NCBI RefSeq assembly: GCF_006265095.1
Contig: NZ_VCNK01000004.1
Span: 248,001-312,000, forward strand
Origin: Phaeobacter sp. B1627
GTDB lineage: Bacteria; Pseudomonadota; Alphaproteobacteria; Rhodobacterales; Rhodobacteraceae
Direction: 5' to 3'
DNA: 64,000 nucleotides
The notes under the pieces are model-generated. The model searched no databases. It was not told the origin of the DNA and saw nothing but the letters and a program-made list of their open reading frames with translations. Positions within the stretch are counted from its first letter, which is position 1. Each line of letters begins with the position of its first letter. Made by a program: the position numbers and the translations under genes. Of this stretch, positions 1 through 64,000 are shown piece by piece.

Positions 1-1
1 A

Positions 2-529
2 GTGCAGCAAGGCGACGTCCTGCGCATGGGGGGACGCGACTGGGATGTGCATATGGGCAATGGCCACGCCCCCGAACACGCAACATTCTGGAGCCGGGAT
101 GACAACCTGGTGCTGACCGGCGATCAGGTCCTGTCCTCGATCAGCCCGAACATTGGCGTCTATGCGACAGAGCCCGAAGCCGATCCGCTGGCAGAATGGC
201 TGGAAGCCTGCGAGCGTCTTTCGGTACTGGCGCGCCCGGACCATCTGGCGCTTGGCGGCCACAAGCTGCCGTTCACGCGGCTGCCGCTGCGGATGCGGCA
301 GCTGATTGACAACCATCACGGCGCGCTGGAGCGGCTTCTGGATCATCTGGACAGTCCCAAAAGCGCGGCCGAATGTTTCTCGCCGTTGTTCAAGCGCCAG
401 ATCGGCCCCGGAGAATACGGCCTTGCGCTGGTTGAGGCCGTCGCCCATGTCAACCATCTCTACCGCACCGGGCGGGTTACCCGGACCCGGCGTGCACAGG
501 ATGAGGCCTGGGTTTACCAGCGCGGCTGA
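2..529 (+). CDS. Metallo-beta-lactamase fold hydrolase, C-terminal part (5' truncated by window)
   Basis: This is the C-terminal part of an MBL-fold metallohydrolase. The reading frame is open at the left edge, so the GTG at position 2 is probably an internal valine. Visible metal-site elements are GHAPEH (H22, H26), the Asp of TGDQVL (D41) and a late GGH (H87). The N-terminal HxHxDH motif must lie upstream of the window. Residues from about 95 on look like the winged-helix tail common in the LACTB2-like subgroup. The substrate cannot be read from sequence; hydrolysis of a thioester or similar is typical. Family call is firm, specific function unknown. Confidence 0.8.
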   Translation: MQQGDVLRMGGRDWDVHMGNGHAPEHATFWSRDDNLVLTGDQVLSSISPNIGVYATEPEADPLAEWLEACERLSVLARPDHLALGGHKLPFTRLPLRMRQLIDNHHGALERLLDHLDSPKSAAECFSPLFKRQIGPGEYGLALVEAVAHVNHLYRTGRVTRTRRAQDEAWVYQRG

Positions 530-574
530 GAATGCCACCCTGTGCCGGACTGACACGCCCCAAGGAGTTCTGTC

Positions 575-1045
575 ATGGACGACAAGATCGCAACCAGCGC
601 CGAACTGGCAGAGGCGGCGGCGCTGCCCTGTCACCACGAGGTGCACACCGACCCGGATGCCCCTTCAGCGCTGAAAAACGTTCCCGGACCGATGCAGAAG
701 GTGCCGGAGAAAAAGAGCCCGGCGCGCTGGGCCTATGAGCGGTTGATCCTCTACATCAAGAACTTTGAAGAACAGCTCGACGGCGAACACGAGGTCGCCA
801 TGGGGTTTGCCGGCGGGGACGCGGGCGTGCTCCGCATCGAAGGCATGGGCTATTTCGACCCGGATATCGTGACTTTCTACGGCAGCGATTCGGGCGGTGC
901 CCGGACGCAGCTGGTCCAGCACGTGAGCCAGCTCAACGTGATCCTGCGCGCGATGGCAAAACCGAAACCGGAGGAACCTGCCAAACGCATCGGTTTCCGC
1001 CTTGTCTCCGACGGTCTGGTCCCCGATCCGGAAGAGACTGTGTGA
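575..1045 (+). CDS. DUF6173-like conserved hypothetical protein
   Basis: A soluble protein of 156 residues with no signal peptide or membrane segment. The start ATG follows AAGGAG at a good distance. A charged, proline-containing N-terminus (about 1-50) precedes a compact domain beginning with SPARWAYERL. I associate this with the DUF6173 family of alphaproteobacterial proteins, but that is from memory of the pattern and not a search. The gene lies 45 bp after the MBL gene on the same strand, so the two may be cotranscribed. No catalytic motif is visible and I propose no function. Confidence 0.65.
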   Translation: MDDKIATSAELAEAAALPCHHEVHTDPDAPSALKNVPGPMQKVPEKKSPARWAYERLILYIKNFEEQLDGEHEVAMGFAGGDAGVLRIEGMGYFDPDIVTFYGSDSGGARTQLVQHVSQLNVILRAMAKPKPEEPAKRIGFRLVSDGLVPDPEETV

Positions 1046-1120
1046 TCCAGGGCACGAGCGGGGGCTTTGCAGCGCAGCAACCGTTGTTGTCTCACTTGCG
1101 CCTGCTCCCTCGCGGGCTTT

Positions 1121-1190
1121 CTTCTCTGGCTTTCCCCTGTGCCCGCCCCCTGTGCCCGCCCTCTGTGGCTTTCCTCTGTGGCCACGGTCA
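1121..1190. repeat. Degenerate 13-bp tandem repeat downstream of the DUF6173-like gene
   Basis: Four adjacent units of about 13 bp share CTGTGCCCGCCC or CTGTGGCTTTCC. They lie between the DUF6173-like gene and the small oxidase subunit. The units diverge progressively, as expected of an old slippage duplication. No open frame explains them. Confidence 0.55.
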
Positions 1191-1284
1191 AGTTCGGGGT
1201 AACCAGAGAGCGAGAGGGGAGGTGACAGCGCTTTTGAAATCCAGTATCACCTCGGCGAACCAAGACGCGAACAGGATCACTGAT

Positions 1285-1419
1285 ATGGCTGAACACAAGC
1301 ACGGCACCATGGACACCACCGTTCAGGAACAGACCTTCGAAGGTTTCATGACTTTCGTTTCCCGGTTTTGTATTTTCCTGCTGGTCTTTGTGGTTTTCCT
1401 CGCCATCTTCGCGACCTGA
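1285..1419 (+). CDS. aa3-type cytochrome c oxidase subunit IV
   Basis: A 44-residue protein. A hydrophilic N-terminus (MAEHKHGTMDTTVQEQTF) is followed by one hydrophobic helix of about 20 residues ending in LAIFAT. This is the layout of the small subunit IV that packs against the aa3 cytochrome oxidase in Rhodobacter and Paracoccus; it is peripheral to electron transfer. The frame also extends to an earlier start near 1042, but the upstream translation overlaps the tandem repeat and looks non-coding, so ATG 1285 is preferred. It is not next to other oxidase genes, which is usual for this subunit. Confidence 0.85.
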   Translation: MAEHKHGTMDTTVQEQTFEGFMTFVSRFCIFLLVFVVFLAIFAT

Positions 1420-1464
1420 GCGACGTTCCCCGACTGATTTCTCCCCGAGCCCCGGAGCGCGCCC

Positions 1465-2088
1465 ATGCGGACCCCGATCCTGATCCTTGCGCTCTGCGCA
1501 ATCCTTGCGGGCTGCGCGGCACCACAGCGCCCGGACGCTGATCCGGAGACGGTGGCGCGTGTCGCATATCGCGATGCTGGCGGCCCGTCGGTGACACTGA
1601 TCACGGTCGTGAACAACCGTACCGGTCAGGGGGGGCATACTGCGCTGATGGTGAATGCCTCCGAACGGGTTATCTTTGATCCTGCGGGGTCGTTTTATGC
1701 GGATATCGTGCCGGAGCGGCAGGATGTCCTCTATGGGATTTCACCGCGCATTTTTCAGGCCTATCGCAGCGCCCATGCACGTGAGACATTTCACGTGGTG
1801 ACCCAGAGCGTCGACGTCAGCGCCGAACAGGCGCAGCTTGCCTATCAGCTGGTGACCGGGAACGGGCGTGTGCCCGGAGCGCTCTGCGCCAATGCGACAT
1901 CGTCGATCCTGCGGCAGATCCCGGGGTTTTCAGACATCGATGTCACCTATTACCCGGTCAAGCTGCAGGAACAGTTCGCGCAGATCCCGGGCGTGGTCAC
2001 CGACAAATACTATGAAAACGACAGTGGCGATCTGGAAACCGGTCTGGCGGGCGGCAACGCGGCCCTGAATACGGCGCCCGCGCTCTGA
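1465..2088 (+). CDS. Putative lipoprotein, function unknown
   Basis: A 207-residue exported protein. The N-terminus has a basic start, a hydrophobic stretch and a lipobox LAGC (Cys17), so lipidation by Lgt and LspA is expected. After a short linker comes a domain with NRTGQGGHTALMVNASERVI, which resembles the opening of bacterial DUF4105-like or NlpC-like folds with a conserved Gly-His, but I cannot assign a family. Two later cysteines do not form a recognised motif. The gene follows the oxidase subunit by 45 bp on the same strand. Lipoprotein call is firm; role unknown. Confidence 0.7.
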   Translation: MRTPILILALCAILAGCAAPQRPDADPETVARVAYRDAGGPSVTLITVVNNRTGQGGHTALMVNASERVIFDPAGSFYADIVPERQDVLYGISPRIFQAYRSAHARETFHVVTQSVDVSAEQAQLAYQLVTGNGRVPGALCANATSSILRQIPGFSDIDVTYYPVKLQEQFAQIPGVVTDKYYENDSGDLETGLAGGNAALNTAPAL

Positions 2089-2156
2089 CTCGGTAGCGGA
2101 TACTGAGGCGGTCGCGACCTTGGGCTGTCTCGCCATCTTTGCCTGGCGTGGCGCGG

Positions 2157-2210
2157 AAACAGGTGTCAGCTGGCGTCTGTCAGCTTGCGTCAGATTGTGT
2201 CGGACGCGGC
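2157..2210. repeat. Short degenerate repeat between lipoprotein and azlD 3' ends
   Basis: GTGTCAGCTGGC, GTCTGTCAGCTT, GCGTCAGATT and GTGTCGG follow one another as diverged copies of a roughly 12-bp unit. They occupy the convergent gap between the lipoprotein stop and the azlD stop. No terminator with a clear T-run is visible here. Confidence 0.4.
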
Positions 2211-2230
2211 AGGTTCAGCACTGCAGATAT

Positions 2231-2575
2231 CTAGCCGAGCAGATACATCAGCCCCCAGAGACAGCAGGCCCCGCTGGCCATGGCAAACAGGACATTGCGG
2301 GTGATCGTGGCAACCGCAAATGTCAGCGCCGCCGCGGTGAAGTGGATCAGGCTCGGCTCTCCTGCTGTGGGGGCGGGCCAGACCACCAGCGGTGCCACCA
2401 GGGCGGGAATGACGGCGACCGCAGTGTACCGCAGATGGCGCATCAACCAGTCCGGCATGGCGCGATTCCCCACCAGCCCGATGAACGCAAAGCGCAGGGC
2501 GTAGGATCCGATCGCGAGGCCTATGATGACAGTCCAGAGTGTGGGGGTGTCAAACGCCGTCTCAGTGCCGTTCAT
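2231..2575 (-). CDS. azlD: AzlD family branched-chain amino acid transport protein
   Basis: A 114-residue integral membrane protein with about four hydrophobic segments, the small partner of AzlC. AzlCD-type pairs export branched-chain amino acids or analogues across the inner membrane; the exact substrate here is unknown. The chosen ATG at 2575 overlaps the azlC stop as ATGA, which implies translational coupling. The open frame extends 14 codons further upstream, but that stretch lies inside azlC. The AzlD-like segment WLMRHLRYTAVAVIPALVAP is visible in the middle of the protein. Confidence 0.85.
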   Translation of the reverse strand: MNGTETAFDTPTLWTVIIGLAIGSYALRFAFIGLVGNRAMPDWLMRHLRYTAVAVIPALVAPLVVWPAPTAGEPSLIHFTAAALTFAVATITRNVLFAMASGACCLWGLMYLLG

Positions 2576-3303
2576 TTCTGGGATGCCTCCGTTCGGGGGG
2601 CGCGTTGTGCCAGCCACAGCTCCGCCTGGGCACCGGCCATCATACCGGCAAGCCCGGCCACGATCAGCCCGAGGTTATAGGGCAGCAGTGCCGCCGGCAA
2701 TGCCACCGCGCAGGCCGTGAAACAGGCGACGACATGGGCCGGAGTCCGCAGCATGGGGCCGATCATGGCAAGAAACGCAATCGGCAACACGAAATCCAGC
2801 CCGAGGCTTTCGGGAATCGACGCCCCGACCAGAGCGCCGGTGATCGTCGCGGCCATCCAGAACGGGGCCACCAGCCCGTTGGTTCCGAAAAAATACGCCA
2901 TGCGCTCCCGCGTGCCCCAGTCGTCGCGGCGCTCGAATTCCACCATCGAGAGCGCATAGGCCTGATCTACGGTGAGATAGGCGGCGCAGGCGCGCTGCCA
3001 CAGGGGGGCGTCGCCGAGATAGGGCGTGAGAGAGGCCGAATACATCGCCACCCTGAGGTTCACCGCAAGCGCCGAGATCAATACGATCAGCGTCGGCGTG
3101 TGTTCCTGCATCAGCTGCAGAGCGGTGAACTGTGCGGATCCGGCAAAAACGGCCAGCGAAAACGCGAAGGCCTCTGCCACGTTCAAACCTGCCTCTGCCG
3201 CGAGGACGCCAAACAGCAATCCAAAGGGACCCGCGACCAGAACAAAAGGCGCACTGTCGCGGATGCCTTTCCAAAAGGCGGATTTCGCGGTGGAGATTGT
3301 CAT
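2572..3303 (-). CDS. azlC: AzlC family branched-chain amino acid permease
   Basis: A 243-residue multi-spanning membrane protein and the large subunit of the AzlCD exporter. The family signature is visible near the N-terminus as GPFGLLFGVLAAEAG and then FAGSAQFTALQLM, followed by NLRVAMYSASL. It is cotranscribed with azlD through a 4-bp overlap. Its start lies only 25 bp from the divergent fdhD start, so the promoters of the two genes must overlap or lie inside coding sequence. Substrate specificity is not readable. Confidence 0.88.
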   Translation of the reverse strand: MTISTAKSAFWKGIRDSAPFVLVAGPFGLLFGVLAAEAGLNVAEAFAFSLAVFAGSAQFTALQLMQEHTPTLIVLISALAVNLRVAMYSASLTPYLGDAPLWQRACAAYLTVDQAYALSMVEFERRDDWGTRERMAYFFGTNGLVAPFWMAATITGALVGASIPESLGLDFVLPIAFLAMIGPMLRTPAHVVACFTACAVALPAALLPYNLGLIVAGLAGMMAGAQAELWLAQRAPRTEASQK

Positions 3304-3328
3304 GGCTGCGCCTTAGGTTATTCAGAAC

Positions 3329-4240
3329 ATGGCTACGCCTGTTGGAGGAGCTTGGCAATTGGCAAAACTGGATACACCCGGCGGCTATCTGATCGCTCCT
3401 GATCCCGGCAATGCGCGGCTGACGCGGGCAGTGACGGGCGTCGATCACCTTGGGCGGCGCACCGGGATTTCGGTGGTCGAGGAGCGACCGCTGACGATTT
3501 ACCTGAACCGTCAGGAGATCGTGACCGCAATGACCATCGGTGATTATCCCGAGTATCTTGCGCTGGGGTTTCTGAAAAACCAGAACATGTTGTCCGCGAC
3601 CGATGTGGTCACCCGCGTCGATTACGACGAGGAGGTGGAGACGGTGGTGGTGCGCACCGAAGTGGAAACCTCGCATGAGGAGAAGCTGAAGAAAAAGACA
3701 CGGACCTCCGGCTGTGCGGTGGGGACCGTCTTTGGTGACATGATGGAGGGGTTGGATGCGGTGGCCCTGCCTCAGACAGAGGTGCGGGCCAGCTGGCTCT
3801 ATGCGCTGGCGACGGAGATCAACCGCACGCCTTCGCTCTATCTGGAGGCGGGGGCCATCCACGGCACGGTTCTGTGCCGCAGGGCTCAACCGCTTGTCTA
3901 TATGGAAGACGTCGGGCGCCACAATGCGGTGGACAAGATCGCGGGCTGGATGCTCTCCGAGGGGGTGGAGGCCGCTGACAAGATCCTCTACACCACCGGG
4001 CGGTTGACCTCGGAAATGGTGATAAAGACGGCGATGATGGGCATTCCGGTGCTGGTTTCACGGTCAGGATTTACCGCCTGGGGGGTTGAGATCGCCCGTC
4101 AGGTCGGTCTCACGCTGATCGGCAGGATGCGGGGACAACGGTTTGTCTGTCTGGCCGGGGATGAGCGTCTGGTGCGCGATATCGACCCGGAGAGTTTACC
4201 CGCTGAAGACAGGAAGCATCGTCGAAAGGGCGCCCAATGA
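3329..4240 (+). CDS. fdhD: Formate dehydrogenase accessory sulfurtransferase FdhD
   Basis: A 303-residue protein of the FdhD family, which passes sulfur from a cysteine desulfurase to the molybdenum cofactor of formate dehydrogenase. The conserved cysteine is C129 in TSGCAVGTVFG. In E. coli this loop has a CxxC; here only the first cysteine is kept, as in a number of FdhD homologues. Other family blocks visible are YMEDVGRHNAVDKI and YTTGRLTSEMV followed by SRSGFTAWGVEIA. It heads a molybdenum cofactor cluster (mobA, mobB, moeA). No formate dehydrogenase structural gene lies in the window. Confidence 0.92.
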   Translation: MATPVGGAWQLAKLDTPGGYLIAPDPGNARLTRAVTGVDHLGRRTGISVVEERPLTIYLNRQEIVTAMTIGDYPEYLALGFLKNQNMLSATDVVTRVDYDEEVETVVVRTEVETSHEEKLKKKTRTSGCAVGTVFGDMMEGLDAVALPQTEVRASWLYALATEINRTPSLYLEAGAIHGTVLCRRAQPLVYMEDVGRHNAVDKIAGWMLSEGVEAADKILYTTGRLTSEMVIKTAMMGIPVLVSRSGFTAWGVEIARQVGLTLIGRMRGQRFVCLAGDERLVRDIDPESLPAEDRKHRRKGAQ

Positions 4241-4334
4241 CCGGCGGCGGGGGCGCGCCTCGGGGCCATCGAGGCCCACTCGGCGCGCGACCTGGCTGCG
4301 CCAGGCCGAGCGCCTGTGGCAAAGGAAAGCGGTC
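4241..4334. repeat. REP-like GC-rich palindromic gap between fdhD and mobA
   Basis: The 94-bp gap is extremely GC-rich and contains several short inverted repeats, among them CTGGCTGCGCCAGG and paired GGCGCGC blocks. It looks like one of the palindromic intergenic elements common in roseobacters. It contains no T-run, and the mobA ribosome binding site (AAAGGAAAG) sits at its right end. Confidence 0.4.
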
Positions 4335-4997
4335 ATGAGGCAGCCTCTCGGAGTGATCCTCGCCGGAGGGCTGGCCACGCGCATGGGCGGTGGCGACAAG
4401 GGGCTGCTGATGCTTGGGGGGCAGAGCCTGTTGTCCAGGGTCGCTGACCGGCTGTCGCCGCAGGTTGCGGGGCTTGCGCTCAATGCGAATGGCGATGCGG
4501 CGCGGTTTGCCCATCTCGGCCTGCCAGTGGTGGCGGACAGCATCGAAGGCTTTGCAGGACCGCTGGCCGGAGTTCTGGCCGGGCTCGACTGGGCGGCAGA
4601 ACACGACGCCGACGCCATCGTGACCGCCGCTGCGGACACGCCGTTTTTCCCTCGCGATCTGGTCGAGCGGCTGCTGGCCGCCTCGGCGGGGCAGCGATAT
4701 CCGCTGGTCCTTGCCACGACGCCCAAAGGCGCGGGGGAGGGCGGGGTGCTGAAATCGGAAGGCGCTGCGGCGGGACAGAGGCGGGGCAGGTCCAATCGCC
4801 ATCCCACGTTTGGCCTCTGGCCGGTTGCGCTGCGCGAGGATCTGCGCGCGGCGCTTGAGGGGGGGCTGCGCAAGGTGGTGCTGTGGACCGACGCACACGA
4901 CGGGCGGGAGGCATCGTTTGATGCCGTACCGTTCGATCCGTTTTTCAACGTCAATACACCCGAAGATCTGGCGCGTGCGGAGGCGCTTCTCAAATGA
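4335..4997 (+). CDS. mobA: Molybdenum cofactor guanylyltransferase MobA
   Basis: A 220-residue nucleotidyltransferase that adds GMP from GTP to molybdopterin, giving the guanine dinucleotide form used by DMSO reductase-family enzymes such as formate dehydrogenase. The diagnostic N-terminal motif LAGGLATRMGGGDKGLL is at about residues 10-26, with the conserved basic and glycine residues of the GTP site. AADTPFFP is the metal-binding Asp region and FFNVNTPEDL the typical C-terminal block. ATG 4335 follows AAAGGAAAG; the frame extends upstream but lacks coding character there. It overlaps mobB by 4 bp. Confidence 0.93.
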   Translation: MRQPLGVILAGGLATRMGGGDKGLLMLGGQSLLSRVADRLSPQVAGLALNANGDAARFAHLGLPVVADSIEGFAGPLAGVLAGLDWAAEHDADAIVTAAADTPFFPRDLVERLLAASAGQRYPLVLATTPKGAGEGGVLKSEGAAAGQRRGRSNRHPTFGLWPVALREDLRAALEGGLRKVVLWTDAHDGREASFDAVPFDPFFNVNTPEDLARAEALLK

Positions 4998-5485
4998 AAC
5001 TCTACGGGGTGACCGGCTGGAAAAACAATGGCAAGACCGGTCTGATGGAGCGTCTGGTGGCGGAGTTCACCGCTCGGGGGCTGACGGTCTCGACCCTGAA
5101 ACACGCCCACCATGCGACCGATGTGGATCAGCCTGGAACCGACAGTTTTCGCCACCGCCTGTCCGGTGCGTCCGAAGTGGTTCTGGCCTCGCCAAACCGG
5201 GTGGCCATTATGCAGGAGCTGCGCGGCGCCGACGAGCCGACGCTGACCGATTTGCTGGCGCGGATGCGGCCGGTGGATCTGATCCTTGTGGAGGGGTTCA
5301 AGCTTGAACCGCATCCGAAAATCGAAGCCCATCGCGCAGCGGCAGGCCAACCCCTGATTGCGCCGGATGATCCGAGCATCCGTGCCGTGGCCACCGATAC
5401 GCCGCTGGATCTGGACCGGCCGGTTTTCGATCTGAACGACACCTCTGCAATTGCGGGGTTCATTGCCGCCGAGCTGGATCTTTGA
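4994..5485 (+). CDS. mobB: Molybdopterin-guanine dinucleotide biosynthesis adaptor MobB
   Basis: A 163-residue P-loop GTP-binding protein that assists MobA. The Walker A motif is GWKNNGKTGLMERL at about residues 8-21, and VDLILVEGFK is the Walker B-like block typical of MobB. The start ATGA overlaps the mobA stop, showing translational coupling. Length is normal for the family. The gene is not essential for cofactor synthesis in E. coli, so a modulatory role is expected. Confidence 0.92.
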   Translation: MKLYGVTGWKNNGKTGLMERLVAEFTARGLTVSTLKHAHHATDVDQPGTDSFRHRLSGASEVVLASPNRVAIMQELRGADEPTLTDLLARMRPVDLILVEGFKLEPHPKIEAHRAAAGQPLIAPDDPSIRAVATDTPLDLDRPVFDLNDTSAIAGFIAAELDL

Positions 5486-5747
5486 CTGCGGTCGCCAGAT
5501 TGTCCGGGCTGCTGTTGGCCAAAGCGTCCGGACCTGCGGCGACATATAGCGCGCGGCCCGGTGTTCCGGTCTTTGGATCCGGTGTTCACCCCCGCAGGAG
5601 GCCGCCTGCCAGAGCGGTCGGCCGCAGCGGTTTGACCGCGTTGATACTGGACCTCCTTCGGGACTTTGTGGCAGAGCTGACGTTGAAATCGACCGCGCAG
5701 CTCTGTCGCAGATCGGCGGACGGGATGCCCGGAGTGGAGCCGACCCT

Positions 5748-7007
5748 ATGACCCTGACGCCGCCGCCGCTCAGCAACGATTGTTTTGCCCTGCCACAGGG
5801 GGTGAACTGGACGCCGGTGGACCAGGCGCTGGCTCTGTTGCGGGATCGCCTGAACGTGGTCACCGGGACCGAAATGGTTCCGTTGTCCGCGGCGCTTGGC
5901 CGGGTGCTGGCGGTTGATGTCGCGGCGCAGCGCTCGCATCCGCCCCTGCCCAATACTGCGGTGGATGGATATGGCTTTGCCGGTGGCAGGCCTGCCGGGC
6001 CGCATGTGCTGCCGTTGGTGCCGGGGCGTGCGGCCGCCGGGGTGCGCCATGATCTCGCCGTGCCCGAGGGCGCTGCTATCCGGGTTCTGACGGGCGCGGC
6101 CTTGCCCGATGGGGTCGATACGGTGATCCTTGAGGAAGACGTGCGCTGCGATGGCGCCCAGATCGCCTTCAACGGTCCCCTGAAGGCGGGAGCGAACACC
6201 AGGCAGGCGGGCGAGGATGTGGTGGCGCAGGACGTGATCCTGCGCGCTGCCCGGGTCGTGACGCCTGCCGATCTGGCGCTGGCGGCTGCGACAGGGCTGA
6301 ACCAGATGTGCGTGCGCAAACGGCTCAGGGTGGCGGTGATTTCAACCGGAGATGAGCTGGTGGAGCCGGGGCAGGGCGCGGCGCCGGGACAGATCTTTGA
6401 TGCCAATCGACCGATGTTGCTTGGTCTGATCGATGAATTCGGCTTTGCGGGCATCGATATGGGGCGGGTTGGCGATGACCGGGACGCGCTGCGGACGGCA
6501 CTGGACGAGGCCGCAGGCCGGGCGGATGTGATCCTGACCAGCGGCGGTGCCTCCGCCGGGGATGAGGACCATGTCTCGGCGCTGCTCCGGCAGGCCGGGG
6601 CGATGCAACAGTGGCGCATCGCATTGAAACCCGGACGCCCGCTGGCCTTGGGAATGTGGCAGGACACACCAGTGTTCGGGTTGCCGGGAAATCCGGTGGC
6701 GGCGCTGGTCTGTTCACTGATCTTCGCGCGCCCGGCGATGGGGCTGATGGCCGGGGCAGGCTGGTCGGAGCCATTGGGGTTCAGCCTGCCTGCTGCCTTT
6801 CGCAAGCGCAAAAAGGCCGGACGGCGGGAATATCTGCGTGCCCGGGTGCGGGACGGCAGGGCAGAGGTCTTCGCATCCGAAGGGTCGGGCCGGATCTCCG
6901 GGCTGAGTTGGGCCGAGGGGCTGGTGGAGTTGCCCGACGGCGCCGTGGAGATTGAACCGGGGGACAGCGTCCGGTTTTTTCCCTACACGAGTTTCGGGCT
7001 AAAATAG
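5748..7007 (+). CDS. moeA: Molybdopterin molybdotransferase MoeA
   Basis: A 419-residue enzyme that inserts molybdate into adenylated molybdopterin. The domains are visible in order: the MoeA N-terminal region with NTAVDGYGF, the MoCF-binding domain with VISTGDELVEPGQ and TSGGASAGDEDHV, the GLPGNPVAAL block, and the C-terminal beta domain ending at SVRFFPYTSFGL. Length is standard. It follows mobB after 262 bp on the same strand and completes a fdhD-mobA-mobB-moeA cluster devoted to the molybdenum cofactor. Confidence 0.93.
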   Translation: MTLTPPPLSNDCFALPQGVNWTPVDQALALLRDRLNVVTGTEMVPLSAALGRVLAVDVAAQRSHPPLPNTAVDGYGFAGGRPAGPHVLPLVPGRAAAGVRHDLAVPEGAAIRVLTGAALPDGVDTVILEEDVRCDGAQIAFNGPLKAGANTRQAGEDVVAQDVILRAARVVTPADLALAAATGLNQMCVRKRLRVAVISTGDELVEPGQGAAPGQIFDANRPMLLGLIDEFGFAGIDMGRVGDDRDALRTALDEAAGRADVILTSGGASAGDEDHVSALLRQAGAMQQWRIALKPGRPLALGMWQDTPVFGLPGNPVAALVCSLIFARPAMGLMAGAGWSEPLGFSLPAAFRKRKKAGRREYLRARVRDGRAEVFASEGSGRISGLSWAEGLVELPDGAVEIEPGDSVRFFPYTSFGLK

Positions 7008-7017
7008 CAGCGATTGC

Positions 7018-7215
7018 ATCCCTGCGCCCCCCCCTATGCGCTCCCCCTATGTGCCGCCCTGTCTGCGCCTGCCAGAAGGGACCCAGAAGGAACCCGGCCT
7101 CCGCCAGCGCCCGAAGGGCGCCGGGCCCAACGGGAAGAGGCGCCCTTCGGGCGTCGATGACGGGCGGGAGCGCTCCCCCCCGTCGGCCAAGGGATCCGAG
7201 CAAGAGATCCAAGCG
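7018..7215. repeat. REP-like element with three hairpins after moeA
   Basis: The region begins with a short duplication (CCCCTATG twice). It then has three GC-rich hairpins: GCGCCCGAAGGGCGC, GCGCCCTTCGGGCG and GGGAGCGCTCCC. It lies between the convergent moeA and membrane-protein genes. The pattern resembles palindromic intergenic repeats that I recall from other Roseobacter genomes. No T-run marks a classic terminator, though the hairpins could end transcription from either side. Confidence 0.5.
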
Positions 7216-8247
7216 CTAGTCGAAGGTGCCTGCGACGCGGCCCAAGAGCATGAAAGCGCGCGCCGTGCGTGTATCGCTGAGGGCCGAGATTTCCGCATCA
7301 GAGGCCTCGGCTTCGAACCGGGTAAACATCTGGTCGAAGCGCCGCAGGAAATGATGTGCGGAATCGCGAAAAATCGGATCCTGTCTCATCCGCGCAGAGG
7401 ACAGCGCCAGCGAGCTGCGGTCCCGGATGCCGCCGAGTGCCGCCACGGCCCGACCTCTGGCGCCATGGGCAAATTGCCGCCAGATATCAGGCCTGGCTCG
7501 GTCGGGACGCAGATCATCCATATAGATCCCCTCCTGACTGAGAAGTGTGAGGACGTCCTGCGCCGCGCGGATCACCTGAGCCGTGTGCCGGTCCTTGAGC
7601 GCCAGCCGCAGAGAGACAAACCCCTCTTCGTCCTCGGATGTTTCCGGGAAATTCAACGCGCGGATGAAATGCTCGTTGGACAGCGGTGGCGACATATCCT
7701 CGGCCGGGGTGCCAAGCTGCAACGTGCCCTGGTCGGCCACGGCTTCCATCGCCTTTGACGGTATCGCCAGCCGTTCCGGGCTGCGCCGGCTGGTCTGGAA
7801 TGTGGCCAGCACGGTTTCCGTCTTGCGCGCCGTTTCCGCTATTTCGTCGAGCTTTTTTGTGACCGAGGGTTCGCTCACCACAGCCGCGGCCTGGGTGTGG
7901 GCCAGATACATGTGGCGCAGGCTTGAGATCGCCGCGTGCAGCCGTTCGGTTTCCTCCCGCATGACACGGGAGGCGCGCAGCGCGATCGCGGCCACAACCA
8001 GCATCAAAACCGGCATCATCGCGGCCAGAACCCGGACCAGCGGCGCGTTCCATTCGCTCGACATCGCGGCCTGCGGTGCCAGCACATAGAACGCAACCAC
8101 CCCCAGCGCCCAGAGAGCGCCAAGCGCGAGCGCAACGACTTCGGGCAGCCCGAGGGGCGCGCGTGCGCTGCTGTCAAGCTCGGGCAAGGCCATACCGGTC
8201 TGTCTGGTGGCAGCCGATGTGTCCCTGTCGGTGGAGTCGCTGGTCAT
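7216..8247 (-). CDS. Hypothetical membrane protein with coiled-coil-like cytoplasmic region
   Basis: A 343-residue protein not recognised as any named family. A hydrophilic N-terminus of about 30 residues precedes two hydrophobic helices near residues 33-56 and 68-90. A predicted helical region rich in Glu, Arg and Ala follows (REETERLHAAISSLRHMYLAH, cut here), and then a soluble domain of about 200 residues. The topology suggests an inner-membrane protein with a large cytoplasmic part. It stands alone upstream of greA in the same orientation with a 38-bp gap. Function unknown. Confidence 0.6.
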   Translation of the reverse strand: MTSDSTDRDTSAATRQTGMALPELDSSARAPLGLPEVVALALGALWALGVVAFYVLAPQAAMSSEWNAPLVRVLAAMMPVLMLVVAAIALRASRVMREETERLHAAISSLRHMYLAHTQAAAVVSEPSVTKKLDEIAETARKTETVLATFQTSRRSPERLAIPSKAMEAVADQGTLQLGTPAEDMSPPLSNEHFIRALNFPETSEDEEGFVSLRLALKDRHTAQVIRAAQDVLTLLSQEGIYMDDLRPDRARPDIWRQFAHGARGRAVAALGGIRDRSSLALSSARMRQDPIFRDSAHHFLRRFDQMFTRFEAEASDAEISALSDTRTARAFMLLGRVAGTFD

Positions 8248-8285
8248 GTTCTGCCCGCTATGTCATTGGCAACGTATTGCTTTGC

Positions 8286-8756
8286 TCAGGCGTAGATGAT
8301 CTTGAGGATCTCGTAGGACCGTTCGCCGCCCGGGGTACGCACCTCTACACTGTCGCCTTCTTCCTTGCCGATCAAGGCGCGTGCGATGGGGGATTTCACA
8401 TTCAGCAACCCGGCTTCGATGTTGGCTTCATGCTCGCCGACGATCTGCCAGGTCTTCTCGTCCTCGGTGTCTTCATCAACGACAGTGACACGCGCACCGA
8501 ACTTGATTGCGCCGGACAGTTTCTTCGGGTCGATCACATCAGCCAGCGACAGGATGCCTTCGAGCTCCTTGATCCGGCCTTCGATGAAGGACTGTTTCTC
8601 ACGCGCGGAGTGATATTCGGCGTTTTCCGACAGATCACCCAGTTCACGTGCCTCGGCGATGGCTGCGATGATGGCAGGGCGCTCCACGCTCTTGAGGGTC
8701 TTCAGTTCTGCTCCCAGGGCCTGAAAGCCCGCGGGCGTCATCGGGATCTTGTCCAT
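8286..8756 (-). CDS. greA: Transcription elongation factor GreA
   Basis: A 156-residue protein that rescues backtracked RNA polymerase by stimulating cleavage of the nascent transcript. The N-terminal coiled coil carries the acidic tip in [18 protein letters not shown], with D41 and E44 in the same positions as in E. coli. The C-terminal FKBP-like domain includes [21 protein letters not shown] 8756 gives the standard length; the open frame runs 61 codons further upstream but that part lacks homology and crosses a strong hairpin. Confidence 0.95.
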
Positions 8757-9067
8757 GGTCTTGTCCGCTTTCGTCTGGTCGTTTTTTGTTTGCTCGGGTC
8801 TATTGAACGCCGCCGCCCCGCCGCGGAGAGCAGCGGGGCGAGCCGTCGTGTTGGCAGTTACCAGACCCAATCGCGGACGTAATTGCAAGGGGGCTAGGTG
8901 TGATCCGCGAGGTTTTGCTGCCTGTCGCCTGTGTTTCACAGGGTCACCTGTGTCTCCGGGGGCGTGGTGCAGATGGGATCAGCGATGATCTGAACCGCGC
9001 GTGGTTCAGTCGATGGTATCCGAAATCGCGGGTCAGATGCCATGGGTATGCCACCCGCAACATCACC
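8757..9067. other. Intergenic region upstream of greA with strong hairpin
   Basis: This 311-bp gap holds no convincing gene. In the greA leader is a perfect 8-bp inverted repeat, CGCCCCGC and GCGGGGCG, at 8814-8840, without a following T-run. A second perfect 7-bp inverted repeat, CTGAACC and GGTTCAG, lies at 8990-9009 downstream of the VOC gene. Between them CCTGTGTTTCAC and ACCTGTGTCTCC form a short degenerate duplication. The greA promoter must lie here but I cannot place it. Confidence 0.5.
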
Positions 9068-9448
9068 TCAATCATATTGCACCAACTCGTATTCCACGAG
9101 GTTCTCATCCCGGAAATAAAAGCGTCGGCCGGGTTCGTAATCGCCGTGGTTCATTGGCGTGAAACCGGCCTCCTTTACCGCTGTTTCGGCGCGATCGAGA
9201 TCTTCCACGATCAGGGCGATATGGTTCAGCGCGCCTTTGGCCGAGTAGGGCGGGGATGGATCGGCCAGCGGTCTGGCAGGGGCGTAGAGTGCGATATAGC
9301 TGTCCTTGTTGCCCACGTGCACGGAGTAGCCGCCATTGATCGCAGGCCCCTGCCAGCGGAGGCGCCAGCCAAAGATCTTTTCCATCCAGGCAGCAGTTCT
9401 GTCGGGGTCAGAGACGCAAAGATTCGCATGTTCGAGAATAGCAGTCAT
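9068..9448 (-). CDS. VOC family (glyoxalase/dioxygenase superfamily) protein
   Basis: A 126-residue single-domain VOC protein with the paired beta-alpha-beta-beta-beta modules of the superfamily. Likely metal ligands are the His in LEHANLCVSD (H7), the His in LNHIALIVED, and a Glu in the final strand NLVEYELVQYD. Members include glyoxalases, dioxygenases and resistance proteins, so the reaction cannot be read from sequence. It is divergent from soxR with a palindrome between, which suggests SoxR control and a role in redox or electrophile stress. Confidence 0.8.
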   Translation of the reverse strand: MTAILEHANLCVSDPDRTAAWMEKIFGWRLRWQGPAINGGYSVHVGNKDSYIALYAPARPLADPSPPYSAKGALNHIALIVEDLDRAETAVKEAGFTPMNHGDYEPGRRFYFRDENLVEYELVQYD

Positions 9449-9495
9449 GTCAGGGCTCCTTTTATCTTGCCTGAGGGGAGCGTAATTTCTAAACC

Positions 9496-9513
9496 TAACT
9501 TGAGCTCAAGCTA
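9496..9513. promoter_or_regulatory. Candidate SoxR operator between the VOC gene and soxR
   Basis: A perfect 12-bp palindrome CTTGAGCTCAAG lies at 9499-9510, with a further symmetric TA pair at the outer edges, in the only space between the divergent VOC gene and soxR. SoxR boxes described in enterobacteria and pseudomonads contain CTCAAG and CTTGAG half-sites in opposite order, so this is similar but not identical. Inferred to be the SoxR binding site. Confidence 0.5.
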
Positions 9514-9555
9514 TTTTTTGCACTTTGCAACGCCCTGTCGGGCGAGGGGGATTGC

Positions 9556-10011
9556 GTGGCGTCATCACATGGATTGTCGATTGGCTATCTGGCAGAGCGG
9601 ACGGGACTGGCGGTCTCGGCCATCCGCTATTACGAGGCACAGGGCCTGTTGGAGCCCTGGCGCAATGCCGGCGGTCAACGCAGGTTTCACCGAGCGGACC
9701 TCCGTCGCCTCAGTTTCGTGATGATCGCGCAGAAGTTCGGCTTCACCCTGCCGGAAATCCGCGAACAGCTGAGCAGCCTGCCCGGCAACCGAACGCCGAC
9801 CAAAGAGGATTGGGCGCGTCTGTCCGAAGGGTTCCGCGTGCATCTGGATGCCCGAATCGCGACGTTGGAAAAACTGCGCAACGATCTGGATGGCTGCATT
9901 GGCTGCGGATGCCTGTCACTGCCGTCCTGTGCGCTCTACAATGCGGGGGATCGGGCCGCAAAAAAGGGACAGGGGCCACGGTATTTGATGGGCGACAGTC
10001 CCGGCACTTGA
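9556..10011 (+). CDS. soxR: Redox-sensitive transcriptional activator SoxR
   Basis: A 151-residue MerR-family regulator. The helix-turn-helix is at about residues 7-27 (SIGYLAERTGLAVSAIRYYE), a dimerisation helix follows, and the 2Fe-2S cluster is bound by C114, C117, C119 and C125 in CIGCGCLSLPSC, with the exact E. coli spacing. Oxidation of the cluster by redox-cycling compounds activates target promoters. The start is GTG 9556. Outside enterobacteria there is usually no SoxS and SoxR controls neighbours directly, here probably the divergent VOC gene. Confidence 0.95.
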   Translation: MASSHGLSIGYLAERTGLAVSAIRYYEAQGLLEPWRNAGGQRRFHRADLRRLSFVMIAQKFGFTLPEIREQLSSLPGNRTPTKEDWARLSEGFRVHLDARIATLEKLRNDLDGCIGCGCLSLPSCALYNAGDRAAKKGQGPRYLMGDSPGT

Positions 10012-10245
10012 CACCTCTGTCGATACGCGCCGTTATTCGCGCCTCAGATGGCGAAAACCGCAGGTTGCCTGTCGCATTTTCGGTTCTGTCTGGGAACCTA
10101 CGTAGGGTATGGATTGACCTCTCCATGCTGCACCAGCTAAGCAACCGCGCAAGAATGTTGCGCTCATCCGCATGCGCATTTCATTTGCGCCAAATAGCCA
10201 GGGACCTGACGCGCGGGTCCACACGATAGCCAAGGAGCACCTCGA

Positions 10246-11895
10246 ATGGCCGATATTGAACGTGAAGCAATGGAATACGACGTTGTGATCGTCGGAGCCG
10301 GCCCGGCCGGACTGTCGGCCGCAATCCGCCTGAAGCAGCTGGATGCTGACCTTCAGGTCGTGGTCCTGGAAAAAGGGTCAGAGGTGGGCGCACATATCCT
10401 GTCGGGGGCGGTATTGGACCCCTGCGGGTTGGACGCGCTGATGCCGGACTGGAAGGAAAAAGGCGCGCCGCTGAATGTGCCGGTCAAGGACGACAAGTTC
10501 TATATGCTGGGCGAGGCGGGCGAAATCCGCATCCCGAATGCGCCGATGCCGCCTTTGATGAACAACCACGGCAACTACATCGTGTCCATGGGCAACGTTT
10601 GCCGGTGGATGGCCGAGCAGGCCGAGGAGCTGGGGGTCGAGATCTTCCCGGGCATGGCCTGTTCCGAGCTGGTCTATGGCGATCACGGCGAAGTCAAAGG
10701 CGTGGTGGCCGGTGTCTTTGGCCTGGAAGAGGACGGATCCTACGGTCCGGACACCGAGCCGGGGATGGAGCTGCATGGCAAATATGTCTTCCTGTCCGAA
10801 GGGGTGCGGGGCTCCCTGTCCAAGGAGGTGATCGCGAAATACGGTCTGTCAGACGGCAAGGAAGTGCAGAAATACGGCGTCGGCATGAAAGAGATCTGGG
10901 AGATCGATCCGGCCAAGCACAAGGAAGGCTCTGTCACCCATACGATGGGCTGGCCTCTCAACGCCAACGCGGGTGGCGGGTCATTTATCTACCACCTTGA
11001 AAACAATCAGGTCTATGTGGGGTTCGTGGTGCATCTGAACTACAAGAACCCGCATCTCTACCCCTATATGGAATTCCAGCGGTTCAAGCACCACCCGATG
11101 GTCGCCGACCTGCTGAAGGGCGGCAAACGCGTCGCCTATGGCGCGCGGGCGATTACCGAAGGTGGCTATCAGTCGATGCCCAAGCTGACCTTTCCGGGCG
11201 GGGCGCTGCTGGGCTGTTCTGCGGGCATGGTCAACGTGCCCCGCATCAAGGGCAACCACAACGCCATGCTGTCGGGCAAAGCTGCGGCCGAGGCCGCCTA
11301 CCGGGCAATACAGGCGGGGCGCACATCGGATGAGCTGACGGATTATGAATCCGAGGTCCGCGAAGGGGCCATCGGCAAGGATCTCAAACTGGTGCGCAAC
11401 GTCAAACCAATGTGGTCCAAATGGGGGCTCGTGGCCTCATTGGCCTTCGGTGGCCTCGACATGTGGACCAACACGCTGTTCGGCTTCTCGCTCTTCGGGA
11501 CCCTTGGGCATGGCAAGAACGACGCTGAATCCACCGAGCCCGCGGATCAGCATGCGCCGATCGAGTATCCGAAACCCGATGGGGTCTTGTCCTTTGACCG
11601 GCTGACCAACGTGTCCTTTGCCGCGACCAACCACGAAGAAAGCCAGCCCTGCCATTTGCGTCTGGGCAACAAGGATGTGCCGATCTCGGTCAACCTGCCC
11701 CAATTCGACGAACCGGCGCAGCGATACTGCCCCGCGGGTGTCTACGAAGTGGTGGAAAAGAACGGCGCGCCCGAGTTCGTGGTGAACTTTCAGAACTGCG
11801 TCCACTGCAAGACCTGCGATATCAAAGATCCTTCGCAGAATATCACCTGGACCACACCTCAGGGCGGCGACGGTCCCAACTACGGCAACATGTAG
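10246..11895 (+). CDS. Electron transfer flavoprotein-ubiquinone oxidoreductase
   Basis: A 549-residue FAD and 4Fe-4S protein of the inner membrane face. It passes electrons from reduced ETF, produced by acyl-CoA and related dehydrogenases, to ubiquinone. The N-terminal Rossmann motif is VVIVGAGPAGLSAAIRL. The C-terminal ferredoxin-like domain has one cysteine in RYCPAGVYE and three in NCVHCKTCDIKDPSQNI. Length matches the family. ATG 10246 follows CCAAGGAGCACCTCG. It stands alone, with a palindromic CCTACGTAGG at 10097-10106 upstream. Confidence 0.95.
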   Translation: MADIEREAMEYDVVIVGAGPAGLSAAIRLKQLDADLQVVVLEKGSEVGAHILSGAVLDPCGLDALMPDWKEKGAPLNVPVKDDKFYMLGEAGEIRIPNAPMPPLMNNHGNYIVSMGNVCRWMAEQAEELGVEIFPGMACSELVYGDHGEVKGVVAGVFGLEEDGSYGPDTEPGMELHGKYVFLSEGVRGSLSKEVIAKYGLSDGKEVQKYGVGMKEIWEIDPAKHKEGSVTHTMGWPLNANAGGGSFIYHLENNQVYVGFVVHLNYKNPHLYPYMEFQRFKHHPMVADLLKGGKRVAYGARAITEGGYQSMPKLTFPGGALLGCSAGMVNVPRIKGNHNAMLSGKAAAEAAYRAIQAGRTSDELTDYESEVREGAIGKDLKLVRNVKPMWSKWGLVASLAFGGLDMWTNTLFGFSLFGTLGHGKNDAESTEPADQHAPIEYPKPDGVLSFDRLTNVSFAATNHEESQPCHLRLGNKDVPISVNLPQFDEPAQRYCPAGVYEVVEKNGAPEFVVNFQNCVHCKTCDIKDPSQNITWTTPQGGDGPNYGNM

Positions 11896-11946
11896 GCGCG
11901 AAAATCGCCTTCGGGCGGGCAGAGCTGCGAATATGGCCAAATTGAC

Positions 11947-11968
11947 GGGGCGCCTTTCGGGGCGCCCC
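11947..11968 (+). terminator. Hairpin after ETF-ubiquinone oxidoreductase gene
   Basis: A perfect 8-bp inverted repeat, GGGGCGCC and GGCGCCCC, with a 6-nt loop starts 52 bp after the stop codon. Only a weak T-rich tail follows, so termination is likely but the signal is not canonical. Confidence 0.5.
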
Positions 11969-12049
11969 ATTGCGGTTTGCAGGTCTGGGGGCTAGGCTCT
12001 CAGCCAGACTGTGACAGACCTTTTTCCGACCTTGCTGGGGAGTACCCTC

Positions 12050-13768
12050 GTGCCCGTTTCCTATCTCCGGACTCTGACCTGCGCGGCGGCGCTGTTTATG
12101 GCCACTGGCCCCGTGGCCCTGGCGGAGGGGCTGGCCGGTGCCTATCTCGCGGGGCGTGCTGCGACCTACGACAATGATTTCGCCGCCTCGGCGCAGTATT
12201 ATACCCGGGCGCTGGTGCGGGATTCCCAAAACGCGACGCTGATGGAAAACCTGCTTTATGCGCAGTTGGCGCTGGGCGAGGTCAGGGCGGCCCTGCCGGT
12301 CGCGCAGCGGATGTGGGAACAGGGCGCACGGAGCCAGGTTGCCAATATCGTCATGGCGGGAAATTTTGCGCTGCAGGACGATTATGACGCCCTGCTGAGC
12401 CGGGATGTCGCGCAATTCGAGATCAGCCCGCTGGTTGACGGTCTGCTGAATGCCTGGGCCTATATGGGGCAGGGCGCGGTGTCTCAGGCGCTTCAGCAAT
12501 TCGACCAGGTGGCGAAACAGGACGGGTTGCAGTTCTTTGCGACCTATCACAAGGCCTTGGCGCTGGCCTCGGTGGGTGACTATGAGGGGGCGGAGGCGCT
12601 GTTTTCGGCCAATGGCGGTCAGCTGGGCCGCTCTTCCCGCCGCGCCGCTATTGCCCGTGTGCAGATCCTGTCTCAGCTCGGGCAGAATGACGCGGCCCTG
12701 ACGGTTCTGGTGGACAGTTTCGGAGCGGGGTTTGACCCGGCCCTGACCGATCTGGCGGACCGCCTGTCTGCGGGTGAGGCGACGCCTTTCACCGTCGCAG
12801 CCAGTCCGCGCGCAGGTATGGCGGAGGTGTTCTACAGCCTCGGGCAAGCGCTGTCCGGAGAGGCGGCGAATGACTATGTGCTGATGTATGCCCGTATGGC
12901 ATCGGTGCTGAGCCCGGATCATATCGATGCTGTCCTGCTGAGCGCGGGCCTCTTGGATCAACTGGGCCGGTATCAGCTGTCGATTGCCACGTATAAACAG
13001 GTTCCGCGCGACCATCCTGACTTCCACGCGGCCGAATTGGGCCGGGCCGAGGCGCTGCGCCGGGCCGCCAATCCTCAGGCGGCGGCAGAGGTTCTGGAGC
13101 AGCTGGCGCGCGATTTCCCCGAGCATCTGGCGGTGCATGTGGATCTGGGGGATCTGATGCGCCAGCAGGAAGATTATACAGGTGCTGTTGCTGCCTACAA
13201 TCGGGCGCTGGATCTGAGCGAGCCGGATGCGCAAAATCGCTGGTTCCTGCTCTACGCCCGCGGCATCTGCAACGAGAGATTGAAGAACTGGGAGGCCGCA
13301 GAGGCTGATTTCCGGGCCGCGCTTGTGATTGATCCGGATCAGCCGCAGGTGCTGAACTACCTTGGGTATTCACTGGTTGAGCGCGAAGAAAAGCTGGACG
13401 AAGCGCTGGCGATGATCGAACGCGCCGTCAGCGCCCGCCCGGAAAGCGGCTATATCGTTGATTCGCTCGGCTGGGTTCTGTACCGGCTGGGCCGCTATGA
13501 TGACGCTGTCGGACATATGGAGCGCGCGGTCGAGCTGATGCCGGTCGATCCGGTGGTCAACGATCACCTCGGCGATGTCTATTGGGCGGTCGGCCGCCGT
13601 CTGGAAGCCGAGTTCCAGTGGAAACGGGCGCTGTCCTTTGTCGACCCCGAAGATACCGATGCCGAGGCGGACCCGGTTCGGATCCGCCGTAAACTGGACG
13701 TCGGACTGGACCTGGTTTTGTCCGAGGAGGGGGCCCCGCCGCTGAAGGTCGCCAATGACGACAGCTGA
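12050..13768 (+). CDS. Tetratricopeptide repeat protein, exported
   Basis: A protein of about 572 residues built largely of TPR-like helical pairs; clear repeats are visible from residue 350 on (VAAYNRALDLSEPDAQNRW, then EAALVIDPDQP-type units and YDDAVGHMERAVELMP). GTG 12050 is chosen because GGGGAG lies 7 nt upstream and it opens directly into a signal peptide ending at about VALAEG; an alternative GTG at 12011 lacks a ribosome binding site. It probably acts in the periplasm as a protein-interaction scaffold. It overlaps ispE by 14 bp. Confidence 0.8.
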   Translation: MPVSYLRTLTCAAALFMATGPVALAEGLAGAYLAGRAATYDNDFAASAQYYTRALVRDSQNATLMENLLYAQLALGEVRAALPVAQRMWEQGARSQVANIVMAGNFALQDDYDALLSRDVAQFEISPLVDGLLNAWAYMGQGAVSQALQQFDQVAKQDGLQFFATYHKALALASVGDYEGAEALFSANGGQLGRSSRRAAIARVQILSQLGQNDAALTVLVDSFGAGFDPALTDLADRLSAGEATPFTVAASPRAGMAEVFYSLGQALSGEAANDYVLMYARMASVLSPDHIDAVLLSAGLLDQLGRYQLSIATYKQVPRDHPDFHAAELGRAEALRRAANPQAAAEVLEQLARDFPEHLAVHVDLGDLMRQQEDYTGAVAAYNRALDLSEPDAQNRWFLLYARGICNERLKNWEAAEADFRAALVIDPDQPQVLNYLGYSLVEREEKLDEALAMIERAVSARPESGYIVDSLGWVLYRLGRYDDAVGHMERAVELMPVDPVVNDHLGDVYWAVGRRLEAEFQWKRALSFVDPEDTDAEADPVRIRRKLDVGLDLVLSEEGAPPLKVANDDS

Positions 13769-14579
13769 GATCTTTGCCCCGGCCAAGATCAACCTGACCC
13801 TACATGTGACCGGACGCCGGGACGACGGGTATCATCTGTTGGACAGTCTGGTGGCCTTTGCCTCCATCGGGGACCGGCTGCGGATGACGCCCGGTGCCGG
13901 CCTGTCGCTGGAGGTCACGGGCCTATTCGCCGGGGGGGTTCCAACGGATGCGCGCAATCTTGTCTGGCAGGCGGCAGAGGGAGCCGGCTGGCAGGGGCAT
14001 ATTGATCTCGACAAGCGGCTGCCGCATGGCGCAGGCATCGGAGGGGGGTCCTCGGATGCGGCCGCCTTGCTGCGTGCCATGATCGACGAGGGGGCCGCGA
14101 TCCCCGAGGCGTTGCCTCTGTCGCTGGGGGCTGATGTGCCGGTCTGCCTGGCTGCGCGGGCCTCAAGAATGCGTGGGATCGGCGAAGAGATCACGGCCTG
14201 CGCGGTGCCCAAACTGCCCGCTCTTTTGGTCAATCCCGGGGTCGCGGTGCCGACTGGAGCGGTGTTTTCATCGCTCGGTACAGCAGACAATGCCGCCATG
14301 CCCGAAAGCCTGCCCGCCTTTCGCAGTCCGGAAGATTGTGCACAGTGGTTGCGGACACAGCGCAACGATCTGGAGCCACCGGCCATCAAGGTGGCGCCGC
14401 AGATCGCGCGGGTGCTGTCGGATCTGCGTGGCACCCGCGACGTGCTGATGGCCCGGATGTCCGGGTCCGGATCAACCTGTTTCGCGCTCTACCCCAGCCT
14501 CAAGGCGGCCCATTTCGCCGCCTATGAGATCGGAACCGCCCAGCCCGACTGGTGGTGTGTCGCAACCGAATTGACATGA
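13755..14579 (+). CDS. ispE: 4-diphosphocytidyl-2-C-methyl-D-erythritol kinase IspE
   Basis: A 274-residue GHMP kinase that phosphorylates CDP-methylerythritol with ATP in the non-mevalonate isoprenoid pathway. APAKINLTLHV carries the conserved catalytic lysine, PHGAGIGGGSSDAAALL is the ATP-binding glycine-rich loop, and MSGSGSTCFALY is the third GHMP motif. The start lies 14 bp inside the end of the TPR gene, indicating coupling. Convergent to it is the polyprenyl diphosphate synthase, another isoprenoid gene. Confidence 0.94.
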   Translation: MTTAEIFAPAKINLTLHVTGRRDDGYHLLDSLVAFASIGDRLRMTPGAGLSLEVTGLFAGGVPTDARNLVWQAAEGAGWQGHIDLDKRLPHGAGIGGGSSDAAALLRAMIDEGAAIPEALPLSLGADVPVCLAARASRMRGIGEEITACAVPKLPALLVNPGVAVPTGAVFSSLGTADNAAMPESLPAFRSPEDCAQWLRTQRNDLEPPAIKVAPQIARVLSDLRGTRDVLMARMSGSGSTCFALYPSLKAAHFAAYEIGTAQPDWWCVATELT

Positions 14580-14620
14580 GGCCCGCATAGCGGGACCCGG
14601 TGTCGTGATCTTGCCCGGCC

Positions 14621-15619
14621 TCAGTTGAGGCGGGACACCACGTAATCTGCCAGCTCGATCAACAGCGTGCGGATCGGATGGTCGGGAAGGGCGTCGAGCG
14701 TGGCTTTGGCCTTGGCGGCCCAGCGGAAGGCATCGGCGCGGGTCGCGTCCAGAGCGGCGTATTTCGCCATCAGAGCCAGCGCGTGCTCCAGATCGCCGTC
14801 TTGCTGCCGACCCTTTTCGATGGTGCGGACCCAAAAGGCGCGCTCCTCATCGGTTGCCTGCGCGACCGCCTTGATGACCGGGAGCGTCAGCTTGCGCTCG
14901 CGGAAATCATCGCCGACGTTCTTGCCGGTTTGGGCCGCATCGCCCTGATAATCCAGCAGATCATCGGCGATCTGAAACGCGATCCCGAGCGCATCCCCAT
15001 AGTCAAACAGGGCTTTGACCTGCTGCTCTTCGGCGGCGGCAATGACACCCCCCACCTGGGTCGCTGCAGAAAACAGCGCCGCAGTCTTGCCACGGACCAC
15101 CTGCAGGTAGATCTCTTCGGTGGTGCGCAGATCGGTGGCGGCGGTCATTTGCAGCACTTCGCCTTCTGCAATGGTGGCAGAGGCATTGGCCAGGATGTCC
15201 AGCACCCGCATATTGTCGGTATCCACCATCAACTGGAAACTGCGGGCAAAGAGATAGTCGCCAACAAGCACGGAGCTTTTGTTGTCCCACAACAAATTTG
15301 CCGTCGGCCTGCCCCGCCGTTGGTTGCTCTCATCCACCACATCATCATGCAGCAGGGTGGCGGTATGAATGAATTCGACTGTGGCGGCGAGTTTTAGGTG
15401 ATGTTCGCCGGTATATCCACACATCCGGGCAGCTGCGAGCGTCAGCATCGGCCGCAGGCGCTTGCCCCCGGCCTCCACCAGATGGGCGGTCACCTCGGGG
15501 ATGCGGGGCGCGTGTTCAGAGGCCATCCGCTCGCGGATCAGAAGGTTCACTGCCTCCAGCTCATCCGCAAGGGTCGCGGCCAGCATTTCATGGGGCTTCT
15601 GCGTCATCACCTGGTTCAT
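14621..15619 (-). CDS. Long-chain polyprenyl diphosphate synthase (ubiquinone side chain)
   Basis: A 332-residue trans-prenyltransferase. The two Asp-rich motifs are DDVVD in LLHDDVVDESNQRRGRP and DDLLD in FQIADDLLDYQG, separated by the usual distance, with the conserved GGKRLRP block near the N-terminus. Enzymes of this type build the decaprenyl or octaprenyl tail of ubiquinone from IPP and FPP; alphaproteobacteria use mostly Q10, so decaprenyl is likely. ATG 15619 gives normal length; the upstream open frame runs antisense to other genes. A second in-frame ATG at 15607 is also possible. Confidence 0.93.
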   Translation of the reverse strand: MNQVMTQKPHEMLAATLADELEAVNLLIRERMASEHAPRIPEVTAHLVEAGGKRLRPMLTLAAARMCGYTGEHHLKLAATVEFIHTATLLHDDVVDESNQRRGRPTANLLWDNKSSVLVGDYLFARSFQLMVDTDNMRVLDILANASATIAEGEVLQMTAATDLRTTEEIYLQVVRGKTAALFSAATQVGGVIAAAEEQQVKALFDYGDALGIAFQIADDLLDYQGDAAQTGKNVGDDFRERKLTLPVIKAVAQATDEERAFWVRTIEKGRQQDGDLEHALALMAKYAALDATRADAFRWAAKAKATLDALPDHPIRTLLIELADYVVSRLN

Positions 15620-15676
15620 CACATTCCCGACTGCAAGGCTCGACAAGACCCCGGTCTTGCCCTTAGATCCGTGTAT

Positions 15677-15898
15677 ATGAAGGAACTTCTGCGTAGCAAC
15701 GACCCGACGATCCTCGCCTTTGCCTCCGCCCTTCTTAACGGGGAGGGTATAGACTGCTTTGAAATGGACGTAAATATGAGCGTGCTGGAAGGTGGGATCG
15801 GAATATTTCCGCGTCGTCTGCTGGTGCATGCGGATGATCTGGCCGCGGCGCGCCGGGCGATGCAGGATAATGATCTGCCGGTCTCGGATCATGGCTGA
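15677..15898 (+). CDS. DUF2007 domain protein
   Basis: A 73-residue protein of the DUF2007 family (putative signal-transducing protein). The typical pattern is visible: MKELLRSNDPTILAFASALL, then a short central strand with MSVLEGGIGIFPRRLLV and the C-terminal ADDLAAARRAM helix. Structural relatives resemble small ferredoxin-like folds; no catalytic residues are apparent. It is divergent from the prenyltransferase gene and overlaps the start of the downstream methyltransferase by 8 bp, an arrangement consistent with coupled translation. Confidence 0.85.
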   Translation: MKELLRSNDPTILAFASALLNGEGIDCFEMDVNMSVLEGGIGIFPRRLLVHADDLAAARRAMQDNDLPVSDHG

Positions 15899-16679
15899 TC
15901 CGGATGGCGCGCAGTTCCCCCCCGAGACGCTGAGCCAGGACGGGTTTCTCGGCGGCCGCATCACGTTATTGCAGCCGCGAAAAGGATACCGCGCCGGGGT
16001 TGATCCGGTCTTGCTGGCGGCTGCTGCCAATGCGCGGCCCGGGCAACGGGTGCTGGAGTTGGGCTGCGGTGCGGGACAAGCCATGCTGTGCCTTGGGGCA
16101 CGGGTGGCAGATCTGTCCCTGACCGGCGTTGAATTGCAGGCGCCATATGCCGATCTGGCGCGCCAAAATGCCGCAGCGAATGGCTTTGATGCGACGATCT
16201 GGACTGCCGATCTCGCCAATCTCCCCGACGAGCTCCGCAGGCAGAGCTTTGATCACGTGATTGCCAACCCGCCCTATTACCGCGCCGGTGCCCATAGTCA
16301 GGCGCAGGACGCGGGCCGCCGCACCGCGCTTGGCGAGGGAACGCCATTGGAGCTGTGGATCGACATCGCCGCTCGCCGATTGGCGCCGAAGGGCTACCTG
16401 CACATGATACAGCGGGCGGATCGGCTTCCGGAAATGATGAATGCCGCCGCGCGCCGTCTGGGCTCGGTCGAGGTGATGCCGCTTGCGCCCAGAACGGGAC
16501 GCGCGGCCGAGCTTGTCATTCTGCGGGCGCGCAAGGGGGGGCGAGCAGCATTCCGGTTGCACGCGCCGCTGGTCATGCATCACGGAGACAGCCACAGCAG
16601 CGATTGTACGGACGATTACAGCCCTGCCGTGCGCGCCGTTTTGCGCGCGGGCGCCGCGCTGCCCTGGCCCAAACTCTGA
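15891..16679 (+). CDS. tRNA1(Val) adenine N6-methyltransferase-like protein
   Basis: A 262-residue class I SAM-dependent methyltransferase. The SAM loop is ELGCGAG (residues 56-62), and NPPY (126-129) is the amino-methyltransferase catalytic motif used on adenine N6. The N-terminal GGRITLLQPRKGYRAGVDPV matches the TrmN6/YfiC group, which modifies A37 of tRNA1Val. The start ATG 15891 overlaps the DUF2007 stop. Substrate is inferred from family resemblance only. Confidence 0.85.
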   Translation: MADPDGAQFPPETLSQDGFLGGRITLLQPRKGYRAGVDPVLLAAAANARPGQRVLELGCGAGQAMLCLGARVADLSLTGVELQAPYADLARQNAAANGFDATIWTADLANLPDELRRQSFDHVIANPPYYRAGAHSQAQDAGRRTALGEGTPLELWIDIAARRLAPKGYLHMIQRADRLPEMMNAAARRLGSVEVMPLAPRTGRAAELVILRARKGGRAAFRLHAPLVMHHGDSHSSDCTDDYSPAVRAVLRAGAALPWPKL

Positions 16680-16930
16680 TCCGCCGCTTTGGCGAAGCAG
16701 GTGGGGCAAGCTGCCTGTGGAGATGGCGCTTTGCGCTGCCTTTGCGAAAGTGGCGGTCGCGCCGTCCTCATGTCGCCTGTCTCGACGCCGCCACCGGCGG
16801 GAAATGGCCAAAAGATCCAATTTGCAGGAAAGAACCTGCAGAAACTATGCGACTGCAGCGTGACAGGTTGAAGTGGCTGTGCTCCAATCACTATGTTGAT
16901 CGCATCAAGCTTTGAAGAAGGAGGAATGAC

Positions 16931-17098
16931 ATGAGCATGAGCTCGCATCTTACCGAATTGAAGAAGAAGCACGAGCACCTGAGTTTCACAGTCGAACGGG
17001 AAGAGCGCTCCCCGGCTACGGACCGAATGCACATCAAATCCCTCAAAAAGGAAAAGCTGCGTCTGAAGGACGAAATCGAACGGCTGACGCATTCCTGA
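16931..17098 (+). CDS. DUF465 (YdcH) family small protein
   Basis: A 55-residue, highly charged helical protein, with SHLTELKKKHEHLSFTVERE followed by IKSLKKEKLRLKDEIERL, the hallmark of the DUF465/YdcH family. A strong ribosome binding site (GAAGGAGGAATGAC) precedes ATG 16931. A possible promoter is TTGAAG (16868-16873), 18 bp, then TATGTT (16892-16897). The C-terminal codons and the stop are themselves the first unit of a degenerate repeat that continues downstream. Function unknown; members are abundant small proteins. Confidence 0.8.
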   Translation: MSMSSHLTELKKKHEHLSFTVEREERSPATDRMHIKSLKKEKLRLKDEIERLTHS

Positions 17099-17290
17099 AA
17101 TCGCGCGCCTGCCGCAGTCCTGACCACGAAGGGCTGCCACAGTCCGGAACACTGGGGCTGACGCAGTCTTGAAAATGGCGAATGCACGGGCCGGCCTGAG
17201 CGGCCACCTGACTGATACCGCGCCACCGATGTCGCCCCACCGATGCCAAGCCGGAGGGCGCCTCCGCACCATCCGGAGCACCATCCTGAG
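17083..17290. repeat. Degenerate tandem repeat starting in the DUF465 3' end
   Basis: The last codons of the DUF465 gene (GCTGACGCATTCCTGA) recur three times downstream with substitutions: CTGCCGCAGTCCTGA, CTGCCACAGTCCGGA and CTGACGCAGTCTTGA. Spacing is about 25-27 bp. Further short pairs follow (CCACCGATG twice; GCACCATCC and GCACCATCCTGAGG). The stop codon is part of the repeated unit. No other gene is visible in the 17099-17401 gap. Confidence 0.6.
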
Positions 17291-17312
17291 GCAATGAAAA
17301 ACCTGATTGAAC

Positions 17313-17341
17313 GAGGCTCTGCATGGCGCAGGGCCTCTTTT
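17313..17341 (+). terminator. Rho-independent terminator
   Basis: GAGGCTCTGC and GCGCAGGGCCTC form an imperfect stem around a short loop, followed directly by TTTT. It lies 215 bp after the DUF465 stop on the same strand and probably ends that transcript beyond the repeat array. Confidence 0.65.
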
Positions 17342-17401
17342 CATATATGGGCCGTGATCGAAGCGCTCCTGAGCACCGGTCCGAGGCCGTGGTCCGCGCC
17401 G

Positions 17402-18340
17402 CTACAGATTCTGAACGGGAATGATTTCGAAGTCGTCCCACATATGTGCTGTCTTTTCGATCTCGGCAAAGAACCACTCGCGAAAGGCCTTGATCTGCGG
17501 CCGCGCCTCGCTGCCGGGCAGGCACAGGAACCGGAATCGTGCCTCAGTTTCGATTGCAGTTTTAAAGGGCGCGACAAGGCGGCCTTCCTGCACATCTTTG
17601 ATGATCATTGGTCGCCGTCCCAGGGCGACACCGAGGCCCGCACAGGCGGCATCGATGGCGTGGTCTGCGTTGGAAAAATGGGTGCCAGACCCGGGGGTGA
17701 ACTCCAATCCCATTGCTTTGAACCAGGCCGGCCAATCACAGGGAGGCGACAGGAAGGAGATCGAATCGTCATAAATCAGCGGTGCCGCGCGCAGGCTTTC
17801 CGGCGTCGGGTATTGAGCAGATAGATCCGGGGTCATCACCGGTGTCAGCCACTCGGCGCGGGCGGGGAGGGACACCAGACCCTCATCACTGCCATAGCCA
17901 AAGCGGATCGCGACATCCACGCCATCCCGTTGCAGATCCACGTTGCGCAACGTCGCCGAGAAACGCAGGTCAATCTCCGGGTGGCTGCGCGCAAAATCAT
18001 AGAGCCGGGGCGCGAGCCATTTCGCCGTGAGGGCCGGGCCTGCCGTTACCGTCAGCGAGGTCGTGTCGAGGACCCGGCGCGCTTGTTGCCAGGCGGCACT
18101 CAATGCCCGAAATCCATCCTTTGCACCTGGGGCCAGGGCTGTCCCCGCTTCGGTCAGCTCAACGGCCCGGTTCAGGCGGCGAAACAGCGGCGCACCAAGA
18201 TGTTCTTCGAGCGACTTGATCTGGAACGACAGGGCGGCGGGCGTCACGTTCAACTCTTCTGCGGCCTTGGCAAAAGACATGTGGCGTGCAGCCGCGTCAA
18301 AGGCGCGCAAGGCGGTAAGAGGGGGGAGGCGTTCTGGCAT
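17402..18340 (-). CDS. LysR family transcriptional regulator (GcvA-like)
   Basis: A 312-residue LysR-type regulator. The N-terminal winged helix is MPERLPPLTALRAFDAAARH followed by MSFAKAAEELNVTPAALSFQ, which matches the GcvA/AmpR-like subgroup. The remainder is the periplasmic-binding-protein-like effector domain, including YPTPESLRAAPLIYDD. ATG 18340 is preferred over the longer frame starting at 18409. It is divergent from a 49-residue ORF, and a short perfect palindrome AAGTAATACTT lies just upstream. The regulated genes and effector are unknown. Confidence 0.88.
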   Translation of the reverse strand: MPERLPPLTALRAFDAAARHMSFAKAAEELNVTPAALSFQIKSLEEHLGAPLFRRLNRAVELTEAGTALAPGAKDGFRALSAAWQQARRVLDTTSLTVTAGPALTAKWLAPRLYDFARSHPEIDLRFSATLRNVDLQRDGVDVAIRFGYGSDEGLVSLPARAEWLTPVMTPDLSAQYPTPESLRAAPLIYDDSISFLSPPCDWPAWFKAMGLEFTPGSGTHFSNADHAIDAACAGLGVALGRRPMIIKDVQEGRLVAPFKTAIETEARFRFLCLPGSEARPQIKAFREWFFAEIEKTAHMWDDFEIIPVQNL

Positions 18341-18348
18341 CGTCACAC

Positions 18349-18359
18349 AAGTAATACTT
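18349..18359. promoter_or_regulatory. Palindrome upstream of the LysR-type gene
   Basis: AAGTAATACTT is a perfect 5+1+5 inverted repeat, 9 bp before the LysR-type start codon. LysR proteins often bind a dyad with T and A at its edges in such divergent regions, so this may be an autoregulatory site. The match is short. Confidence 0.3.
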
Positions 18360-18451
18360 AACTGAAGGCGTGAAAAGTCTCGTTTGTCGATATCCAGCCA
18401 AAAGCGCATATTGGCATCAGATCAGAGGCGCTAAACTGAAAGGTGGCCAGG

Positions 18452-18601
18452 ATGCTTGAATATACTGCAACAGCCGACGTGAAACGGGGCCTCGCCCGCG
18501 CCCACGAAGAGCGTGCGCAGGTGCTGCGGGTCTTCTTCAGCTGGATGTTTGCCCGCCGCCGTGTCGAGACGCCGGATCTGAGGGTTTCCCGCTGGGCCTG
18601 A
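18452..18601 (+). CDS. Small basic hypothetical protein
   Basis: An ORF of 49 codons: a charged first half (YTATADVKRGLARAHEERAQ), a short hydrophobic stretch (VLRVFFSWMF) and a basic tail ending in RWA. It starts 111 bp from the divergent LysR-type gene after an AAAGGTGG sequence. The amphipathic layout recalls the small Rhodobacteraceae-specific proteins of about 50 residues, such as the RSP_7527 type, but I cannot confirm membership. Plausible gene with unknown function. Confidence 0.5.
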   Translation: MLEYTATADVKRGLARAHEERAQVLRVFFSWMFARRRVETPDLRVSRWA

Positions 18602-18625
18602 GCGCGCAAGGCACTTACGGGATTA

Positions 18626-18658
18626 CAAAAAGGGCCGGTCTGTTCAGATCGGCCCTTG
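18626..18658 (-). terminator. Terminator downstream of phaB (possibly bidirectional)
   Basis: AGGGCCGGTCTG and CAGATCGGCCCT form a 12-bp stem with one mismatch and a TT loop. On the minus strand a run of T follows, so it ends phaB transcription; it lies 53-85 bp beyond the phaB stop. It may also stop the small ORF on the plus strand. Confidence 0.8.
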
Positions 18659-18687
18659 CTGTTTGTCTCTGAGGGTGCCGGATCAGC

Positions 18688-18720
18688 GATGTGTCAGGCG
18701 AATAGATGTGTCAGGCGAAA
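18688..18720. repeat. 17-bp tandem duplication covering the phaB stop codon
   Basis: GATGTGTCAGGCGAATA and GATGTGTCAGGCGAAAA are adjacent copies. The right-hand copy contains the phaB stop (TCA on the plus strand, 18711-18713) and the last codons; the left-hand copy lies in the 3' untranslated region and repeats the stop. Confidence 0.75.
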
Positions 18721-19433
18721 AACTGGGCGCCGTTGGCAGAGATCGTCGAGCCATTGATGAAAGACGCGTCGTCAGAGGCAAGGAAGGCCACGCAACGGGC
18801 GATTTCTTCGGGTTCGCCCAACCGCCCCGCCGGGATCTGCCCGATGATCGATTCGCGCACTTTTTCCGGCACTGCCATCACCATTTCGGTGGCGATGTAT
18901 CCGGGGCAGACGGCATTGGCGGTAATGCCCTTGGCCGCGCCTTCCTGAGCCAGAGAACGCACAATGCCAAGGTCACCTGCCTTGGTTGCGGCGTAGTTGA
19001 CCTGAGCGAATTGCCCCTTCTGGCCGTTGATCGACGATATCACGATGACACGACCGAACCCGCGTTCACGCATGCCCGGCCAGACCGGATGCACCGTATT
19101 GAATACGCCGGTCAGGTTGGTGTCGATCACCTGCTGCCATTGCTCGGGCTGCATTCGATGGAACGGTGCATCACGCGTAATGCCCGCATTGGCGACGACG
19201 ATATCAATTGGGCCCAAGTCCGCTTCGACCTGCGCAATGCCGGCCTTGCTTTCCTCGTAGTTGGCCACGTCCCACTTGTAGGTCTTGATCCGGGTCTCTT
19301 CGGTGAACTGTGCGGCGGCGGCGTCATTGCCTGCGTAGGTGGCAGCCACCTGGCAGCCCTGCGCTTGTAGCGCTTTTGAAATAGCTGCGCCAATACCGCG
19401 CGATCCGCCGGTCACAAGAGCTATACGAGCCAT
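18711..19433 (-). CDS. phaB: Acetoacetyl-CoA reductase PhaB
   Basis: A 240-residue short-chain dehydrogenase that reduces acetoacetyl-CoA to (R)-3-hydroxybutyryl-CoA with NADPH. That product feeds both polyhydroxybutyrate and the ethylmalonyl-CoA pathway. The cofactor loop is TGGSRGIG (8-15), the catalytic residues are Ser134, Tyr147 and Lys151, and SSINGQKGQFAQVNYAATK is characteristic of PhaB. ATG 19433 gives standard length. A terminator-like hairpin separates it from phaA, and a 7-bp inverted repeat lies upstream, so it may have its own promoter. Confidence 0.95.
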   Translation of the reverse strand: MARIALVTGGSRGIGAAISKALQAQGCQVAATYAGNDAAAAQFTEETRIKTYKWDVANYEESKAGIAQVEADLGPIDIVVANAGITRDAPFHRMQPEQWQQVIDTNLTGVFNTVHPVWPGMRERGFGRVIVISSINGQKGQFAQVNYAATKAGDLGIVRSLAQEGAAKGITANAVCPGYIATEMVMAVPEKVRESIIGQIPAGRLGEPEEIARCVAFLASDDASFINGSTISANGAQFFA

Positions 19434-19524
19434 AAGGGGTCCTCCAACTTCTTTTCCCTGTTCCTCAGTAATCTTATTGCACATGCGGGGCCGCAATAGA
19501 AATAAAATGTCATCGATGGTTTTC

Positions 19525-19547
19525 ACCTGCAGCATTGGTGTGCAGGT
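19525..19547. promoter_or_regulatory. Inverted repeat upstream of phaB (candidate operator)
   Basis: ACCTGCA and TGCAGGT form a perfect 7-bp inverted repeat separated by 9 bp, in the phaA-phaB gap 92 bp before the phaB start. PhaR of Paracoccus and Rhodobacter recognises CTGC/GCAG-type half-sites, so PhaR binding is a reasonable inference, although the spacing here is longer than in reported sites. Confidence 0.4.
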
Positions 19548-19589
19548 ACGGTGATCTCACAACACTAAACCACAGATTGTAAAGGGGAA

Positions 19590-19620
19590 AGGAAAAGAAA
19601 AAGGGCACCCGTGGGCGCCC
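19590..19620 (-). terminator. Terminator after phaA
   Basis: On the minus strand GGGCGCC and GGTGCCC pair (7 bp, one G-T) around a 4-nt loop, followed by TTTTTCTTTTCC. It begins 28 bp beyond the phaA stop. It implies that phaB is at least partly transcribed from its own promoter. Confidence 0.8.
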
Positions 19621-19648
19621 TGAATCCTGCTGCCTAAGATCGGCCCGC

Positions 19649-20824
19649 TCAGGGCCGTTCGACACACATGGCGACGCCCATGCCACCACCGATGCACAGC
19701 GTTGCGAGGCCTTTTTTGGCGCCGCGGCGTTTCATTTCAAACAGGAGGGTATTCAGCACCCGGCAACCGGACGCGCCGATGGGGTGGCCAATGGCAATGG
19801 CGCCACCGTTCACATTCACGATCTCAGGGTCCCAGCCCATGTCCTTGTTCACGGCACAGGCCTGTGCGGCGAAGGCTTCATTGGCTTCGACGAGATCCAG
19901 ATCGTTGACGCTCCAGCCGGCTTTCTCCAGAGCCTTGCGGGAGGCATAGATCGGACCGACGCCCATGATGGCCGGGTCCAGACCCGCCGTGGCGTAGGAT
20001 GCAATACGGGCCAGCGGCTCAATGCCACGCTTTTCCGCGTCGTCGGCACTCATCAGCAGGGTGGCTGCAGCACCATCATTGAGGCCGGAGGCGTTGGCTG
20101 CCGTGACCGACCCATCCTTGGTGAACGCGGGGCGCAATTTCTGCATGGCTTCCATCGTGGCGCCGTGACGGATGTATTCATCCTGATCCACGGTGATATC
20201 GCCCTTGCGGTGCTTGACCACGAATGCCGCAATCTCATCCGCGAATTTACCAGCCTTTTGAGCGGCTTCGGCTTTGTTCTGCGAGGCGACGGCAAATTCG
20301 TCCTGCATATCGCGAGAGATCTGCCATTTCGCGGCTACGTTTTCGGCGGTCTGCCCCATGTGGTAGCCGTTGAAGGCATCCCACAGCCCGTCGCGGATCA
20401 TGGTGTCGATGTAGGACATATCGCCCATTTTGTGACCGCTGCGCAGGTTGGCGGCATGGGGGGACAGGGTCATGTTTTCCTGCCCGCCCGCGCAAACGAT
20501 CGCCGCATCGCCGAGCTGAATATGCTGGGCGCCAAGGGCAACGGCGCGAAGGCCGGAACCGCAGACCTGATTGATCCCCCAGGCCGCGCTTTCCTGCGGC
20601 AGGCCTGCGTTGATATGGGCCTGACGGGCCGGATTCTGGCCTTGCGCGGCGGTCAGAACCTGACCCAGAATGGTTTCCGAAACTTCGGATTTGTCGATGC
20701 CCGCGCGTTCTACGACGGCTTTAAGCACTGCGGCACCCAGGTCATGGGCAGGCGTGGTGGCGAACGCGCCGCCAAAGCTGCCGACGGCGGTGCGGGCGGC
20801 GGATGCGATTACTACGTTGGTCAT
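19649..20824 (-). CDS. phaA: Acetyl-CoA C-acetyltransferase PhaA
   Basis: A 391-residue biosynthetic thiolase that condenses two acetyl-CoA into acetoacetyl-CoA. The nucleophilic cysteine is C88 in [10 protein letters not shown]. The C-terminal block [16 protein letters not shown] holds the catalytic His, and [10 protein letters not shown] the second Cys. ATG 20824 follows AAAGGATCCACCGC. Upstream on the minus strand a TTGACA hexamer lies at 20954-20959, but its -10 partner is weak. With PhaB it supplies 3-hydroxybutyryl-CoA. Confidence 0.95.
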
Positions 20825-20989
20825 GCGGTGGATCCTTTGCAAAAATGCGGAAACGCCGACGTGCGGGGTACGCTAGCGCCGACCCTGTCGTGCGACGTCT
20901 CCTCCCTTTCCTCCTTGGGGATAGCTGACGGATGCACCTGCGGCAACTGTTCCTGTCAACTCTGAGGTGAATCGCGGCAAAAATGCAGA

Positions 20990-21118
20990 TCAGGGACAGG
21001 CGGGCGCGTTGACCGCAATGGGATCCGAAACAATGCCCGCCATGAGAGCGCCTGCCATGAGAATGCCGGACATGAGAGTGCCTGCCATGAGAGTGCCGGC
21101 CGCGACAGTGCCCGTCAT
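20990..21118 (-). CDS. Small ORF encoding six pentapeptide repeats (speculative)
   Basis: An ORF of 42 codons whose first 30 residues are six consecutive five-residue units: MTGTV, AAGTL, MAGTL, MSGIL, MAGAL, MAGIV. Gly is fixed at position 3 and Leu or Val at position 5. The start ATG 21118 has an excellent ribosome binding site, GGAGGG, 7 nt upstream. A tail of 12 residues ends in NAPACP. The spacing resembles pentapeptide repeat proteins, but the composition differs from the usual A(D/N)Lxx and six units is short. A hydrophobic membrane peptide is equally possible. Confidence 0.3.
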   Translation of the reverse strand: MTGTVAAGTLMAGTLMSGILMAGALMAGIVSDPIAVNAPACP

Positions 21119-21127
21119 GAAAATGCC
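21035..21127. repeat. Six tandem 15-bp repeats
   Basis: Units begin at 21035, 21050, 21065, 21080, 21095 and 21110, with consensus GCCNGCCATGAGAGT; the fifth is the most diverged. Because the period is 15 bp, any frame through it gives a five-residue repeat. On the minus strand one frame yields glycine-containing units and another histidine-rich units. Confidence 0.85.
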
Positions 21128-21213
21128 CTCCACCAAATAGTGAAGGGCCGAGACTTGCGTAACGGGCAGGGAAATTGACCGGGCGCTGTGACGATGCCGC
21201 GCGAAAAACGGGG

Positions 21214-22119
21214 CTAGGCTCGGGCCCGGGCCCCGTCTTCCTCCTGCCACGGAGGCGTGATGCTTGGCGCGCCATAGAGGAACCCCTGCAGGCAATCCAC
21301 ACCGGCCTCAATCAGGAAGTCGGCGTCCTCTTGCCGTTCCACCGATTCCGCGACGATGAACATGTCGAACTGCTTGGCGATTGCCACCAGCGCAAGAATC
21401 ACCGCCTGATTGTCGTGATTGGAGTGCACGCCGCGCACGAACTGCCCATCGATCTTCACCGCGTCAAAGAAGAAGTCCCGGAAATGTGCGATAGCAGTGG
21501 TGCCGGCGCCAAAGTTGTCGAGGGCAAAGGCAATGCCGTGCTGCTGCATCTGATCCATGAAGTCGATGACCAGTTCGGGAGCGGCCATGGCGGAGGCTTC
21601 GGTGATCTCAAGCACCAGCCGTTCACCAAGGAACCGGTCCCGGGCCAGGAAGCGTTCGAGCACCTTCAGCCACTGGCTGTAGCCGATGGAGCGCGCCGAC
21701 ATATTGATGGACAGGCGGACGTTTGGATTGCGCTGCAGGACCTGCAGGCCTTGCTCCAGGGCGAGGCAGTCGAGCTTGCGCCCCAGCTCGCGCTCTTCGA
21801 TGACGTTCATGAATTCGCGCGCCGGGATAATTCTTCCGGTCGCGTCCATGACCCGGATATAGCCCTCATAGAAGGCTATCGTCTCTGGCGAGTGACTCTG
21901 CACGATTGGTTGATAAGCCAGAAGCGTCTGGTCGTGCTTGACTGCTTCTGCCACCATGTCCACGACGTTGCGGTCGCGGGCGACAATCGCCGCAGAGAGT
22001 GGGTTTTCCGCCCCTTCCGGGATGTCGGTTTTCCAGAAATGCCGTTTTTTCACCTTCTCAGCCCCATCGGTTTGCAGCACCCGTTTGGTACGAGCGCGTC
22101 CGAGTTGTCCATTGACCAT
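21214..22119 (-). CDS. EAL domain protein (cyclic-di-GMP phosphodiesterase-like, degenerate)
   Basis: A 301-residue soluble protein with one EAL domain from about residue 45 and no GGDEF or sensor domain. Expected residues present are E85, N139 (SINMSAR), E171 (LEITE), D201, K222 with D224 (VKIDGQF) and E258. Two deviations are visible: the EAL triad reads EGY and the DDFGTG loop reads DNFGAG, so one likely metal ligand is Asn. It may hydrolyse cyclic-di-GMP poorly or only bind it. The gene is monocistronic. Confidence 0.8.
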   Translation of the reverse strand: MVNGQLGRARTKRVLQTDGAEKVKKRHFWKTDIPEGAENPLSAAIVARDRNVVDMVAEAVKHDQTLLAYQPIVQSHSPETIAFYEGYIRVMDATGRIIPAREFMNVIEERELGRKLDCLALEQGLQVLQRNPNVRLSINMSARSIGYSQWLKVLERFLARDRFLGERLVLEITEASAMAAPELVIDFMDQMQQHGIAFALDNFGAGTTAIAHFRDFFFDAVKIDGQFVRGVHSNHDNQAVILALVAIAKQFDMFIVAESVERQEDADFLIEAGVDCLQGFLYGAPSITPPWQEEDGARARA

Positions 22120-22199
22120 ACATTCTCTGAAAAGGGTTGCGTGGGGATTAACGGGCGAATTTTATTAAATGCCTGTTCCGGGTGATGCGCGGCGCAGTT

Positions 22200-22763
22200 T
22201 CAGGATCCCGCGATCAATGCGGAAATCACCGCTCTGGCGCTCTCGGACCCCCAGTCGGCCTCACCACGTAACCGCCCGATTTCATGACCTTCCGGGTCCA
22301 GAATTACCGTAATCGGCAGCCCGAATACGGCCATGTCGCGCGCCACCGCTCCTTTTGGATCCTGATGACGGGGCAGGTTGGACACACCGATTTCATCAAA
22401 GAACTTTCGGATCCCTGCAGGCGCGTTGCGCCCCGATGCAAGCGTCAAAACTTCGAAATTGTCACCACCGAACTCGGTTTGCAGGGCCGACAACATCGGC
22501 ATTTCCTTGCGGCAGGGCGCACACCACGTGGCCCAGAAATTCAGCAGCACATATTTGCCCTGATAGTCTGCCAGAGTTGCGGTACCTGCATCATCAGCCA
22601 GATAAAAAGCGGCCTCGGACGCGGGTTTTGATGCTGAATGAAGCACGAGCTTCTTCATATCGCCGTCCCGCAGGGCTTTGACGGCATCGAGATCGGCCGC
22701 AAAGGTGGCGTTTGCACCCAGAGCAAGGGCCATATAAAGGGAAAGCAGACGAACAAGACGCAT
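22200..22763 (-). CDS. TlpA-like thiol:disulfide interchange protein
   Basis: A 187-residue periplasmic thioredoxin-fold protein. A signal peptide or anchor ([19 protein letters not shown]) is followed by a TlpA/ResA-like domain with the active site WCAPC (C81, C84) and a cis-Pro loop in [14 protein letters not shown]. Such proteins keep cysteines reduced for cytochrome c or oxidase copper-site assembly. Its start lies just 20 bp from the divergent argH start. A tlpA-argH neighbourhood is known in other alphaproteobacteria. Confidence 0.85.
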
Positions 22764-22783
22764 TTTATCTCCAGGGTTGGGCC

Positions 22784-24175
22784 ATGACAGACAAGACCTC
22801 GAACCAGATGTGGGGCGGCCGCTTTGCCGCAGGACCGGACGCGATCATGGAGGCGATCAATGCCTCGATCGGGTTCGACCAGCGCATGGCGGCGCAGGAT
22901 ATTGCAGGTTCGCGGGCTCATGCGGCGATGCTTGCCGCGACCGGTGTGATTACGGATAATGATGCGGAGGCGATCCGTGAAGGGCTGCTCACCGTTTTGT
23001 CAGAGATTGACAGCGGCAATTTCACCTTTTCCACCGCGCTCGAAGATATTCATATGAATGTCGAAGCGCGCCTGAAGGAGATCATTGGCGAACCGGCCGG
23101 GCGGCTCCATACGGGCCGGTCCCGCAACGATCAGGTCGCGACGGATTTCAAACTTTGGGTGCGCGATCAACTCGATGCAGCCGCCAGCGGGCTGGAAGTG
23201 TTGATCAAGGCGCTGCTCGATCAGGCCGCAGCGGGAGCCGATTGGGTCATGCCCGGTTTCACGCATCTGCAGACCGCGCAGCCGGTGACCTGGGGCCATC
23301 ACATGATGGCCTATGTCGAAATGTTCGGCCGGGACCTGAGCCGGGTCCACGACGCCCGGGCGCGGATGAATGAAAGCCCGTTGGGCGCTGCGGCGCTGGC
23401 GGGGACATCCTTCCCGATCGACCGCGACATGACGGCAAAAGCACTGGGGTTCGACCGCCCGGCGGCGAACTCGCTGGACGCGGTCTCTGACAGGGATTTC
23501 GCGCTGGAGTTCCTGTCTGTTGCCTCCATCTGCGCCATGCACCTGAGCCGCTTTGCCGAAGAGCTGGTGATCTGGTCGTCGGCGCAATTCCGCTTTGTGA
23601 CCCTGTCGGATCGTTTCTCCACCGGTTCGTCGATCATGCCGCAGAAGAAAAACCCAGATGCGGCCGAACTGATTCGTGCCAAGGTGGGGCGCATTTTCGG
23701 GGCCAATACCGCGCTGATGATGGTGATGAAGGGGCTGCCGCTTGCCTATTCCAAAGACATGCAGGAGGACAAGGAGCAGGTCTTTGATGCGGCTGACAAC
23801 TGGATGCTGGCTCTGGCTGCCATGTCAGGCATGGTCAAGGACATGACCGCCAATCGCGACAGTCTTGCTGCCGCTGCGGGCTCCGGGTTTTCGACCGCCA
23901 CCGATCTGGCGGACTGGATGGTGCGTGTTCTGAAGGTGCCGTTCCGGGATGCCCATCACGTGACCGGTGCACTGGTCGCCATGGCCGAGGCACGCGGCTG
24001 CGATTTGCCGGACCTGAGCCTTGCGGACATGAAAAGCGTGCATGAGGGCATTTCAGACGATATCTTCACGGTGCTGGGTGTCGAGAATTCGGTGAATTCA
24101 CGTCTGTCCTATGGCGGCACCGCGCCGGAGCAGGTCCGCGCCCAGGTGGCGCGGTGGAAAAAGACCCTCGGCTGA
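22784..24175 (+). CDS. argH: Argininosuccinate lyase ArgH
   Basis: A 463-residue fumarase/aspartase-superfamily enzyme that cleaves argininosuccinate to arginine and fumarate, the last step of arginine synthesis. The superfamily signature [12 protein letters not shown] is present, as are [15 protein letters not shown] and the catalytic TxxT-type [13 protein letters not shown]. The ATG at 22784 follows AGGGTTGGGCC. Only 20 bp separate it from the divergent TlpA-like gene, so its promoter must extend into that coding sequence. Confidence 0.95.
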
Positions 24176-24228
24176 CGCCCGGGGGGCGACCGCAGATCCG
24201 GCAGGCAACCACATGGAGGAGAAATGAC

Positions 24229-24405
24229 ATGGCCCGTGTTTTGATCGTTCTGGGTGTTTTGGGGGCGCTGTCGGCCTGTGGTGTCGATGGCGAGCCCGTG
24301 CGACCGAGCCTGAACGCGGGGCTGGGTATTTCCGGCAGCGGCATTCACCTCGGGGGGGCGGTTGGCCTCAGCAAAGGTCCGGTCACCGTGAGCGTCGGCC
24401 TGTGA
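24229..24405 (+). CDS. Small lipoprotein, LptM-like
   Basis: A 58-residue lipoprotein with signal peptide and lipobox LSAC (Cys17), followed by CGVDGEPVRP. This resembles the CGxxGxLxxP start of LptM (YifL), a tiny lipoprotein that assists LPS transporter assembly and is commonly encoded next to lysA, as here. The rest is Gly-rich (GISGSGIHLGGAVGL). GGAGGAGAAATGAC gives a strong ribosome binding site. The frame extends upstream into argH but without coding character. Confidence 0.65.
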   Translation: MARVLIVLGVLGALSACGVDGEPVRPSLNAGLGISGSGIHLGGAVGLSKGPVTVSVGL

Positions 24406-24593
24406 TCCGGGCCTTTGCCTGCTTGCGGAGGGCGCCGACGCGGGGATGTTGCCTGCTTGTGGCGCTGCTGATGGTGGCCGGCTGTGACGGGGTCGCACCG
24501 CGGTCCGGTCGCGTGGCGGTGCCCGAAGGCGAGACCGGCACCGGGCTTCACCTGTCTGGCGAGGTCCAGGCGGGCCTGGTCTGGCATGACTGA
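24402..24593 (+). CDS. Second small lipoprotein, paralogue-like
   Basis: A 63-residue lipoprotein starting at GTG 24402, overlapping the preceding stop as GTGA. A basic N-terminus, hydrophobic stretch and lipobox VAGC are present. Its C-terminal GTGLHLSGEVQAGL resembles GSGIHLGGAVGL of the upstream lipoprotein, so the pair probably arose by duplication. Function unknown; outer-membrane biogenesis is possible by position. Confidence 0.55.
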   Translation: MIRAFACLRRAPTRGCCLLVALLMVAGCDGVAPRSGRVAVPEGETGTGLHLSGEVQAGLVWHD

Positions 24594-24695
24594 CGCGGGA
24601 TGATCCAGGCCTCTCGCTGATCCGATTGTACCAGTGGGACGCCGGATGGTCGGAATCAATTGATCCACCCGCCGGTTTTGCCCTAAACGCGATCC

Positions 24696-25961
24696 ATGGA
24701 TCATTTTCTCTATCGTGATGGCGCACTGTTCGCCGAAGACGTCCCCGTTGCCGAAATTGCGGCTGCGGTGGGCACGCCGTTCTACGTCTATTCCACTGCG
24801 ACCTTGTTACGTCACTATCGCCTGTTTGACGAGGCGCTGGAGGGGACCGAGCATCTGGTTTGCTACGCCATGAAGGCGGCCTCCAATCAGGCGATCCTGA
24901 AGACGCTGGCCGAGGCCGGAGCAGGCATGGATGTGGTCAGCCAGGGTGAGTATCTGCGCGCAAAGGCGGCGGGTGTGCCGGGGGAGCGGATCGTGTTTTC
25001 GGGCGTCGGCAAGACCGCCGATGAAATCCGCACCGCGCTGAGCGGTGGCCTGCGGCAATTCAACGTCGAATCCGAGCCGGAAATGGAAGTGATCAACGCT
25101 GTTGCGCTGGAGCTCGGAGTGGTTGCTCCGATCACTGTGCGCGTCAATCCGGATGTGGACGCCAAGACGCATGCCAAGATCGCTACCGGAAAGTCCGAGA
25201 ATAAATTCGGCATACCGATTTCGAGGGCACGCGAGGTCTACGCGCATGCGGCAAGCCTGAAGGGGCTTGATGTGATTGGCATCGACGTGCACATCGGCTC
25301 GCAGCTCACCGAGCTGGACCCCTTCCGCCTTGCCTATCAGAAGGTTGCGGAGCTCACCGAAGTTCTGCGCGCGGATGGCCACGACATTCGCCGTCTCGAC
25401 CTTGGAGGCGGCTTGGGCATCCCCTACACGCGTTCGAACGAGGCACCGCCCCTGCCGGTTGAATACGGCCAGTTGATCAAGGATACGCTGGGGCACCTGA
25501 ACTGTGAGATCGAGATCGAGCCGGGCCGTCTGATCGCTGGCAACGCCGGATTGATGGTGTCCAGGGTGATCTATGTGAAACATGGCGAGGACCGGGATTT
25601 CCTGATCCTCGACGGGGCGATGAACGATCTGATCCGTCCGGCGATGTACGATGCCCATCACGATATTGTTCCCGTGATAGAACCCGCCCCCGGCACCGAA
25701 CCGCATCGCTATGACATCGTTGGTCCGGTCTGCGAGACAGGCGATACCTTTGCCAAGGAGCGGGTGATGCCGCCTCTCGGCGCCGGTGATATTGTCGCCT
25801 TCCGCGGCGCCGGGGCCTATGGGGCCGTGATGTCCAGCGAGTATAATTCGCGCCCCCTCATTCCGGAGGTTCTGGTGCATGGCGATCAATTTGCGGTCAT
25901 CCGCCCGCGTCCGACCTTTGACGAAATGATAAACCGCGATACCATACCGGAGTGGCTGTAA
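24696..25961 (+). CDS. lysA: Diaminopimelate decarboxylase LysA
   Basis: A 421-residue fold type III PLP enzyme that decarboxylates meso-diaminopimelate to lysine. The PLP lysine is K60 in CYAMKAASNQ. The glycine-rich phosphate loop is LDLGGGLGIPY, and GPVCETGD carries the catalytic Cys of the partner subunit site. HIGSQLTELDPF is also typical. Start ATG 24696 gives family-standard length. It follows the small lipoproteins and precedes the TIGR02302 gene on the same strand. Confidence 0.95.
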   Translation: MDHFLYRDGALFAEDVPVAEIAAAVGTPFYVYSTATLLRHYRLFDEALEGTEHLVCYAMKAASNQAILKTLAEAGAGMDVVSQGEYLRAKAAGVPGERIVFSGVGKTADEIRTALSGGLRQFNVESEPEMEVINAVALELGVVAPITVRVNPDVDAKTHAKIATGKSENKFGIPISRAREVYAHAASLKGLDVIGIDVHIGSQLTELDPFRLAYQKVAELTEVLRADGHDIRRLDLGGGLGIPYTRSNEAPPLPVEYGQLIKDTLGHLNCEIEIEPGRLIAGNAGLMVSRVIYVKHGEDRDFLILDGAMNDLIRPAMYDAHHDIVPVIEPAPGTEPHRYDIVGPVCETGDTFAKERVMPPLGAGDIVAFRGAGAYGAVMSSEYNSRPLIPEVLVHGDQFAVIRPRPTFDEMINRDTIPEWL

Positions 25962-26012
25962 CGCCCGGTCTGCGTCAATCGGCGCAGGCGTCGGCGCTGC
26001 AGTGGCCTTGAG

Positions 26013-26033
26013 GGCGGGGGGCATTCCCCCGCC
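26013..26033. repeat. REP-like hairpin between lysA and TIGR02302 gene
   Basis: GGCGGGGG and CCCCCGCC flank a 5-nt loop, giving a perfect 8-bp stem, 51 bp after the lysA stop. No T-run follows. It resembles GC-rich palindromes elsewhere in the window. Confidence 0.45.
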
Positions 26034-26066
26034 GGCTGGCCCACAGGCGCGCGGAGGCAAAGCGGA

Positions 26067-28682
26067 ATGACCCCAACCGACCCCCCCGACAAACCCGTCG
26101 CGGAGACCTCCGTCAGCGGAGCGCATGCCCTGTCTGCTCTGAGGCGGGCGCTGATGCTGACCCGGGTCGGGATGGCGGCAGAGCGGGTCTGGCGTGCCTT
26201 CTGGCCACTGTTGACAGTAGTCTGTCTGGCCATTGGCGCGGTGCTTCTGGATCTGCAAAACGCGCTCCCGGTCGAAGGCGTCTGGGCGCTCGCGGGGCTG
26301 ACTCTTCTGCTGGGGCTCGGGGCGCTGGTGCTTGGCATGCGGCGGTTTCGGTGGCCGCGTCGGGCCGAGGCGATCACGCGGCTGGATGAGACCCTTCCGG
26401 GCCGCCCGATTGCGGCGGTGTTGGATCGGCAGGCTTCCGGCGCTGGCGATCCGGCCTCTGCGGCGCTGTGGCAGGTTTATCAGGACCGCATGACGGCCCG
26501 CGCGGCCACAGCCCGCGCCCCGGGCCCGAACCTGCGGATTGCCGACCGGGACCCCTATGCGCTGCGCTATGTGGCATTGCTGGTCCTGATTGTCGGGGTG
26601 CTCTTTGGGACCGGTTGGCGGGCGGGGACTGTCTCCGACCTGATGCCGGGGCCTGGCCATGCGGACCTGGGCGGTGCCACCTGGGAGGGCTGGGTCGAGC
26701 CGCCCCGATACACCGGCCTGCCGACGCTCTATCTGGGCGACATGACGGATGACACATTGCGGGTGCCGGAAAACAGCAAGATCACCCTGCGGTTCTACGG
26801 TGAACCCGGGGATTTGGCCTTGGCGGAAACGGTCTCCGGCCCCGGCGACGAAACACCAGCCGAAGGCGCGGCGGATCATAGCTTTGCCGTTGTGCAGGCC
26901 GGCGATCTGGCCATCGAGGGGACCGGTGGACGCAACTGGCGGATCGAGGTGATTACAGACGCAAGCCCGCATGTGGTGATCACCGGCGATCCGGACCTGT
27001 CGACGGATGGCACCATGACGCTGCCGTTCAATGCCTCGGACGACTATGGCGTGGTCGGTGGCAGCGTCGTGATCGCACTCGACATGCCTGCAGTGGACCG
27101 TCGTCACGGGTTGCAGACGGCGCCGGATGCCCGCGAACCGATCGAACTGGCGCTGCCGCTGGCGCTGACGGGGGACCGGCGGATTTTCAGCGAGGCATTG
27201 GTGGAGGATTTTGCCTCGCACCCATGGGCCAATATGCCGGTGATCTACAGCATCCGGTCCGAAGATGCGGCGGCGCAGCTCAGCCCGGTGGCGACGCTGG
27301 CGGCACCGCTGACGGCGCGGCGGTTCTTTGATCCGGTGGCGGCGGCGCTGATCGAACAGCGGCGGGATCTCTTGTGGGCGCGGGGCAATGCGACGCGGGT
27401 GGCGCAAATTCTGCGCACGCTCTCGCACCGGCCGGAGGATGTTTTTCACGACAGCGGCCAGTATCTTCAGCTGCGCACGATCCTGAAAGGGCTGGAACGC
27501 TATGCGGCGGCCGAGGGCGGTCTGGGGCAGACGCATCAGGAGGAGATCGCGGCGGCGCTGTGGGACCTGGCAAAGCAGATCGAAGAGGGAGACGTGGGCG
27601 ACGCGCTGGAGCGGATGCGTCAGGCGCAGGAGCGGCTCAGTCAGGCGATGCGGGACGGCGCCAGTGAGGAGGAAATTGCCCGTCTCATGCAGGAGTTGCG
27701 GGACGCCACACAGGACTACATGCGCCAATTGTCACGGCAGGCCGAATCAGAAGCCGGCGAAGAGGGCCAAAGCGAAGGTCAGCAAAACAGTATCCAGCTC
27801 AGCCAGTCCGATTTGCAGGCCATGATGGACCGCATTCAGGAGTTGATGGAGCAAGGCCGGATGGCGGAGGCCGAACAGGCTCTGCAGGAATTTCAGCGGA
27901 TGATGGAAAACCTGCGCATGACGCAGGGCCAGGCCGGACAAGGCAGCAGCCCGGGTCAGCAGGCGATGGATGGGCTGGCGGAGACATTGCGCGACCAGCA
28001 AGGCCTGTCAGATCAGGCCTTCCGCGACCTGCAGGAACAGTTCAATCCGAATGCGCAACGGGGCGAGAGCCAGGGCAATGAGGGGCGCAACGGCGGTCAG
28101 GGCCGCGGCCAAAGTCACGAAGGTGGCTCCGGTGCGGATGGCGCCCCGGGGGGCGAGGAGCAACAGGGCGGCAGCGCTGAGCCCTCTCCCGGCGATCTCG
28201 CGGGCCGCCAAAGGGCGCTGCGGGAAGAGCTTGAGCGGCAACGGGATGGCTTGCCGCTGGGCGGGGCCGAGGGCGAGGCCGCGCGCAATTCACTGGATCA
28301 GGCTGACCGGGCCATGGAGGGGGCCGAACAGGCCTTGCGCGATGGCGATTATGCCGAGGCGATCGACCGTCAATCCGAGGCAATGGAGGCCCTGCGGGAC
28401 GGGATGCGGGCGCTTGGCGAAGCGATGGCCGAGCAGCAGCAACAGGGCCAACAGCCCGGCGACAATCAAGGCAACAGCAACCGGCAGGGCAACGCATTGG
28501 ATCCGCTCGGTCGCAGTCGGAACGGGCAGGGCAGCGACGCCTACAACAGCGACGCTCTGGACAGCGGCAATGCGCGCCGCCGCGCCTGGGATCTGTTGGA
28601 GGAAATCCGTCGCCGCGCCGGAGAACGCGACCGCAGCGACAGCGAGCGCGACTATCTCAATCGCCTGTTCGTCCCGTTCTGA
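26067..28682 (+). CDS. TIGR02302 (DUF4175) family membrane protein
   Basis: An 871-residue protein. Two hydrophobic helices occur near residues 45-90 and one near 170-190, followed by a large region that is probably periplasmic. The C-terminal third is helical and extremely Gln/Glu/Gly-rich (for example EGQSEGQQNSIQLSQSDLQA and NEGRNGGQGRGQSHEGGSGA). This matches the DUF4175/TIGR02302 family of alphaproteobacteria, whose role is unknown. The low-complexity tail includes runs such as EQQQQGQQPGDNQGNSN. Position between lysA and ftsEX is shared in relatives as I recall. Confidence 0.85.
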   Translation: MTPTDPPDKPVAETSVSGAHALSALRRALMLTRVGMAAERVWRAFWPLLTVVCLAIGAVLLDLQNALPVEGVWALAGLTLLLGLGALVLGMRRFRWPRRAEAITRLDETLPGRPIAAVLDRQASGAGDPASAALWQVYQDRMTARAATARAPGPNLRIADRDPYALRYVALLVLIVGVLFGTGWRAGTVSDLMPGPGHADLGGATWEGWVEPPRYTGLPTLYLGDMTDDTLRVPENSKITLRFYGEPGDLALAETVSGPGDETPAEGAADHSFAVVQAGDLAIEGTGGRNWRIEVITDASPHVVITGDPDLSTDGTMTLPFNASDDYGVVGGSVVIALDMPAVDRRHGLQTAPDAREPIELALPLALTGDRRIFSEALVEDFASHPWANMPVIYSIRSEDAAAQLSPVATLAAPLTARRFFDPVAAALIEQRRDLLWARGNATRVAQILRTLSHRPEDVFHDSGQYLQLRTILKGLERYAAAEGGLGQTHQEEIAAALWDLAKQIEEGDVGDALERMRQAQERLSQAMRDGASEEEIARLMQELRDATQDYMRQLSRQAESEAGEEGQSEGQQNSIQLSQSDLQAMMDRIQELMEQGRMAEAEQALQEFQRMMENLRMTQGQAGQGSSPGQQAMDGLAETLRDQQGLSDQAFRDLQEQFNPNAQRGESQGNEGRNGGQGRGQSHEGGSGADGAPGGEEQQGGSAEPSPGDLAGRQRALREELERQRDGLPLGGAEGEAARNSLDQADRAMEGAEQALRDGDYAEAIDRQSEAMEALRDGMRALGEAMAEQQQQGQQPGDNQGNSNRQGNALDPLGRSRNGQGSDAYNSDALDSGNARRRAWDLLEEIRRRAGERDRSDSERDYLNRLFVPF

Positions 28683-28749
28683 TCGAAGTGCCAGTTCTGA
28701 CCGGAGTTCCAAAGGATGACCCATAGCGGAGAACATGCCGCACTCAGAT

Positions 28750-28868
28750 ATTTCCGCACGTCAATGGGCCGGCTCCGTGGAACAGTCCCGTGGATCAGTC
28801 CCTTGGGACAATCCTGTAGTGCGGTTCCGTGGATCAGCTCTATGGGTCCGCTCCGTGGATCGAGCCTG
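28750..28868. repeat. Degenerate repeats in convergent gap (CCGTGGATC units)
   Basis: CCGTGGAACAGTC, CCGTGGATCAGTC, CCGTGGATCAGCTC and CCGTGGATCGAGC recur at irregular 16-40 bp spacing between the TIGR02302 and zinc-ribbon gene ends, with partial copies such as CCTTGGGACAATC. They resemble the other 3'-end repeats of this window. Confidence 0.55.
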
Positions 28869-28894
28869 CGCTGGCGGCTACTCTGCCGCCAGCG
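28869..28894 (-). terminator. Hairpin enclosing the stop codon of the zinc-ribbon gene
   Basis: CGCTGGCGG and CCGCCAGCG form a perfect 9-bp stem; the 8-nt loop contains the TAG stop of the minus-strand gene (28878-28880). No T-run follows. It may protect the mRNA end or affect termination of translation. Confidence 0.45.
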
Positions 28895-29834
28895 CCTTCG
28901 CCTGTGCGTCGAGCCATATCCGGCCGTGGTCAACCCAGGCAACATAGGCGCTGATGTAGGGATCTGCCTGCGGCACCCGTTCTGCAATGTCGGGGGCATG
29001 GGTGTAGATCAGGATCGCGGCCACCATCAGCACGACCATCAACAAAAGGCCGCGCGAAAAGCTCGACTTGCGCGGTCGCTTCGTTTCAGACGCTTGCCGG
29101 GTCGCGTTGCGCTCTCCGACGGCCAGTCCGGGGTTGATGTCCTCGATATCCGGCAAGAGACCGCGGCGGGAGCCGGGTTCCACAGAAGGCGGCGTATGTA
29201 GCCCGTCCGGCTGTGCGGCGAGCGTCTCTCCGCGCATGCGGGCCATCCGGTCCTGCGCTTGGCGCGCGCGCCGCGTCGATTCAGTATCAGAGGGCGCGTC
29301 CAGCCCCATCTCGGTCTGAGTCTCCAGCCCCTCCCGGCCCGATCGCAAGGCGGCCTCGCGCATGGCTTCTTCGCGCAGGACCTTTGAAACATCCGGATCA
29401 AGGCGACGTTTCACGGGCTCGTTCGCGGCTGTTTCCACGGCTGAGGGTGCCTCGTCGGCGGCGTCTTTCTCTTCCGGTGCTTCCGCCTCGGGCTCTTCTG
29501 GCACATCAGGGGCAGGTTCGGCTGATATGTCCTCGTCCTCGACATGGTCCGGACCGGCACTCACGGTTTCCTCGGCGACAACAAAGGAGGCCGCGCTGCT
29601 CATTTCTTCTGCGCCATGGGGCAGTGGCGGCTCGGCGTGCGGCGGAGGCGCCGCTTCGCCTTCGTCACCGGCAGGGGCCTCTGGTGTGGCCAGTGCCTGC
29701 TGCGCCAGCATTCGGGCCGAGGATTGGAACCAGGTATCGCCGCAATTGGAGCATTGGACGTCTCGCCCTTCGTCGGGGATCACATCCTCGGGCACCTCAT
29801 ACTGTGCGCCGCAATTGGGGCAAATCAGTCTCAT
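28878..29834 (-). CDS. Zinc-ribbon (MJ0042-type) membrane-anchored protein
   Basis: A 318-residue protein. It begins with a zinc ribbon, CPNCGAQYEVPED, then CSNCGDTW (two CxxC pairs). A long acidic, Pro/Glu/Ala-rich linker runs from residue 50 to 230, and a hydrophobic helix (SRGLLLMVVLMVAAILIYTH) lies near the C-terminus with a short tail. Such proteins are common in alphaproteobacteria next to ftsEX; no enzymatic role is known. ATG 29834 is selected because the zinc ribbon starts there. It is divergent from ftsE. Confidence 0.8.
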   Translation of the reverse strand: MRLICPNCGAQYEVPEDVIPDEGRDVQCSNCGDTWFQSSARMLAQQALATPEAPAGDEGEAAPPPHAEPPLPHGAEEMSSAASFVVAEETVSAGPDHVEDEDISAEPAPDVPEEPEAEAPEEKDAADEAPSAVETAANEPVKRRLDPDVSKVLREEAMREAALRSGREGLETQTEMGLDAPSDTESTRRARQAQDRMARMRGETLAAQPDGLHTPPSVEPGSRRGLLPDIEDINPGLAVGERNATRQASETKRPRKSSFSRGLLLMVVLMVAAILIYTHAPDIAERVPQADPYISAYVAWVDHGRIWLDAQAKALAAE

Positions 29835-30035
29835 CCGATCTCCTTGGCGGGCTGAGCGGCCGCGAAAAGGGTGAATTTCCCCGCAATCATAAAGAGTTCC
29901 TGAAAGGCAAGGAAGGGCCAATCCCTGCATCCCCGACAGAATGAACACGGGCTGCCGGGCCAGGAGCCATTGAATCTGCCGCAGGGGTCGTGCACAACAC
30001 CGCGGTGCAACCAAGGCAGGCACTGGGGACCTGAC

Positions 30036-30713
30036 GTGATCGAACTCGAAGATGTGGGTTACAATTATGGCGGCGGAGAGCTGTTCAGCAATCTCTCTGT
30101 TCAACTCGCGCCCGGCTCTTTTCATTTTCTGACGGGGCCGTCGGGGGCAGGCAAAACCACACTTTTAAAGCTGTGCTACGGCGCGTTGACGCCAACCTCG
30201 GGGCGCGCAAGGGCCTTCAATATGGATGTCAAAGGGCTCGATCGGGACCAGATGGCCTATTTACGGCGTCGGGTCGGTGTCGTGCATCAGGACTGTCGTT
30301 TCCTTGACCATCTGCCGGTGGTGGAGAACATTGCGCTGCCCCTGACTGTGTCCGGTCGTGGCCTTTTGGAAGAACAGGCCAATCTGCACGAACTGATGAC
30401 CTGGGTCGGACTGTCGGATCGCAAGGATGCGTTGCCGCCCGAGTTGTCGGGGGGCGAACGTCAGCGGGCGGCATTGGCCAGGGCCGTGATCCTCAGCCCG
30501 GATGTCATTATCGCGGATGAACCGACCGGCAACGTGGATTGGGAGATGTCCCAGCGCCTGTTGCGTCTGCTGGTAGAGCTGAACCACATGGGAAAGACTA
30601 TTCTGGTTGCAACCCATGACATGGCGCTGATCCGCGCGGCGAAAAATCAGGTTCAGGCGCGGGTTCTGCGCATTACCAACCGGCAGTTGCAATTGGCGGG
30701 GGCAGATCTGTGA
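30036..30713 (+). CDS. ftsE: Cell division ATP-binding protein FtsE
   Basis: A 225-residue ABC ATPase. Walker A is GPSGAGKTTLLKL, the signature is LSGGERQRAALARA, and Walker B is DVIIADEPTGNVD. GNVDWEMSQRLL is typical of FtsE. With FtsX it activates periplasmic peptidoglycan hydrolases at the septum. GTG 30036 is preferred to the earlier start at 29970: it has GGGGAC upstream and matches the family N-terminus VIELEDVGYNYGG. It overlaps ftsX by 4 bp. Confidence 0.93.
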   Translation: MIELEDVGYNYGGGELFSNLSVQLAPGSFHFLTGPSGAGKTTLLKLCYGALTPTSGRARAFNMDVKGLDRDQMAYLRRRVGVVHQDCRFLDHLPVVENIALPLTVSGRGLLEEQANLHELMTWVGLSDRKDALPPELSGGERQRAALARAVILSPDVIIADEPTGNVDWEMSQRLLRLLVELNHMGKTILVATHDMALIRAAKNQVQARVLRITNRQLQLAGADL

Positions 30714-31603
30714 ACGCGCTCCGCAAGTTGATCCTGGGTGACGCGCAGGCGGACCGCGTGGTTCCGCCATCGGGGTTCACCGCGCAGCTGACCCTGTTTG
30801 CCTCCGGGGCGATGGCGTTTCTGTGCGTTTTTGCGCTGGCCCTGTCGCTGGCCTCCGGGCGGGTCGCGCATCGCTGGTCCGAAGAGCTGGCGCGCGCGGC
30901 GACGTTGCGGATCAATGCCCCGGCAGAGCAGCGCGTGGCCCAGACCGAGGCCGCGCTTGAAATCCTACGCCAGACTCCGGGCGTGGCCTCGGCCCGCGCC
31001 TTGACCGCGGAGGAACAGGCGGCGTTGCTGGCGCCCTGGTTCGGCGCGGATGTGCCACTGGACACATTGCCGGTGCCGCAGCTGATCGAGTTGACCGAAG
31101 CCGAGCCGGGCTATGATGCCACAGGGCTGCGGTTGCGGCTTCAGGCGGAGGTGCCGGGCGCGGTGCTGGACGATCACACCCGATGGCGGCGCCCCCTGGT
31201 CGAGGCGGCGATCGCCCTGCGCCGTCTGGGCGTGGTGTCCATCGTATTGATCGGCGGCGCGATGGCGGCGATGATCACGCTGGCGGCCAATGCGGCTCTG
31301 GCGGCCAATGCGCAGGTGATCGAGGTGCTGCGGCTGGTCGGCGCGCGGGACAGCTATATCGCTCAGGCTTTTGTGCGCCGCTTTACCCTCCGGGCCTTGT
31401 CCGGTGCAGCGGTCGGGGTCGCCTTTGGCATGCTTGGGGTGTGGCTGATGCCCGAAGCCTCTGAGGAGGGCGGATTTCTCACCGGCCTGGGCTTTCAGGG
31501 CTGGCGCTGGTTGCTGCCGCTGCTGATACCACTTCTGAGCGCGCTTGTGGCCTTTGTCGCCACGACCCGTGCCGCCCGCAAAAGGTTGGGAGACCTCGCG
31601 TGA
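30710..31603 (+). CDS. ftsX: Cell division protein FtsX
   Basis: A 297-residue membrane subunit of the FtsEX complex. It has one N-terminal transmembrane helix (about residues 30-50), a periplasmic domain of about 110 residues, and three C-terminal helices starting near VSIVLIGGAMAAMITL. The variable periplasmic domain normally docks a hydrolase activator. The start GTG overlaps the ftsE stop and the stop overlaps plsC, giving a three-gene coupled unit. Confidence 0.9.
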   Translation: MNALRKLILGDAQADRVVPPSGFTAQLTLFASGAMAFLCVFALALSLASGRVAHRWSEELARAATLRINAPAEQRVAQTEAALEILRQTPGVASARALTAEEQAALLAPWFGADVPLDTLPVPQLIELTEAEPGYDATGLRLRLQAEVPGAVLDDHTRWRRPLVEAAIALRRLGVVSIVLIGGAMAAMITLAANAALAANAQVIEVLRLVGARDSYIAQAFVRRFTLRALSGAAVGVAFGMLGVWLMPEASEEGGFLTGLGFQGWRWLLPLLIPLLSALVAFVATTRAARKRLGDLA

Positions 31604-32349
31604 CATCTATTCTGCAATACCTCCGGTCAGTGATTTACGTGGCCCAGATTTATGTGGCGATGCTGCTGATTGGCATTCTGTTCGCCCCCTATGCGATGCT
31701 GTCCAAAAACGGCGCGCGTCAGGGCTGCAAGACCTACGCCCGTTGGGCGATCTGGTCGGCGCGCTGGATGGTGGGGATACGGACCGAAATTCGCGGGCCC
31801 ATACCCGAGGGCGAGGTGATCATCGCAGCCAAGCATCAGAGCTTTCTCGACATCATGATGATCTTTTTGGCGCTGCCTCAGGCCAAGTTCATCATGAAAC
31901 GAGAACTGATGTGGACCCCCATTATCGGTGTCTATGCAAAACGCCTTGGATGTATTCCCGTCGACCGTGGGCGCCGGGGCGCGGCAATCGCGAAGATGGT
32001 GCAGGATGTCGCCCGCGAGTTTTCCGAGCCCGGCCAGTTGGTCATATATCCGCAAGGCACCCGAGTGGCGCCGGGCGTGGAAAAGCCATATAAATCGGGA
32101 ATCAGCGTTCTCTATGAAAATCTGCAGCAACCCTGTGTGCCGGTGGCCACCAATGTGGGATTGCTGTGGCCGCGCAAGGGGATAATGCGCAAGCCGGGGC
32201 TTGGGGTCGTGGAATTTCTCGACCCGATTCCGCCGGGCCAGCCCCGTGGCGGTTTCATGGCGGATCTGGAAACACGGATCGAGACCCGCTCGAATGCATT
32301 GATGCAAGAATTGGGGTTTGAGGCAAATGGAATTCATCACGTCGATTGA
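31600..32349 (+). CDS. plsC: 1-acyl-sn-glycerol-3-phosphate acyltransferase PlsC
   Basis: A 249-residue membrane-associated acyltransferase that acylates lysophosphatidic acid to phosphatidic acid. The HX4D catalytic motif is H79-QSFL-D84, and YPQGTRVAPG is the substrate-binding motif corresponding to FPEGTR. An N-terminal hydrophobic helix anchors it. It starts at GTG 31600, overlapping the ftsX stop, and its last 23 bp overlap the next gene. Confidence 0.93.
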   Translation: MTSILQYLRSVIYVAQIYVAMLLIGILFAPYAMLSKNGARQGCKTYARWAIWSARWMVGIRTEIRGPIPEGEVIIAAKHQSFLDIMMIFLALPQAKFIMKRELMWTPIIGVYAKRLGCIPVDRGRRGAAIAKMVQDVAREFSEPGQLVIYPQGTRVAPGVEKPYKSGISVLYENLQQPCVPVATNVGLLWPRKGIMRKPGLGVVEFLDPIPPGQPRGGFMADLETRIETRSNALMQELGFEANGIHHVD

Positions 32350-32932
32350 CGATCTGAAGGCGCTTTACGGGACCCCTGCTGCGCCTGCGCTGCGCAAGGT
32401 GGCGCGCCAGATGACGCCGCTCTACCGTAAATGGATTATGGCCTCGCGCTTGTGCATGCTTGCGACTGTGGGGGCCGACGGCACAGATGACAGTCCGCGA
32501 GGTGACGATGGCCCGGTTGTCCTTGAATTGGATCCCGGCACGCTGGCTCTGCCCGATTGGTACGGAAATAACCGGCTGGATTCCTTGCGCAATATCGTCA
32601 CCGATGGGCGGGTTTCCCTGATGTTTCTGGTGCCCGGATCCAACAACGTCATACGGGTGAACGGCACGGCCCAAATCACCACCGATGCGGATTTGATGGC
32701 GAAATTCAGCAAAAAAGGCAAACTGCCGCGCACGGTCATCGTGATCAAGATTGCCGAGATCTACGGACAATGTGCCCGTGCGCTGATGCGTGCACGCACC
32801 TGGACCTCGGGCGATGAAAGCGGGGATCTGCCCTCGATGGGGGATATTATTGCGGAACAAACTGCGGGTGAGGAGGGCGGTCAAGCCTATGACACGGCCT
32901 GGGCTCCACGCGCGGCCAAGACCATGTGGTAA
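32327..32932 (+). CDS. Pyridoxamine 5'-phosphate oxidase family flavoprotein
   Basis: A 201-residue FMN-binding split-barrel protein, similar to the MSMEG_1061-type PPOX group. Typical blocks are MASRLCMLATVGADGTDDSP, DWYGNNRLDSLRNIV and MFLVPGSNNVIRVNGTAQI. The role is probably reductase or oxidase chemistry on an unknown small molecule. The start ATG 32327 lies inside plsC. The last codons and stop (ATGTGGTAA) are repeated downstream. Confidence 0.82.
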   Translation: MEFITSIDDLKALYGTPAAPALRKVARQMTPLYRKWIMASRLCMLATVGADGTDDSPRGDDGPVVLELDPGTLALPDWYGNNRLDSLRNIVTDGRVSLMFLVPGSNNVIRVNGTAQITTDADLMAKFSKKGKLPRTVIVIKIAEIYGQCARALMRARTWTSGDESGDLPSMGDIIAEQTAGEEGGQAYDTAWAPRAAKTMW

Positions 32933-32984
32933 CGAGGCCATGTGGCACCGAGGGCCATGTGGCCGCGAGGCCTGTGGTAAGCGG
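32922..32984. repeat. Four-unit tandem repeat covering the flavoprotein stop codon
   Basis: Units start at 32922, 32938, 32955 and 32971: CCATGTGGTAACGAGG, CCATGTGGCACCGAGGG, CCATGTGGCCGCGAGG and CCTGTGGTAAGCGG. The first unit contains the final Met-Trp codons and the stop TAA, and the fourth restores a TAA. Confidence 0.8.
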
Positions 32985-33010
32985 ACAGGCCTGCTCAGAC
33001 AGAGGTGAGG

Positions 33011-33325
33011 TCAGCTCATCAGGACCTCACCGACCAGGATCTGCGGTCGGATGGAGGTGAAATTCGCCACGTCATCAATGATCGCGCCGCCCTTTTCGCC
33101 CATCGCCTTGTCCAGGGCCTCCATGTCCGGGAAGGTGATGGTGGCAATCAGCAGATAGGGTGGGGGGATGTCGGGACCTCCGGCGAGACCGCGGGAGGCC
33201 TCTACCGTTTCGATCAAGTCTCCCCAGTGCTCCTCGATCAGCGGCAGATGGGTCTCGAGGTAGTAGTCAAAGTCAAAGGTGGCCTCGGGCGCGGCCGGGT
33301 AGAGCACTTGCAGGCTGACAGTCAT
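33011..33325 (-). CDS. EthD family protein
   Basis: A 104-residue dimeric alpha/beta barrel-type protein of the EthD family, with MTVSLQVLYPA, then FDFDYYLETHLPLIEEHWG, the conserved DxxYYxxxHxPL pattern. Members bind small aromatic or quinone-like molecules; the function is unknown here. ATG 33325 is preferred over a GTG 11 codons earlier because AAAAGGAG lies upstream. A 7-bp inverted repeat (TGAGGTC and GACCTCA) surrounds its stop codon. Confidence 0.75.
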   Translation of the reverse strand: MTVSLQVLYPAAPEATFDFDYYLETHLPLIEEHWGDLIETVEASRGLAGGPDIPPPYLLIATITFPDMEALDKAMGEKGGAIIDDVANFTSIRPQILVGEVLMS

Positions 33326-33362
33326 TGATCTGCTCCTTTTGATAGAGGAACGGCCCACCTGG

Positions 33363-33440
33363 GGCGGGCCGCGTTTGGTCTCTGGCCGGGGTCATCCGGC
33401 TTGGTCTTTGTCTGGTCCTCGCCTGGTCCAGATCTGGTTT
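33363..33440. repeat. Degenerate short repeats after lpd
   Basis: On the minus strand, directly after the lpd stop, the sequence reads as diverged units of about 11-12 bp: ACCAGATCTGG, ACCAGGCGAGG, ACCAGACAAAG, ACCAAGCCGG. This matches the pattern of small tandem duplications at gene ends elsewhere in the window. Confidence 0.5.
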
Positions 33441-34833
33441 AACTGTGGATCGCACCGTCGCCGCAGGCAAGGGCGGCCTCGCGCACGGCTTCCGAGTAGG
33501 TCGGGTGGGCGTGGCAGGTCAGCGCCACATCCTCGGCGGAGGCGCCGAATTCCATCGCAACACAGAGTTCGTGAATCAGATCTCCCGCCGAGGGGCCGAT
33601 GATTGCTGCCCCGAGGATGCGGTCGGTTTCGGCATCGGTGATGATCTTCACAAAGCCTTCGCCCTGATGCACGGCCTTGGCGCGGCCATTGCCCATGAAG
33701 TTGAACTTGCCAACTTTCACCCTGCGCCCCTCGGCCTTCAGCGCGTCTTCGGTGGCGCCGACGGTGGCGACCTCGGGTGTGGTATAAACGACCCCGGGAA
33801 TGACGCCATAGTTCACGTGACCATGTTTGCCCGCAAGAACCTCGGCAACGGCCATGCCTTCATCCTCTGCCTTATGGGCGAGCATCGGGCCTTCGATCAC
33901 GTCGCCGATGGCATAGAGGCCATTGACGTTTGTGGCCCAATGGCCATCGGTGGCGATCTGGCCGCGATCGGTCAGCTTGACGCCGAGCGCATCCAGACCG
34001 AGGCCGTCGGCATAGGGTTTGCGGCCGGTTGCCACCAGCACCACATCTGCGTCGAGTTGGTTTTCGTCACCGCCGGATTTGAGCTGGTATTTGACCTTGC
34101 CCTTGGTTTTTGTGGTCTCGACGCCCTGCACGGCCGCCCCCATGATGAAGGTGAGACCCTGCTTTTCGAGGATCCGCTTGAAAGTCCGCTGAACATCCTT
34201 GTCCATGCCGGGGCAGACCGCATCCATATATTCCACCACGGTCACCTCGGCACCGAGGCGGGCGTAGACCGAGCCCAGCTCCAGTCCGATGACACCTGCG
34301 CCGATCACGACCATTTTTTTCGGCACTTTCGGCAGCTCAAGCGCGCCGGTACTGTCGACGACGATGCCTTTTTCGTTGTCGACCTCGACGCCGGGCAGGG
34401 CGGATGGCACGGATCCGGAGGCGATCACGATGTTCTTTGCCTCATGCGTGTCGTCCCCGACCTTGACCTTGCCGGCCTCTGGGATGGAGGCCCAGCCTTT
34501 CAGCCAGTCGACCTTGTTCTTTTTCATGAGGAATTCGACGCCGGAGGTGTTTTGTCCGATGACGTCGTCCTTGTAGGCCTTCATCTGGTCCCAATCGACG
34601 GAGGGGCTTTTGCCCTTGAGACCCATGCTCGCGAAGTTGTGTTCGGCTTCATGCAGCATGTGGGTCGCGTGCAACAGGGCCTTGGACGGGATGCAGCCGA
34701 CGTTGAGACAGGTGCCGCCGAGCGTTTCACGGCCCTCAACGATGGCGGTCTTCAGGCCCAGCTGTGCGCAGCGGATGGCGCAGACATATCCGCCGGGGCC
34801 TGCGCCGATGATGATGACGTCATAGGATGCCAT
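33439..34833 (-). CDS. lpdA: Dihydrolipoyl dehydrogenase (E3)
   Basis: A 464-residue flavoprotein that reoxidises dihydrolipoyl groups with NAD. The FAD-binding motif is [14 protein letters not shown], the redox disulfide C42/C47 is in [13 protein letters not shown], and the NAD loop is [13 protein letters not shown]. The C-terminal His-Glu pair lies in [11 protein letters not shown]. It is the last enzyme gene of the suc/odh operon, so it probably serves the 2-oxoglutarate dehydrogenase complex. Confidence 0.95.
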
Positions 34834-34860
34834 AGGTCATGTGCTCCTTTTGGGGTTGAG

Positions 34861-34927
34861 CGGGGAAGGGGGCTCTGCCCCCGGCCCTGACAGGCCTCCC
34901 CCGAGGTATTGATGAAAAGATGAAAGA
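34861..34927. repeat. Roseobacter-type REP-like element between MAPEG gene and lpd
   Basis: GGGGGC-TCT-GCCCCC (6-bp stem) is followed by GGCC-CTGACA-GGCC and then CCCCCGAGGTATTGATGAAA and AGATGAAAG. I recognise this combination of a G/C hairpin followed by a GATGAAAG tail as a very common intergenic repeat in roseobacters. It separates lpd from the MAPEG gene in the operon and may modulate expression. Confidence 0.6.
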
Positions 34928-35338
34928 TCATGCGAGGCCTGCGATCAGCATGGTCGCAGTGGAGAGGTAGCCGACAGCCCAGATGAGGCTGCGCCAGGGC
35001 ACCCAGCCGAAGGCATAGGCCGGAATGTAGAGGACACGTGCGCCCAGATATGCAAAGGCGCAAATGCTGGTCAGAGTCGAGGATGCCTCGGCCAGGGTGA
35101 CGACCACGCAGGCGATGGAGAAGAGGATCAGCCCTTCGAAGTGGTTGTTCGTTGCCCGGTAGAGCCGCGCGGTGCGTTTGGAGACCTGATCCTGCAGATC
35201 GCCCCCCATCCGGTCGCGGTCGCGGGGCCCAAGGGTTTGGCCCGGTTTCAGCTCAAGGTTTGCATGCACCGCCATCAGGGCGATCTGAAACATCTGCAAA
35301 AGCGCGGCGAGGGTGAGGGCGGTGAGTTCGAGGGGCAT
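34928..35338 (-). CDS. MAPEG family membrane protein
   Basis: A 136-residue protein with four hydrophobic helices, of the MAPEG group (membrane-associated glutathione and eicosanoid metabolism). Conserved blocks include RTARLYRATNNHFEGLILF (the RAxxNxxE-like region) and YLGARVLYIPAYAFG. Bacterial members may be glutathione transferases, but the activity is unproven. It lies within the odhB-lpd segment, in the same orientation. Confidence 0.8.
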   Translation of the reverse strand: MPLELTALTLAALLQMFQIALMAVHANLELKPGQTLGPRDRDRMGGDLQDQVSKRTARLYRATNNHFEGLILFSIACVVVTLAEASSTLTSICAFAYLGARVLYIPAYAFGWVPWRSLIWAVGYLSTATMLIAGLA

Positions 35339-35345
35339 TGCGAGC

Positions 35346-35657
35346 TTATCCGTCAGTCAGGGAGGTTGAGCTTCGATCCCGCAGCCAAATCACGATGCTG
35401 CGAACGGCTGCACAGCGAGGGATGCCGACGCGCACCCAGCCGCGGATCAGGGCATCAAGACCAAACAGGTAGAGGGGGGATGACGCACCTGCATGGTTTT
35501 TATCCCGATTGCTGTCATGCCCGGCAGATATTGCCATTGTACAGAGAAGGGCCACCGGCGCCCCCAGGAGTATCAACCGAATAGGAACAGCGCGCGCTGC
35601 AGGGCGGTGGCCATCGGCCAGCCGCCCCATTGCCTCGATGCGGAACAGCGCGCGCAT
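35346..35657 (-). CDS. Possible small membrane protein between odhB and MAPEG gene
   Basis: An ORF of 103 codons that fills the gap between odhB and the MAPEG gene in the same orientation, starting 7 bp after the odhB stop with AGGGCG upstream. One hydrophobic segment (PIRLILLGAPVALLCTMAIS) is followed by a basic C-terminus. I do not recognise the family. Position and spacing support a gene; the composition, rich in Arg and Ala, is also compatible with a chance ORF. Confidence 0.35.
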   Translation of the reverse strand: MRALFRIEAMGRLADGHRPAARAVPIRLILLGAPVALLCTMAISAGHDSNRDKNHAGASSPLYLFGLDALIRGWVRVGIPRCAAVRSIVIWLRDRSSTSLTDG

Positions 35658-35664
35658 CGCCCTG

Positions 35665-37179
35665 TTACAGATCCATCAGCAGGCGGCGGGGGTCTTCCAG
35701 CGCTTCTTTGACGCGCACAAGAAAGGTCACGGCCCCTTTGCCGTCTACGATGCGGTGGTCATAGGAGAGCGCCAGATACATCATCGGGCGGATTTCCACC
35801 TTGCCGTTGATCGCCATCGGCCGGTCCTGGATCTTATGCATGCCGAGGATACCGGACTGCGGCGGGTTCAGGATCGGGGAGGACATCAGCGAGCCATATA
35901 CACCGCCGTTGGAGATGGTGAAGGTGCCGCCCTGCATTTCCGCCATCGACAGCTTGCCATCGCGGGCGCGGGCGCCTTTTTCGGCGATCGCCTTCTCGAT
36001 ATCGGCAAAGGACATCGCATCGGCATCACGGATCACCGGCACCACGAGGCCGGTGGGCGTGCCCGCCGCGATGCCCATGTGGACGAAGTTCTTGTAGACG
36101 ATGTCGGTGCCGTCAATTTCTGCGTTGACCTCAGGCACCTCGCGCAGGGCGTGGCAGCACGCCTTGGTGAAGAAGGACATGAAGCCGAGTTTGACTCCGT
36201 GCTTCTTCAGGAACAGATCTTTGTATTCATTGCGCAATGCCATCACCTCGGTCATGTCGACCTCGTTGTAGGTGGTGAGCATCGCAGCGGTGTTCTGGCT
36301 GTCTTTCAGGCGGCGCGCGATGGTCTGGCGCAGGCGGGTCATCTTCACCCGCTCTTCGCGTGCGGCGTCATCTGCGGCAACCGGCGCGCGGGTCGCAGCA
36401 GGAGCCGATGCGGCCGCGGGGGCCGATTTCGCAGCGGCCACAGCGGCGGCGACGTCTTCTTTCATGATCCGGCCGTCGCGACCTGATCCCTGAACATTGG
36501 CGGCGGAGAGCCCGGCCTCGGACATGGCCTTTTCCGCCGACGGCGCATTGGCGATGTCCTTGGATGCGGCGGCGGGGGCTGCGCTTGCAGCAGGCGCAGC
36601 AGCTGGGGCCGCCGCCCCCGAAGTCGCCGTCCCGGCGCCGTCACCGGAGATCACGCCGAGTTTGGCCGAGGCATTCACGGTCGCCCCCTCCTCGGCAGTG
36701 ATTTCTGCCAGAACGCCTGCCGCCGGGGCCGGGACCTCGACGGAGACCTTGTCGGTTTCCAGCTCACAGAGCATTTCGTCCTGAGCAACCGCGTCACCGA
36801 CCTTTTTGAACCAGGTGGAAACGGTGGCCTCTGTCACGCTTTCGCCGAGTGTCGGCACCATCACATCGACCGAACCGGTTTGGGCTGCGGCCGCCGGAGC
36901 GGTTTCTGCTGTCGGCTTGGCCTCGGGCGCTGCCGCCTCGCCGGCTGCGGAGATGTTGGCGAGCAGCGCATCAACGCCGACGGTATCGCCTTCGTTCGCG
37001 ACGATTTCGGCCAGGGTGCCGGCTGTCGGTGCGGGGACCTCGACCGTTACTTTATCTGTTTCCAGTTCGCAGAGCATCTCGTCTTGTGCCACGGCATCGC
37101 CGGGCTTTTTGAACCAGGTTGCGACCGTTGCTTCGGTCACGGATTCGCCCAGGGTGGGCACGCGCACTTCGGTGGTCAT
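35665..37179 (-). CDS. odhB: Dihydrolipoyllysine-residue succinyltransferase OdhB with two lipoyl domains
   Basis: The 504-residue E2 component of 2-oxoglutarate dehydrogenase, transferring succinyl groups to CoA. It has two nearly identical lipoyl domains (about 3-77 and 105-178) with lipoyl lysines K43 and K144, each in ETDKV. Ala/Pro-rich linkers, an E1/E3-binding domain near 208-246 and the catalytic domain follow, with [13 protein letters not shown] holding the active-site His. Most E2o proteins have one lipoyl domain, so the duplication is notable. It is cotranscribed with odhA. Confidence 0.95.
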
Positions 37180-37193
37180 GATCTCAATCTTCC

Positions 37194-40145
37194 TCAGATG
37201 CTCAGCGCTTCATCAACGAGCGCCGCTTGTTGGGCTTTGTGTTGGCTGGCCAGACCCGTTGCGGGCGAGGCCGAGGTGGCGCGACCGACATAGGCCGGAC
37301 GAGTGTGCTTGGCTTTGATGCGGGTGAGAACCCATTCGATATTGGGTTCGATAAAGGTCCATGCGCCCTGGTTTTTAGGCTCTTCCTGACACCAGACCAT
37401 TTCGGCATCCTTGAACCGCTCGAGTTCCTTCACCAGGCTGATCGCGGGGAAGGGATAATATTGCTCGATCCGCATGATGTAGACATCGTCGATGCCACGG
37501 GCATCACGCTCTTCCAGCAGGTCGAAATAGACTTTGCCGGAACACAGAACCACGCGTTTGATCTTCTTGTCTGCGACCAGTTTGGTTGGCGAGGCGCCGA
37601 CCTCCGCATCGTCCCACAGAACCCGGTGGAAAGAGGAGCCGGTGGTGAATTCCTCAGCCTTGCTGACGGCCAGCTTGTGACGCAGCAGCGATTTTGGGGT
37701 CACGAGAATGAGCGGCTTGCGGAAGGTCCGGTGCAGCTGACGCCGCAGGATATGGAAGTAGTTCGCAGGCGTGGTGCAGTTCGCGACGATCCAGTTGTCC
37801 TGACCGCACATCTGCAGGAACCGCTCAAGCCGGGCGGAGGAATGCTCCGGGCCCTGACCCTCAAACCCATGCGGCAACAGGCAGACGAGGCCCGACATCC
37901 GCAACCATTTCGATTCGCCGGATGAGATGAACTGGTCGAACATGATCTGCGCGCCGTTGGCAAAGTCACCAAACTGCGCCTCCCAAAGCGTCAGCGCATT
38001 GGGCTCTGCAAGCGAGTAGCCATATTCAAAACCCAGCACCGCATATTCGGACAGTGCCGAGTCGATCGCCTCGTAATTGGCCTGACCGCTGCGGATGTGG
38101 TTGAGCGGGTAGTAGCGCTCTTCTGTTTCCTGGTTCACGATGCCGGAATGGCGCTGCGAGAAGGTGCCGCGGGTGGAATCCTGACCGGACAGACGCACGG
38201 GGTAGCCTTCGGTCAGAAGCGACCCGAAGGCCAGCGCCTCGCCGGTCGCCCAGTCAAAGCCCTTGCCGGTTTCGAACATCTTCTTGCGCGCATCAAGGAA
38301 GCGGCCAATGGTCTTGTGGACCGGGTAGCCGTCCGGCAGCACCGTCAGACCCCGCCCGACCTCGGCCAGCGTTTCGGGCTTGATCGCGGTTTCGCCGCGC
38401 TGATAATCCTCGTTCTGCTTGTCGAGGTGAGACCAGCGCCCGTCCAGCCAATCGGCCTTGTTCGGCTTGAAGTTCTTGCCGGCTTCGAACTCTTCGTTCA
38501 GATGCGCCTGAAACGCCGCTTTCATATCCTCGATTTCGCCCTCGGGGATCAGACCGTCCTTGACCAGCCGTTCCGTATACAGCGACAGGGTCGTCTTGTG
38601 ACCCTTGATCTTTTTGTACATCAGCGGGTTGGTGAACATCGGTTCGTCACCTTCGTTGTGACCAAACCGGCGATAGCAGAAGATGTCGAGCACCACATCC
38701 TTGTGGAACTTCTGACGGAATTCGGTCGCGACCTTGGCCGCGTGCACGACCGCCTCCGGGTCGTCACCATTGACGTGAAAGATCGGCGCCTCAACCACCA
38801 GCGCGTTGTCGGTGGGATAGGGGGAGGAGCGCGAGAAATGCGGCGCCGTGGTGAACCCGATCTGGTTGTTCACGACGATATGCATTGTGCCGCCCGCCCT
38901 GTGGCCACGTACGCCGGACAAGGCAAAGCATTCGGCCACCACACCCTGACCGGCGAAAGCCGCATCGCCATGCAGCAGGATCGGCAACACGGTCATGCGA
39001 TCCGCATCGTTCATCTGGTCCTGTTTGGCACGCACCTTGCCGAGAACGACGGGGTTCACCGCCTCTAGATGCGAGGGGTTGGCAGTCAGGGACAGGTGCA
39101 CCTTGTTGCCGTCGAATTCGCGGTCAGATGACGCACCGAGATGGTATTTCACGTCGCCGGATCCGTCCACGTCGTCCGGTTTGAAGCTGCCGCCCTGGAA
39201 TTCGTTGAAAATCGCCCGGTAGGGTTTCTGCATCACGTTGGCGAGCACCGACAGCCGGCCCCGGTGGGGCATGCCGATGACGATATCCTTGATGCCAAGG
39301 TTGCCGCCGCGCTTGATGATCTGTTCCATGGCGGGGATCAGGCTTTCGCCACCGTCCAGACCAAATCGCTTGGTCCCCATGTATTTGACGTGCAGAAACT
39401 TCTCAAAACCCTCGGCTTCCACCATCTTGTTGAGGATCGCCTTGCGGCCCTCGCGGGTGAAACGGATTTCCTTGTCGTAGCCTTCGATCCGCTCCTTCAG
39501 CCAGGCGGACTGTTCCGGATCGGAGATATGCATGTACTGCAGCGCAAAGGTGCCGCAGTAGGTGCGTTTGACGATATCGACGATCTGGCGCATGGAGGCC
39601 ACCTGCAGGCCCAGCACATTGTCGATAAAGATCGGCCGGTCCATGTCGGCGTCGGTAAAGCCGTAGGTCTTCGGGTTCAGTTCCGGATGCGAGGCGGCGG
39701 CCCGCATGCCCAGCGGGTCGAGATCGGCCGCCAGGTGCCCGCGAATCCGGTAGGCCCGGATCAGCATCAGGGCCCGGATCGAATCCAGAACCGCCCGCTG
39801 GATCTGCTCATCGGAGACGGCGACCCCTTTTTCGGCGGCTTTGGCCTGGATTTTCTTGCCCGCAGCCTTGGTTTCCACCGGAGCTGGCCACTCGCCGGTC
39901 AGCGCCCCCGTCAGGTCGTCATCCGGTGCAGGGGGCCAGTCGGCACGTGCCCAGGACGGCCCCGCAGCCTCTTTCTTGACGTCGAGCTCAGCATCACCCA
40001 TGGCGCGAAAGAACTCGGCCCAGGCCGCATCCACGGCGTTCGGGTCATTGGCGTATTGGGCATAAAGCTGCTCCAGATACTCCGCGTTGTGCCCCTGCAT
40101 GAAAGAGGACGCGTGGAAGATATCGTTGGGGCTTTGTTCGGTCAT
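37194..40145 (-). CDS. odhA: 2-oxoglutarate dehydrogenase E1 component
   Basis: A 983-residue ThDP enzyme that decarboxylates 2-oxoglutarate and succinylates the lipoyl group of OdhB. The N-terminal [20 protein letters not shown] region, [28 protein letters not shown] (thiamine site) and [15 protein letters not shown] are all characteristic. ATG 40145 gives family length; the frame continues upstream without homology. The gap to odhB is 14 bp. The usual synonym is sucA. Confidence 0.96.
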
Positions 40146-40374
40146 GGGGTTGCCTCTTGTGCGTTTGGACCGTAAGCGATCAGGCCCTTGGTCGGGGACT
40201 GAAAGCCCGAAAAAGGGCGAAATATTCCGTCTCAGTATCGTGGCGGATCTTGCGGCGAAGGCGGCCATTTGGCCGCATCGGCGACAGGATCCCAGTGCAG
40301 GCAAGGGGCGGACGTCAAACGCCCACCCCAGAACAGGCTTGCGAACCCGGGTTTATTTCGGGACCGCAGGCGCA

Positions 40375-41262
40375 TCAGCCTTGTGCGATCGCTTTCTGCA
40401 CCGCTTCGCCGAGCGTGGCGGGGCTGTCGGCGACGACAATGCCTGCGGACTTCATCGCTTCGATCTTGTCCTCGGCACCGCCTTTGCCACCGGCGACAAT
40501 CGCGCCCGCATGGCCCATGCGGCGGCCCGGAGGTGCCGTGCGGCCGGCAATGAAGCCTGCTGTCGGCTTCCAGCGGCCCTTTTTCTTCTGCTCTGCCATG
40601 AATTCCGCCGCTTCTTCCTCGGCAGAGCCACCGATCTCGCCGATCATGATGATCGACTGGGTCTCGGGATCGTCAAGGAACATGTCCAGCACGTCGATGT
40701 GCTCGGTGCCCTTGATCGGGTCGCCGCCGATACCCACAGCAGAGGACTGGCCGAGGCCGATGTCGGAGGTCTGTTTCACCGCCTCATAGGTCAGGGTGCC
40801 GGAGCGCGACACAACGCCGACCGAGCCACGCTTGTGGATGTGGCCGGGCATGATGCCGATCTTGCAGGCATCCGGGGTGATCACGCCGGGGCAGTTCGGG
40901 CCAATGAGGCGCGATTTGGAGCCCTCGAGTGCCCGTTTCACCTTCATCATGTCCAGAACCGGAATGCCTTCGGTGATGCAGACAATGAGTTCCATCTCGG
41001 CGTCGATCGCCTCAAGGATGGAATCGGCTGCAAACGGCGGCGGCACGTAGATCACGGATGCATTGGCCTCGGTCACGTGCTTGGCTTCATGCACGGAGTT
41101 GAAGACCGGCAGGCCGAGATGGTCCTGACCGCCTTTGCCCGGAGTGACGCCGCCGACCATCTTGGTGCCATAGGCGATGGCCTGCTCGGAGTGGAAGGTG
41201 CCCTGCGAGCCGGTGAAGCCCTGACAGATGACTTTGGTGTTTTCGTCGATAAGGACTGCCAT
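40375..41262 (-). CDS. sucD: Succinyl-CoA synthetase alpha subunit SucD
   Basis: A 295-residue ADP-forming succinyl-CoA ligase subunit that binds CoA and carries the phosphohistidine. Typical blocks are [29 protein letters not shown], and [11 protein letters not shown] with the active His. With SucC it makes ATP or GTP from succinyl-CoA. It lies in the order sucC, small membrane protein, sucD, odhA; the odhA start is 229 bp further on, a gap that may hold an internal promoter. Confidence 0.96.
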
Positions 41263-41274
41263 TGGGGAAGTCTC

Positions 41275-41553
41275 CTACAAAAAATTGACTGCGCTGGCTG
41301 CATGCCAACAAGTGAAGCAAAAGGCGGCAAGGGTGGCAAAACGAAGACCCAAAACTTGAACCATCAGCATTTGCGGATGTTGTTTGAAACCTTCAAAGTC
41401 ACCCCAGCCGTATTCGTCAGCAATATCTCGTTGTCCCTTGAGCAAGCTGCTTTCGCCGCGTGTCTTCCTCATGGCTTCTGCACCGAGCAGAATAAGCCCC
41501 ATGAACACGAATACGGCAAAGCCGACGCTTGCTATGGCAACGTGATTGACCAA
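41275..41553 (-). CDS. Small membrane protein between sucC and sucD
   Basis: A 92-residue protein whose start lies 1 bp after the sucC stop and whose end lies 12 bp before the sucD start, so it is tightly embedded in the operon. There are two hydrophobic helices ([20 protein letters not shown] and [18 protein letters not shown]) with a charged middle ([19 protein letters not shown]). I know no function. The placement suggests a gene carried along with succinyl-CoA synthetase, possibly a membrane tether, but that is speculation. Confidence 0.7.
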
Positions 41554-41554
41554 C

Positions 41555-42748
41555 TCAGCCCTTGACCGCTTTCACGATCTTCTCGGCACCATCGGACAGG
41601 TCATCCGCCGCGATCACGTTCAGGCCGGAAGATGCGATGATCTCTTTGCCCTTCTCGACGTTGGTACCCTCAAGGCGCACCACCAGCGGAACCTGTAGGC
41701 CGACTTCTTTCACAGCGGCGATCACGCCCTCGGCGATGACGTCGCAGCGCATGATGCCGCCGAAGATGTTCACGAGGATGCCTTTGACGTTCGGATCAGA
41801 GGTGATGATCTTGAAGGCCTCGGTCACTTTCTCTTTGGTGGCGCCGCCGCCGACGTCGAGGAAGTTCGCAGGCTCCGCACCGTAGAGTTTGATGATGTCC
41901 ATGGTGGCCATCGCCAGACCCGCGCCGTTCACCATGCAGCCGATCTCACCGTCGAGCGCGATGTAGTTCAGGTCATACTTGGAGGCTTCCAGCTCTTTGG
42001 GGTCTTCCTCGGTGGTGTCGCGCAGCTCGGCGATGTCGGCGTGGCGATAGATTGCGTTGCCGTCAAAACCGACCTTGGCATCCAGCACCTTGAGATCACC
42101 GCTGTCGGAGACGATCAGCGGGTTGATCTCCAGCATCTCCATGTCCTTGTCCATGAAGGCCTGATAGAGCTGACCCATCAATTTGACGCATTGTTTGATC
42201 TGTGCGCCCTTGAGGCCGAGGGTGAAGGCGATCCGGCGGCCGTGATAGGCCTGATATCCGGTGGCGGGATCAACCGAGAAAGACAGGATCTTTTCCGGGG
42301 TCGCGGCGGCAACTTCCTCGATGTCCATGCCACCTTCGGTGGAGCAGACGAACGACACGCGCGAGGTCACGCGATCCACCAGCAGTGCGAGGTAGAGTTC
42401 GGTTTCGATGCCGGAGCCCGCTTCGATGTAGATGCGGTTGACTTGTTTTCCCGCAGGGCCGGTCTGGTGCGTTACCAGAGTGCGCCCGAGCATCTTTTTC
42501 GCTTCTTCTGACGCTTCTTCAACCGATTTGGTCAGGCGCACGCCGCCTTTTTCACCGGCATCGGCCTCCTTGAAGGAGCCCTTGCCGCGACCGCCTGCAT
42601 GGATCTGGGCTTTGACAACCCAGAGCGGGCCGTCCAGCTCGCCTGCAGCGGTTTTTGCCTCGTCGGCTTTTAGTACGACCCGCCCATCGGAAACCGGCGC
42701 GCCGTAGCTGCGGAGGAGGGCCTTGGCCTGATATTCGTGGATGTTCAT
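41555..42748 (-). CDS. sucC: Succinyl-CoA synthetase beta subunit SucC
   Basis: A 397-residue ATP-grasp subunit that binds nucleotide and succinate. It begins [19 protein letters not shown], and shows the conserved [16 protein letters not shown] and [12 protein letters not shown] with [14 protein letters not shown]. It heads the sucC-sucD-odhA-odhB-lpd operon. Upstream lies the paired TGTGATCACA element. The ribosome binding site is weak (GGGACAG). Confidence 0.96.
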
Positions 42749-42856
42749 CTGAAACTGTCCCGTCTGGCTACACTTGTCCCTTGTTAGTACGCCTTCTTCA
42801 AACAGGAGGTTAAAGGGTTTTTTGCTGGACTGGCGCTAAATGATGAAGATTTTCTG

Positions 42857-42895
42857 GATATGTGATCACACGCTCCGACAGTGTGATCACATATC
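42857..42895. promoter_or_regulatory. Paired TGTGATCACA operator upstream of sucC
   Basis: GATATGTGATCACA and TGTGATCACATATC form a perfect 14-bp inverted repeat around 11 bp. Each arm contains the 10-bp palindrome TGTGATCACA (42861-42870 and 42882-42891), with centres 21 bp apart, two turns of the helix. The nearer box is 112 bp from the sucC start codon. The same pair with the same spacing occurs upstream of sdhC. Confidence 0.8.
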
Positions 42896-42979
42896 GCATA
42901 GCTGCCCAAATTCGATTCGAATCCACGGCCTCTGATCGCTAAAATCATCCATAATTGATCGTCAAGGGATTTTGCGAAT

Positions 42980-43225
42980 TCACTCGGCGGGGGACGACAG
43001 CGAGGTTGGCCTCTGTGAGATATTCTGATCCGTTGCAGGGGGCAGGGGCGCGGTTTTGCTGAGGCCTGATTGTGCGCACCGCCGCAGACCGTACCAGGTG
43101 ACCCGCACTGAGGCGCCTTTCGACCGGGTGACATGGAGCGCTCCACCACCCAACAGCAACACGACTACGGCAAAGCAAATCAGCAAACAGGCCCACAGGG
43201 GGGCAGAAGACAGGAAGTCTGTCAT
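42980..43225 (-). CDS. Small single-span membrane protein
   Basis: An 81-residue protein starting at ATG 43225 after GGAGGATGCC. One strong hydrophobic helix (PLWACLLICFAVVVLLLGGG) is followed by a basic soluble tail. It sits upstream of the sucC control region in the same orientation, so its transcript would run through the paired operator. I do not recognise the family. Confidence 0.5.
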   Translation of the reverse strand: MTDFLSSAPLWACLLICFAVVVLLLGGGALHVTRSKGASVRVTWYGLRRCAQSGLSKTAPLPPATDQNISQRPTSLSSPAE

Positions 43226-43537
43226 GGCATCCTCCGGTAACGACAAGATTTGATTGATTTTGCGACGGTAGACCCGTGCTTTTTACCGAGAGGTGCCCAT
43301 TCTGTCCGGCGTCGCCCCTCTAGAAGGAAATTCCCCTCTCAAACCAACGATATTCGATTCTGGTAGGGCGTTTGTGACGATCATGTAAGAGATTTATGAC
43401 GCCGCGCTTGGCATGGCGGTCGCGCGTGGCGCTTCTGTTTGCGCAGAAGCCCAACGATGCCAACTAGAATGATGCCGAATAGAAAAAAGCGCCCTCTTGA
43501 GGGCGCTTTTTGTGTCCTGCTTCTCGCGGGAAAGGGG
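43226..43537. other. Intergenic region between small membrane protein and mdh
   Basis: This 312-bp gap holds the mdh terminator (43483-43512) and a perfect 7-bp hairpin GCTTCTG/CAGAAGC at 43431-43450. A 23-codon ORF from 43396 to 43467 is present but has little support. The promoter of the small membrane protein gene must lie here; I could not place it. Confidence 0.45.
43483..43512 (-). terminator. Strong rho-independent terminator after mdh
   Basis: AGCGCCCT and AGGGCGCT pair around a 4-nt loop (43488-43507), flanked by A-runs on one side and T-runs on the other, so it works in both directions. It begins 26 bp beyond the mdh stop. Confidence 0.92.
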
Positions 43538-45064
<1,527 letters not shown>

Positions 45065-45388
45065 TCAGGCGTCGGTGTCCATGGCGGGAAGCGCTTCGGC
45101 CAGGATCTCGTAGGACTGACCAGAGGCGACCAGACAGGTCATGCCATTTGCCGTGGTGACGGTGATGGTCCAGGATCCCGTTTCACCCGAGGCAAAGGTC
45201 TCCATTACCATGCCTTGCTGGCCCATACCGATACTCTGGCGGCTCTCGCCATATTTCTCGGCGAGCCGTTTGATCACAAGCTCTCTCGGGGCACAGTTTT
45301 GCCCCTGGGCTTGACTCTGGGCCGCGGCGGTTTGTGCGGAAACTGCCAGTGCAAGGCCCGCGAACAATGTAAAAAGCGTCTTTTTCAT
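45065..45388 (-). CDS. Small exported protein of unknown function
   Basis: A 107-residue protein with a clear signal peptide (MKKTLFTLFAGLALAVSAQT, cleavage after AAA). The mature part of about 85 residues contains CAPRELVIKRLAEKYGESRQ, two cysteines that could pair, and a beta-rich segment ending in MTCLVASGQSYEIL. ATG 45388 follows AAAGGGG. The pattern is common in Rhodobacteraceae secreted proteins; no function is known. Divergent from mcl2. Confidence 0.7.
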   Translation of the reverse strand: MKKTLFTLFAGLALAVSAQTAAAQSQAQGQNCAPRELVIKRLAEKYGESRQSIGMGQQGMVMETFASGETGSWTITVTTANGMTCLVASGQSYEILAEALPAMDTDA

Positions 45389-45730
45389 AGGTTTTACCCC
45401 TTTCGGAACGGTGCCCCAATGGGGTGCCGAAAGAGCACCCCGGTCGCCTGGGGTGGACCGGTTTTCTGGTGACGTAATCATGACTGCGGGCCCTAGGCCC
45501 ACCGGGCGCCGGAGTGGAACAATGCCACCGGAGGAGAGCGCCAGTCCGTCTAGATTGGCATAGAGGTCCTGATAACTGGTTAATGGGGCGTTCATAAGTG
45601 AATTCAACGGCTTGCCATGGTCTTGGCGGCGAATTCGCGGAGCTTTTCTGCGCCGCGGCAATTTTTTTATTGAAAATAATCAGTCATGATTGTAGCTAAA
45701 TTCGTAATAAAATTTCTTGGAGGATCGCCT
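45389..45730. other. Divergent control region between exported-protein gene and mcl2
   Basis: This 342-bp gap contains a perfect 7-bp hairpin GGGGTGC/GCACCCC at 45421-45441, overlapped by a second GTGCCCCAATGGGGTGC hairpin, in the leader of the exported-protein gene. On the other side is a candidate mcl2 promoter, TTGAAA (45670-45675), 17 bp, TAGCTA (45693-45698). No further ORF is supported. Confidence 0.5.
45670..45698 (+). promoter_or_regulatory. Candidate sigma-70-type promoter of mcl2
   Basis: TTGAAA and TAGCTA are separated by an ideal 17 bp, in an AT-rich stretch unusual for this genome, ending 32 bp before the mcl2 start. Confidence 0.45.
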
Positions 45731-46585
45731 GTGACCCGACGCGCCCGCCCGTACCGTTCCGCCTTGTATATCCCGGGCTCCAAGCCGCGCGCGTTGGACA
45801 AGGCGCGTAGCCTGGCTATCGATGCCATTATTTTTGACCTTGAGGATGCGGTTGCTGCCGATGAAAAGGACAACGCCCGCGCCACTCTCGCCGCTGCACT
45901 GAAGCTGGGGGGCTATGGGCCGCGTGTCAGGATTGTGCGTCTGAACGGGCTCGACACCGAATGGGGCCGCCGGGATGCGGAGGCTGTGGCAGAGATGGAC
46001 TGTGATGCGGTTCTTCTTCCCAAGGTGTCTTCGCCCGATGATCTCGACGCGCTGGCCGGGATCACTGGCGAGATGCCGATTTGGGCGATGATGGAAACAC
46101 CAAACGGCATATTGAACGCGGGCTTGATCGCCGCGCATCCCCTGTTGCAGGGCATGGTGATGGGAACCAACGATCTGGCCAAGGAGATGCAAACCCGGTT
46201 TCGTCCGGACCGGTTGCCGCTGATGGCCGGGCTGGGATTATGTCTGCTCGCGGCCAAGGCCGAAGGGAAGTTGATCCTCGATGGGGTCTACAACGCATTC
46301 AAGGATGACGACGGGCTGCGGGAGGAATGCAGCCAGGGCCGCGACATGGGGTTCGATGGCAAGACATTGATCCATCCCGCGCAGGTCGATATTGCCAACG
46401 CGGCCTTTGCGCCCTCGGCTGACGAGGTTGACCTTGCGCGGCGCCAGATCGCGGCCTTTGAGGCGGCAGAGGCCGCAGGACAAGGCGTTGCGGTGGTGGA
46501 CGGGAAGATTGTCGAGAACCTGCATGTGGTGTCGGCGCGTGAAATTCTCGGAAAAGCGGATGCAATTGCGGAGATCACGGGCTAG
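45731..46585 (+). CDS. mcl2: CitE-like CoA ester lyase, probable (3S)-malyl-CoA thioesterase
   Basis: A 284-residue HpcH/HpaI-CitE superfamily protein. RPYRSALYIPGSKPRALDKA, DAIIFDLEDAVAADEK (metal-binding acidic residues) and KTLIHPAQVDIAN are typical. In Rhodobacter sphaeroides the paralogue Mcl2 in this gene neighbourhood hydrolyses (3S)-malyl-CoA to malate, completing the ethylmalonyl-CoA pathway; the length and linkage to mch and mdh fit it better than the larger Mcl1 lyase. GTG 45731 follows GGAGGATCGCCT and is preferred to an upstream start. Confidence 0.8.
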   Translation: MTRRARPYRSALYIPGSKPRALDKARSLAIDAIIFDLEDAVAADEKDNARATLAAALKLGGYGPRVRIVRLNGLDTEWGRRDAEAVAEMDCDAVLLPKVSSPDDLDALAGITGEMPIWAMMETPNGILNAGLIAAHPLLQGMVMGTNDLAKEMQTRFRPDRLPLMAGLGLCLLAAKAEGKLILDGVYNAFKDDDGLREECSQGRDMGFDGKTLIHPAQVDIANAAFAPSADEVDLARRQIAAFEAAEAAGQGVAVVDGKIVENLHVVSAREILGKADAIAEITG

Positions 46586-46623
46586 TCATTGACGCAGGCA
46601 CCCGTCTTGCGTTGGAGAAAGAC

Positions 46624-47172
46624 ATGGCACTTTTGATTTTCGGCATCGTCCTGTGGTGGGCGGCGCATTTGTTCAAACGATTGGCACCGGGTCCGCGCGC
46701 GGCCCTGGGTGCCCGTGGCAAGGGGTTGGTTGCCCTCGCACTTGTGGCCAGCGTCGTGTTGATGATCTTCGGGTTTCGGGGTGCAGACTACATCCATGTC
46801 TGGGCGCCGCCTGCGCCCATGGTGCATCTGAACAATACATTGATGGTGCTGGCGCTGTTCTTCACCAGCCCGGGGCCACGCAAAGGGGCGCTGTTTTACA
46901 AGATGCGCCACCCGCAGCTGTTTGGGTTTTCGATCTGGGCCGTGGCGCATCTGCTGGTCAACGGGGATCTCGCGTCGGTGCTGCTTTTCGGATCGATGTT
47001 GCTCTGGGCCGGAGTTGAGGTCGCGATGATCAACAAAGCCGAACCCGAGTGGACGCCGGGCCCCAGGGGCACTGTTGCCAAGGGGCTGATGTTCCTCGTC
47101 ATCTCTGTTCTGCTGGTCGGCGTGATCGGCTATATTCACGGCCTTGTCGGGCCTTCACCTTTTCCGGGGTAA
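46624..47172 (+). CDS. NnrU family membrane protein
   Basis: A 182-residue protein with about five hydrophobic helices. The NnrU hallmarks are visible: an early LWWAAHLFKRL, MVHLNNTLMVLALFF, and MRHPQLFGFSIWAVAHLL with conserved His residues. NnrU was first linked to denitrification gene clusters and resembles isoprenylcysteine methyltransferase-like folds; its activity is not established. GGAGAAAGAC precedes ATG 46624. Same strand as mcl2, 38 bp downstream. Confidence 0.85.
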   Translation: MALLIFGIVLWWAAHLFKRLAPGPRAALGARGKGLVALALVASVVLMIFGFRGADYIHVWAPPAPMVHLNNTLMVLALFFTSPGPRKGALFYKMRHPQLFGFSIWAVAHLLVNGDLASVLLFGSMLLWAGVEVAMINKAEPEWTPGPRGTVAKGLMFLVISVLLVGVIGYIHGLVGPSPFPG

Positions 47173-47174
47173 CC

Positions 47175-47378
47175 ATGAAACTCTATCGATTTCTGAGCGA
47201 GGATGACACCTCTGCCTTTTGCCACAAGGTCACCGATGCATTGAACAAGGGCTGGCAGCTGCATGGCGGCCCGACGCAGGCCTTTGATCCGGTGAAGGGG
47301 ATCATGCGCTGCGGCCAGGCGGTGGTGAAAGAGGTGGACGGCACCTATACGCCCGACACCAAGTTGGGAGAGCACTGA
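47175..47378 (+). CDS. DUF1737 family small protein
   Basis: A 67-residue protein with the DUF1737 pattern MKLYRFLSEDDTSAFCHKVT, then LNKGWQLHGGPTQAFDP. It starts 2 bp after the nnrU stop, and its stop overlaps the mch start by one base, so it is translated as part of the mcl2-nnrU-DUF1737-mch unit. Function unknown. Confidence 0.8.
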   Translation: MKLYRFLSEDDTSAFCHKVTDALNKGWQLHGGPTQAFDPVKGIMRCGQAVVKEVDGTYTPDTKLGEH

Positions 47379-48424
47379 TGGCGACCCCGCGGCAGGCAAA
47401 GACCAATGCTGGGCGGTTTTTCGAGGACTATTCTCTGGGCGATGTGATCCGCCATGCGGTGCCCCGCACCGTCTCCGGGGGGGAGCGGGCCTTGTACCAT
47501 GCGCTCTATCCGGCGCGCCATGCGATGTATTCCTCAGATGAATTCGCCCGCAGGTCCGGCCTGCCGCAGGCACCGTTGGATGATCTGGCGGCCTTTCATA
47601 TCGTCTTTGGCAAAACGGTGCCCGATATCTCGCTGAACGCGGTTGCGAACCTTGGCTATGCCGAAGGCCATTGGCATCTGCCGGTCTATATGGGCGACAC
47701 TCTGCGCGCCGAGAGCGAAGTGATCGGGCTGAAGCAGAACTCCAACGGCAAGACGGGCGTGGTCTGGGTGCGGACGCGGGGGCTCAATCAGCGCGATGAC
47801 ACCGTGATGGAATATGTGCGCTGGGTGATGGTGCGCAAGGGCGATCCGGCGGCTGCCGCGCCCGAAACGGTGGTGCCGGCGCTGGCGGGCGCGATTGAGC
47901 CTGCGCAGTTGACCGTGCCGGCCGGGCTCGATTTTTCGACCTATGATTTCAGCCTCGCAGGCGAGCCGCACCGGTGGGGAGATTACGAGATCGGAGAAAC
48001 CATCGATCACGTGGATGGCGTGACGGTGGAAGAGGCCGAGCATATGCTGGCGACCCGCCTGTGGCAGAACACGGCCAAAGTGCATTTCGACACCACGGCC
48101 CGCCCCGACGGGTCGCGCCTGATCTACGGAGGTCACGTGATTTCGATGGCGCGGGCGCTGTCTTTCAACGGGTTGGCCAACGCGCAGATGATCGTCGGCT
48201 TGAACGGCGGAGCGCATGCGAACCCTTGCCTTGCAGGCACGACGATCCGGGCCTGGTCCGAGGTTCTGGACAAGGCGGAGACAGCAGCCCCCGGTGTCGG
48301 CGCCATTCGGCTGCGGCTTGTCGCGACCTCGGGCGGGGCGCCATTCTGTCTCCGGACGGAGGAGGGAAAATACTGCCCCGAGGTGCTGCTGGATCTGGAC
48401 TACTGGGCGCTGATGCCGCTCTAG
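47378..48424 (+). CDS. mch: Mesaconyl-CoA hydratase
   Basis: A 348-residue protein with two tandem MaoC-like hotdog domains. Mesaconyl-CoA hydratase converts mesaconyl-C1-CoA to beta-methylmalyl-CoA in the ethylmalonyl-CoA pathway. Consistent features are GRFFEDYSLGDVIRHAVPRT, AVANLGYAEGHWHLPVYMGD, and a second half with RLIYGGHVISMARALSFNGL. The linkage to mcl2 in the same operon, as in Rhodobacter sphaeroides, supports the specific name. Confidence 0.9.
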   Translation: MATPRQAKTNAGRFFEDYSLGDVIRHAVPRTVSGGERALYHALYPARHAMYSSDEFARRSGLPQAPLDDLAAFHIVFGKTVPDISLNAVANLGYAEGHWHLPVYMGDTLRAESEVIGLKQNSNGKTGVVWVRTRGLNQRDDTVMEYVRWVMVRKGDPAAAAPETVVPALAGAIEPAQLTVPAGLDFSTYDFSLAGEPHRWGDYEIGETIDHVDGVTVEEAEHMLATRLWQNTAKVHFDTTARPDGSRLIYGGHVISMARALSFNGLANAQMIVGLNGGAHANPCLAGTTIRAWSEVLDKAETAAPGVGAIRLRLVATSGGAPFCLRTEEGKYCPEVLLDLDYWALMPL

Positions 48425-48668
48425 GCGCGAATATCGAAAGACCCCGCCATCCTGCGGCGATGTCCACCATACTCTGCCATTCCGGGGAGGACGCATTAAC
48501 CTCACGGCAGGAGCTTTATGATCTATGAGGCTTCTGTACTTGTCTGGTTTCGGTACGGATCTCAACGTGTCATGCGCAAGAGGCGGCAGAACAGTGCGCG
48601 TCCTGTCAGATGCCGCGGAGGCGGCCGTTCGGCTCATTGATTCTGAGTAATCTTATAGGGAATTATTT

Positions 48669-48699
48669 TGTGATCACGCTATTCGGGGATGTGATCACA
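48669..48699. promoter_or_regulatory. Paired TGTGATCACA operator upstream of sdhC
   Basis: TGTGATCACG (48669-48678) and TGTGATCACA (48690-48699) lie exactly 21 bp apart centre to centre, the same arrangement as upstream of sucC. The nearer box is 114 bp from the sdhC start. Shared sequence, spacing and distance imply a common regulator. Confidence 0.8.
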
Positions 48700-48752
48700 T
48701 AGGTCAATATTTACCTCAAACCGAAGCGATAACTGGCAATTTTTACCACTCG

Positions 48753-48772
48753 TTTGCGTGACAGTGCGCAAA
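48753..48772. promoter_or_regulatory. Inverted repeat close to sdhC
   Basis: TTTGCG and CGCAAA form a perfect 6-bp inverted repeat around 8 bp, 41 bp before the sdhC start. It overlaps a weak -35/-10-like pair (TTGCGT and TAGGAT). It could be a second operator or part of the core promoter. Confidence 0.35.
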
Positions 48773-48813
48773 AATAGGATAGAACGTCGTCAGCTAACCG
48801 GAAAGGAGCCACC

Positions 48814-49203
48814 ATGGCCGATGTCAATCGGGGCAATCGCCCGCTTTCGCCCTTTATGATTGGGCCGTACTACCGGCCGCAGCTTACCTCCATCTCCTCC
48901 ATCATGGTCCGGATCACCGGCATTGCGGCGCTGGGTGCGGCGCTTCTGGTGGTGTGGTGGCTGTTGGCGGCTGCGACCTCCGCGTCGGGATTTGCCTTCA
49001 TTGATGGCCTCCTGCGCAGCATCCTTGGCGATATTGTGTTGCTGGGCGCCACCTGGGCGATCTTTTATCACATGCTGGGTCGCCTGCGTCACGTCATCTG
49101 GGATTTCGGCTACTGCCTCGAAGTCGCCATCTCCGAGAAAATGGCGATCGGCATGTTTGTGGGCGCCACCGTCCTGACCATCCTCGCGGCGATCTTGGTG
49201 TAA
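48814..49203 (+). CDS. sdhC: Succinate dehydrogenase cytochrome b556 subunit SdhC
   Basis: A 129-residue membrane subunit with three helices that binds haem b and ubiquinone together with SdhD. RPLSPFMIGPYYRPQLTSISS contains the signature SPxxx-YxxxxxSxxS, and the haem ligand His lies in FYHMLGRLRHVIWD. AAAGGAGCCACC is a strong ribosome binding site. It is the first gene of the sdh operon. Confidence 0.94.
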   Translation: MADVNRGNRPLSPFMIGPYYRPQLTSISSIMVRITGIAALGAALLVVWWLLAAATSASGFAFIDGLLRSILGDIVLLGATWAIFYHMLGRLRHVIWDFGYCLEVAISEKMAIGMFVGATVLTILAAILV

Positions 49204-49214
49204 GGAGAGGGACG

Positions 49215-49586
49215 ATGAGATATCTGACAGATCGCAAACGCGCCGCAGGTCTGGGCGCAGGGGGCACCGGCACCCATCATCACTGGCAGATGATGGTCAC
49301 GTCCATCCTGCTGGTTGTTCTGGTTCCGGCTTTCGTGATCACCTTCGGTCTTGGTCTTGGCGGCTCCTACGAGGACGTGCTGGCCTATTACGAGCGCCCG
49401 GTTCCGGCGATCATCACCGGGCTGACGCTGGTGGTGGGCATCATCCACCTGATGCGCGAAACACAGGTCGCGGTAGAGGACTATGTTCACGGCATCACCG
49501 GCAAGCTGACGCTGATTGCGGTGGCCGCCTTTTCCTACACCCTGATTGCCACGGGTCTTTTTGCCCTCGTCAAGCTCGCTCTTTGA
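49215..49586 (+). CDS. sdhD: Succinate dehydrogenase membrane anchor SdhD
   Basis: A 123-residue membrane anchor with three hydrophobic helices. GTGTHHHWQMMVTSILLVV opens the first helix, and HLMRETQVAVEDYVHG corresponds to the conserved haem and quinone site region. It lies 11 bp after sdhC with AAGGAGAGGGACG upstream. Confidence 0.93.
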   Translation: MRYLTDRKRAAGLGAGGTGTHHHWQMMVTSILLVVLVPAFVITFGLGLGGSYEDVLAYYERPVPAIITGLTLVVGIIHLMRETQVAVEDYVHGITGKLTLIAVAAFSYTLIATGLFALVKLAL

Positions 49587-49610
49587 TCCGCGCGGTAAGG
49601 AACACATACG

Positions 49611-51419
49611 ATGACAGCAACATACGAATATGAAACCCACGAATATGACGTGGTGGTTGTCGGCGCTGGTGGCGCGGGGCTGCGCGCGACGCTTGGCATG
49701 GCCGAGCAGGGCCTTCGGACGGCCTGTGTCACAAAGGTCTTCCCGACGCGCTCGCATACCGTGGCCGCCCAGGGCGGCATCGCCGCCAGCCTGGGCAACA
49801 TGGGCCCGGACAGCTGGCAGTGGCACATGTATGACACCGTCAAGGGCTCCGACTGGCTGGGCGATACCGACGCGATGGAATACCTCGCGCGGGAGGCCCC
49901 AAAGGCGGTCTATGAGCTGGAGCATTACGGGGTGCCGTTCAGCCGCACCGAGGAGGGCAAGATCTATCAGCGCCCCTTCGGTGGCCATACGACCGAGTTT
50001 GGCGAAGGCCCCCCGGTGCAGCGCACCTGTGCGGCGGCCGACCGGACCGGCCATGCGATCCTGCACACGCTCTATGGTCAGTCGCTGAAGAACAACGCCG
50101 AATTCTATGTCGAATATTTCGCCATCGACCTGATCATGTCCGACGACGGGCAATGTCAGGGCGTTGTGTGCTGGAAGCTCGACGATGGCACCATGCATGT
50201 CTTCAACGCCAAGATGGTGGTGCTGGCGACCGGCGGCTACGGCCGCGCCTATTTCTCGGCGACTTCGGCCCATACCTGCACCGGCGACGGTGGCGGCATG
50301 GTCGCACGCGCAGGCCTGCCCCTGCAGGACATGGAATTCGTGCAATTCCACCCGACCGGCATCTACGGCTCCGGCTGTCTGATCACCGAGGGCGCGCGCG
50401 GTGAGGGCGGCTATCTGACCAACTCCGAAGGCGAACGCTTCATGGAGAGGTATGCGCCGAACTACAAGGACCTCGCGCCCCGCGACTATGTCTCCCGGTC
50501 CATGACCATGGAGATCCGCGAAGGCCGCGGTGTCGGCGAGGAGGGGGATCACATCCACCTGAACCTCAGCCACCTGCCGCCCGAAGCTTTGGCAGAGCGG
50601 CTGCCGGGCATTTCCGAGTCGGCCAAGATCTTCGCCGGTGTGGATGTCACCAAGGAACCGATCCCGGTTCTGCCGACCGTGCACTACAACATGGGCGGCA
50701 TTCCCACCAACTACTGGGGCGAAGTGCTGAACCCGAGCGAAGACAACCCGACCGGCGTCGTTCCGGGCCTGATGGCCGTGGGCGAGGCGGGCTGTGCGTC
50801 GGTGCATGGCGCCAACCGACTGGGATCGAACTCGCTCATCGACCTCGTGGTCTTTGGTCGCGCCTCGGCCATTCGCGCAGGCAAGGTGGTGGATCCGGAA
50901 GCGCCGAATCCGGTGCCGAATCAGGCCTCCATCGACAAGGCGTTCGACCGTTTCGACACGCTGCGCAATGCCAATGGCGGCACCCCCACCGCAGAGTTGC
51001 GTCTGGAAATGCAGCGCACCATGCAGGCGGATGCTGCGGTGTTCCGCACCGACAAGACGCTGAAGGAAGGCGTCGAGAAAATGGGCGCGATCGCGGCCAA
51101 GCTGGATGATCTCAAGGTCACGGACCGCTCGCTGGTGTGGAACTCCGACCTGATGGAAACCCTCGAGCTGACCAACCTGATGCCGAATGCGCTGGCCACC
51201 ATCGTCGGTGCAGAGGCGCGCAAGGAAAGCCGCGGCGCCCATGCTCACGAGGATTATTCGACCCGCGATGATGAGAACTGGCGGGTGCATACCGTGGCGC
51301 GGGTCGAAGGGACCAAGACGACGCTCAGCTTCCGCCCGGTGATCACCGAACCGCTCTCGACCGAGGCGGAAGGCGGCATTTCGCTGGCGAAGATCGCCCC
51401 GAAGGCCCGCACCTTCTGA
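49611..51419 (+). CDS. sdhA: Succinate dehydrogenase flavoprotein subunit SdhA
   Basis: A 602-residue protein with covalent FAD that oxidises succinate to fumarate. [20 protein letters not shown] is the dinucleotide loop, [16 protein letters not shown] contains the FAD-linked His, and [21 protein letters not shown] plus [19 protein letters not shown] are conserved. Length is typical. The stop codon overlaps the next gene by one base, an unusual neighbour because sdhB normally follows. Confidence 0.96.
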
Positions 51420-52237
51420 TGACCTCAGCGCCTCCCCGAATCCTGTGCATTGGCACGCATCACAAGACGGGTACCGTCTGGATGCGGCGTGTCTGGCGCT
51501 TGATCGGAGAGGCGCTGGATATCCCTTTCGTGCCGGTTCACAATCCGGCAAAATGGCACAAGATCCCGTCGACCGGGCGCGTCATCGTGGTCAACTGGGC
51601 GGGCAGTTTCGCGCCAGAGCTGTTCGATCAGCCGGATGCCCGGTTTCTTCACATCATCCGCGATCCCCGCGACGTCTTGTTGTCCGGCGCCCGCTACCAC
51701 GAGACGAGCCCTGGCCGTCAGGAACGGTTCCTTCATGGGGCGCGGGCGGATTTGGACGGCAGGAGCTATCAGGAGCATCTTCAGGCGCTGCCGGACGTGG
51801 AGGCGAAGCTTGCGTTCGAGATGCAGAATATGCATCTGAAGACGCTCACTGAAATGCTGGGCTGGCCCTATGGCCACCCGCGGGCGCTGGATCTGCGCTA
51901 TGAAGACATGATTGCGGATCATGATTGTGCGCAGTTCATCGATGTGCTGCGGTTCTTCGGTCTGGACCAGGCCGAGATTGAAACCGCGCGTCAGATCTAT
52001 TTCGAGAATTCCCTGTTCGGTGGTCTGCGCACGGACACAGGAACCGGGCGCACTGCGACCCATGTGAACTCCGGCGCCGCCCGCCAATGGCCCGCCGCGT
52101 TGCCACTGGATACCGCACGCCTGTATCTTGATCGACACGGAGAGGACCTGATCACCTTGGGGTATGAGGCGGACAAAGGCTGGTTGGCCAGGATCGAAAC
52201 AGTCCCTTTGGCCCGAGCGGCAGGGGGATCGGCATGA
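51419..52237 (+). CDS. Sulfotransferase-like protein 1, inside the sdh operon
   Basis: A 272-residue protein with a PAPS-dependent sulfotransferase pattern. The 5'-phosphosulfate loop is GTHHKTGT (12-19), the 3'-phosphate motif is RDPRDVLLSGARYH with R81 and S89, and the C-terminal HVNSGAARQWPAAL resembles the RxGxxGDW motif. The acceptor is unknown; bacterial members act on lipids, glycans or small molecules. Its ATG overlaps the sdhA stop and its end overlaps the next gene by 4 bp, so translation is coupled to sdhA. Confidence 0.75.
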   Translation: MTSAPPRILCIGTHHKTGTVWMRRVWRLIGEALDIPFVPVHNPAKWHKIPSTGRVIVVNWAGSFAPELFDQPDARFLHIIRDPRDVLLSGARYHETSPGRQERFLHGARADLDGRSYQEHLQALPDVEAKLAFEMQNMHLKTLTEMLGWPYGHPRALDLRYEDMIADHDCAQFIDVLRFFGLDQAEIETARQIYFENSLFGGLRTDTGTGRTATHVNSGAARQWPAALPLDTARLYLDRHGEDLITLGYEADKGWLARIETVPLARAAGGSA

Positions 52238-53169
52238 CCCCTGTCGCAACAGCGCCGCACAGACCCCATTCAGCACCCGATGCAGCAACCCCTGCAGCAG
52301 CAACCCATGCAGCAACCGGGGCGGCACCCCCCTGGCAGGCCCTCGGGATTGAGCCCGCCCGCGCACTCCGCGTGGTCGGGATGCGGCGATCCGGCAACCA
52401 CGCGATCTGCAACTGGCTGCAGCGCAATGCCCAGGGCGGACGGTCGCTGTTCCTGAACAACTGTCGCCCCGGTACAGATCCGCTGCGCAGCTGCAACGGC
52501 CTTGAGGTCTCCGGCCAGCCACGCTCGGACGAGCCCATGGCCGAGAGCGCGCGTGCTGCCGGTGATGGCGCGTTGCTGCTTGTCTCCTATGAGGACACGG
52601 CGCATGGGCGTTTCGGTGACGCACGACCCCTGTCCGGCCCCCATGCGGACGCGAGTTTCGACATGGATGTGCTGATCTATCGGAGTGCGCTGAACTGGAT
52701 CGCATCGCTGCTGAAGAAGTTGCAGGCCAACGAGACCTATCACCCCGTCGACAGGATGGCCGTTCTGGTCCGGGCTCTGGCCACCTATGGCGATCTGCTG
52801 GATGAGGTGGCAGCCGCGGCCACGACAGGGCGCGTGGCGATTTGCTACGACCGCTGGCTCCGGGACGAGCTGTACCGCGCGCGCGTGCTCAGCGATCTGG
52901 GTCTGCCGCTGCAGGACAATGACCTCGGAGAGGTCCAAAGCTACGGAGGGGGATCCAGCTTTCAGAAGGAAGCCCTCCATGCCAGTGATCTCAGGCCTGA
53001 TGAGCGCTGGAGTGCGATGCTGGATGACCCCGAATATCAGGCGCTGCTGCGCCTCGCCGCGCTGGACAGCAGGTTCTGCCAACGCGTTGCCGCGTTCTTT
53101 CCCGAGGATGCAGACCGGTTGGCGCGGATTGGCCGGCTCCCCGGTTTCAGCACCGAGGGTCTGACATGA
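52234..53169 (+). CDS. Sulfotransferase-like protein 2, inside the sdh operon
   Basis: A 311-residue protein more divergent than its neighbour. After an Ala/Thr/Pro-rich N-terminus made of short repeats (residues about 8-33) comes a P-loop-like GMRRSGNHAICNWL (49-62), then LIYRSALNWIASLLKKL in the position of the 3'-phosphate motif, and VAICYDRWLRDELYRARVL. This fits a P-loop sulfotransferase fold, but key residues differ. The start overlaps the previous stop. Function unknown. Confidence 0.6.
   Translation: MTPVATAPHRPHSAPDAATPAAATHAATGAAPPWQALGIEPARALRVVGMRRSGNHAICNWLQRNAQGGRSLFLNNCRPGTDPLRSCNGLEVSGQPRSDEPMAESARAAGDGALLLVSYEDTAHGRFGDARPLSGPHADASFDMDVLIYRSALNWIASLLKKLQANETYHPVDRMAVLVRALATYGDLLDEVAAAATTGRVAICYDRWLRDELYRARVLSDLGLPLQDNDLGEVQSYGGGSSFQKEALHASDLRPDERWSAMLDDPEYQALLRLAALDSRFCQRVAAFFPEDADRLARIGRLPGFSTEGLT
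52279..52322 (+). repeat. In-frame coding repeat at the N-terminus of sulfotransferase-like protein 2
   Basis: ATGCAGCAACCCC, TGCAGCAGCAACCC and ATGCAGCAACCGG are three near-identical 13-15 bp units that encode the low-complexity DAATPAAATHAATGAA segment. It is a coding example of the small tandem duplications seen between genes. Confidence 0.6.
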
Positions 53170-53297
53170 GCCAAGCCACCCGTTTCACGCGCGCTGGTCG
53201 CGCCCCGAATGACGCCCGGACCTGTCCGGGACCAGCCCTTTCCCGGCGTGGTCTGCTGATCGCAGACGCGCAGGGCAGCTAAGCAAGGAGACAGATC

Positions 53298-54077
53298 ATG
53301 GTCGAATTCGCACTTCCGAAAAATTCCAAGATCACCACGGGTAAGACGTGGCCCAAGCCTGACGGTGCAACCAACGTCCGCAAATTCCAGATCTATCGCT
53401 GGAATCCGGATGACGGAAAAAATCCGCAGGTGGATACCTATTTTCTGGACATGGACAAATGCGGCCCCATGGTTCTGGATGCGCTGATCAAGATCAAGAA
53501 TGAGATTGATCCGACGCTGACCTTCCGGCGCTCTTGTCGCGAAGGGATCTGTGGGTCCTGCGCGATGAACATCGGCGGGATCAATACGCTGGCCTGTATC
53601 TACGGGCTGGATGAGGTCAAAGGCGACGTGAAGATCTACCCTCTGCCGCATATGCCGGTGGTCAAGGATCTGATTCCGGACCTGACCCATTTCTACGCTC
53701 AGCATGCGTCGATCATGCCCTGGCTTGAAACCAAGACCAACCGCCCGGCCAAGGAGTGGAAACAGTCCATAGAGGACCGTAAAAAGCTTGATGGCCTGTA
53801 TGAATGCGTGATGTGCGCGAGCTGCTCCACATCCTGCCCGAGCTACTGGTGGAATGGCGACCGCTACCTCGGCCCCGCCGCGCTGCTTCATGCCTATCGC
53901 TGGATCATCGACAGCCGGGACGAGGCCACGGGCGAGCGCCTGAATGAACTCGAAGATCCGTTCAAGCTCTATCGCTGTCACACGATCATGAACTGCGCCA
54001 AGACCTGCCCCAAGGGCCTGAACCCGGCCAAGGCGATCTCGCACATCAAGCAGATGATGGTCGAACGGACGGTCTGA
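53298..54077 (+). CDS. sdhB: Succinate dehydrogenase iron-sulfur subunit SdhB
   Basis: A 259-residue subunit carrying three iron-sulfur centres that pass electrons from FAD to quinone. The 2Fe-2S cluster is bound by [12 protein letters not shown] and a later Cys, and the 4Fe-4S and 3Fe-4S clusters by [16 protein letters not shown] and [30 protein letters not shown] precedes ATG 53298. It is separated from sdhA by two sulfotransferase-like genes and 128 bp. Confidence 0.96.
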
Positions 54078-54404
54078 TTTCAAACGCCCTGCCGACCGGG
54101 CGAGACACTGAAGGCCCTCGTGCACAGCCGGCACGGGGGCCTTTTCACATGCCGCGTCCGCTCCCCGCCCGCCATGGGGCGCAACCGGGCTGCTGCATGG
54201 GGGTATTGGCGGTCGAGAGGCGCGCCCTACTGGGGTCTGAGTCGGGCTGCGACACCCAAACCCCCGGGCCGCGGGCCTGACAGGGGTCTCACCCGGCCGG
54301 AGGCAGTCGCAGATGCGTGGAGGCGCTCGGAGGCTGAGCGAATTCTCCTGGGGATGGCCGACCCATGTGGCGCGAGACTTGCATCGGCCTGTCCCCCTGG
54401 CTAG
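54078..54404. other. Gap after sdhB
   Basis: Apart from the terminator at 54111-54145 this 327-bp stretch has no supported gene. A 94-codon open frame across it is Arg/Pro-rich and lacks a ribosome binding site. Short GGAGGC/CGGAGGC repeats occur near 54298-54335. Confidence 0.45.
54111..54145 (+). terminator. Rho-independent terminator of the sdh operon
   Basis: GGCCCTCGTGC and GCACGGGGGCC pair around a 7-nt loop, followed by TTTT, 34 bp beyond the sdhB stop. This marks the end of the operon. Confidence 0.88.
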
Positions 54405-54611
54405 ATGCGGGGCATGCCGGTTCTTCTGATCCTCCTCTTGCTGGGCACGCTTGGCTACCTGTTCTGGCGCCGCAAGACCACGAGCCTGACCCGGGATTGC
54501 CGGTGGCGCAAAGAAGGACGGGCGGGTCAGTGGCGCTGTGCCTATTGCGGCGCCGTCGATGGCGGAGAGAGCAGTCCGGTCCATTGTCTGCGGGAAGGGC
54601 CAGCCCCCTGA
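54405..54611 (+). CDS. Small membrane protein with C-terminal zinc-ribbon-like motif
   Basis: A 68-residue ORF: an N-terminal helix (MPVLLILLLLGTLGYLFW) is followed by a hydrophilic part with CRWRKEG, WRCAYCGA and HCLREGP, four cysteines in a plausible zinc-binding arrangement. Either ATG 54405 or ATG 54414 could be the start. The pattern looks conserved and not random, but I do not know the family. Confidence 0.55.
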   Translation: MRGMPVLLILLLLGTLGYLFWRRKTTSLTRDCRWRKEGRAGQWRCAYCGAVDGGESSPVHCLREGPAP

Positions 54612-54810
54612 ACCGCCATGCAAAAAGCAAATATCTCCTCTGCAAAAAATTATGCTTGATCGACTCGGGGTTTTGCCTGATATGCGCGGCTAAGACGCCA
54701 ACGCACGCGCCTCTGTCGTAAGGGTTTTCATCCCCTAGGGTTACGTAGCGACGGTAACGTCTCTGATGGAACTGAGCGGTCATGTATGGCCGGGTCTTTT
54801 GGAGATGACC

Positions 54811-55983
54811 ATGAACGCAAACGTAACCGGGCCCTCGGCCCGCCAAGACGTGACTTTTGTCCCTCGCCACCTGCAGTACATTGCGAACACAACATTCGCG
54901 CGCCCAACGCTGGTCATCGACAGCGAAGCCGTCGCGCGCCAATATATGGACCTGGCCCGCGGCCTGGGTCGGGCGCGCATCCATTTCGCGGTAAAGGCGA
55001 ACCCGGCGCCGGAAATCCTGCGGCGTCTGGCAGCGATCGGATCGAACTTTGATGCGGCCAGCCGGGTTGAAATCGAAATGTGTCGCGCTGCCGGTGCAAG
55101 CGCCAGCCGGATTACATTCGGCAACACCATCAAGAAAGCCTCTGACATCGCCTATGCGCATGCGATCGGCATCAAACATTTCGCGGCCGACGCGGTAGAA
55201 GAGCTGGAAAAGCTGGCCGAACATGCGCCCGGCGCTCACGTGTGCATCCGTATCCTGGTCGAAGCCTCCGGTGCCGATTGGCCGTTGAGCCGCAAATTCG
55301 GCTGCGCACCGGAGATGGCTCTGACGTTGATGGATCGCTGTGTCGCGCTGGGTTTGGTCCCGCATGGCCTGTCGTTTCATGTGGGCTCGCAAACCCGTCG
55401 GCCAGAGATGTGGGCGCCCATTCTTGATCAGCTCGCCGAGGTGTGGGCGGCGGCGCGCGCAGCGGGCCATGACCTGAAGCTGCTGAACATCGGCGGCGGG
55501 TTCCCCGCGAGCTACCGCAGTGCCGTCATGGCACCACAGGACTATGCCGCCGAAGTCATGGCACAGGTCAATGCCCGCTTCCCGGACGCTGCTGAAATCA
55601 TGGCAGAGCCGGGCCGTGGACTGGTTGCCGAAGCGGGTGCGATTGCGGCGGAGGTAATGCTGGTGTCGCGCAAACACGACAATGACCTGCATCGCTGGGT
55701 CTATCTGGACATTGGAAAATTCTCCGGCCTTGCCGAGACCATGGATGAGGCGATCCGCTACCGGATCACCACTGACCGCGATCACGAGCCAATGGGCACC
55801 TGCGTTCTTGCAGGCCCCTCCTGCGACAGCGCCGACGTCTTGTACGAAAAGCAGCCGGTGCAGCTGCCTGTGGGGCTGAAATCCGGTGACCGAGTCGTGA
55901 TCCACGCCTGTGGTGCCTATACCACGACCTATGCCTCCATCGGGTTCAACGGGTTCCCGCCGCTGGACGTGGTTGTGCTCTGA
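54811..55983 (+). CDS. speC: Type III PLP-dependent ornithine/lysine decarboxylase
   Basis: A 390-residue fold type III decarboxylase making putrescine (or cadaverine). The PLP lysine is K62 in HFAVKANPAPEIL, the phosphate loop is LLNIGGGFPASY, and the catalytic Cys and Asp are in GPSCDSADVLYE, as in eukaryotic-type ornithine decarboxylase. ATG 54811 is preferred to 54766 because GGAG lies 6 nt upstream. The 5' region (54640-54810) is AT-rich with a GTTAC-N9-GTAAC dyad and could be a leader. A strong hairpin follows the gene. Confidence 0.88.
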   Translation: MNANVTGPSARQDVTFVPRHLQYIANTTFARPTLVIDSEAVARQYMDLARGLGRARIHFAVKANPAPEILRRLAAIGSNFDAASRVEIEMCRAAGASASRITFGNTIKKASDIAYAHAIGIKHFAADAVEELEKLAEHAPGAHVCIRILVEASGADWPLSRKFGCAPEMALTLMDRCVALGLVPHGLSFHVGSQTRRPEMWAPILDQLAEVWAAARAAGHDLKLLNIGGGFPASYRSAVMAPQDYAAEVMAQVNARFPDAAEIMAEPGRGLVAEAGAIAAEVMLVSRKHDNDLHRWVYLDIGKFSGLAETMDEAIRYRITTDRDHEPMGTCVLAGPSCDSADVLYEKQPVQLPVGLKSGDRVVIHACGAYTTTYASIGFNGFPPLDVVVL

Positions 55984-56016
55984 TCGTTGTCAGGCGGGAT
56001 TGCTGACGAGAGGGCG

Positions 56017-56045
56017 ACGCCCGGGTCTTGTGCCCGGGCGTTTCG
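56017..56045 (+). terminator. Terminator after the ornithine decarboxylase gene
   Basis: ACGCCCGGG and CCCGGGCGT form a perfect 9-bp stem with a 7-nt loop, followed by TTCG, 33 bp after the stop. The T-run is short, but the stem is very stable. Confidence 0.7.
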
Positions 56046-56083
56046 CGGGTTTGACTGGCGGACATCTTCCATCAGGAGTCGTC

Positions 56084-56938
56084 ATGTCCAACCGCTTTTC
56101 TCCCCCTGCTGATGCGCAGGCCCGGCGCGCCGTTGCGCCTGTGATCTGCTATCCGACCGAGACCCTGCCGCGCCCGGAGCTGAAGCTGTATCACCGCGCG
56201 CGCGAGGGCGCCACAAAGGTCACAGAGGTCATCGTCCCCGCCCGTGAGGCGGCCGTGTTTCAGGTGGCCGCGGGTCAGTTCTTTCGCATTTCCTCCATCG
56301 AGGGCGCGCAGGTGGGGGATCTCAACCTCTGGAACCAGAACGACATCGCGGAACGGTTCTATTCGGGCAAAACCCGGGCACTGCACGGAACCCATGTGAC
56401 CACCGGCGAGCGGTTGTGGAGCAATCTGCCCCACATGCGTCCCATGGCGACGATTATCGCCGATACGCTGGAATGGTACGGGATCGATTCCTATGGCGGG
56501 TCGGTCCACGATGTGATCGGCACCCGCTGCGACCCCTACACCGGCAATCTTCTGTCCACAGATCACTATCATCACTGCTGTCATTCCAACCTCACCCGCG
56601 CCTTGGCGGATCATCTCGGCCTGTCGTTGCCGGAGGCTGAGCTTCATGTGCATGACGTTCTGAATGTCTTCATGTGCACGGGGTTCACGCGGGATACGGG
56701 GCAGTATTTCATGAAGGCAAGCCCGGTTCGGCCCGGAGACTATCTGGAGTTTTTCGCAGAAATCGACCTTCTGGGGGCGCTGAGCGCCTGTCCCGGCGGG
56801 GATTGTTCAAGCGAGCATTCCAGTGATGAGGCTGCCTGTTTTCCTCTGCTCATTGAGGTCTTCGCGCCTGCGACGGCGGCCCTTGCGGGCTGGAAGGCTC
56901 CGGCGCGCAATGCATATGACGGCAGTCACGGGCGCTGA
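56084..56938 (+). CDS. DUF1989 (urea carboxylase-associated) family protein
   Basis: A 284-residue protein of the DUF1989 family. Conserved blocks are VPAREAAVFQVAAGQFFRI, EGAQVGDLNLWN, FYSGKTRALHGTHVTTGERL and DHYHHCCHSNLTRAL, with clustered His and Cys suggesting metal binding. Members accompany urea carboxylase and guanidine or amine metabolism; the reaction is not established in general. AGGAGTCGTC precedes ATG 56084. Proximity to ornithine decarboxylase suggests a nitrogen-metabolism context. Confidence 0.85.
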   Translation: MSNRFSPPADAQARRAVAPVICYPTETLPRPELKLYHRAREGATKVTEVIVPAREAAVFQVAAGQFFRISSIEGAQVGDLNLWNQNDIAERFYSGKTRALHGTHVTTGERLWSNLPHMRPMATIIADTLEWYGIDSYGGSVHDVIGTRCDPYTGNLLSTDHYHHCCHSNLTRALADHLGLSLPEAELHVHDVLNVFMCTGFTRDTGQYFMKASPVRPGDYLEFFAEIDLLGALSACPGGDCSSEHSSDEAACFPLLIEVFAPATAALAGWKAPARNAYDGSHGR

Positions 56939-56975
56939 GGTGGCCCTGAGATTGCCTCTGCAGGGTTCAGAAAAG

Positions 56976-57008
56976 AAAGGGCCGCCCCGGTGATGCAGGC
57001 GGCCCTTT
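56976..57008. terminator. Bidirectional terminator between DUF1989 gene and deoD
   Basis: AAAGGGCCGCC and GGCGGCCCTTT form a perfect 11-bp stem with an 11-nt loop. T-rich tails are present in both directions, stronger on the minus strand. It serves the two convergent genes. Confidence 0.85.
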
Positions 57009-57042
57009 GCTGGGTTTGGTGTTGTGTCGTGCGCCCGTGCGC

Positions 57043-57082
57043 GATCAGGTCGATATCTGATCAGGCCACTGTCTGATCAGGC
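57043..57082. repeat. 16-bp tandem repeat covering the deoD stop codon
   Basis: GATCAGGTCGATATCT, GATCAGGCCACTGTCT and GATCAGGCAAAA are adjacent copies. The third contains the deoD stop (57077-57079) and last codons; the two others lie beyond it and each repeats the stop trinucleotide. Confidence 0.75.
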
Positions 57083-57781
57083 AAAAGCAGCGGCGAGAGC
57101 GATTTCCACCATCTCTCCAAAGCTGCGTTCGCGGTCCTCAGACGGCAATGCTTCGCCCGTTTGCAAGTGATCGGACACCGTCAGTACCGCCAATGCGCGC
57201 CGCTTGTGACGCGCCGCGACGGTATACAGTTCCGCGGCTTCCATCTCCACGCCCAATACACCGTGCCGGACCATCTGTTCGTTCAGGTCCGGGCGTTCAT
57301 CATAGAAGGTGTCGGAAGAATAGATGCCGCCTACATGCGGGCGAATGCCCTGAGCCTCGGCCGCGGCAACAGCGTTGCGCAGCAAGGTCCAATCGGCCGT
57401 TGGTGCAAAGTTCACGTCCTTGAACATGGTACTGGAGGGGGTGGTGACGCTGGTTGCGGTCATCGCGATGATGACGTCACGCACCTTTACCTCGGGTTGC
57501 ATGCCGCCACAGGAGCCGATGCGGATCAGGGTTTGGGCATCAAAATCACGGATCAACTCGTTGGCGTAAATCGACAGGGACGGCATACCCATGCCGCTGC
57601 CCTGGATCGAGACCCGGTGCCCATTCCATGTGCCAGTATATCCGAGCATTCCACGCACATCATTGACGAGGCGTGCGTCGCTCAGAAAAGTTTCGGCGGC
57701 CCATTTCGCACGGTAGGGGTCGCCGGGCATCAGAACGGTTTCAGCGAAATCGCCCTTTTTTGCTCCTATGTGAACTGTCAC
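57077..57781 (-). CDS. deoD: Purine-nucleoside phosphorylase DeoD
   Basis: A 234-residue hexameric trimeric-type PNP of the PNP/UDP family, cleaving purine nucleosides with phosphate for salvage. Features are [44 protein letters not shown] and the nucleoside-binding [14 protein letters not shown]; the catalytic Asp is in VSDHLQTGE. It lies 16 bp after the H-NS-like gene in the same direction, so the two probably share a transcript. Confidence 0.95.
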
Positions 57782-57797
57782 TTATTTACGCTCCGGT

Positions 57798-58118
57798 TCA
57801 GATTTCGAGTTCAGCGATATCTGCGCCTTTGCTGAGCGCAGCGTGAACCCAATGCGGTTTGCGGCCACGGCCTGTCCACGTTTCGTCTGGGTTTTCTGGA
57901 TTGCGGTATTTTGGCGTGGCTTTTGTTTTACGCGCGGAAGGTTTTCCGGGAGACGTCAAAACCTCGTCCAAAGAGAAACCATATTCAGCAGCAGCCTTCT
58001 CTGCCGCTTTCAGCGCTTCGCTGCGTTCGCGTTGCTCAGCATCTTTTAGTGCCTTTTCAACGTCCTTACGGAGCTGAAGTAGCTCTTTACGGGACAATTC
58101 TGTCAAATCGAGGGACAT
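57798..58118 (-). CDS. H-NS family DNA-binding protein (HvrA-like)
   Basis: A 106-residue nucleoid-associated protein. An N-terminal helical dimerisation region (LTELSRKELLQLRKDVEKAL) precedes the H-NS DNA-binding core NPENPDETWTGRGRKPHWV. In Rhodobacter capsulatus HvrA of this family modulates photosynthesis and nitrogen fixation genes. ATG 58118 follows a modest GGAGTAACAC site. In the upstream gap ATGCTATTCAGCA (58189-58201) and ATGCTATTTTGCA (58243-58255) are similar dyad-like repeats. Confidence 0.88.
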   Translation of the reverse strand: MSLDLTELSRKELLQLRKDVEKALKDAEQRERSEALKAAEKAAAEYGFSLDEVLTSPGKPSARKTKATPKYRNPENPDETWTGRGRKPHWVHAALSKGADIAELEI

Positions 58119-58245
58119 TGTGTTACTCCATTGAATTCCAGCCACAGATTGCATTTCCGGGCTAACGCTCTTATTGCCCGAATTCTAGATGCTATTCAGC
58201 AACTAATTTGCATTTGACTGTTTTTTGGCGAAATTCAGCGAAATG

Positions 58246-60234
58246 CTATTTTGCAGATATGTTTTTTTGGGCCAGATCGATGATATCCCTCATGATCGAA
58301 TTCAGCTCGAAATCTTTTGGGGTATAGACGCGGGCGACACCCAGCGACAGGAGTTTCTCCGCATCCTCGTCCGGAATTATTCCGCCGACGACCACCGGCA
58401 CTTCCTCCAGCCCGGCGTCGCGAAGGCGCGTCAATGTGTCTTCAACCAGCGGCAGATGGCTGCCGGACAGGATCGAAAGACCCACAACATGCGCGCCGTC
58501 CTGACGCGCACTCGCGGCAAGTTCCTCCGGCGTGAGGCGAATACCGTCATAGGTGATGTCCATGCCGCAATCCCGGGCGCGAAAGGCGATTTGCTCTGCG
58601 CCGTTGGAATGGCCATCCAGACCGGGCTTGCCGACCACGAATTTCAACCGCCGACCAAGCTGATCGGAGACGGCATTGACCGCCTCGCGCAGGTCATCCA
58701 GCCCGTCTGTCTGGTTTGACACCGATGCAGAGACGCCGGTTGGCCCGCGGTAGGTCCCATGTGCTTTGCGCATCTCTTCGGCCCATTCGCCGGTGGTGAC
58801 CCCAGCCGCTGCGGCCTTGATCGAGGCAGGCATGATGTTGTCCCCGATTCGCGCAGCGGCGCGCAGCTCGGCAAGGGCGTCCGCGACCGCCACAGAATCG
58901 CGGTCGCGACGCCAGGTGTCGAGGCGGGCGATCTGATCCGCTTCGGTGGCGGGGTCGACCACCATGATGCCACCGTCCTCGGTTTCCAGCGGCGAGGGTT
59001 CTCCTTCGGTCCATTTGTTGACGCCGACGACGATGGTGTCGCCCGCCTCGATCCGGTTCAGCCGGTCCGCGTTCGACTCCACCAGGCGCGACTTCATATA
59101 TTCAATGGATTGCACCGCGCCGCCCATGCCCTGCAAGGTGGCCAACTCCGCCCGGGCGCCGTCCTTCAGGGCCTCGACCTTGGCGTCCACTACCGGGTTG
59201 CCATCAAAGAGGTCGCCATATTCCAGCAGGTCCGTCTCATAGGCGAGGATTTGCTGCATGCGCATAGACCATTGCTGGTCCCACGGTCGGGGCAGGCCGA
59301 GCGCCTCGTTCCAGGCGGGCAACTGGACGGCGCGGGCCCGTGCCTTCTTTGACAGGGTCACGGCCAGCATTTCGATCAGAATGCGATAGACGTTGTTTTC
59401 AGGCTGCTGCTCGGTCAACCCGAGCGAGTTCACCTGCACGCCATAGCGGAAGCGGCGAAACTTCGGGTCGGTGACCCCGTAGCGATCGCGGCAGATCTCG
59501 TCCCACAGATCAACAAAGGCCCGCATCTTGCACAGCTCGGTGACAAAGCGGATACCGGCGTTCACGAAGAATGAGATACGGCCGACCATGGCGGGGAAAT
59601 CTTCGGCGGGTACGCGCGGCTGCAACTCGTCAAGCACCGCCTGCGCGGTGGCGAGTGCGAAGGCCAGCTCCTGCTCCGGTGTCGCGCCCGCCTCCTGAAG
59701 GTGGTAGGAGCAGACGTTCATCGGGTTCCACTTGGGGACGTGCGCGTAGCAGTATTCGGCGACATCGGCGATCATCTTGAGGCTTGGCGCCGGCGGGCAG
59801 ATATAGGTGCCGCGGCTCAGGTATTCCTTGATGAGGTCATTCTGTACCGTGCCCTGAAGCCGCGAAATATCCGCACCCTGTTCTTCGGCCACAGCAATAT
59901 AGAGGGCCAGCAACCAGGGCGCCGTTGCGTTGATGGTCATCGAGGTGTTCATTTGGTCCAGAGGGATCTGGTCGAACAGGTTGCGCATGTCGCCCAGATG
60001 GCAAATCGGCACGCCCACCTTGCCCACTTCGCCTTTGGCCAAGGGGTGGTCGCTGTCATATCCGGTCTGGGTCGGCAGGTCGAAGGCGACCGAAAGGCCG
60101 GTCTGCCCCTTGGCCAGGTTGGCACGATAGAGCGCGTTTGACGCGGTGGCGGTGGAATGGCCTGCGTAGGTGCGGATCAGCCAGGGACGATCCTTTTTGG
60201 GCTCTTGCGGGCGTTCGTTCTGCGAGAGCGACAT
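58246..60234 (-). CDS. ecm: (2R)-ethylmalonyl-CoA mutase
   Basis: A 662-residue adenosylcobalamin-dependent mutase converting ethylmalonyl-CoA to methylsuccinyl-CoA. The N-terminal half is the TIM-barrel substrate domain (RTYAGHSTATASNALYRANL, DLPTQTGYDSDHP). The C-terminal B12 domain has the DxHxxG motif in GLDGHSNGAEQI and GSHLPLV. Single-chain layout and linkage to ccr distinguish it from methylmalonyl-CoA mutase. ATG 60234 has GAGG 6 nt upstream; an ATG at 60246 is the alternative. Confidence 0.92.
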   Translation of the reverse strand: MSLSQNERPQEPKKDRPWLIRTYAGHSTATASNALYRANLAKGQTGLSVAFDLPTQTGYDSDHPLAKGEVGKVGVPICHLGDMRNLFDQIPLDQMNTSMTINATAPWLLALYIAVAEEQGADISRLQGTVQNDLIKEYLSRGTYICPPAPSLKMIADVAEYCYAHVPKWNPMNVCSYHLQEAGATPEQELAFALATAQAVLDELQPRVPAEDFPAMVGRISFFVNAGIRFVTELCKMRAFVDLWDEICRDRYGVTDPKFRRFRYGVQVNSLGLTEQQPENNVYRILIEMLAVTLSKKARARAVQLPAWNEALGLPRPWDQQWSMRMQQILAYETDLLEYGDLFDGNPVVDAKVEALKDGARAELATLQGMGGAVQSIEYMKSRLVESNADRLNRIEAGDTIVVGVNKWTEGEPSPLETEDGGIMVVDPATEADQIARLDTWRRDRDSVAVADALAELRAAARIGDNIMPASIKAAAAGVTTGEWAEEMRKAHGTYRGPTGVSASVSNQTDGLDDLREAVNAVSDQLGRRLKFVVGKPGLDGHSNGAEQIAFRARDCGMDITYDGIRLTPEELAASARQDGAHVVGLSILSGSHLPLVEDTLTRLRDAGLEEVPVVVGGIIPDEDAEKLLSLGVARVYTPKDFELNSIMRDIIDLAQKNISAK

Positions 60235-60282
60235 GATGGGCCTCATGGGTTGCGGGTGAGTAATTTTGTTTCACTGAAAAGA

Positions 60283-60311
60283 TCTAAACTGCAATTTTAA
60301 ACCCATGTCAA
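60283..60311 (-). promoter_or_regulatory. Candidate ecm promoter
   Basis: On the minus strand TTGACA (60311-60306), 17 bp, then TTTAGA (60288-60283) is a near-consensus sigma-70 promoter in an AT-rich patch, 48 bp before the ecm start. Confidence 0.65.
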
Positions 60312-60411
60312 TTCGCTGCGACGCGGCAATTGTGGCGGTGCGGCTTTTGCAGCTGCGAAATCAGGGGCGGTCTCGCTTGTCTTGAGGAGGCGCCTCGGCC
60401 AGAGTGCGGCC

Positions 60412-61866
60412 ATGACGCAAACCGTGGAACTTCCTCTTTGGCTCTTTGTGCTGATCCTGCTGTTTGCGGTGGTCACACTTGCTTCGCATTTTCTCTTCCC
60501 ATCTGTCCGCTGGTTCTTTCGTCGTCGGCTGGAGCGCGCGGTCGCGCGCCTGAACGAACGGCTGGAACGGCCGATTGAACCGTTCCGGCTGGCGCGTCGA
60601 TACGATATGATTCAGCGGCTGATATATGATCCGCAGGTGGCACAGGCTGTCTCGGATCATGCGGCCAGCCGGGGGATTCCGGAAAACGTGGCCTTCGAGG
60701 ACGCGCGCCGCTATGCGCGGGAAATTGTCCCATCGTTTTCGGCCTTTACCTATTTCAGCTTTGCCATCCGGGCGGCGCGACTGCTGTCCAATGCGATCTA
60801 CCGGGTTCGCCTGGGCAGCTATGATGAGGGCCTGTTGCAGGTGATCGACCGCGATGCCACGGTGGTGTTTGTGATGAACCACCGATCCAACATGGACTAT
60901 GTGTTGGTGACCTATCTCGTGGCGAAACGGTCGGCGCTGTCCTATGCCGTGGGGGAGTGGGCGCGGGTCTGGCCGCTCAGTCTCCTGATCCGGGCGATGG
61001 GCGCCTATTTCATCCGGCGCAGATCGCAGACGGAACTCTACCGCAAGGTTCTCGCGGCCTATGTACGCCTGGCAACCCAGGGCGGGGTGACGCAGGCGAT
61101 TTTTCCCGAAGGCGGGCTCAGCCTGACCGGGGCACTGTCACCGCCGAAACACGGGCTTTTGCGCTATATCATCGACGGGAATGCGGGGTCCGGCAAAGAT
61201 GTCGTCTTTGTGCCGGTCGCGCTGAATTACGACCGGGTTCTCGAAGACAAGATCCTGACCAAGGCGGCGCGGGCAGGGGAACGACGCTTTCGCGCCCGGA
61301 TCGGTGTAGTGATGTGGCGTATGCTGCGGCAACTCTGGCTATGGGCGACCGGGCGGTATCACCGCTTTGGTGCGGCGGCGGTCACCTTTGGCCGTCCCCT
61401 CAGCCTGAGCGAGCTCCCGGCCGAGGAGGGGCGGGACCATGCGCGCGCGCTCTCGGCGGAATTGATGTATCGCATCGGCGAGGTCGTGCCCGTTCTGCCA
61501 GTACCCTTGGTCTGCTATCTGCTGGTCACCCGCGGCGCCATGAGCGAGTCCGCGCTGCGCCAGGCCGTGACAGAGGTCACGGCGCGGATGCCGCTGGCCT
61601 CTGTTCACATGCCCGCCCACAGTCATGATTTTGCCGTCCAGAGCGCGCTGCAACAGTTGCGCCGCCGTCATCTGGTGCGCTTGTCCGGCGGCATGATCAC
61701 GCCGGATGTCAGCCAGATGGATCTGCTTCGCTTCTATGCGAAATCCATCGCTCATCTGGTGCCCCCCGCGCTGGAGCCGCCACAGGCCATGGAGGGGGAT
61801 ATCGCGCCCGATCACCCCTCCGATGCTGCCGGTGCTAAAGGAAATTCTGCATCCGCAGGGTCATAA
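60412..61866 (+). CDS. PlsB-like glycerol-3-phosphate 1-acyltransferase
   Basis: A 484-residue acyltransferase of the GPAT superfamily. An N-terminal membrane helix (LWLFVLILLFAVVTLASHFL) precedes the catalytic domain with HX4D, H157-RSNM-D162, and FPEGGLSLTG. It probably acylates glycerol-3-phosphate or a related acceptor. ATG 60412 is tentative: an AGGAGG lies 21 nt upstream, a little far. It is divergent from ecm and precedes ccr, so it sits inside the ethylmalonyl-CoA locus. Confidence 0.8.
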   Translation: MTQTVELPLWLFVLILLFAVVTLASHFLFPSVRWFFRRRLERAVARLNERLERPIEPFRLARRYDMIQRLIYDPQVAQAVSDHAASRGIPENVAFEDARRYAREIVPSFSAFTYFSFAIRAARLLSNAIYRVRLGSYDEGLLQVIDRDATVVFVMNHRSNMDYVLVTYLVAKRSALSYAVGEWARVWPLSLLIRAMGAYFIRRRSQTELYRKVLAAYVRLATQGGVTQAIFPEGGLSLTGALSPPKHGLLRYIIDGNAGSGKDVVFVPVALNYDRVLEDKILTKAARAGERRFRARIGVVMWRMLRQLWLWATGRYHRFGAAAVTFGRPLSLSELPAEEGRDHARALSAELMYRIGEVVPVLPVPLVCYLLVTRGAMSESALRQAVTEVTARMPLASVHMPAHSHDFAVQSALQQLRRRHLVRLSGGMITPDVSQMDLLRFYAKSIAHLVPPALEPPQAMEGDIAPDHPSDAAGAKGNSASAGS

Positions 61867-61867
61867 A

Positions 61868-61903
61868 ATTACAAAATCTGAATAATCAGGGTTGTAATAT
61901 TAC
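61868..61903. promoter_or_regulatory. Inverted repeat and palindrome upstream of ccr
   Basis: ATTACAA (61868-61874) and TTGTAAT (61892-61898) form a perfect 7-bp inverted repeat 17 bp apart; the right arm overlaps the 10-bp palindrome GTAATATTAC (61894-61903). The patch is AT-rich and ends 87 bp before the ccr start. It is a candidate operator for control of ccr; the regulator is unknown. Confidence 0.5.
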
Positions 61904-61990
61904 CTGAACGTTTCTACTCCTTGGAGCAGAGGGCGCGATTCTGCAGTGCAGAACGATGCGCCCACCGGGATGAGACCAAGGGAGGCCGCT

Positions 61991-63271
61991 ATGGCTTTGG
62001 ACACGCAGGACGGCATCATGACCTATGACGCGCCGCAGAAAGATCTCTATGAAATGGGGGAGATCCCCCCGATGGGCTACGTGCCCAAGCAGATGTACGC
62101 CTGGGCCATTCGCAAGGAACGCCACGGCGAACCGGATACTGCGATGCAGCAGGAGGTGGTGGATGTCCCCTCTGTCGACAGCAACGAAGTGCTGGTTCTG
62201 GTGATGGCGGCTGGGGTGAACTACAACGGGGTCTGGGCTGCGCTGGGCCAGCCGATCAGCCCCTTTGACGGTCACAAGGCCCCCTATCATATCGCGGGGT
62301 CGGATGCCTCGGGTATTGTCTGGGCCGTCGGGGACAAGGTCACCCGGTGGAAAGTCGGCGATGAGGTGGTGATCCACTGCAATCAGGATGACGGCGACGA
62401 CGAGGAGTGCAACGGCGGTGACCCGATGTATTCCACCAGCCAGCGGATCTGGGGCTATGAAACGCCGGATGGCTCGTTCAGCCAGTTTACGCGGGTCCAG
62501 AGCCAGCAGCTGATGCCACGGCCAAAGCACCTCAGCTGGGAGGAATCCGCCTGCTATACGCTGACGCTCGCCACCGCCTACCGGATGTTGTTTGGTCACG
62601 AGCCGCATGATTTGAAACCGGGTCAGAACGTTCTGGTCTGGGGCGCGTCCGGAGGGCTTGGTTCCTATGCGATCCAGCTGATCAACACCGCCGGTGCCAA
62701 CGCAATTGGTGTGATCTCCGACGAGAGCAAGCGCGAATTTGTCATGTCGCTGGGCGCCAAGGGGGTCCTGAACCGCCGTGATTTCAACTGTTGGGGTCAA
62801 TTGCCCACGGTCAACACGCCCGAGTACAACACCTGGTTCACCGAAGCGCGCAAGTTCGGCAAGGCAATCTGGGACATCACCGGCAAGGGCAATAACGTGG
62901 ATATGGTGTTCGAGCACCCGGGCGAGGCGACCTTTCCGGTGTCCACATTTGTCGTCAAAAAGGGCGGTATGGTCGTGATTTGCGCGGGCACCTCCGGGTT
63001 CAACTGTACCTTTGACGTACGCTACATGTGGATGCACCAGAAGCGCTTGCAGGGCTCGCACTTTGCCCATTTGAAACAGGCCTCGGCGGCCAATAAACTG
63101 ATGATTGAGCGCCGTCTGGACCCCTGCATGTCCGAAGTCTTCGCATGGCAGGATCTGCCCGCCGCGCATATGAAGATGCTGCGCAACGAGCACAAGCCGG
63201 GCAATATGTCCGTGCTGGTGCAGGCGCCGAAAACCGGGCTCAGGACGCTGGAAGAGGTGGTCCAGGGGTGA
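61991..63271 (+). CDS. ccr: Crotonyl-CoA carboxylase/reductase
   Basis: A 426-residue MDR-superfamily enzyme that reductively carboxylates crotonyl-CoA to (2S)-ethylmalonyl-CoA with NADPH, the key step of the ethylmalonyl-CoA pathway. The NADPH loop is VWGASGGLGSYAIQL. NYNGVWAALGQPIS and FEHPGEATFPVS are typical of Ccr, and the GSHFAHLKQASAANKL region is conserved. GGGAGGCCGCT precedes ATG 61991. Divergent ecm lies nearby. Confidence 0.95.
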   Translation: MALDTQDGIMTYDAPQKDLYEMGEIPPMGYVPKQMYAWAIRKERHGEPDTAMQQEVVDVPSVDSNEVLVLVMAAGVNYNGVWAALGQPISPFDGHKAPYHIAGSDASGIVWAVGDKVTRWKVGDEVVIHCNQDDGDDEECNGGDPMYSTSQRIWGYETPDGSFSQFTRVQSQQLMPRPKHLSWEESACYTLTLATAYRMLFGHEPHDLKPGQNVLVWGASGGLGSYAIQLINTAGANAIGVISDESKREFVMSLGAKGVLNRRDFNCWGQLPTVNTPEYNTWFTEARKFGKAIWDITGKGNNVDMVFEHPGEATFPVSTFVVKKGGMVVICAGTSGFNCTFDVRYMWMHQKRLQGSHFAHLKQASAANKLMIERRLDPCMSEVFAWQDLPAAHMKMLRNEHKPGNMSVLVQAPKTGLRTLEEVVQG

Positions 63272-63763
63272 CCCTCTGATTGCCACCGGACGATGAAGCA
63301 CCCGGTCTCTGACGAGGTCGGGTGTCATTCGCCCACGCAGGCACGTGACGGCTGCAGCCATGTGACAGACACAGTGCCGGAAATATGAACCGCGCAGACA
63401 GCCAGGACTGACCCTCGGCGTTTCAAAGCCACTGCTGCATCGGACCCGTCACCCGAAATGAGGAGGGAAGTGGGGAAGGGTGAAATGTTCCTATGGCAAT
63501 CGGGTCCGGGGTGGTAAACTGGTCCCCTCGGCATGCGGGCCAGATTGATCCCGGATCAAAGCCCCTGTTTGATTCTGTTCGGAACTGTTCGGATCTGCGC
63601 GATAACGGTCGCAATGCGCCGTCCCCGATGCCGCAGACCTCCGATCACGATGTCGGGAGGCACGCGCCAAAACTGTTGCGGTCAACTGCCCAGGGCAAAC
63701 ATATCGGAACGGCGACACTGTGAGTCTTATAACACTGTGAGTCTTGTATAAGTGGATAGGGGA
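63272..63763. other. Gap between ccr and the LuxR-type gene
   Basis: This 492-bp stretch has no supported gene; the open frames over it are Arg/Pro/Ser-rich without ribosome binding sites. An imperfect hairpin (CACCCGG and TCGGGTG) lies 30-60 bp after the ccr stop. CTGTTCGGA is duplicated near 63578, and a 17-bp duplication lies just before the LuxR-type gene. Confidence 0.45.
63715..63745. repeat. 17-bp direct repeat upstream of the LuxR-type gene
   Basis: ACACTGTGAGTCTT occurs at 63715-63728 and again at 63732-63745, offset 17 bp, immediately before an AT-rich TGTATAA that could be a -10 element. It may be a duplicated regulatory site or another tandem duplication. Confidence 0.55.
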
Positions 63764-64000
63764 ATGGTGCGACGTCACAATCTGAATGCGATCCTCGAGA
63801 TGATCGAGAGTGCGGCCAGCCTCGAAGAAGTCGGCGCGGTGCTGGCGCGGTTTCGGGACCTTGTCGAGGTCGATCATGTGTTCTACCGCCGGATTGACCG
63901 GTCCGAAAGCCTCAGTGCCTGCTCGACATTGCCGACCGCGTGGCGCGAGCGATACGCCGCGATGCATTATGAACGTGTCGATCCCGTGGTTGTTGGTTGC
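63764..64000 (+). CDS. LuxR family autoinducer-binding regulator, 5' part (truncated by window)
   Basis: The first 79 codons of a LuxR-type protein; the frame is open at the right edge. The N-terminal autoinducer-binding domain is visible: LEMIESAASLEEVGAVLARF, DHVFYRRID, and WRERYAAMHYERVDPVV, which contains the conserved WxxxYxxxxYxxxDPV pattern that contacts acyl-homoserine lactones. The DNA-binding domain would lie beyond the window. GGATAGGGGA precedes ATG 63764; GTG 63767 is an alternative. No luxI is visible here. Confidence 0.75.
   Translation, partial: MVRRHNLNAILEMIESAASLEEVGAVLARFRDLVEVDHVFYRRIDRSESLSACSTLPTAWRERYAAMHYERVDPVVVGC

What the first reader, a model, noticed from the sequence alone, without database searches (positions are those of the whole stretch)
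42857..42895. Paired TGTGATCACA boxes upstream of sucC match a pair upstream of sdhC
Seen: a perfect 14-bp inverted repeat whose arms each hold TGTGATCACA, with centres 21 bp apart, 112 bp before the sucC start. The sdhC upstream region has the same two boxes, again 21 bp apart, 114 bp before its start. Two complete palindromes on the same helix face, repeated with the same geometry at two TCA operons, are very unlikely by chance. Inference: a dimeric regulator binds both boxes cooperatively and co-controls 2-oxoglutarate dehydrogenase/succinyl-CoA synthetase and succinate dehydrogenase. CRP sites (TGTGA-N6-TCACA) do not fit because the half-sites abut.
Basis: partly seen in the sequence, partly recalled or inferred. 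Interest (0 to 1): 0.85.

Follow-up and report, generated by a model that had tools for sequence, protein, structure and literature searches.

The report
Twin AkgR switches before TCA genes
Two copies of a 10-letter DNA palindrome, two helix turns apart, sit before two key energy-metabolism operons and are very probably docking sites for AkgR, a regulator already described in a relative; the twin layout is kept across most sampled members of the bacterial family.

Summary
Two perfect TGTGATCACA boxes lie 21 bp apart, 112 bp before sucC; a pair one base off (TGTGATCACG) lies 114 bp before sdhC. The 4.35-Mb genome holds 5 perfect decamers: 3 are here, one sits just before a GntR/FCD regulator gene, one before an ABC-transporter gene. 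Two GTGATCAC cores 14-38 bp apart occur in 267 of 295 sampled genomes of the family (reversed-pattern control: 1 of 295). In the first fetched set, 72 of 76 distinct pairs precede sucC, sdhC, sucA or a fumC-like gene, all spaced 20-21 bp. The GntR gene co-occurs with the pairs (Fisher p = 4e-21) and carries the exact box near its start at 97 of 110 loci. Published work gives GTGATCAC to AkgR and predicts that the GntR protein RSP_0981 controls these operons in Rhodobacter sphaeroides. So this is the AkgR regulon, known in kind. New to me, and confirmed on 37 held-out genera: A/T tracts phased every ~10 bp between boxes and promoter at both operons, suggesting activation from about -90 to -120 along curved or polymerase-contacting DNA.

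The parts
42861..42870 (.). Box nearer to sucC, TGTGATCACA (perfect)
42882..42891 (.). Box farther from sucC, TGTGATCACA (perfect), 21 bp from the first
42858..42871 (.). Left arm of the 14-bp inverted repeat
42881..42894 (.). Right arm of the 14-bp inverted repeat
42816..42858 (-). Stretch between boxes and inferred sucC promoter in which the aligned orthologous regions carry A/T tracts every ~10 bp
   Evidence: property of the aligned set; offsets 3-45 from the proximal core
42784..42814 (-). Inferred sucC core promoter (-35-like TTTAAC 42814-42809; -10-like TACTAA 42789-42784)
   Evidence: T-rich element 45-46 bp after the core in 26 of 45 and 15 of 37 regions; a general sigma-70 score puts the best site at 45-50 in only 13 of 45; not mapped experimentally
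41555..42748 (-). sucC, succinyl-CoA synthetase beta subunit; first gene after the boxes
   Evidence: Pfam ATP-grasp_2 and Ligase_CoA
40375..41262 (-). sucD, succinyl-CoA synthetase alpha subunit
   Evidence: Pfam CoA_binding and Ligase_CoA
37194..40304 (-). sucA, 2-oxoglutarate dehydrogenase E1 (frame as listed; true start not determined)
   Evidence: Pfam E1_dh, OxoGdeHyase_C
35665..37179 (-). sucB-type acyltransferase (E2)
   Evidence: Pfam 2-oxoacid_dh, Biotin_lipoyl
48669..48678 (.). Box farther from sdhC, TGTGATCACG (one mismatch)
48690..48699 (.). Box nearer to sdhC, TGTGATCACA (perfect), 21 bp from the other
48702..48744 (+). Stretch between boxes and inferred sdhC promoter with phased A/T tracts in the aligned set
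48758..48785 (+). Inferred sdhC core promoter (GTGACA 48758-48763; TAGAAC 48780-48785)
   Evidence: GTGAC 57-60 bp after the box core in 31 of 41 discovery and 28 of 37 validation regions; general sigma-70 score best at 57-62 in 28 of 41
48814..49203 (+). sdhC, succinate dehydrogenase membrane subunit
   Evidence: Pfam Sdh_cyt

Best explanation
The boxes are paired operators of AkgR, a GntR-family (FCD-domain) regulator encoded elsewhere in this genome (G000:C44:157490-158149, with its own box at C44:157473-157482). Each 10-bp palindrome binds one AkgR dimer; two dimers sit two helical turns apart on one DNA face. Bound about 88/109 bp upstream of the inferred sucC transcription start and about 97/118 bp upstream of the inferred sdhC one, they switch on the sucC-led operon (succinyl-CoA synthetase and 2-oxoglutarate dehydrogenase) and the sdh operon, probably as an upstream (class I-like) activator that contacts RNA polymerase along a helically phased series of A/T tracts. 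A single box at the start of its own gene lets AkgR limit its own synthesis. Shown: boxes, spacing, conservation, co-occurrence, box at the regulator gene, A/T phasing. From papers: motif, activator role and predicted targets in R. sphaeroides. Inferred: binding here, dimer pairing, activation mechanism, promoter positions, self-limitation.
For: GTGATCAC is reported among AkgR binding sites and AkgR is called a transcriptional activator (PMC6365646, passage). RSP_0981 (GntR family) is predicted to regulate RSP_0967-6 (succinyl-CoA synthetase), RSP_0974-6 (succinate dehydrogenase) and RSP_0965-62 (2-oxoglutarate dehydrogenase) (PMC4344238, passage). The regulator has GntR + FCD domains; 97 of 110 orthologous loci keep the exact box within -150..+60 of the gene start, against 1 of 3392 control tiles. 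Pair and orthologue (E <= 1e-50) co-occur: 261 both, 6 pair only, 7 protein only, 21 neither, of 295; p = 4.3e-21. In the first fetched set all 72 pairs with 20-21 bp spacing precede sucC (37), sdhC (33), sucA (1) or a fumC-like Lyase_1 gene (1); the other 4 of 76 have spacings 18, 18, 27, 31. Held-out set of 37 genera: 37 sucC and 37 sdhC regions, no other 20-21 bp pair in the fetched stretches. Two three-box promoters keep the phase: steps 21/21 at sucC and 32/21 at sdhC. Boxes lie upstream of a promoter-like element at a near-fixed distance.
Against: No R. sphaeroides AkgR sequence could be compared, so orthology rests on motif, targets, domain make-up and linkage (gene within 20 kb of a pair in 8 of about 53 genomes, read by eye; in the others, this one included, it is farther off or on another contig). 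That RSP_0981 and AkgR are one protein is recalled, and the primary AkgR paper is not held. 7 of 295 genomes have the orthologue but no exact pair, 6 a pair without a recognised orthologue. 2 of 110 regulator loci have no box (L067, L108; both in genomes with a second copy). One 21-bp pair in the family lies inside an open reading frame unrelated to the TCA cycle (L228). Other regulators also act on these operons in R. sphaeroides: a paper lists succinate and 2-oxoglutarate dehydrogenase in the CceR regulon there (PMC11323563) and another predicts NtrC for sdh. No expression or binding data for this organism; activation versus repression cannot be settled from sequence. The structure model was poor (mean pLDDT 65.4) and was not used.
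Confidence: 0.83

Rival explanations
1. The regulator is AkgR, but at sucC and sdhC it represses (by looping, or by blocking RNA polymerase contacts) and is released by a TCA metabolite.
For: Many GntR/FCD proteins repress (recalled), and the box at its own gene lies at the start.
Against: At sucC and sdhC the boxes lie about 45-60 bp upstream of the inferred -35 element and do not overlap the inferred core promoter. A paper calls AkgR a transcriptional activator.
Confidence: 0.12
2. Another regulator binds the boxes, for example the FCD paralogue at G000:C49:57706-58305 (39% identical).
For: The genome has 23 FCD-domain matches; the paralogue is the genome's second match to P0001. A different GntR/FCD gene outside the family sits beside a similar pair (L244).
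Against: Of the 5 perfect decamers in the genome, the only one found beside an FCD gene is at P0001. Co-occurrence with pairs and its own box are kept across the family. The paralogue's upstream region was not inspected.
Confidence: 0.05
3. The phased A/T tracts are an ordinary feature of strong promoters (UP element and curvature) and have nothing to do with AkgR.
For: Phased upstream A-tracts and alpha-CTD contacts are general promoter features (recalled). One of four mdh upstream windows shows a weaker 10-bp signal, power 2.04 against 1.04 shuffled, and windows upstream of the boxes reach 1.62 against 1.03.
Against: Power is 4.58 and 4.24 between boxes and promoter, but 0.96-1.62 upstream of the boxes and 1.16-2.04 in the mdh windows. 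The phase is fixed relative to the boxes at both operons although the promoter element lies 9-13 bp farther away at sdhC.
Confidence: 0.4
4. Chance, or a DNA-structure or methylation feature (GATC core) unrelated to a regulator.
For: The core contains GATC.
Against: Controls; near-confinement of 20-21 bp pairs in the family to TCA genes (one exception, L228).
Confidence: 0.01

Closest known systems
AkgR (RSP_0981) regulon of Rhodobacter sphaeroides
   Same: GntR-family regulator; GTGATCAC motif; succinyl-CoA synthetase, 2-oxoglutarate dehydrogenase and succinate dehydrogenase genes.
   Different: The fixed two-box spacing, the own-gene box and the phased A/T tracts are not in the passages I could read; the primary paper was not available.
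CRP/FNR sites
   Same: Similar half-site letters; upstream activator positions.
   Different: Half-sites abut here with no 6-bp gap, and the co-occurring regulator is GntR/FCD.
E. coli McbR (PDB 4p9f), nearest solved relative by sequence
   Same: Matches P0001 at E = 5.7e-20 over residues 24-216.
   Different: Different targets and motif (recalled).
PS417_07240 of Pseudomonas simiae
   Same: GntR-like protein with proposed GTGATCAC operator.
   Different: Proposed to control a deoxyribonate gene cluster.

Membership tests
AkgR regulon | Regulator is a GntR-family protein | tested here: met
   GntR 1.2e-12 and FCD 2.5e-16
AkgR regulon | Operator contains GTGATCAC | tested here: met
   motif source
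AkgR regulon | Sites before the succinyl-CoA synthetase / 2-oxoglutarate dehydrogenase and succinate dehydrogenase operons | tested here: met
   target list
AkgR regulon | Regulator is orthologous to RSP_0981 | tested here: inconclusive
   No named R. sphaeroides sequence to hand; a 71.7% identical copy with box in Paracoccus denitrificans; gene within 20 kb of a pair in 8 of about 53 genomes (by eye)
AkgR regulon | Regulator activates these operons | not testable with these tools
   needs expression data; box position fits activation
CRP/FNR sites | Half-sites TGTGA and TCACA separated by 6 bp | tested here: not met
   TGTGATCACA, half-sites abut
Class I-type activator promoters | Activator sites upstream of -35 at helically related distances | tested here: inconclusive
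   Boxes at a near-fixed distance upstream of a promoter-like element, 9-13 bp farther at sdhC than sucC; transcription starts are inferred, the sucC promoter only weakly
Class I-type activator promoters | Contact with the alpha C-terminal domain of RNA polymerase | not testable with these tools
   none

The most novel reading that the evidence does not exclude
AkgR promoters form a rigid activation module: two regulator dimers two turns apart, followed by A/T tracts about one helical turn apart (offsets ~11, 21, 31, 41 from the proximal box core) leading to the core promoter. The tracts are kept as A-or-T rather than as fixed letters, which suggests selection on DNA shape. They may bend the DNA or offer successive contact points to RNA polymerase, so that a GntR/FCD protein can activate from around -90 to -120.
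Probability: 0.4. Interest if true: 0.62.

Novelty: new member of a known kind. Interest (0 to 1): 0.48.

Why it matters
It ties a conserved operator to a named regulator across a large bacterial family (294 genera sampled), so that co-control of two TCA-cycle steps becomes predictable from sequence. If the phased A/T tracts matter, these promoters would be a simple natural test bed for how DNA shape carries an activator's effect over about 100 bp.

Tried and rejected
Further paired sites in the same genome: the only 1-mismatch pair (L212) lies inside a 544-residue open frame; the search with up to 3 mismatches returned 82 places against 3 for the reversed pattern and was not pursued. Outside the family (class sample, 318 genomes) 10 had a pair; 5 of them belong to the family. 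Of the other 5, three (L245, L246, L251) lie inside longer open frames; two (L243, L244, one genus) lie by TonB-receptor genes (plug domain in L243; L244's receptor by eye), L244 also beside a GntR/FCD gene. Protein matches outside the family were 1.2e-43 or weaker.

The structure model was too weak to search with. Literature searches. Passages seen: PMC6365646, PMC4344238, PMC11323563, PMC5343134, PMC4419725; in PMC7471390, PMC5507952 and PMC8557541 only a reference-list entry. Other papers were seen as listings with the start of the abstract. The AkgR paper itself (mBio 2015) was not held; what I say of it comes from citing papers or recall. I make no firm claim that the paired layout or the phased tracts are unpublished.

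Full report
What is there. Both boxes before sucC are perfect TGTGATCACA, 21 bp apart, held in a 14-bp inverted repeat. At sdhC the far box is TGTGATCACG and the near one perfect, again 21 bp apart. Pfam supports sucC, sdhC, sdhD and the flavoprotein subunit, with mdh upstream of the sucC boxes, and sucD, sucA and a sucB-type gene after sucC. In the whole genome (4,346,721 bases, 134 contigs) the perfect decamer occurs 5 times and the core pair with a gap of 6-30 bases twice, here and at sdhC, against 0 for the reversed pattern. The nearest named relative of the regulator is from Tritonibacter horizontis (97% identity).

The other two perfect boxes. One lies at C44:157473-157482, 7 bp before the ATG of a 220-residue protein with GntR and FCD domains (P0001). 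The other lies 116 bp before a gene with an SBP_bac_5 (ABC-transporter binding protein) domain (L002). The latter box is kept in 4 (L276, L277, L279, L280) of the 10 best same-genus loci, this genome included; L280 has a second, imperfect box 20 bp away; the other 6 lack it. It looks like a recent addition to the regulon.

Conservation. In 295 genomes of the family (294 genera), 267 have at least one pair GTGATCAC-N6..30-GTGATCAC; the reversed pattern occurs in 1. The first fetched set held 76 distinct pairs: 37 before sucC, 33 before sdhC, 6 elsewhere by that script. Two of the 6, both spaced 21 bp, precede a 2-oxoglutarate dehydrogenase E1 gene (L058) and a Lyase_1 gene that I read as fumC (L209). 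The last four have spacings 18, 18, 27 and 31, three of them inside long open reading frames. So in that set 72 of 72 pairs spaced 20-21 bp precede TCA genes. A larger discovery set had 86 sucC/sdhC regions and 5 unassigned 20-21-bp pairs: the two above, two inside longer open frames (L228 in the family, L245 outside it), and L244 from outside the family. A held-out set from 37 other genera gave 37 sucC and 37 sdhC regions and no unassigned pair.

The regulator. Orthologues of P0001 (E <= 1e-50) and pairs co-occur: both 261, pair only 6, protein only 7, neither 21 (Fisher p = 4.3e-21; relatedness is not corrected for). At 110 regulator loci the best match to the decamer near the gene start is exact in 97, one mismatch in 8, two in 3, four in 2; control tiles hold the exact box in 1 of 3392. 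Most boxes start 2-25 bp before the start position inferred from the query, so binding there should hinder the gene's own expression (inference). Paracoccus denitrificans has a 71.7% identical copy with a box 8 bp before its ATG.

Name. [quoted passage not shown] sphaeroides (passage). PMC4344238 predicts that RSP_0981, a GntR-family regulator, controls the succinyl-CoA synthetase, succinate dehydrogenase and 2-oxoglutarate dehydrogenase genes (passage). That RSP_0981 is AkgR I recall; no call shows it, and I could not compare sequences with it. The regulator gene lies within 20 kb of a suc/sdh pair in 8 of about 53 genomes for which both places were listed (by eye), in keeping with the neighbouring locus numbers in R. 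sphaeroides. Other inputs exist there: a paper places succinate and 2-oxoglutarate dehydrogenase in the CceR regulon of R. sphaeroides but not of P. denitrificans, and NtrC is predicted for sdh.

Promoter layout. Counted from the proximal box core, sdhC regions show GTGAC at 57-60 in 31 of 41 discovery and 28 of 37 validation regions. sucC regions show a T-rich element at 45-46 in 26 of 45 and 15 of 37; the sucC pattern was chosen after seeing the discovery set. A general sigma-70 score puts its best site at 57-62 in 28 of 41 sdhC regions, but at 45-50 in only 13 of 45 sucC regions, so the sucC promoter is less certain. Taking these as -35 elements puts the boxes near -88/-109 (sucC) and -97/-118 (sdhC). 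The two layouts differ by 9-13 bp, about one helical turn.

Phased A/T tracts. Between boxes and promoter, A+T content peaks near offsets 11, 21, 31 and 41. With peaks and troughs set on the discovery regions, the difference on the held-out set was 0.536 (sucC) and 0.516 (sdhC), against a rotation null of 0 with sd 0.05-0.06 (0 of 5000 each); upstream of the boxes it was -0.009. A measure that ignores phase gave 4.58 (82 sucC) and 4.24 (78 sdhC) against 1.0 shuffled, 1.16-2.04 for four windows of 48 mdh upstream regions, and 0.96-1.62 upstream of the boxes; some control windows are thus also modestly above shuffled. At sucC offsets 10 and 11 all 82 sequences have A or T, in near-equal numbers (41/41 and 40/42), so A-or-T is kept, not a letter. 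The genera are related, so the sequences are not independent; letter swapping argues against plain inheritance.

More boxes, same phase. One genus has three boxes at steps 21/21 before sucC, another 32/21 before sdhC. A third (G265) has 10 pairs genome-wide, several oddly spaced, including one 22 bp apart before a fumC-like Lyase_1 gene.

Reach. In 318 genomes across the class, 10 had a pair (gap 10-15), 5 of them in the family, which are all the family members in that sample; P0001 matches at E <= 1e-50 were confined to those 5. In this sample the layout is a family trait.

Verdict. What may be new is the strict pair geometry across the family and, above all, the phased A/T tracts.

Noticed in passing
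window 42816-42858 and 48702-48744 (aligned set of 160 regions): A/T tracts about every 10 bp between the boxes and the inferred promoters, conserved as A-or-T and in phase with the boxes.
   Followed up: yes
L276, L277, L279, L280 (own genome C1:300589-300598): Box before an SBP_bac_5 ABC-transporter gene in part of the genus; L280 has a second imperfect box 20 bp away.
   Followed up: partly
L359-L362 (G265): One genus has 10 core pairs with odd spacings, some near a Peptidase_C26 amidotransferase-like gene and one 22-bp pair before a fumC-like gene; perhaps an enlarged or drifted regulon.
   Followed up: partly
L243, L244: Outside the family, pairs 22 and 21 bp apart near TonB-receptor genes, one beside another GntR/FCD gene: related regulators may use the same box.
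   Followed up: partly
P0001 residues 141, 145, 188, 210: In all 111 aligned sequences the positions that I take for the usual FCD metal site read N, H, H, D (canonical D, H, H, H is recalled), so metal or ligand binding may differ.
   Followed up: no
L108, L109: One genome has two regulator copies, only one of which carries the box.
   Followed up: no
window 45269-45278: A one-mismatch single box (TTTGATCACA) inside listed open reading frames, probably chance.
   Followed up: no
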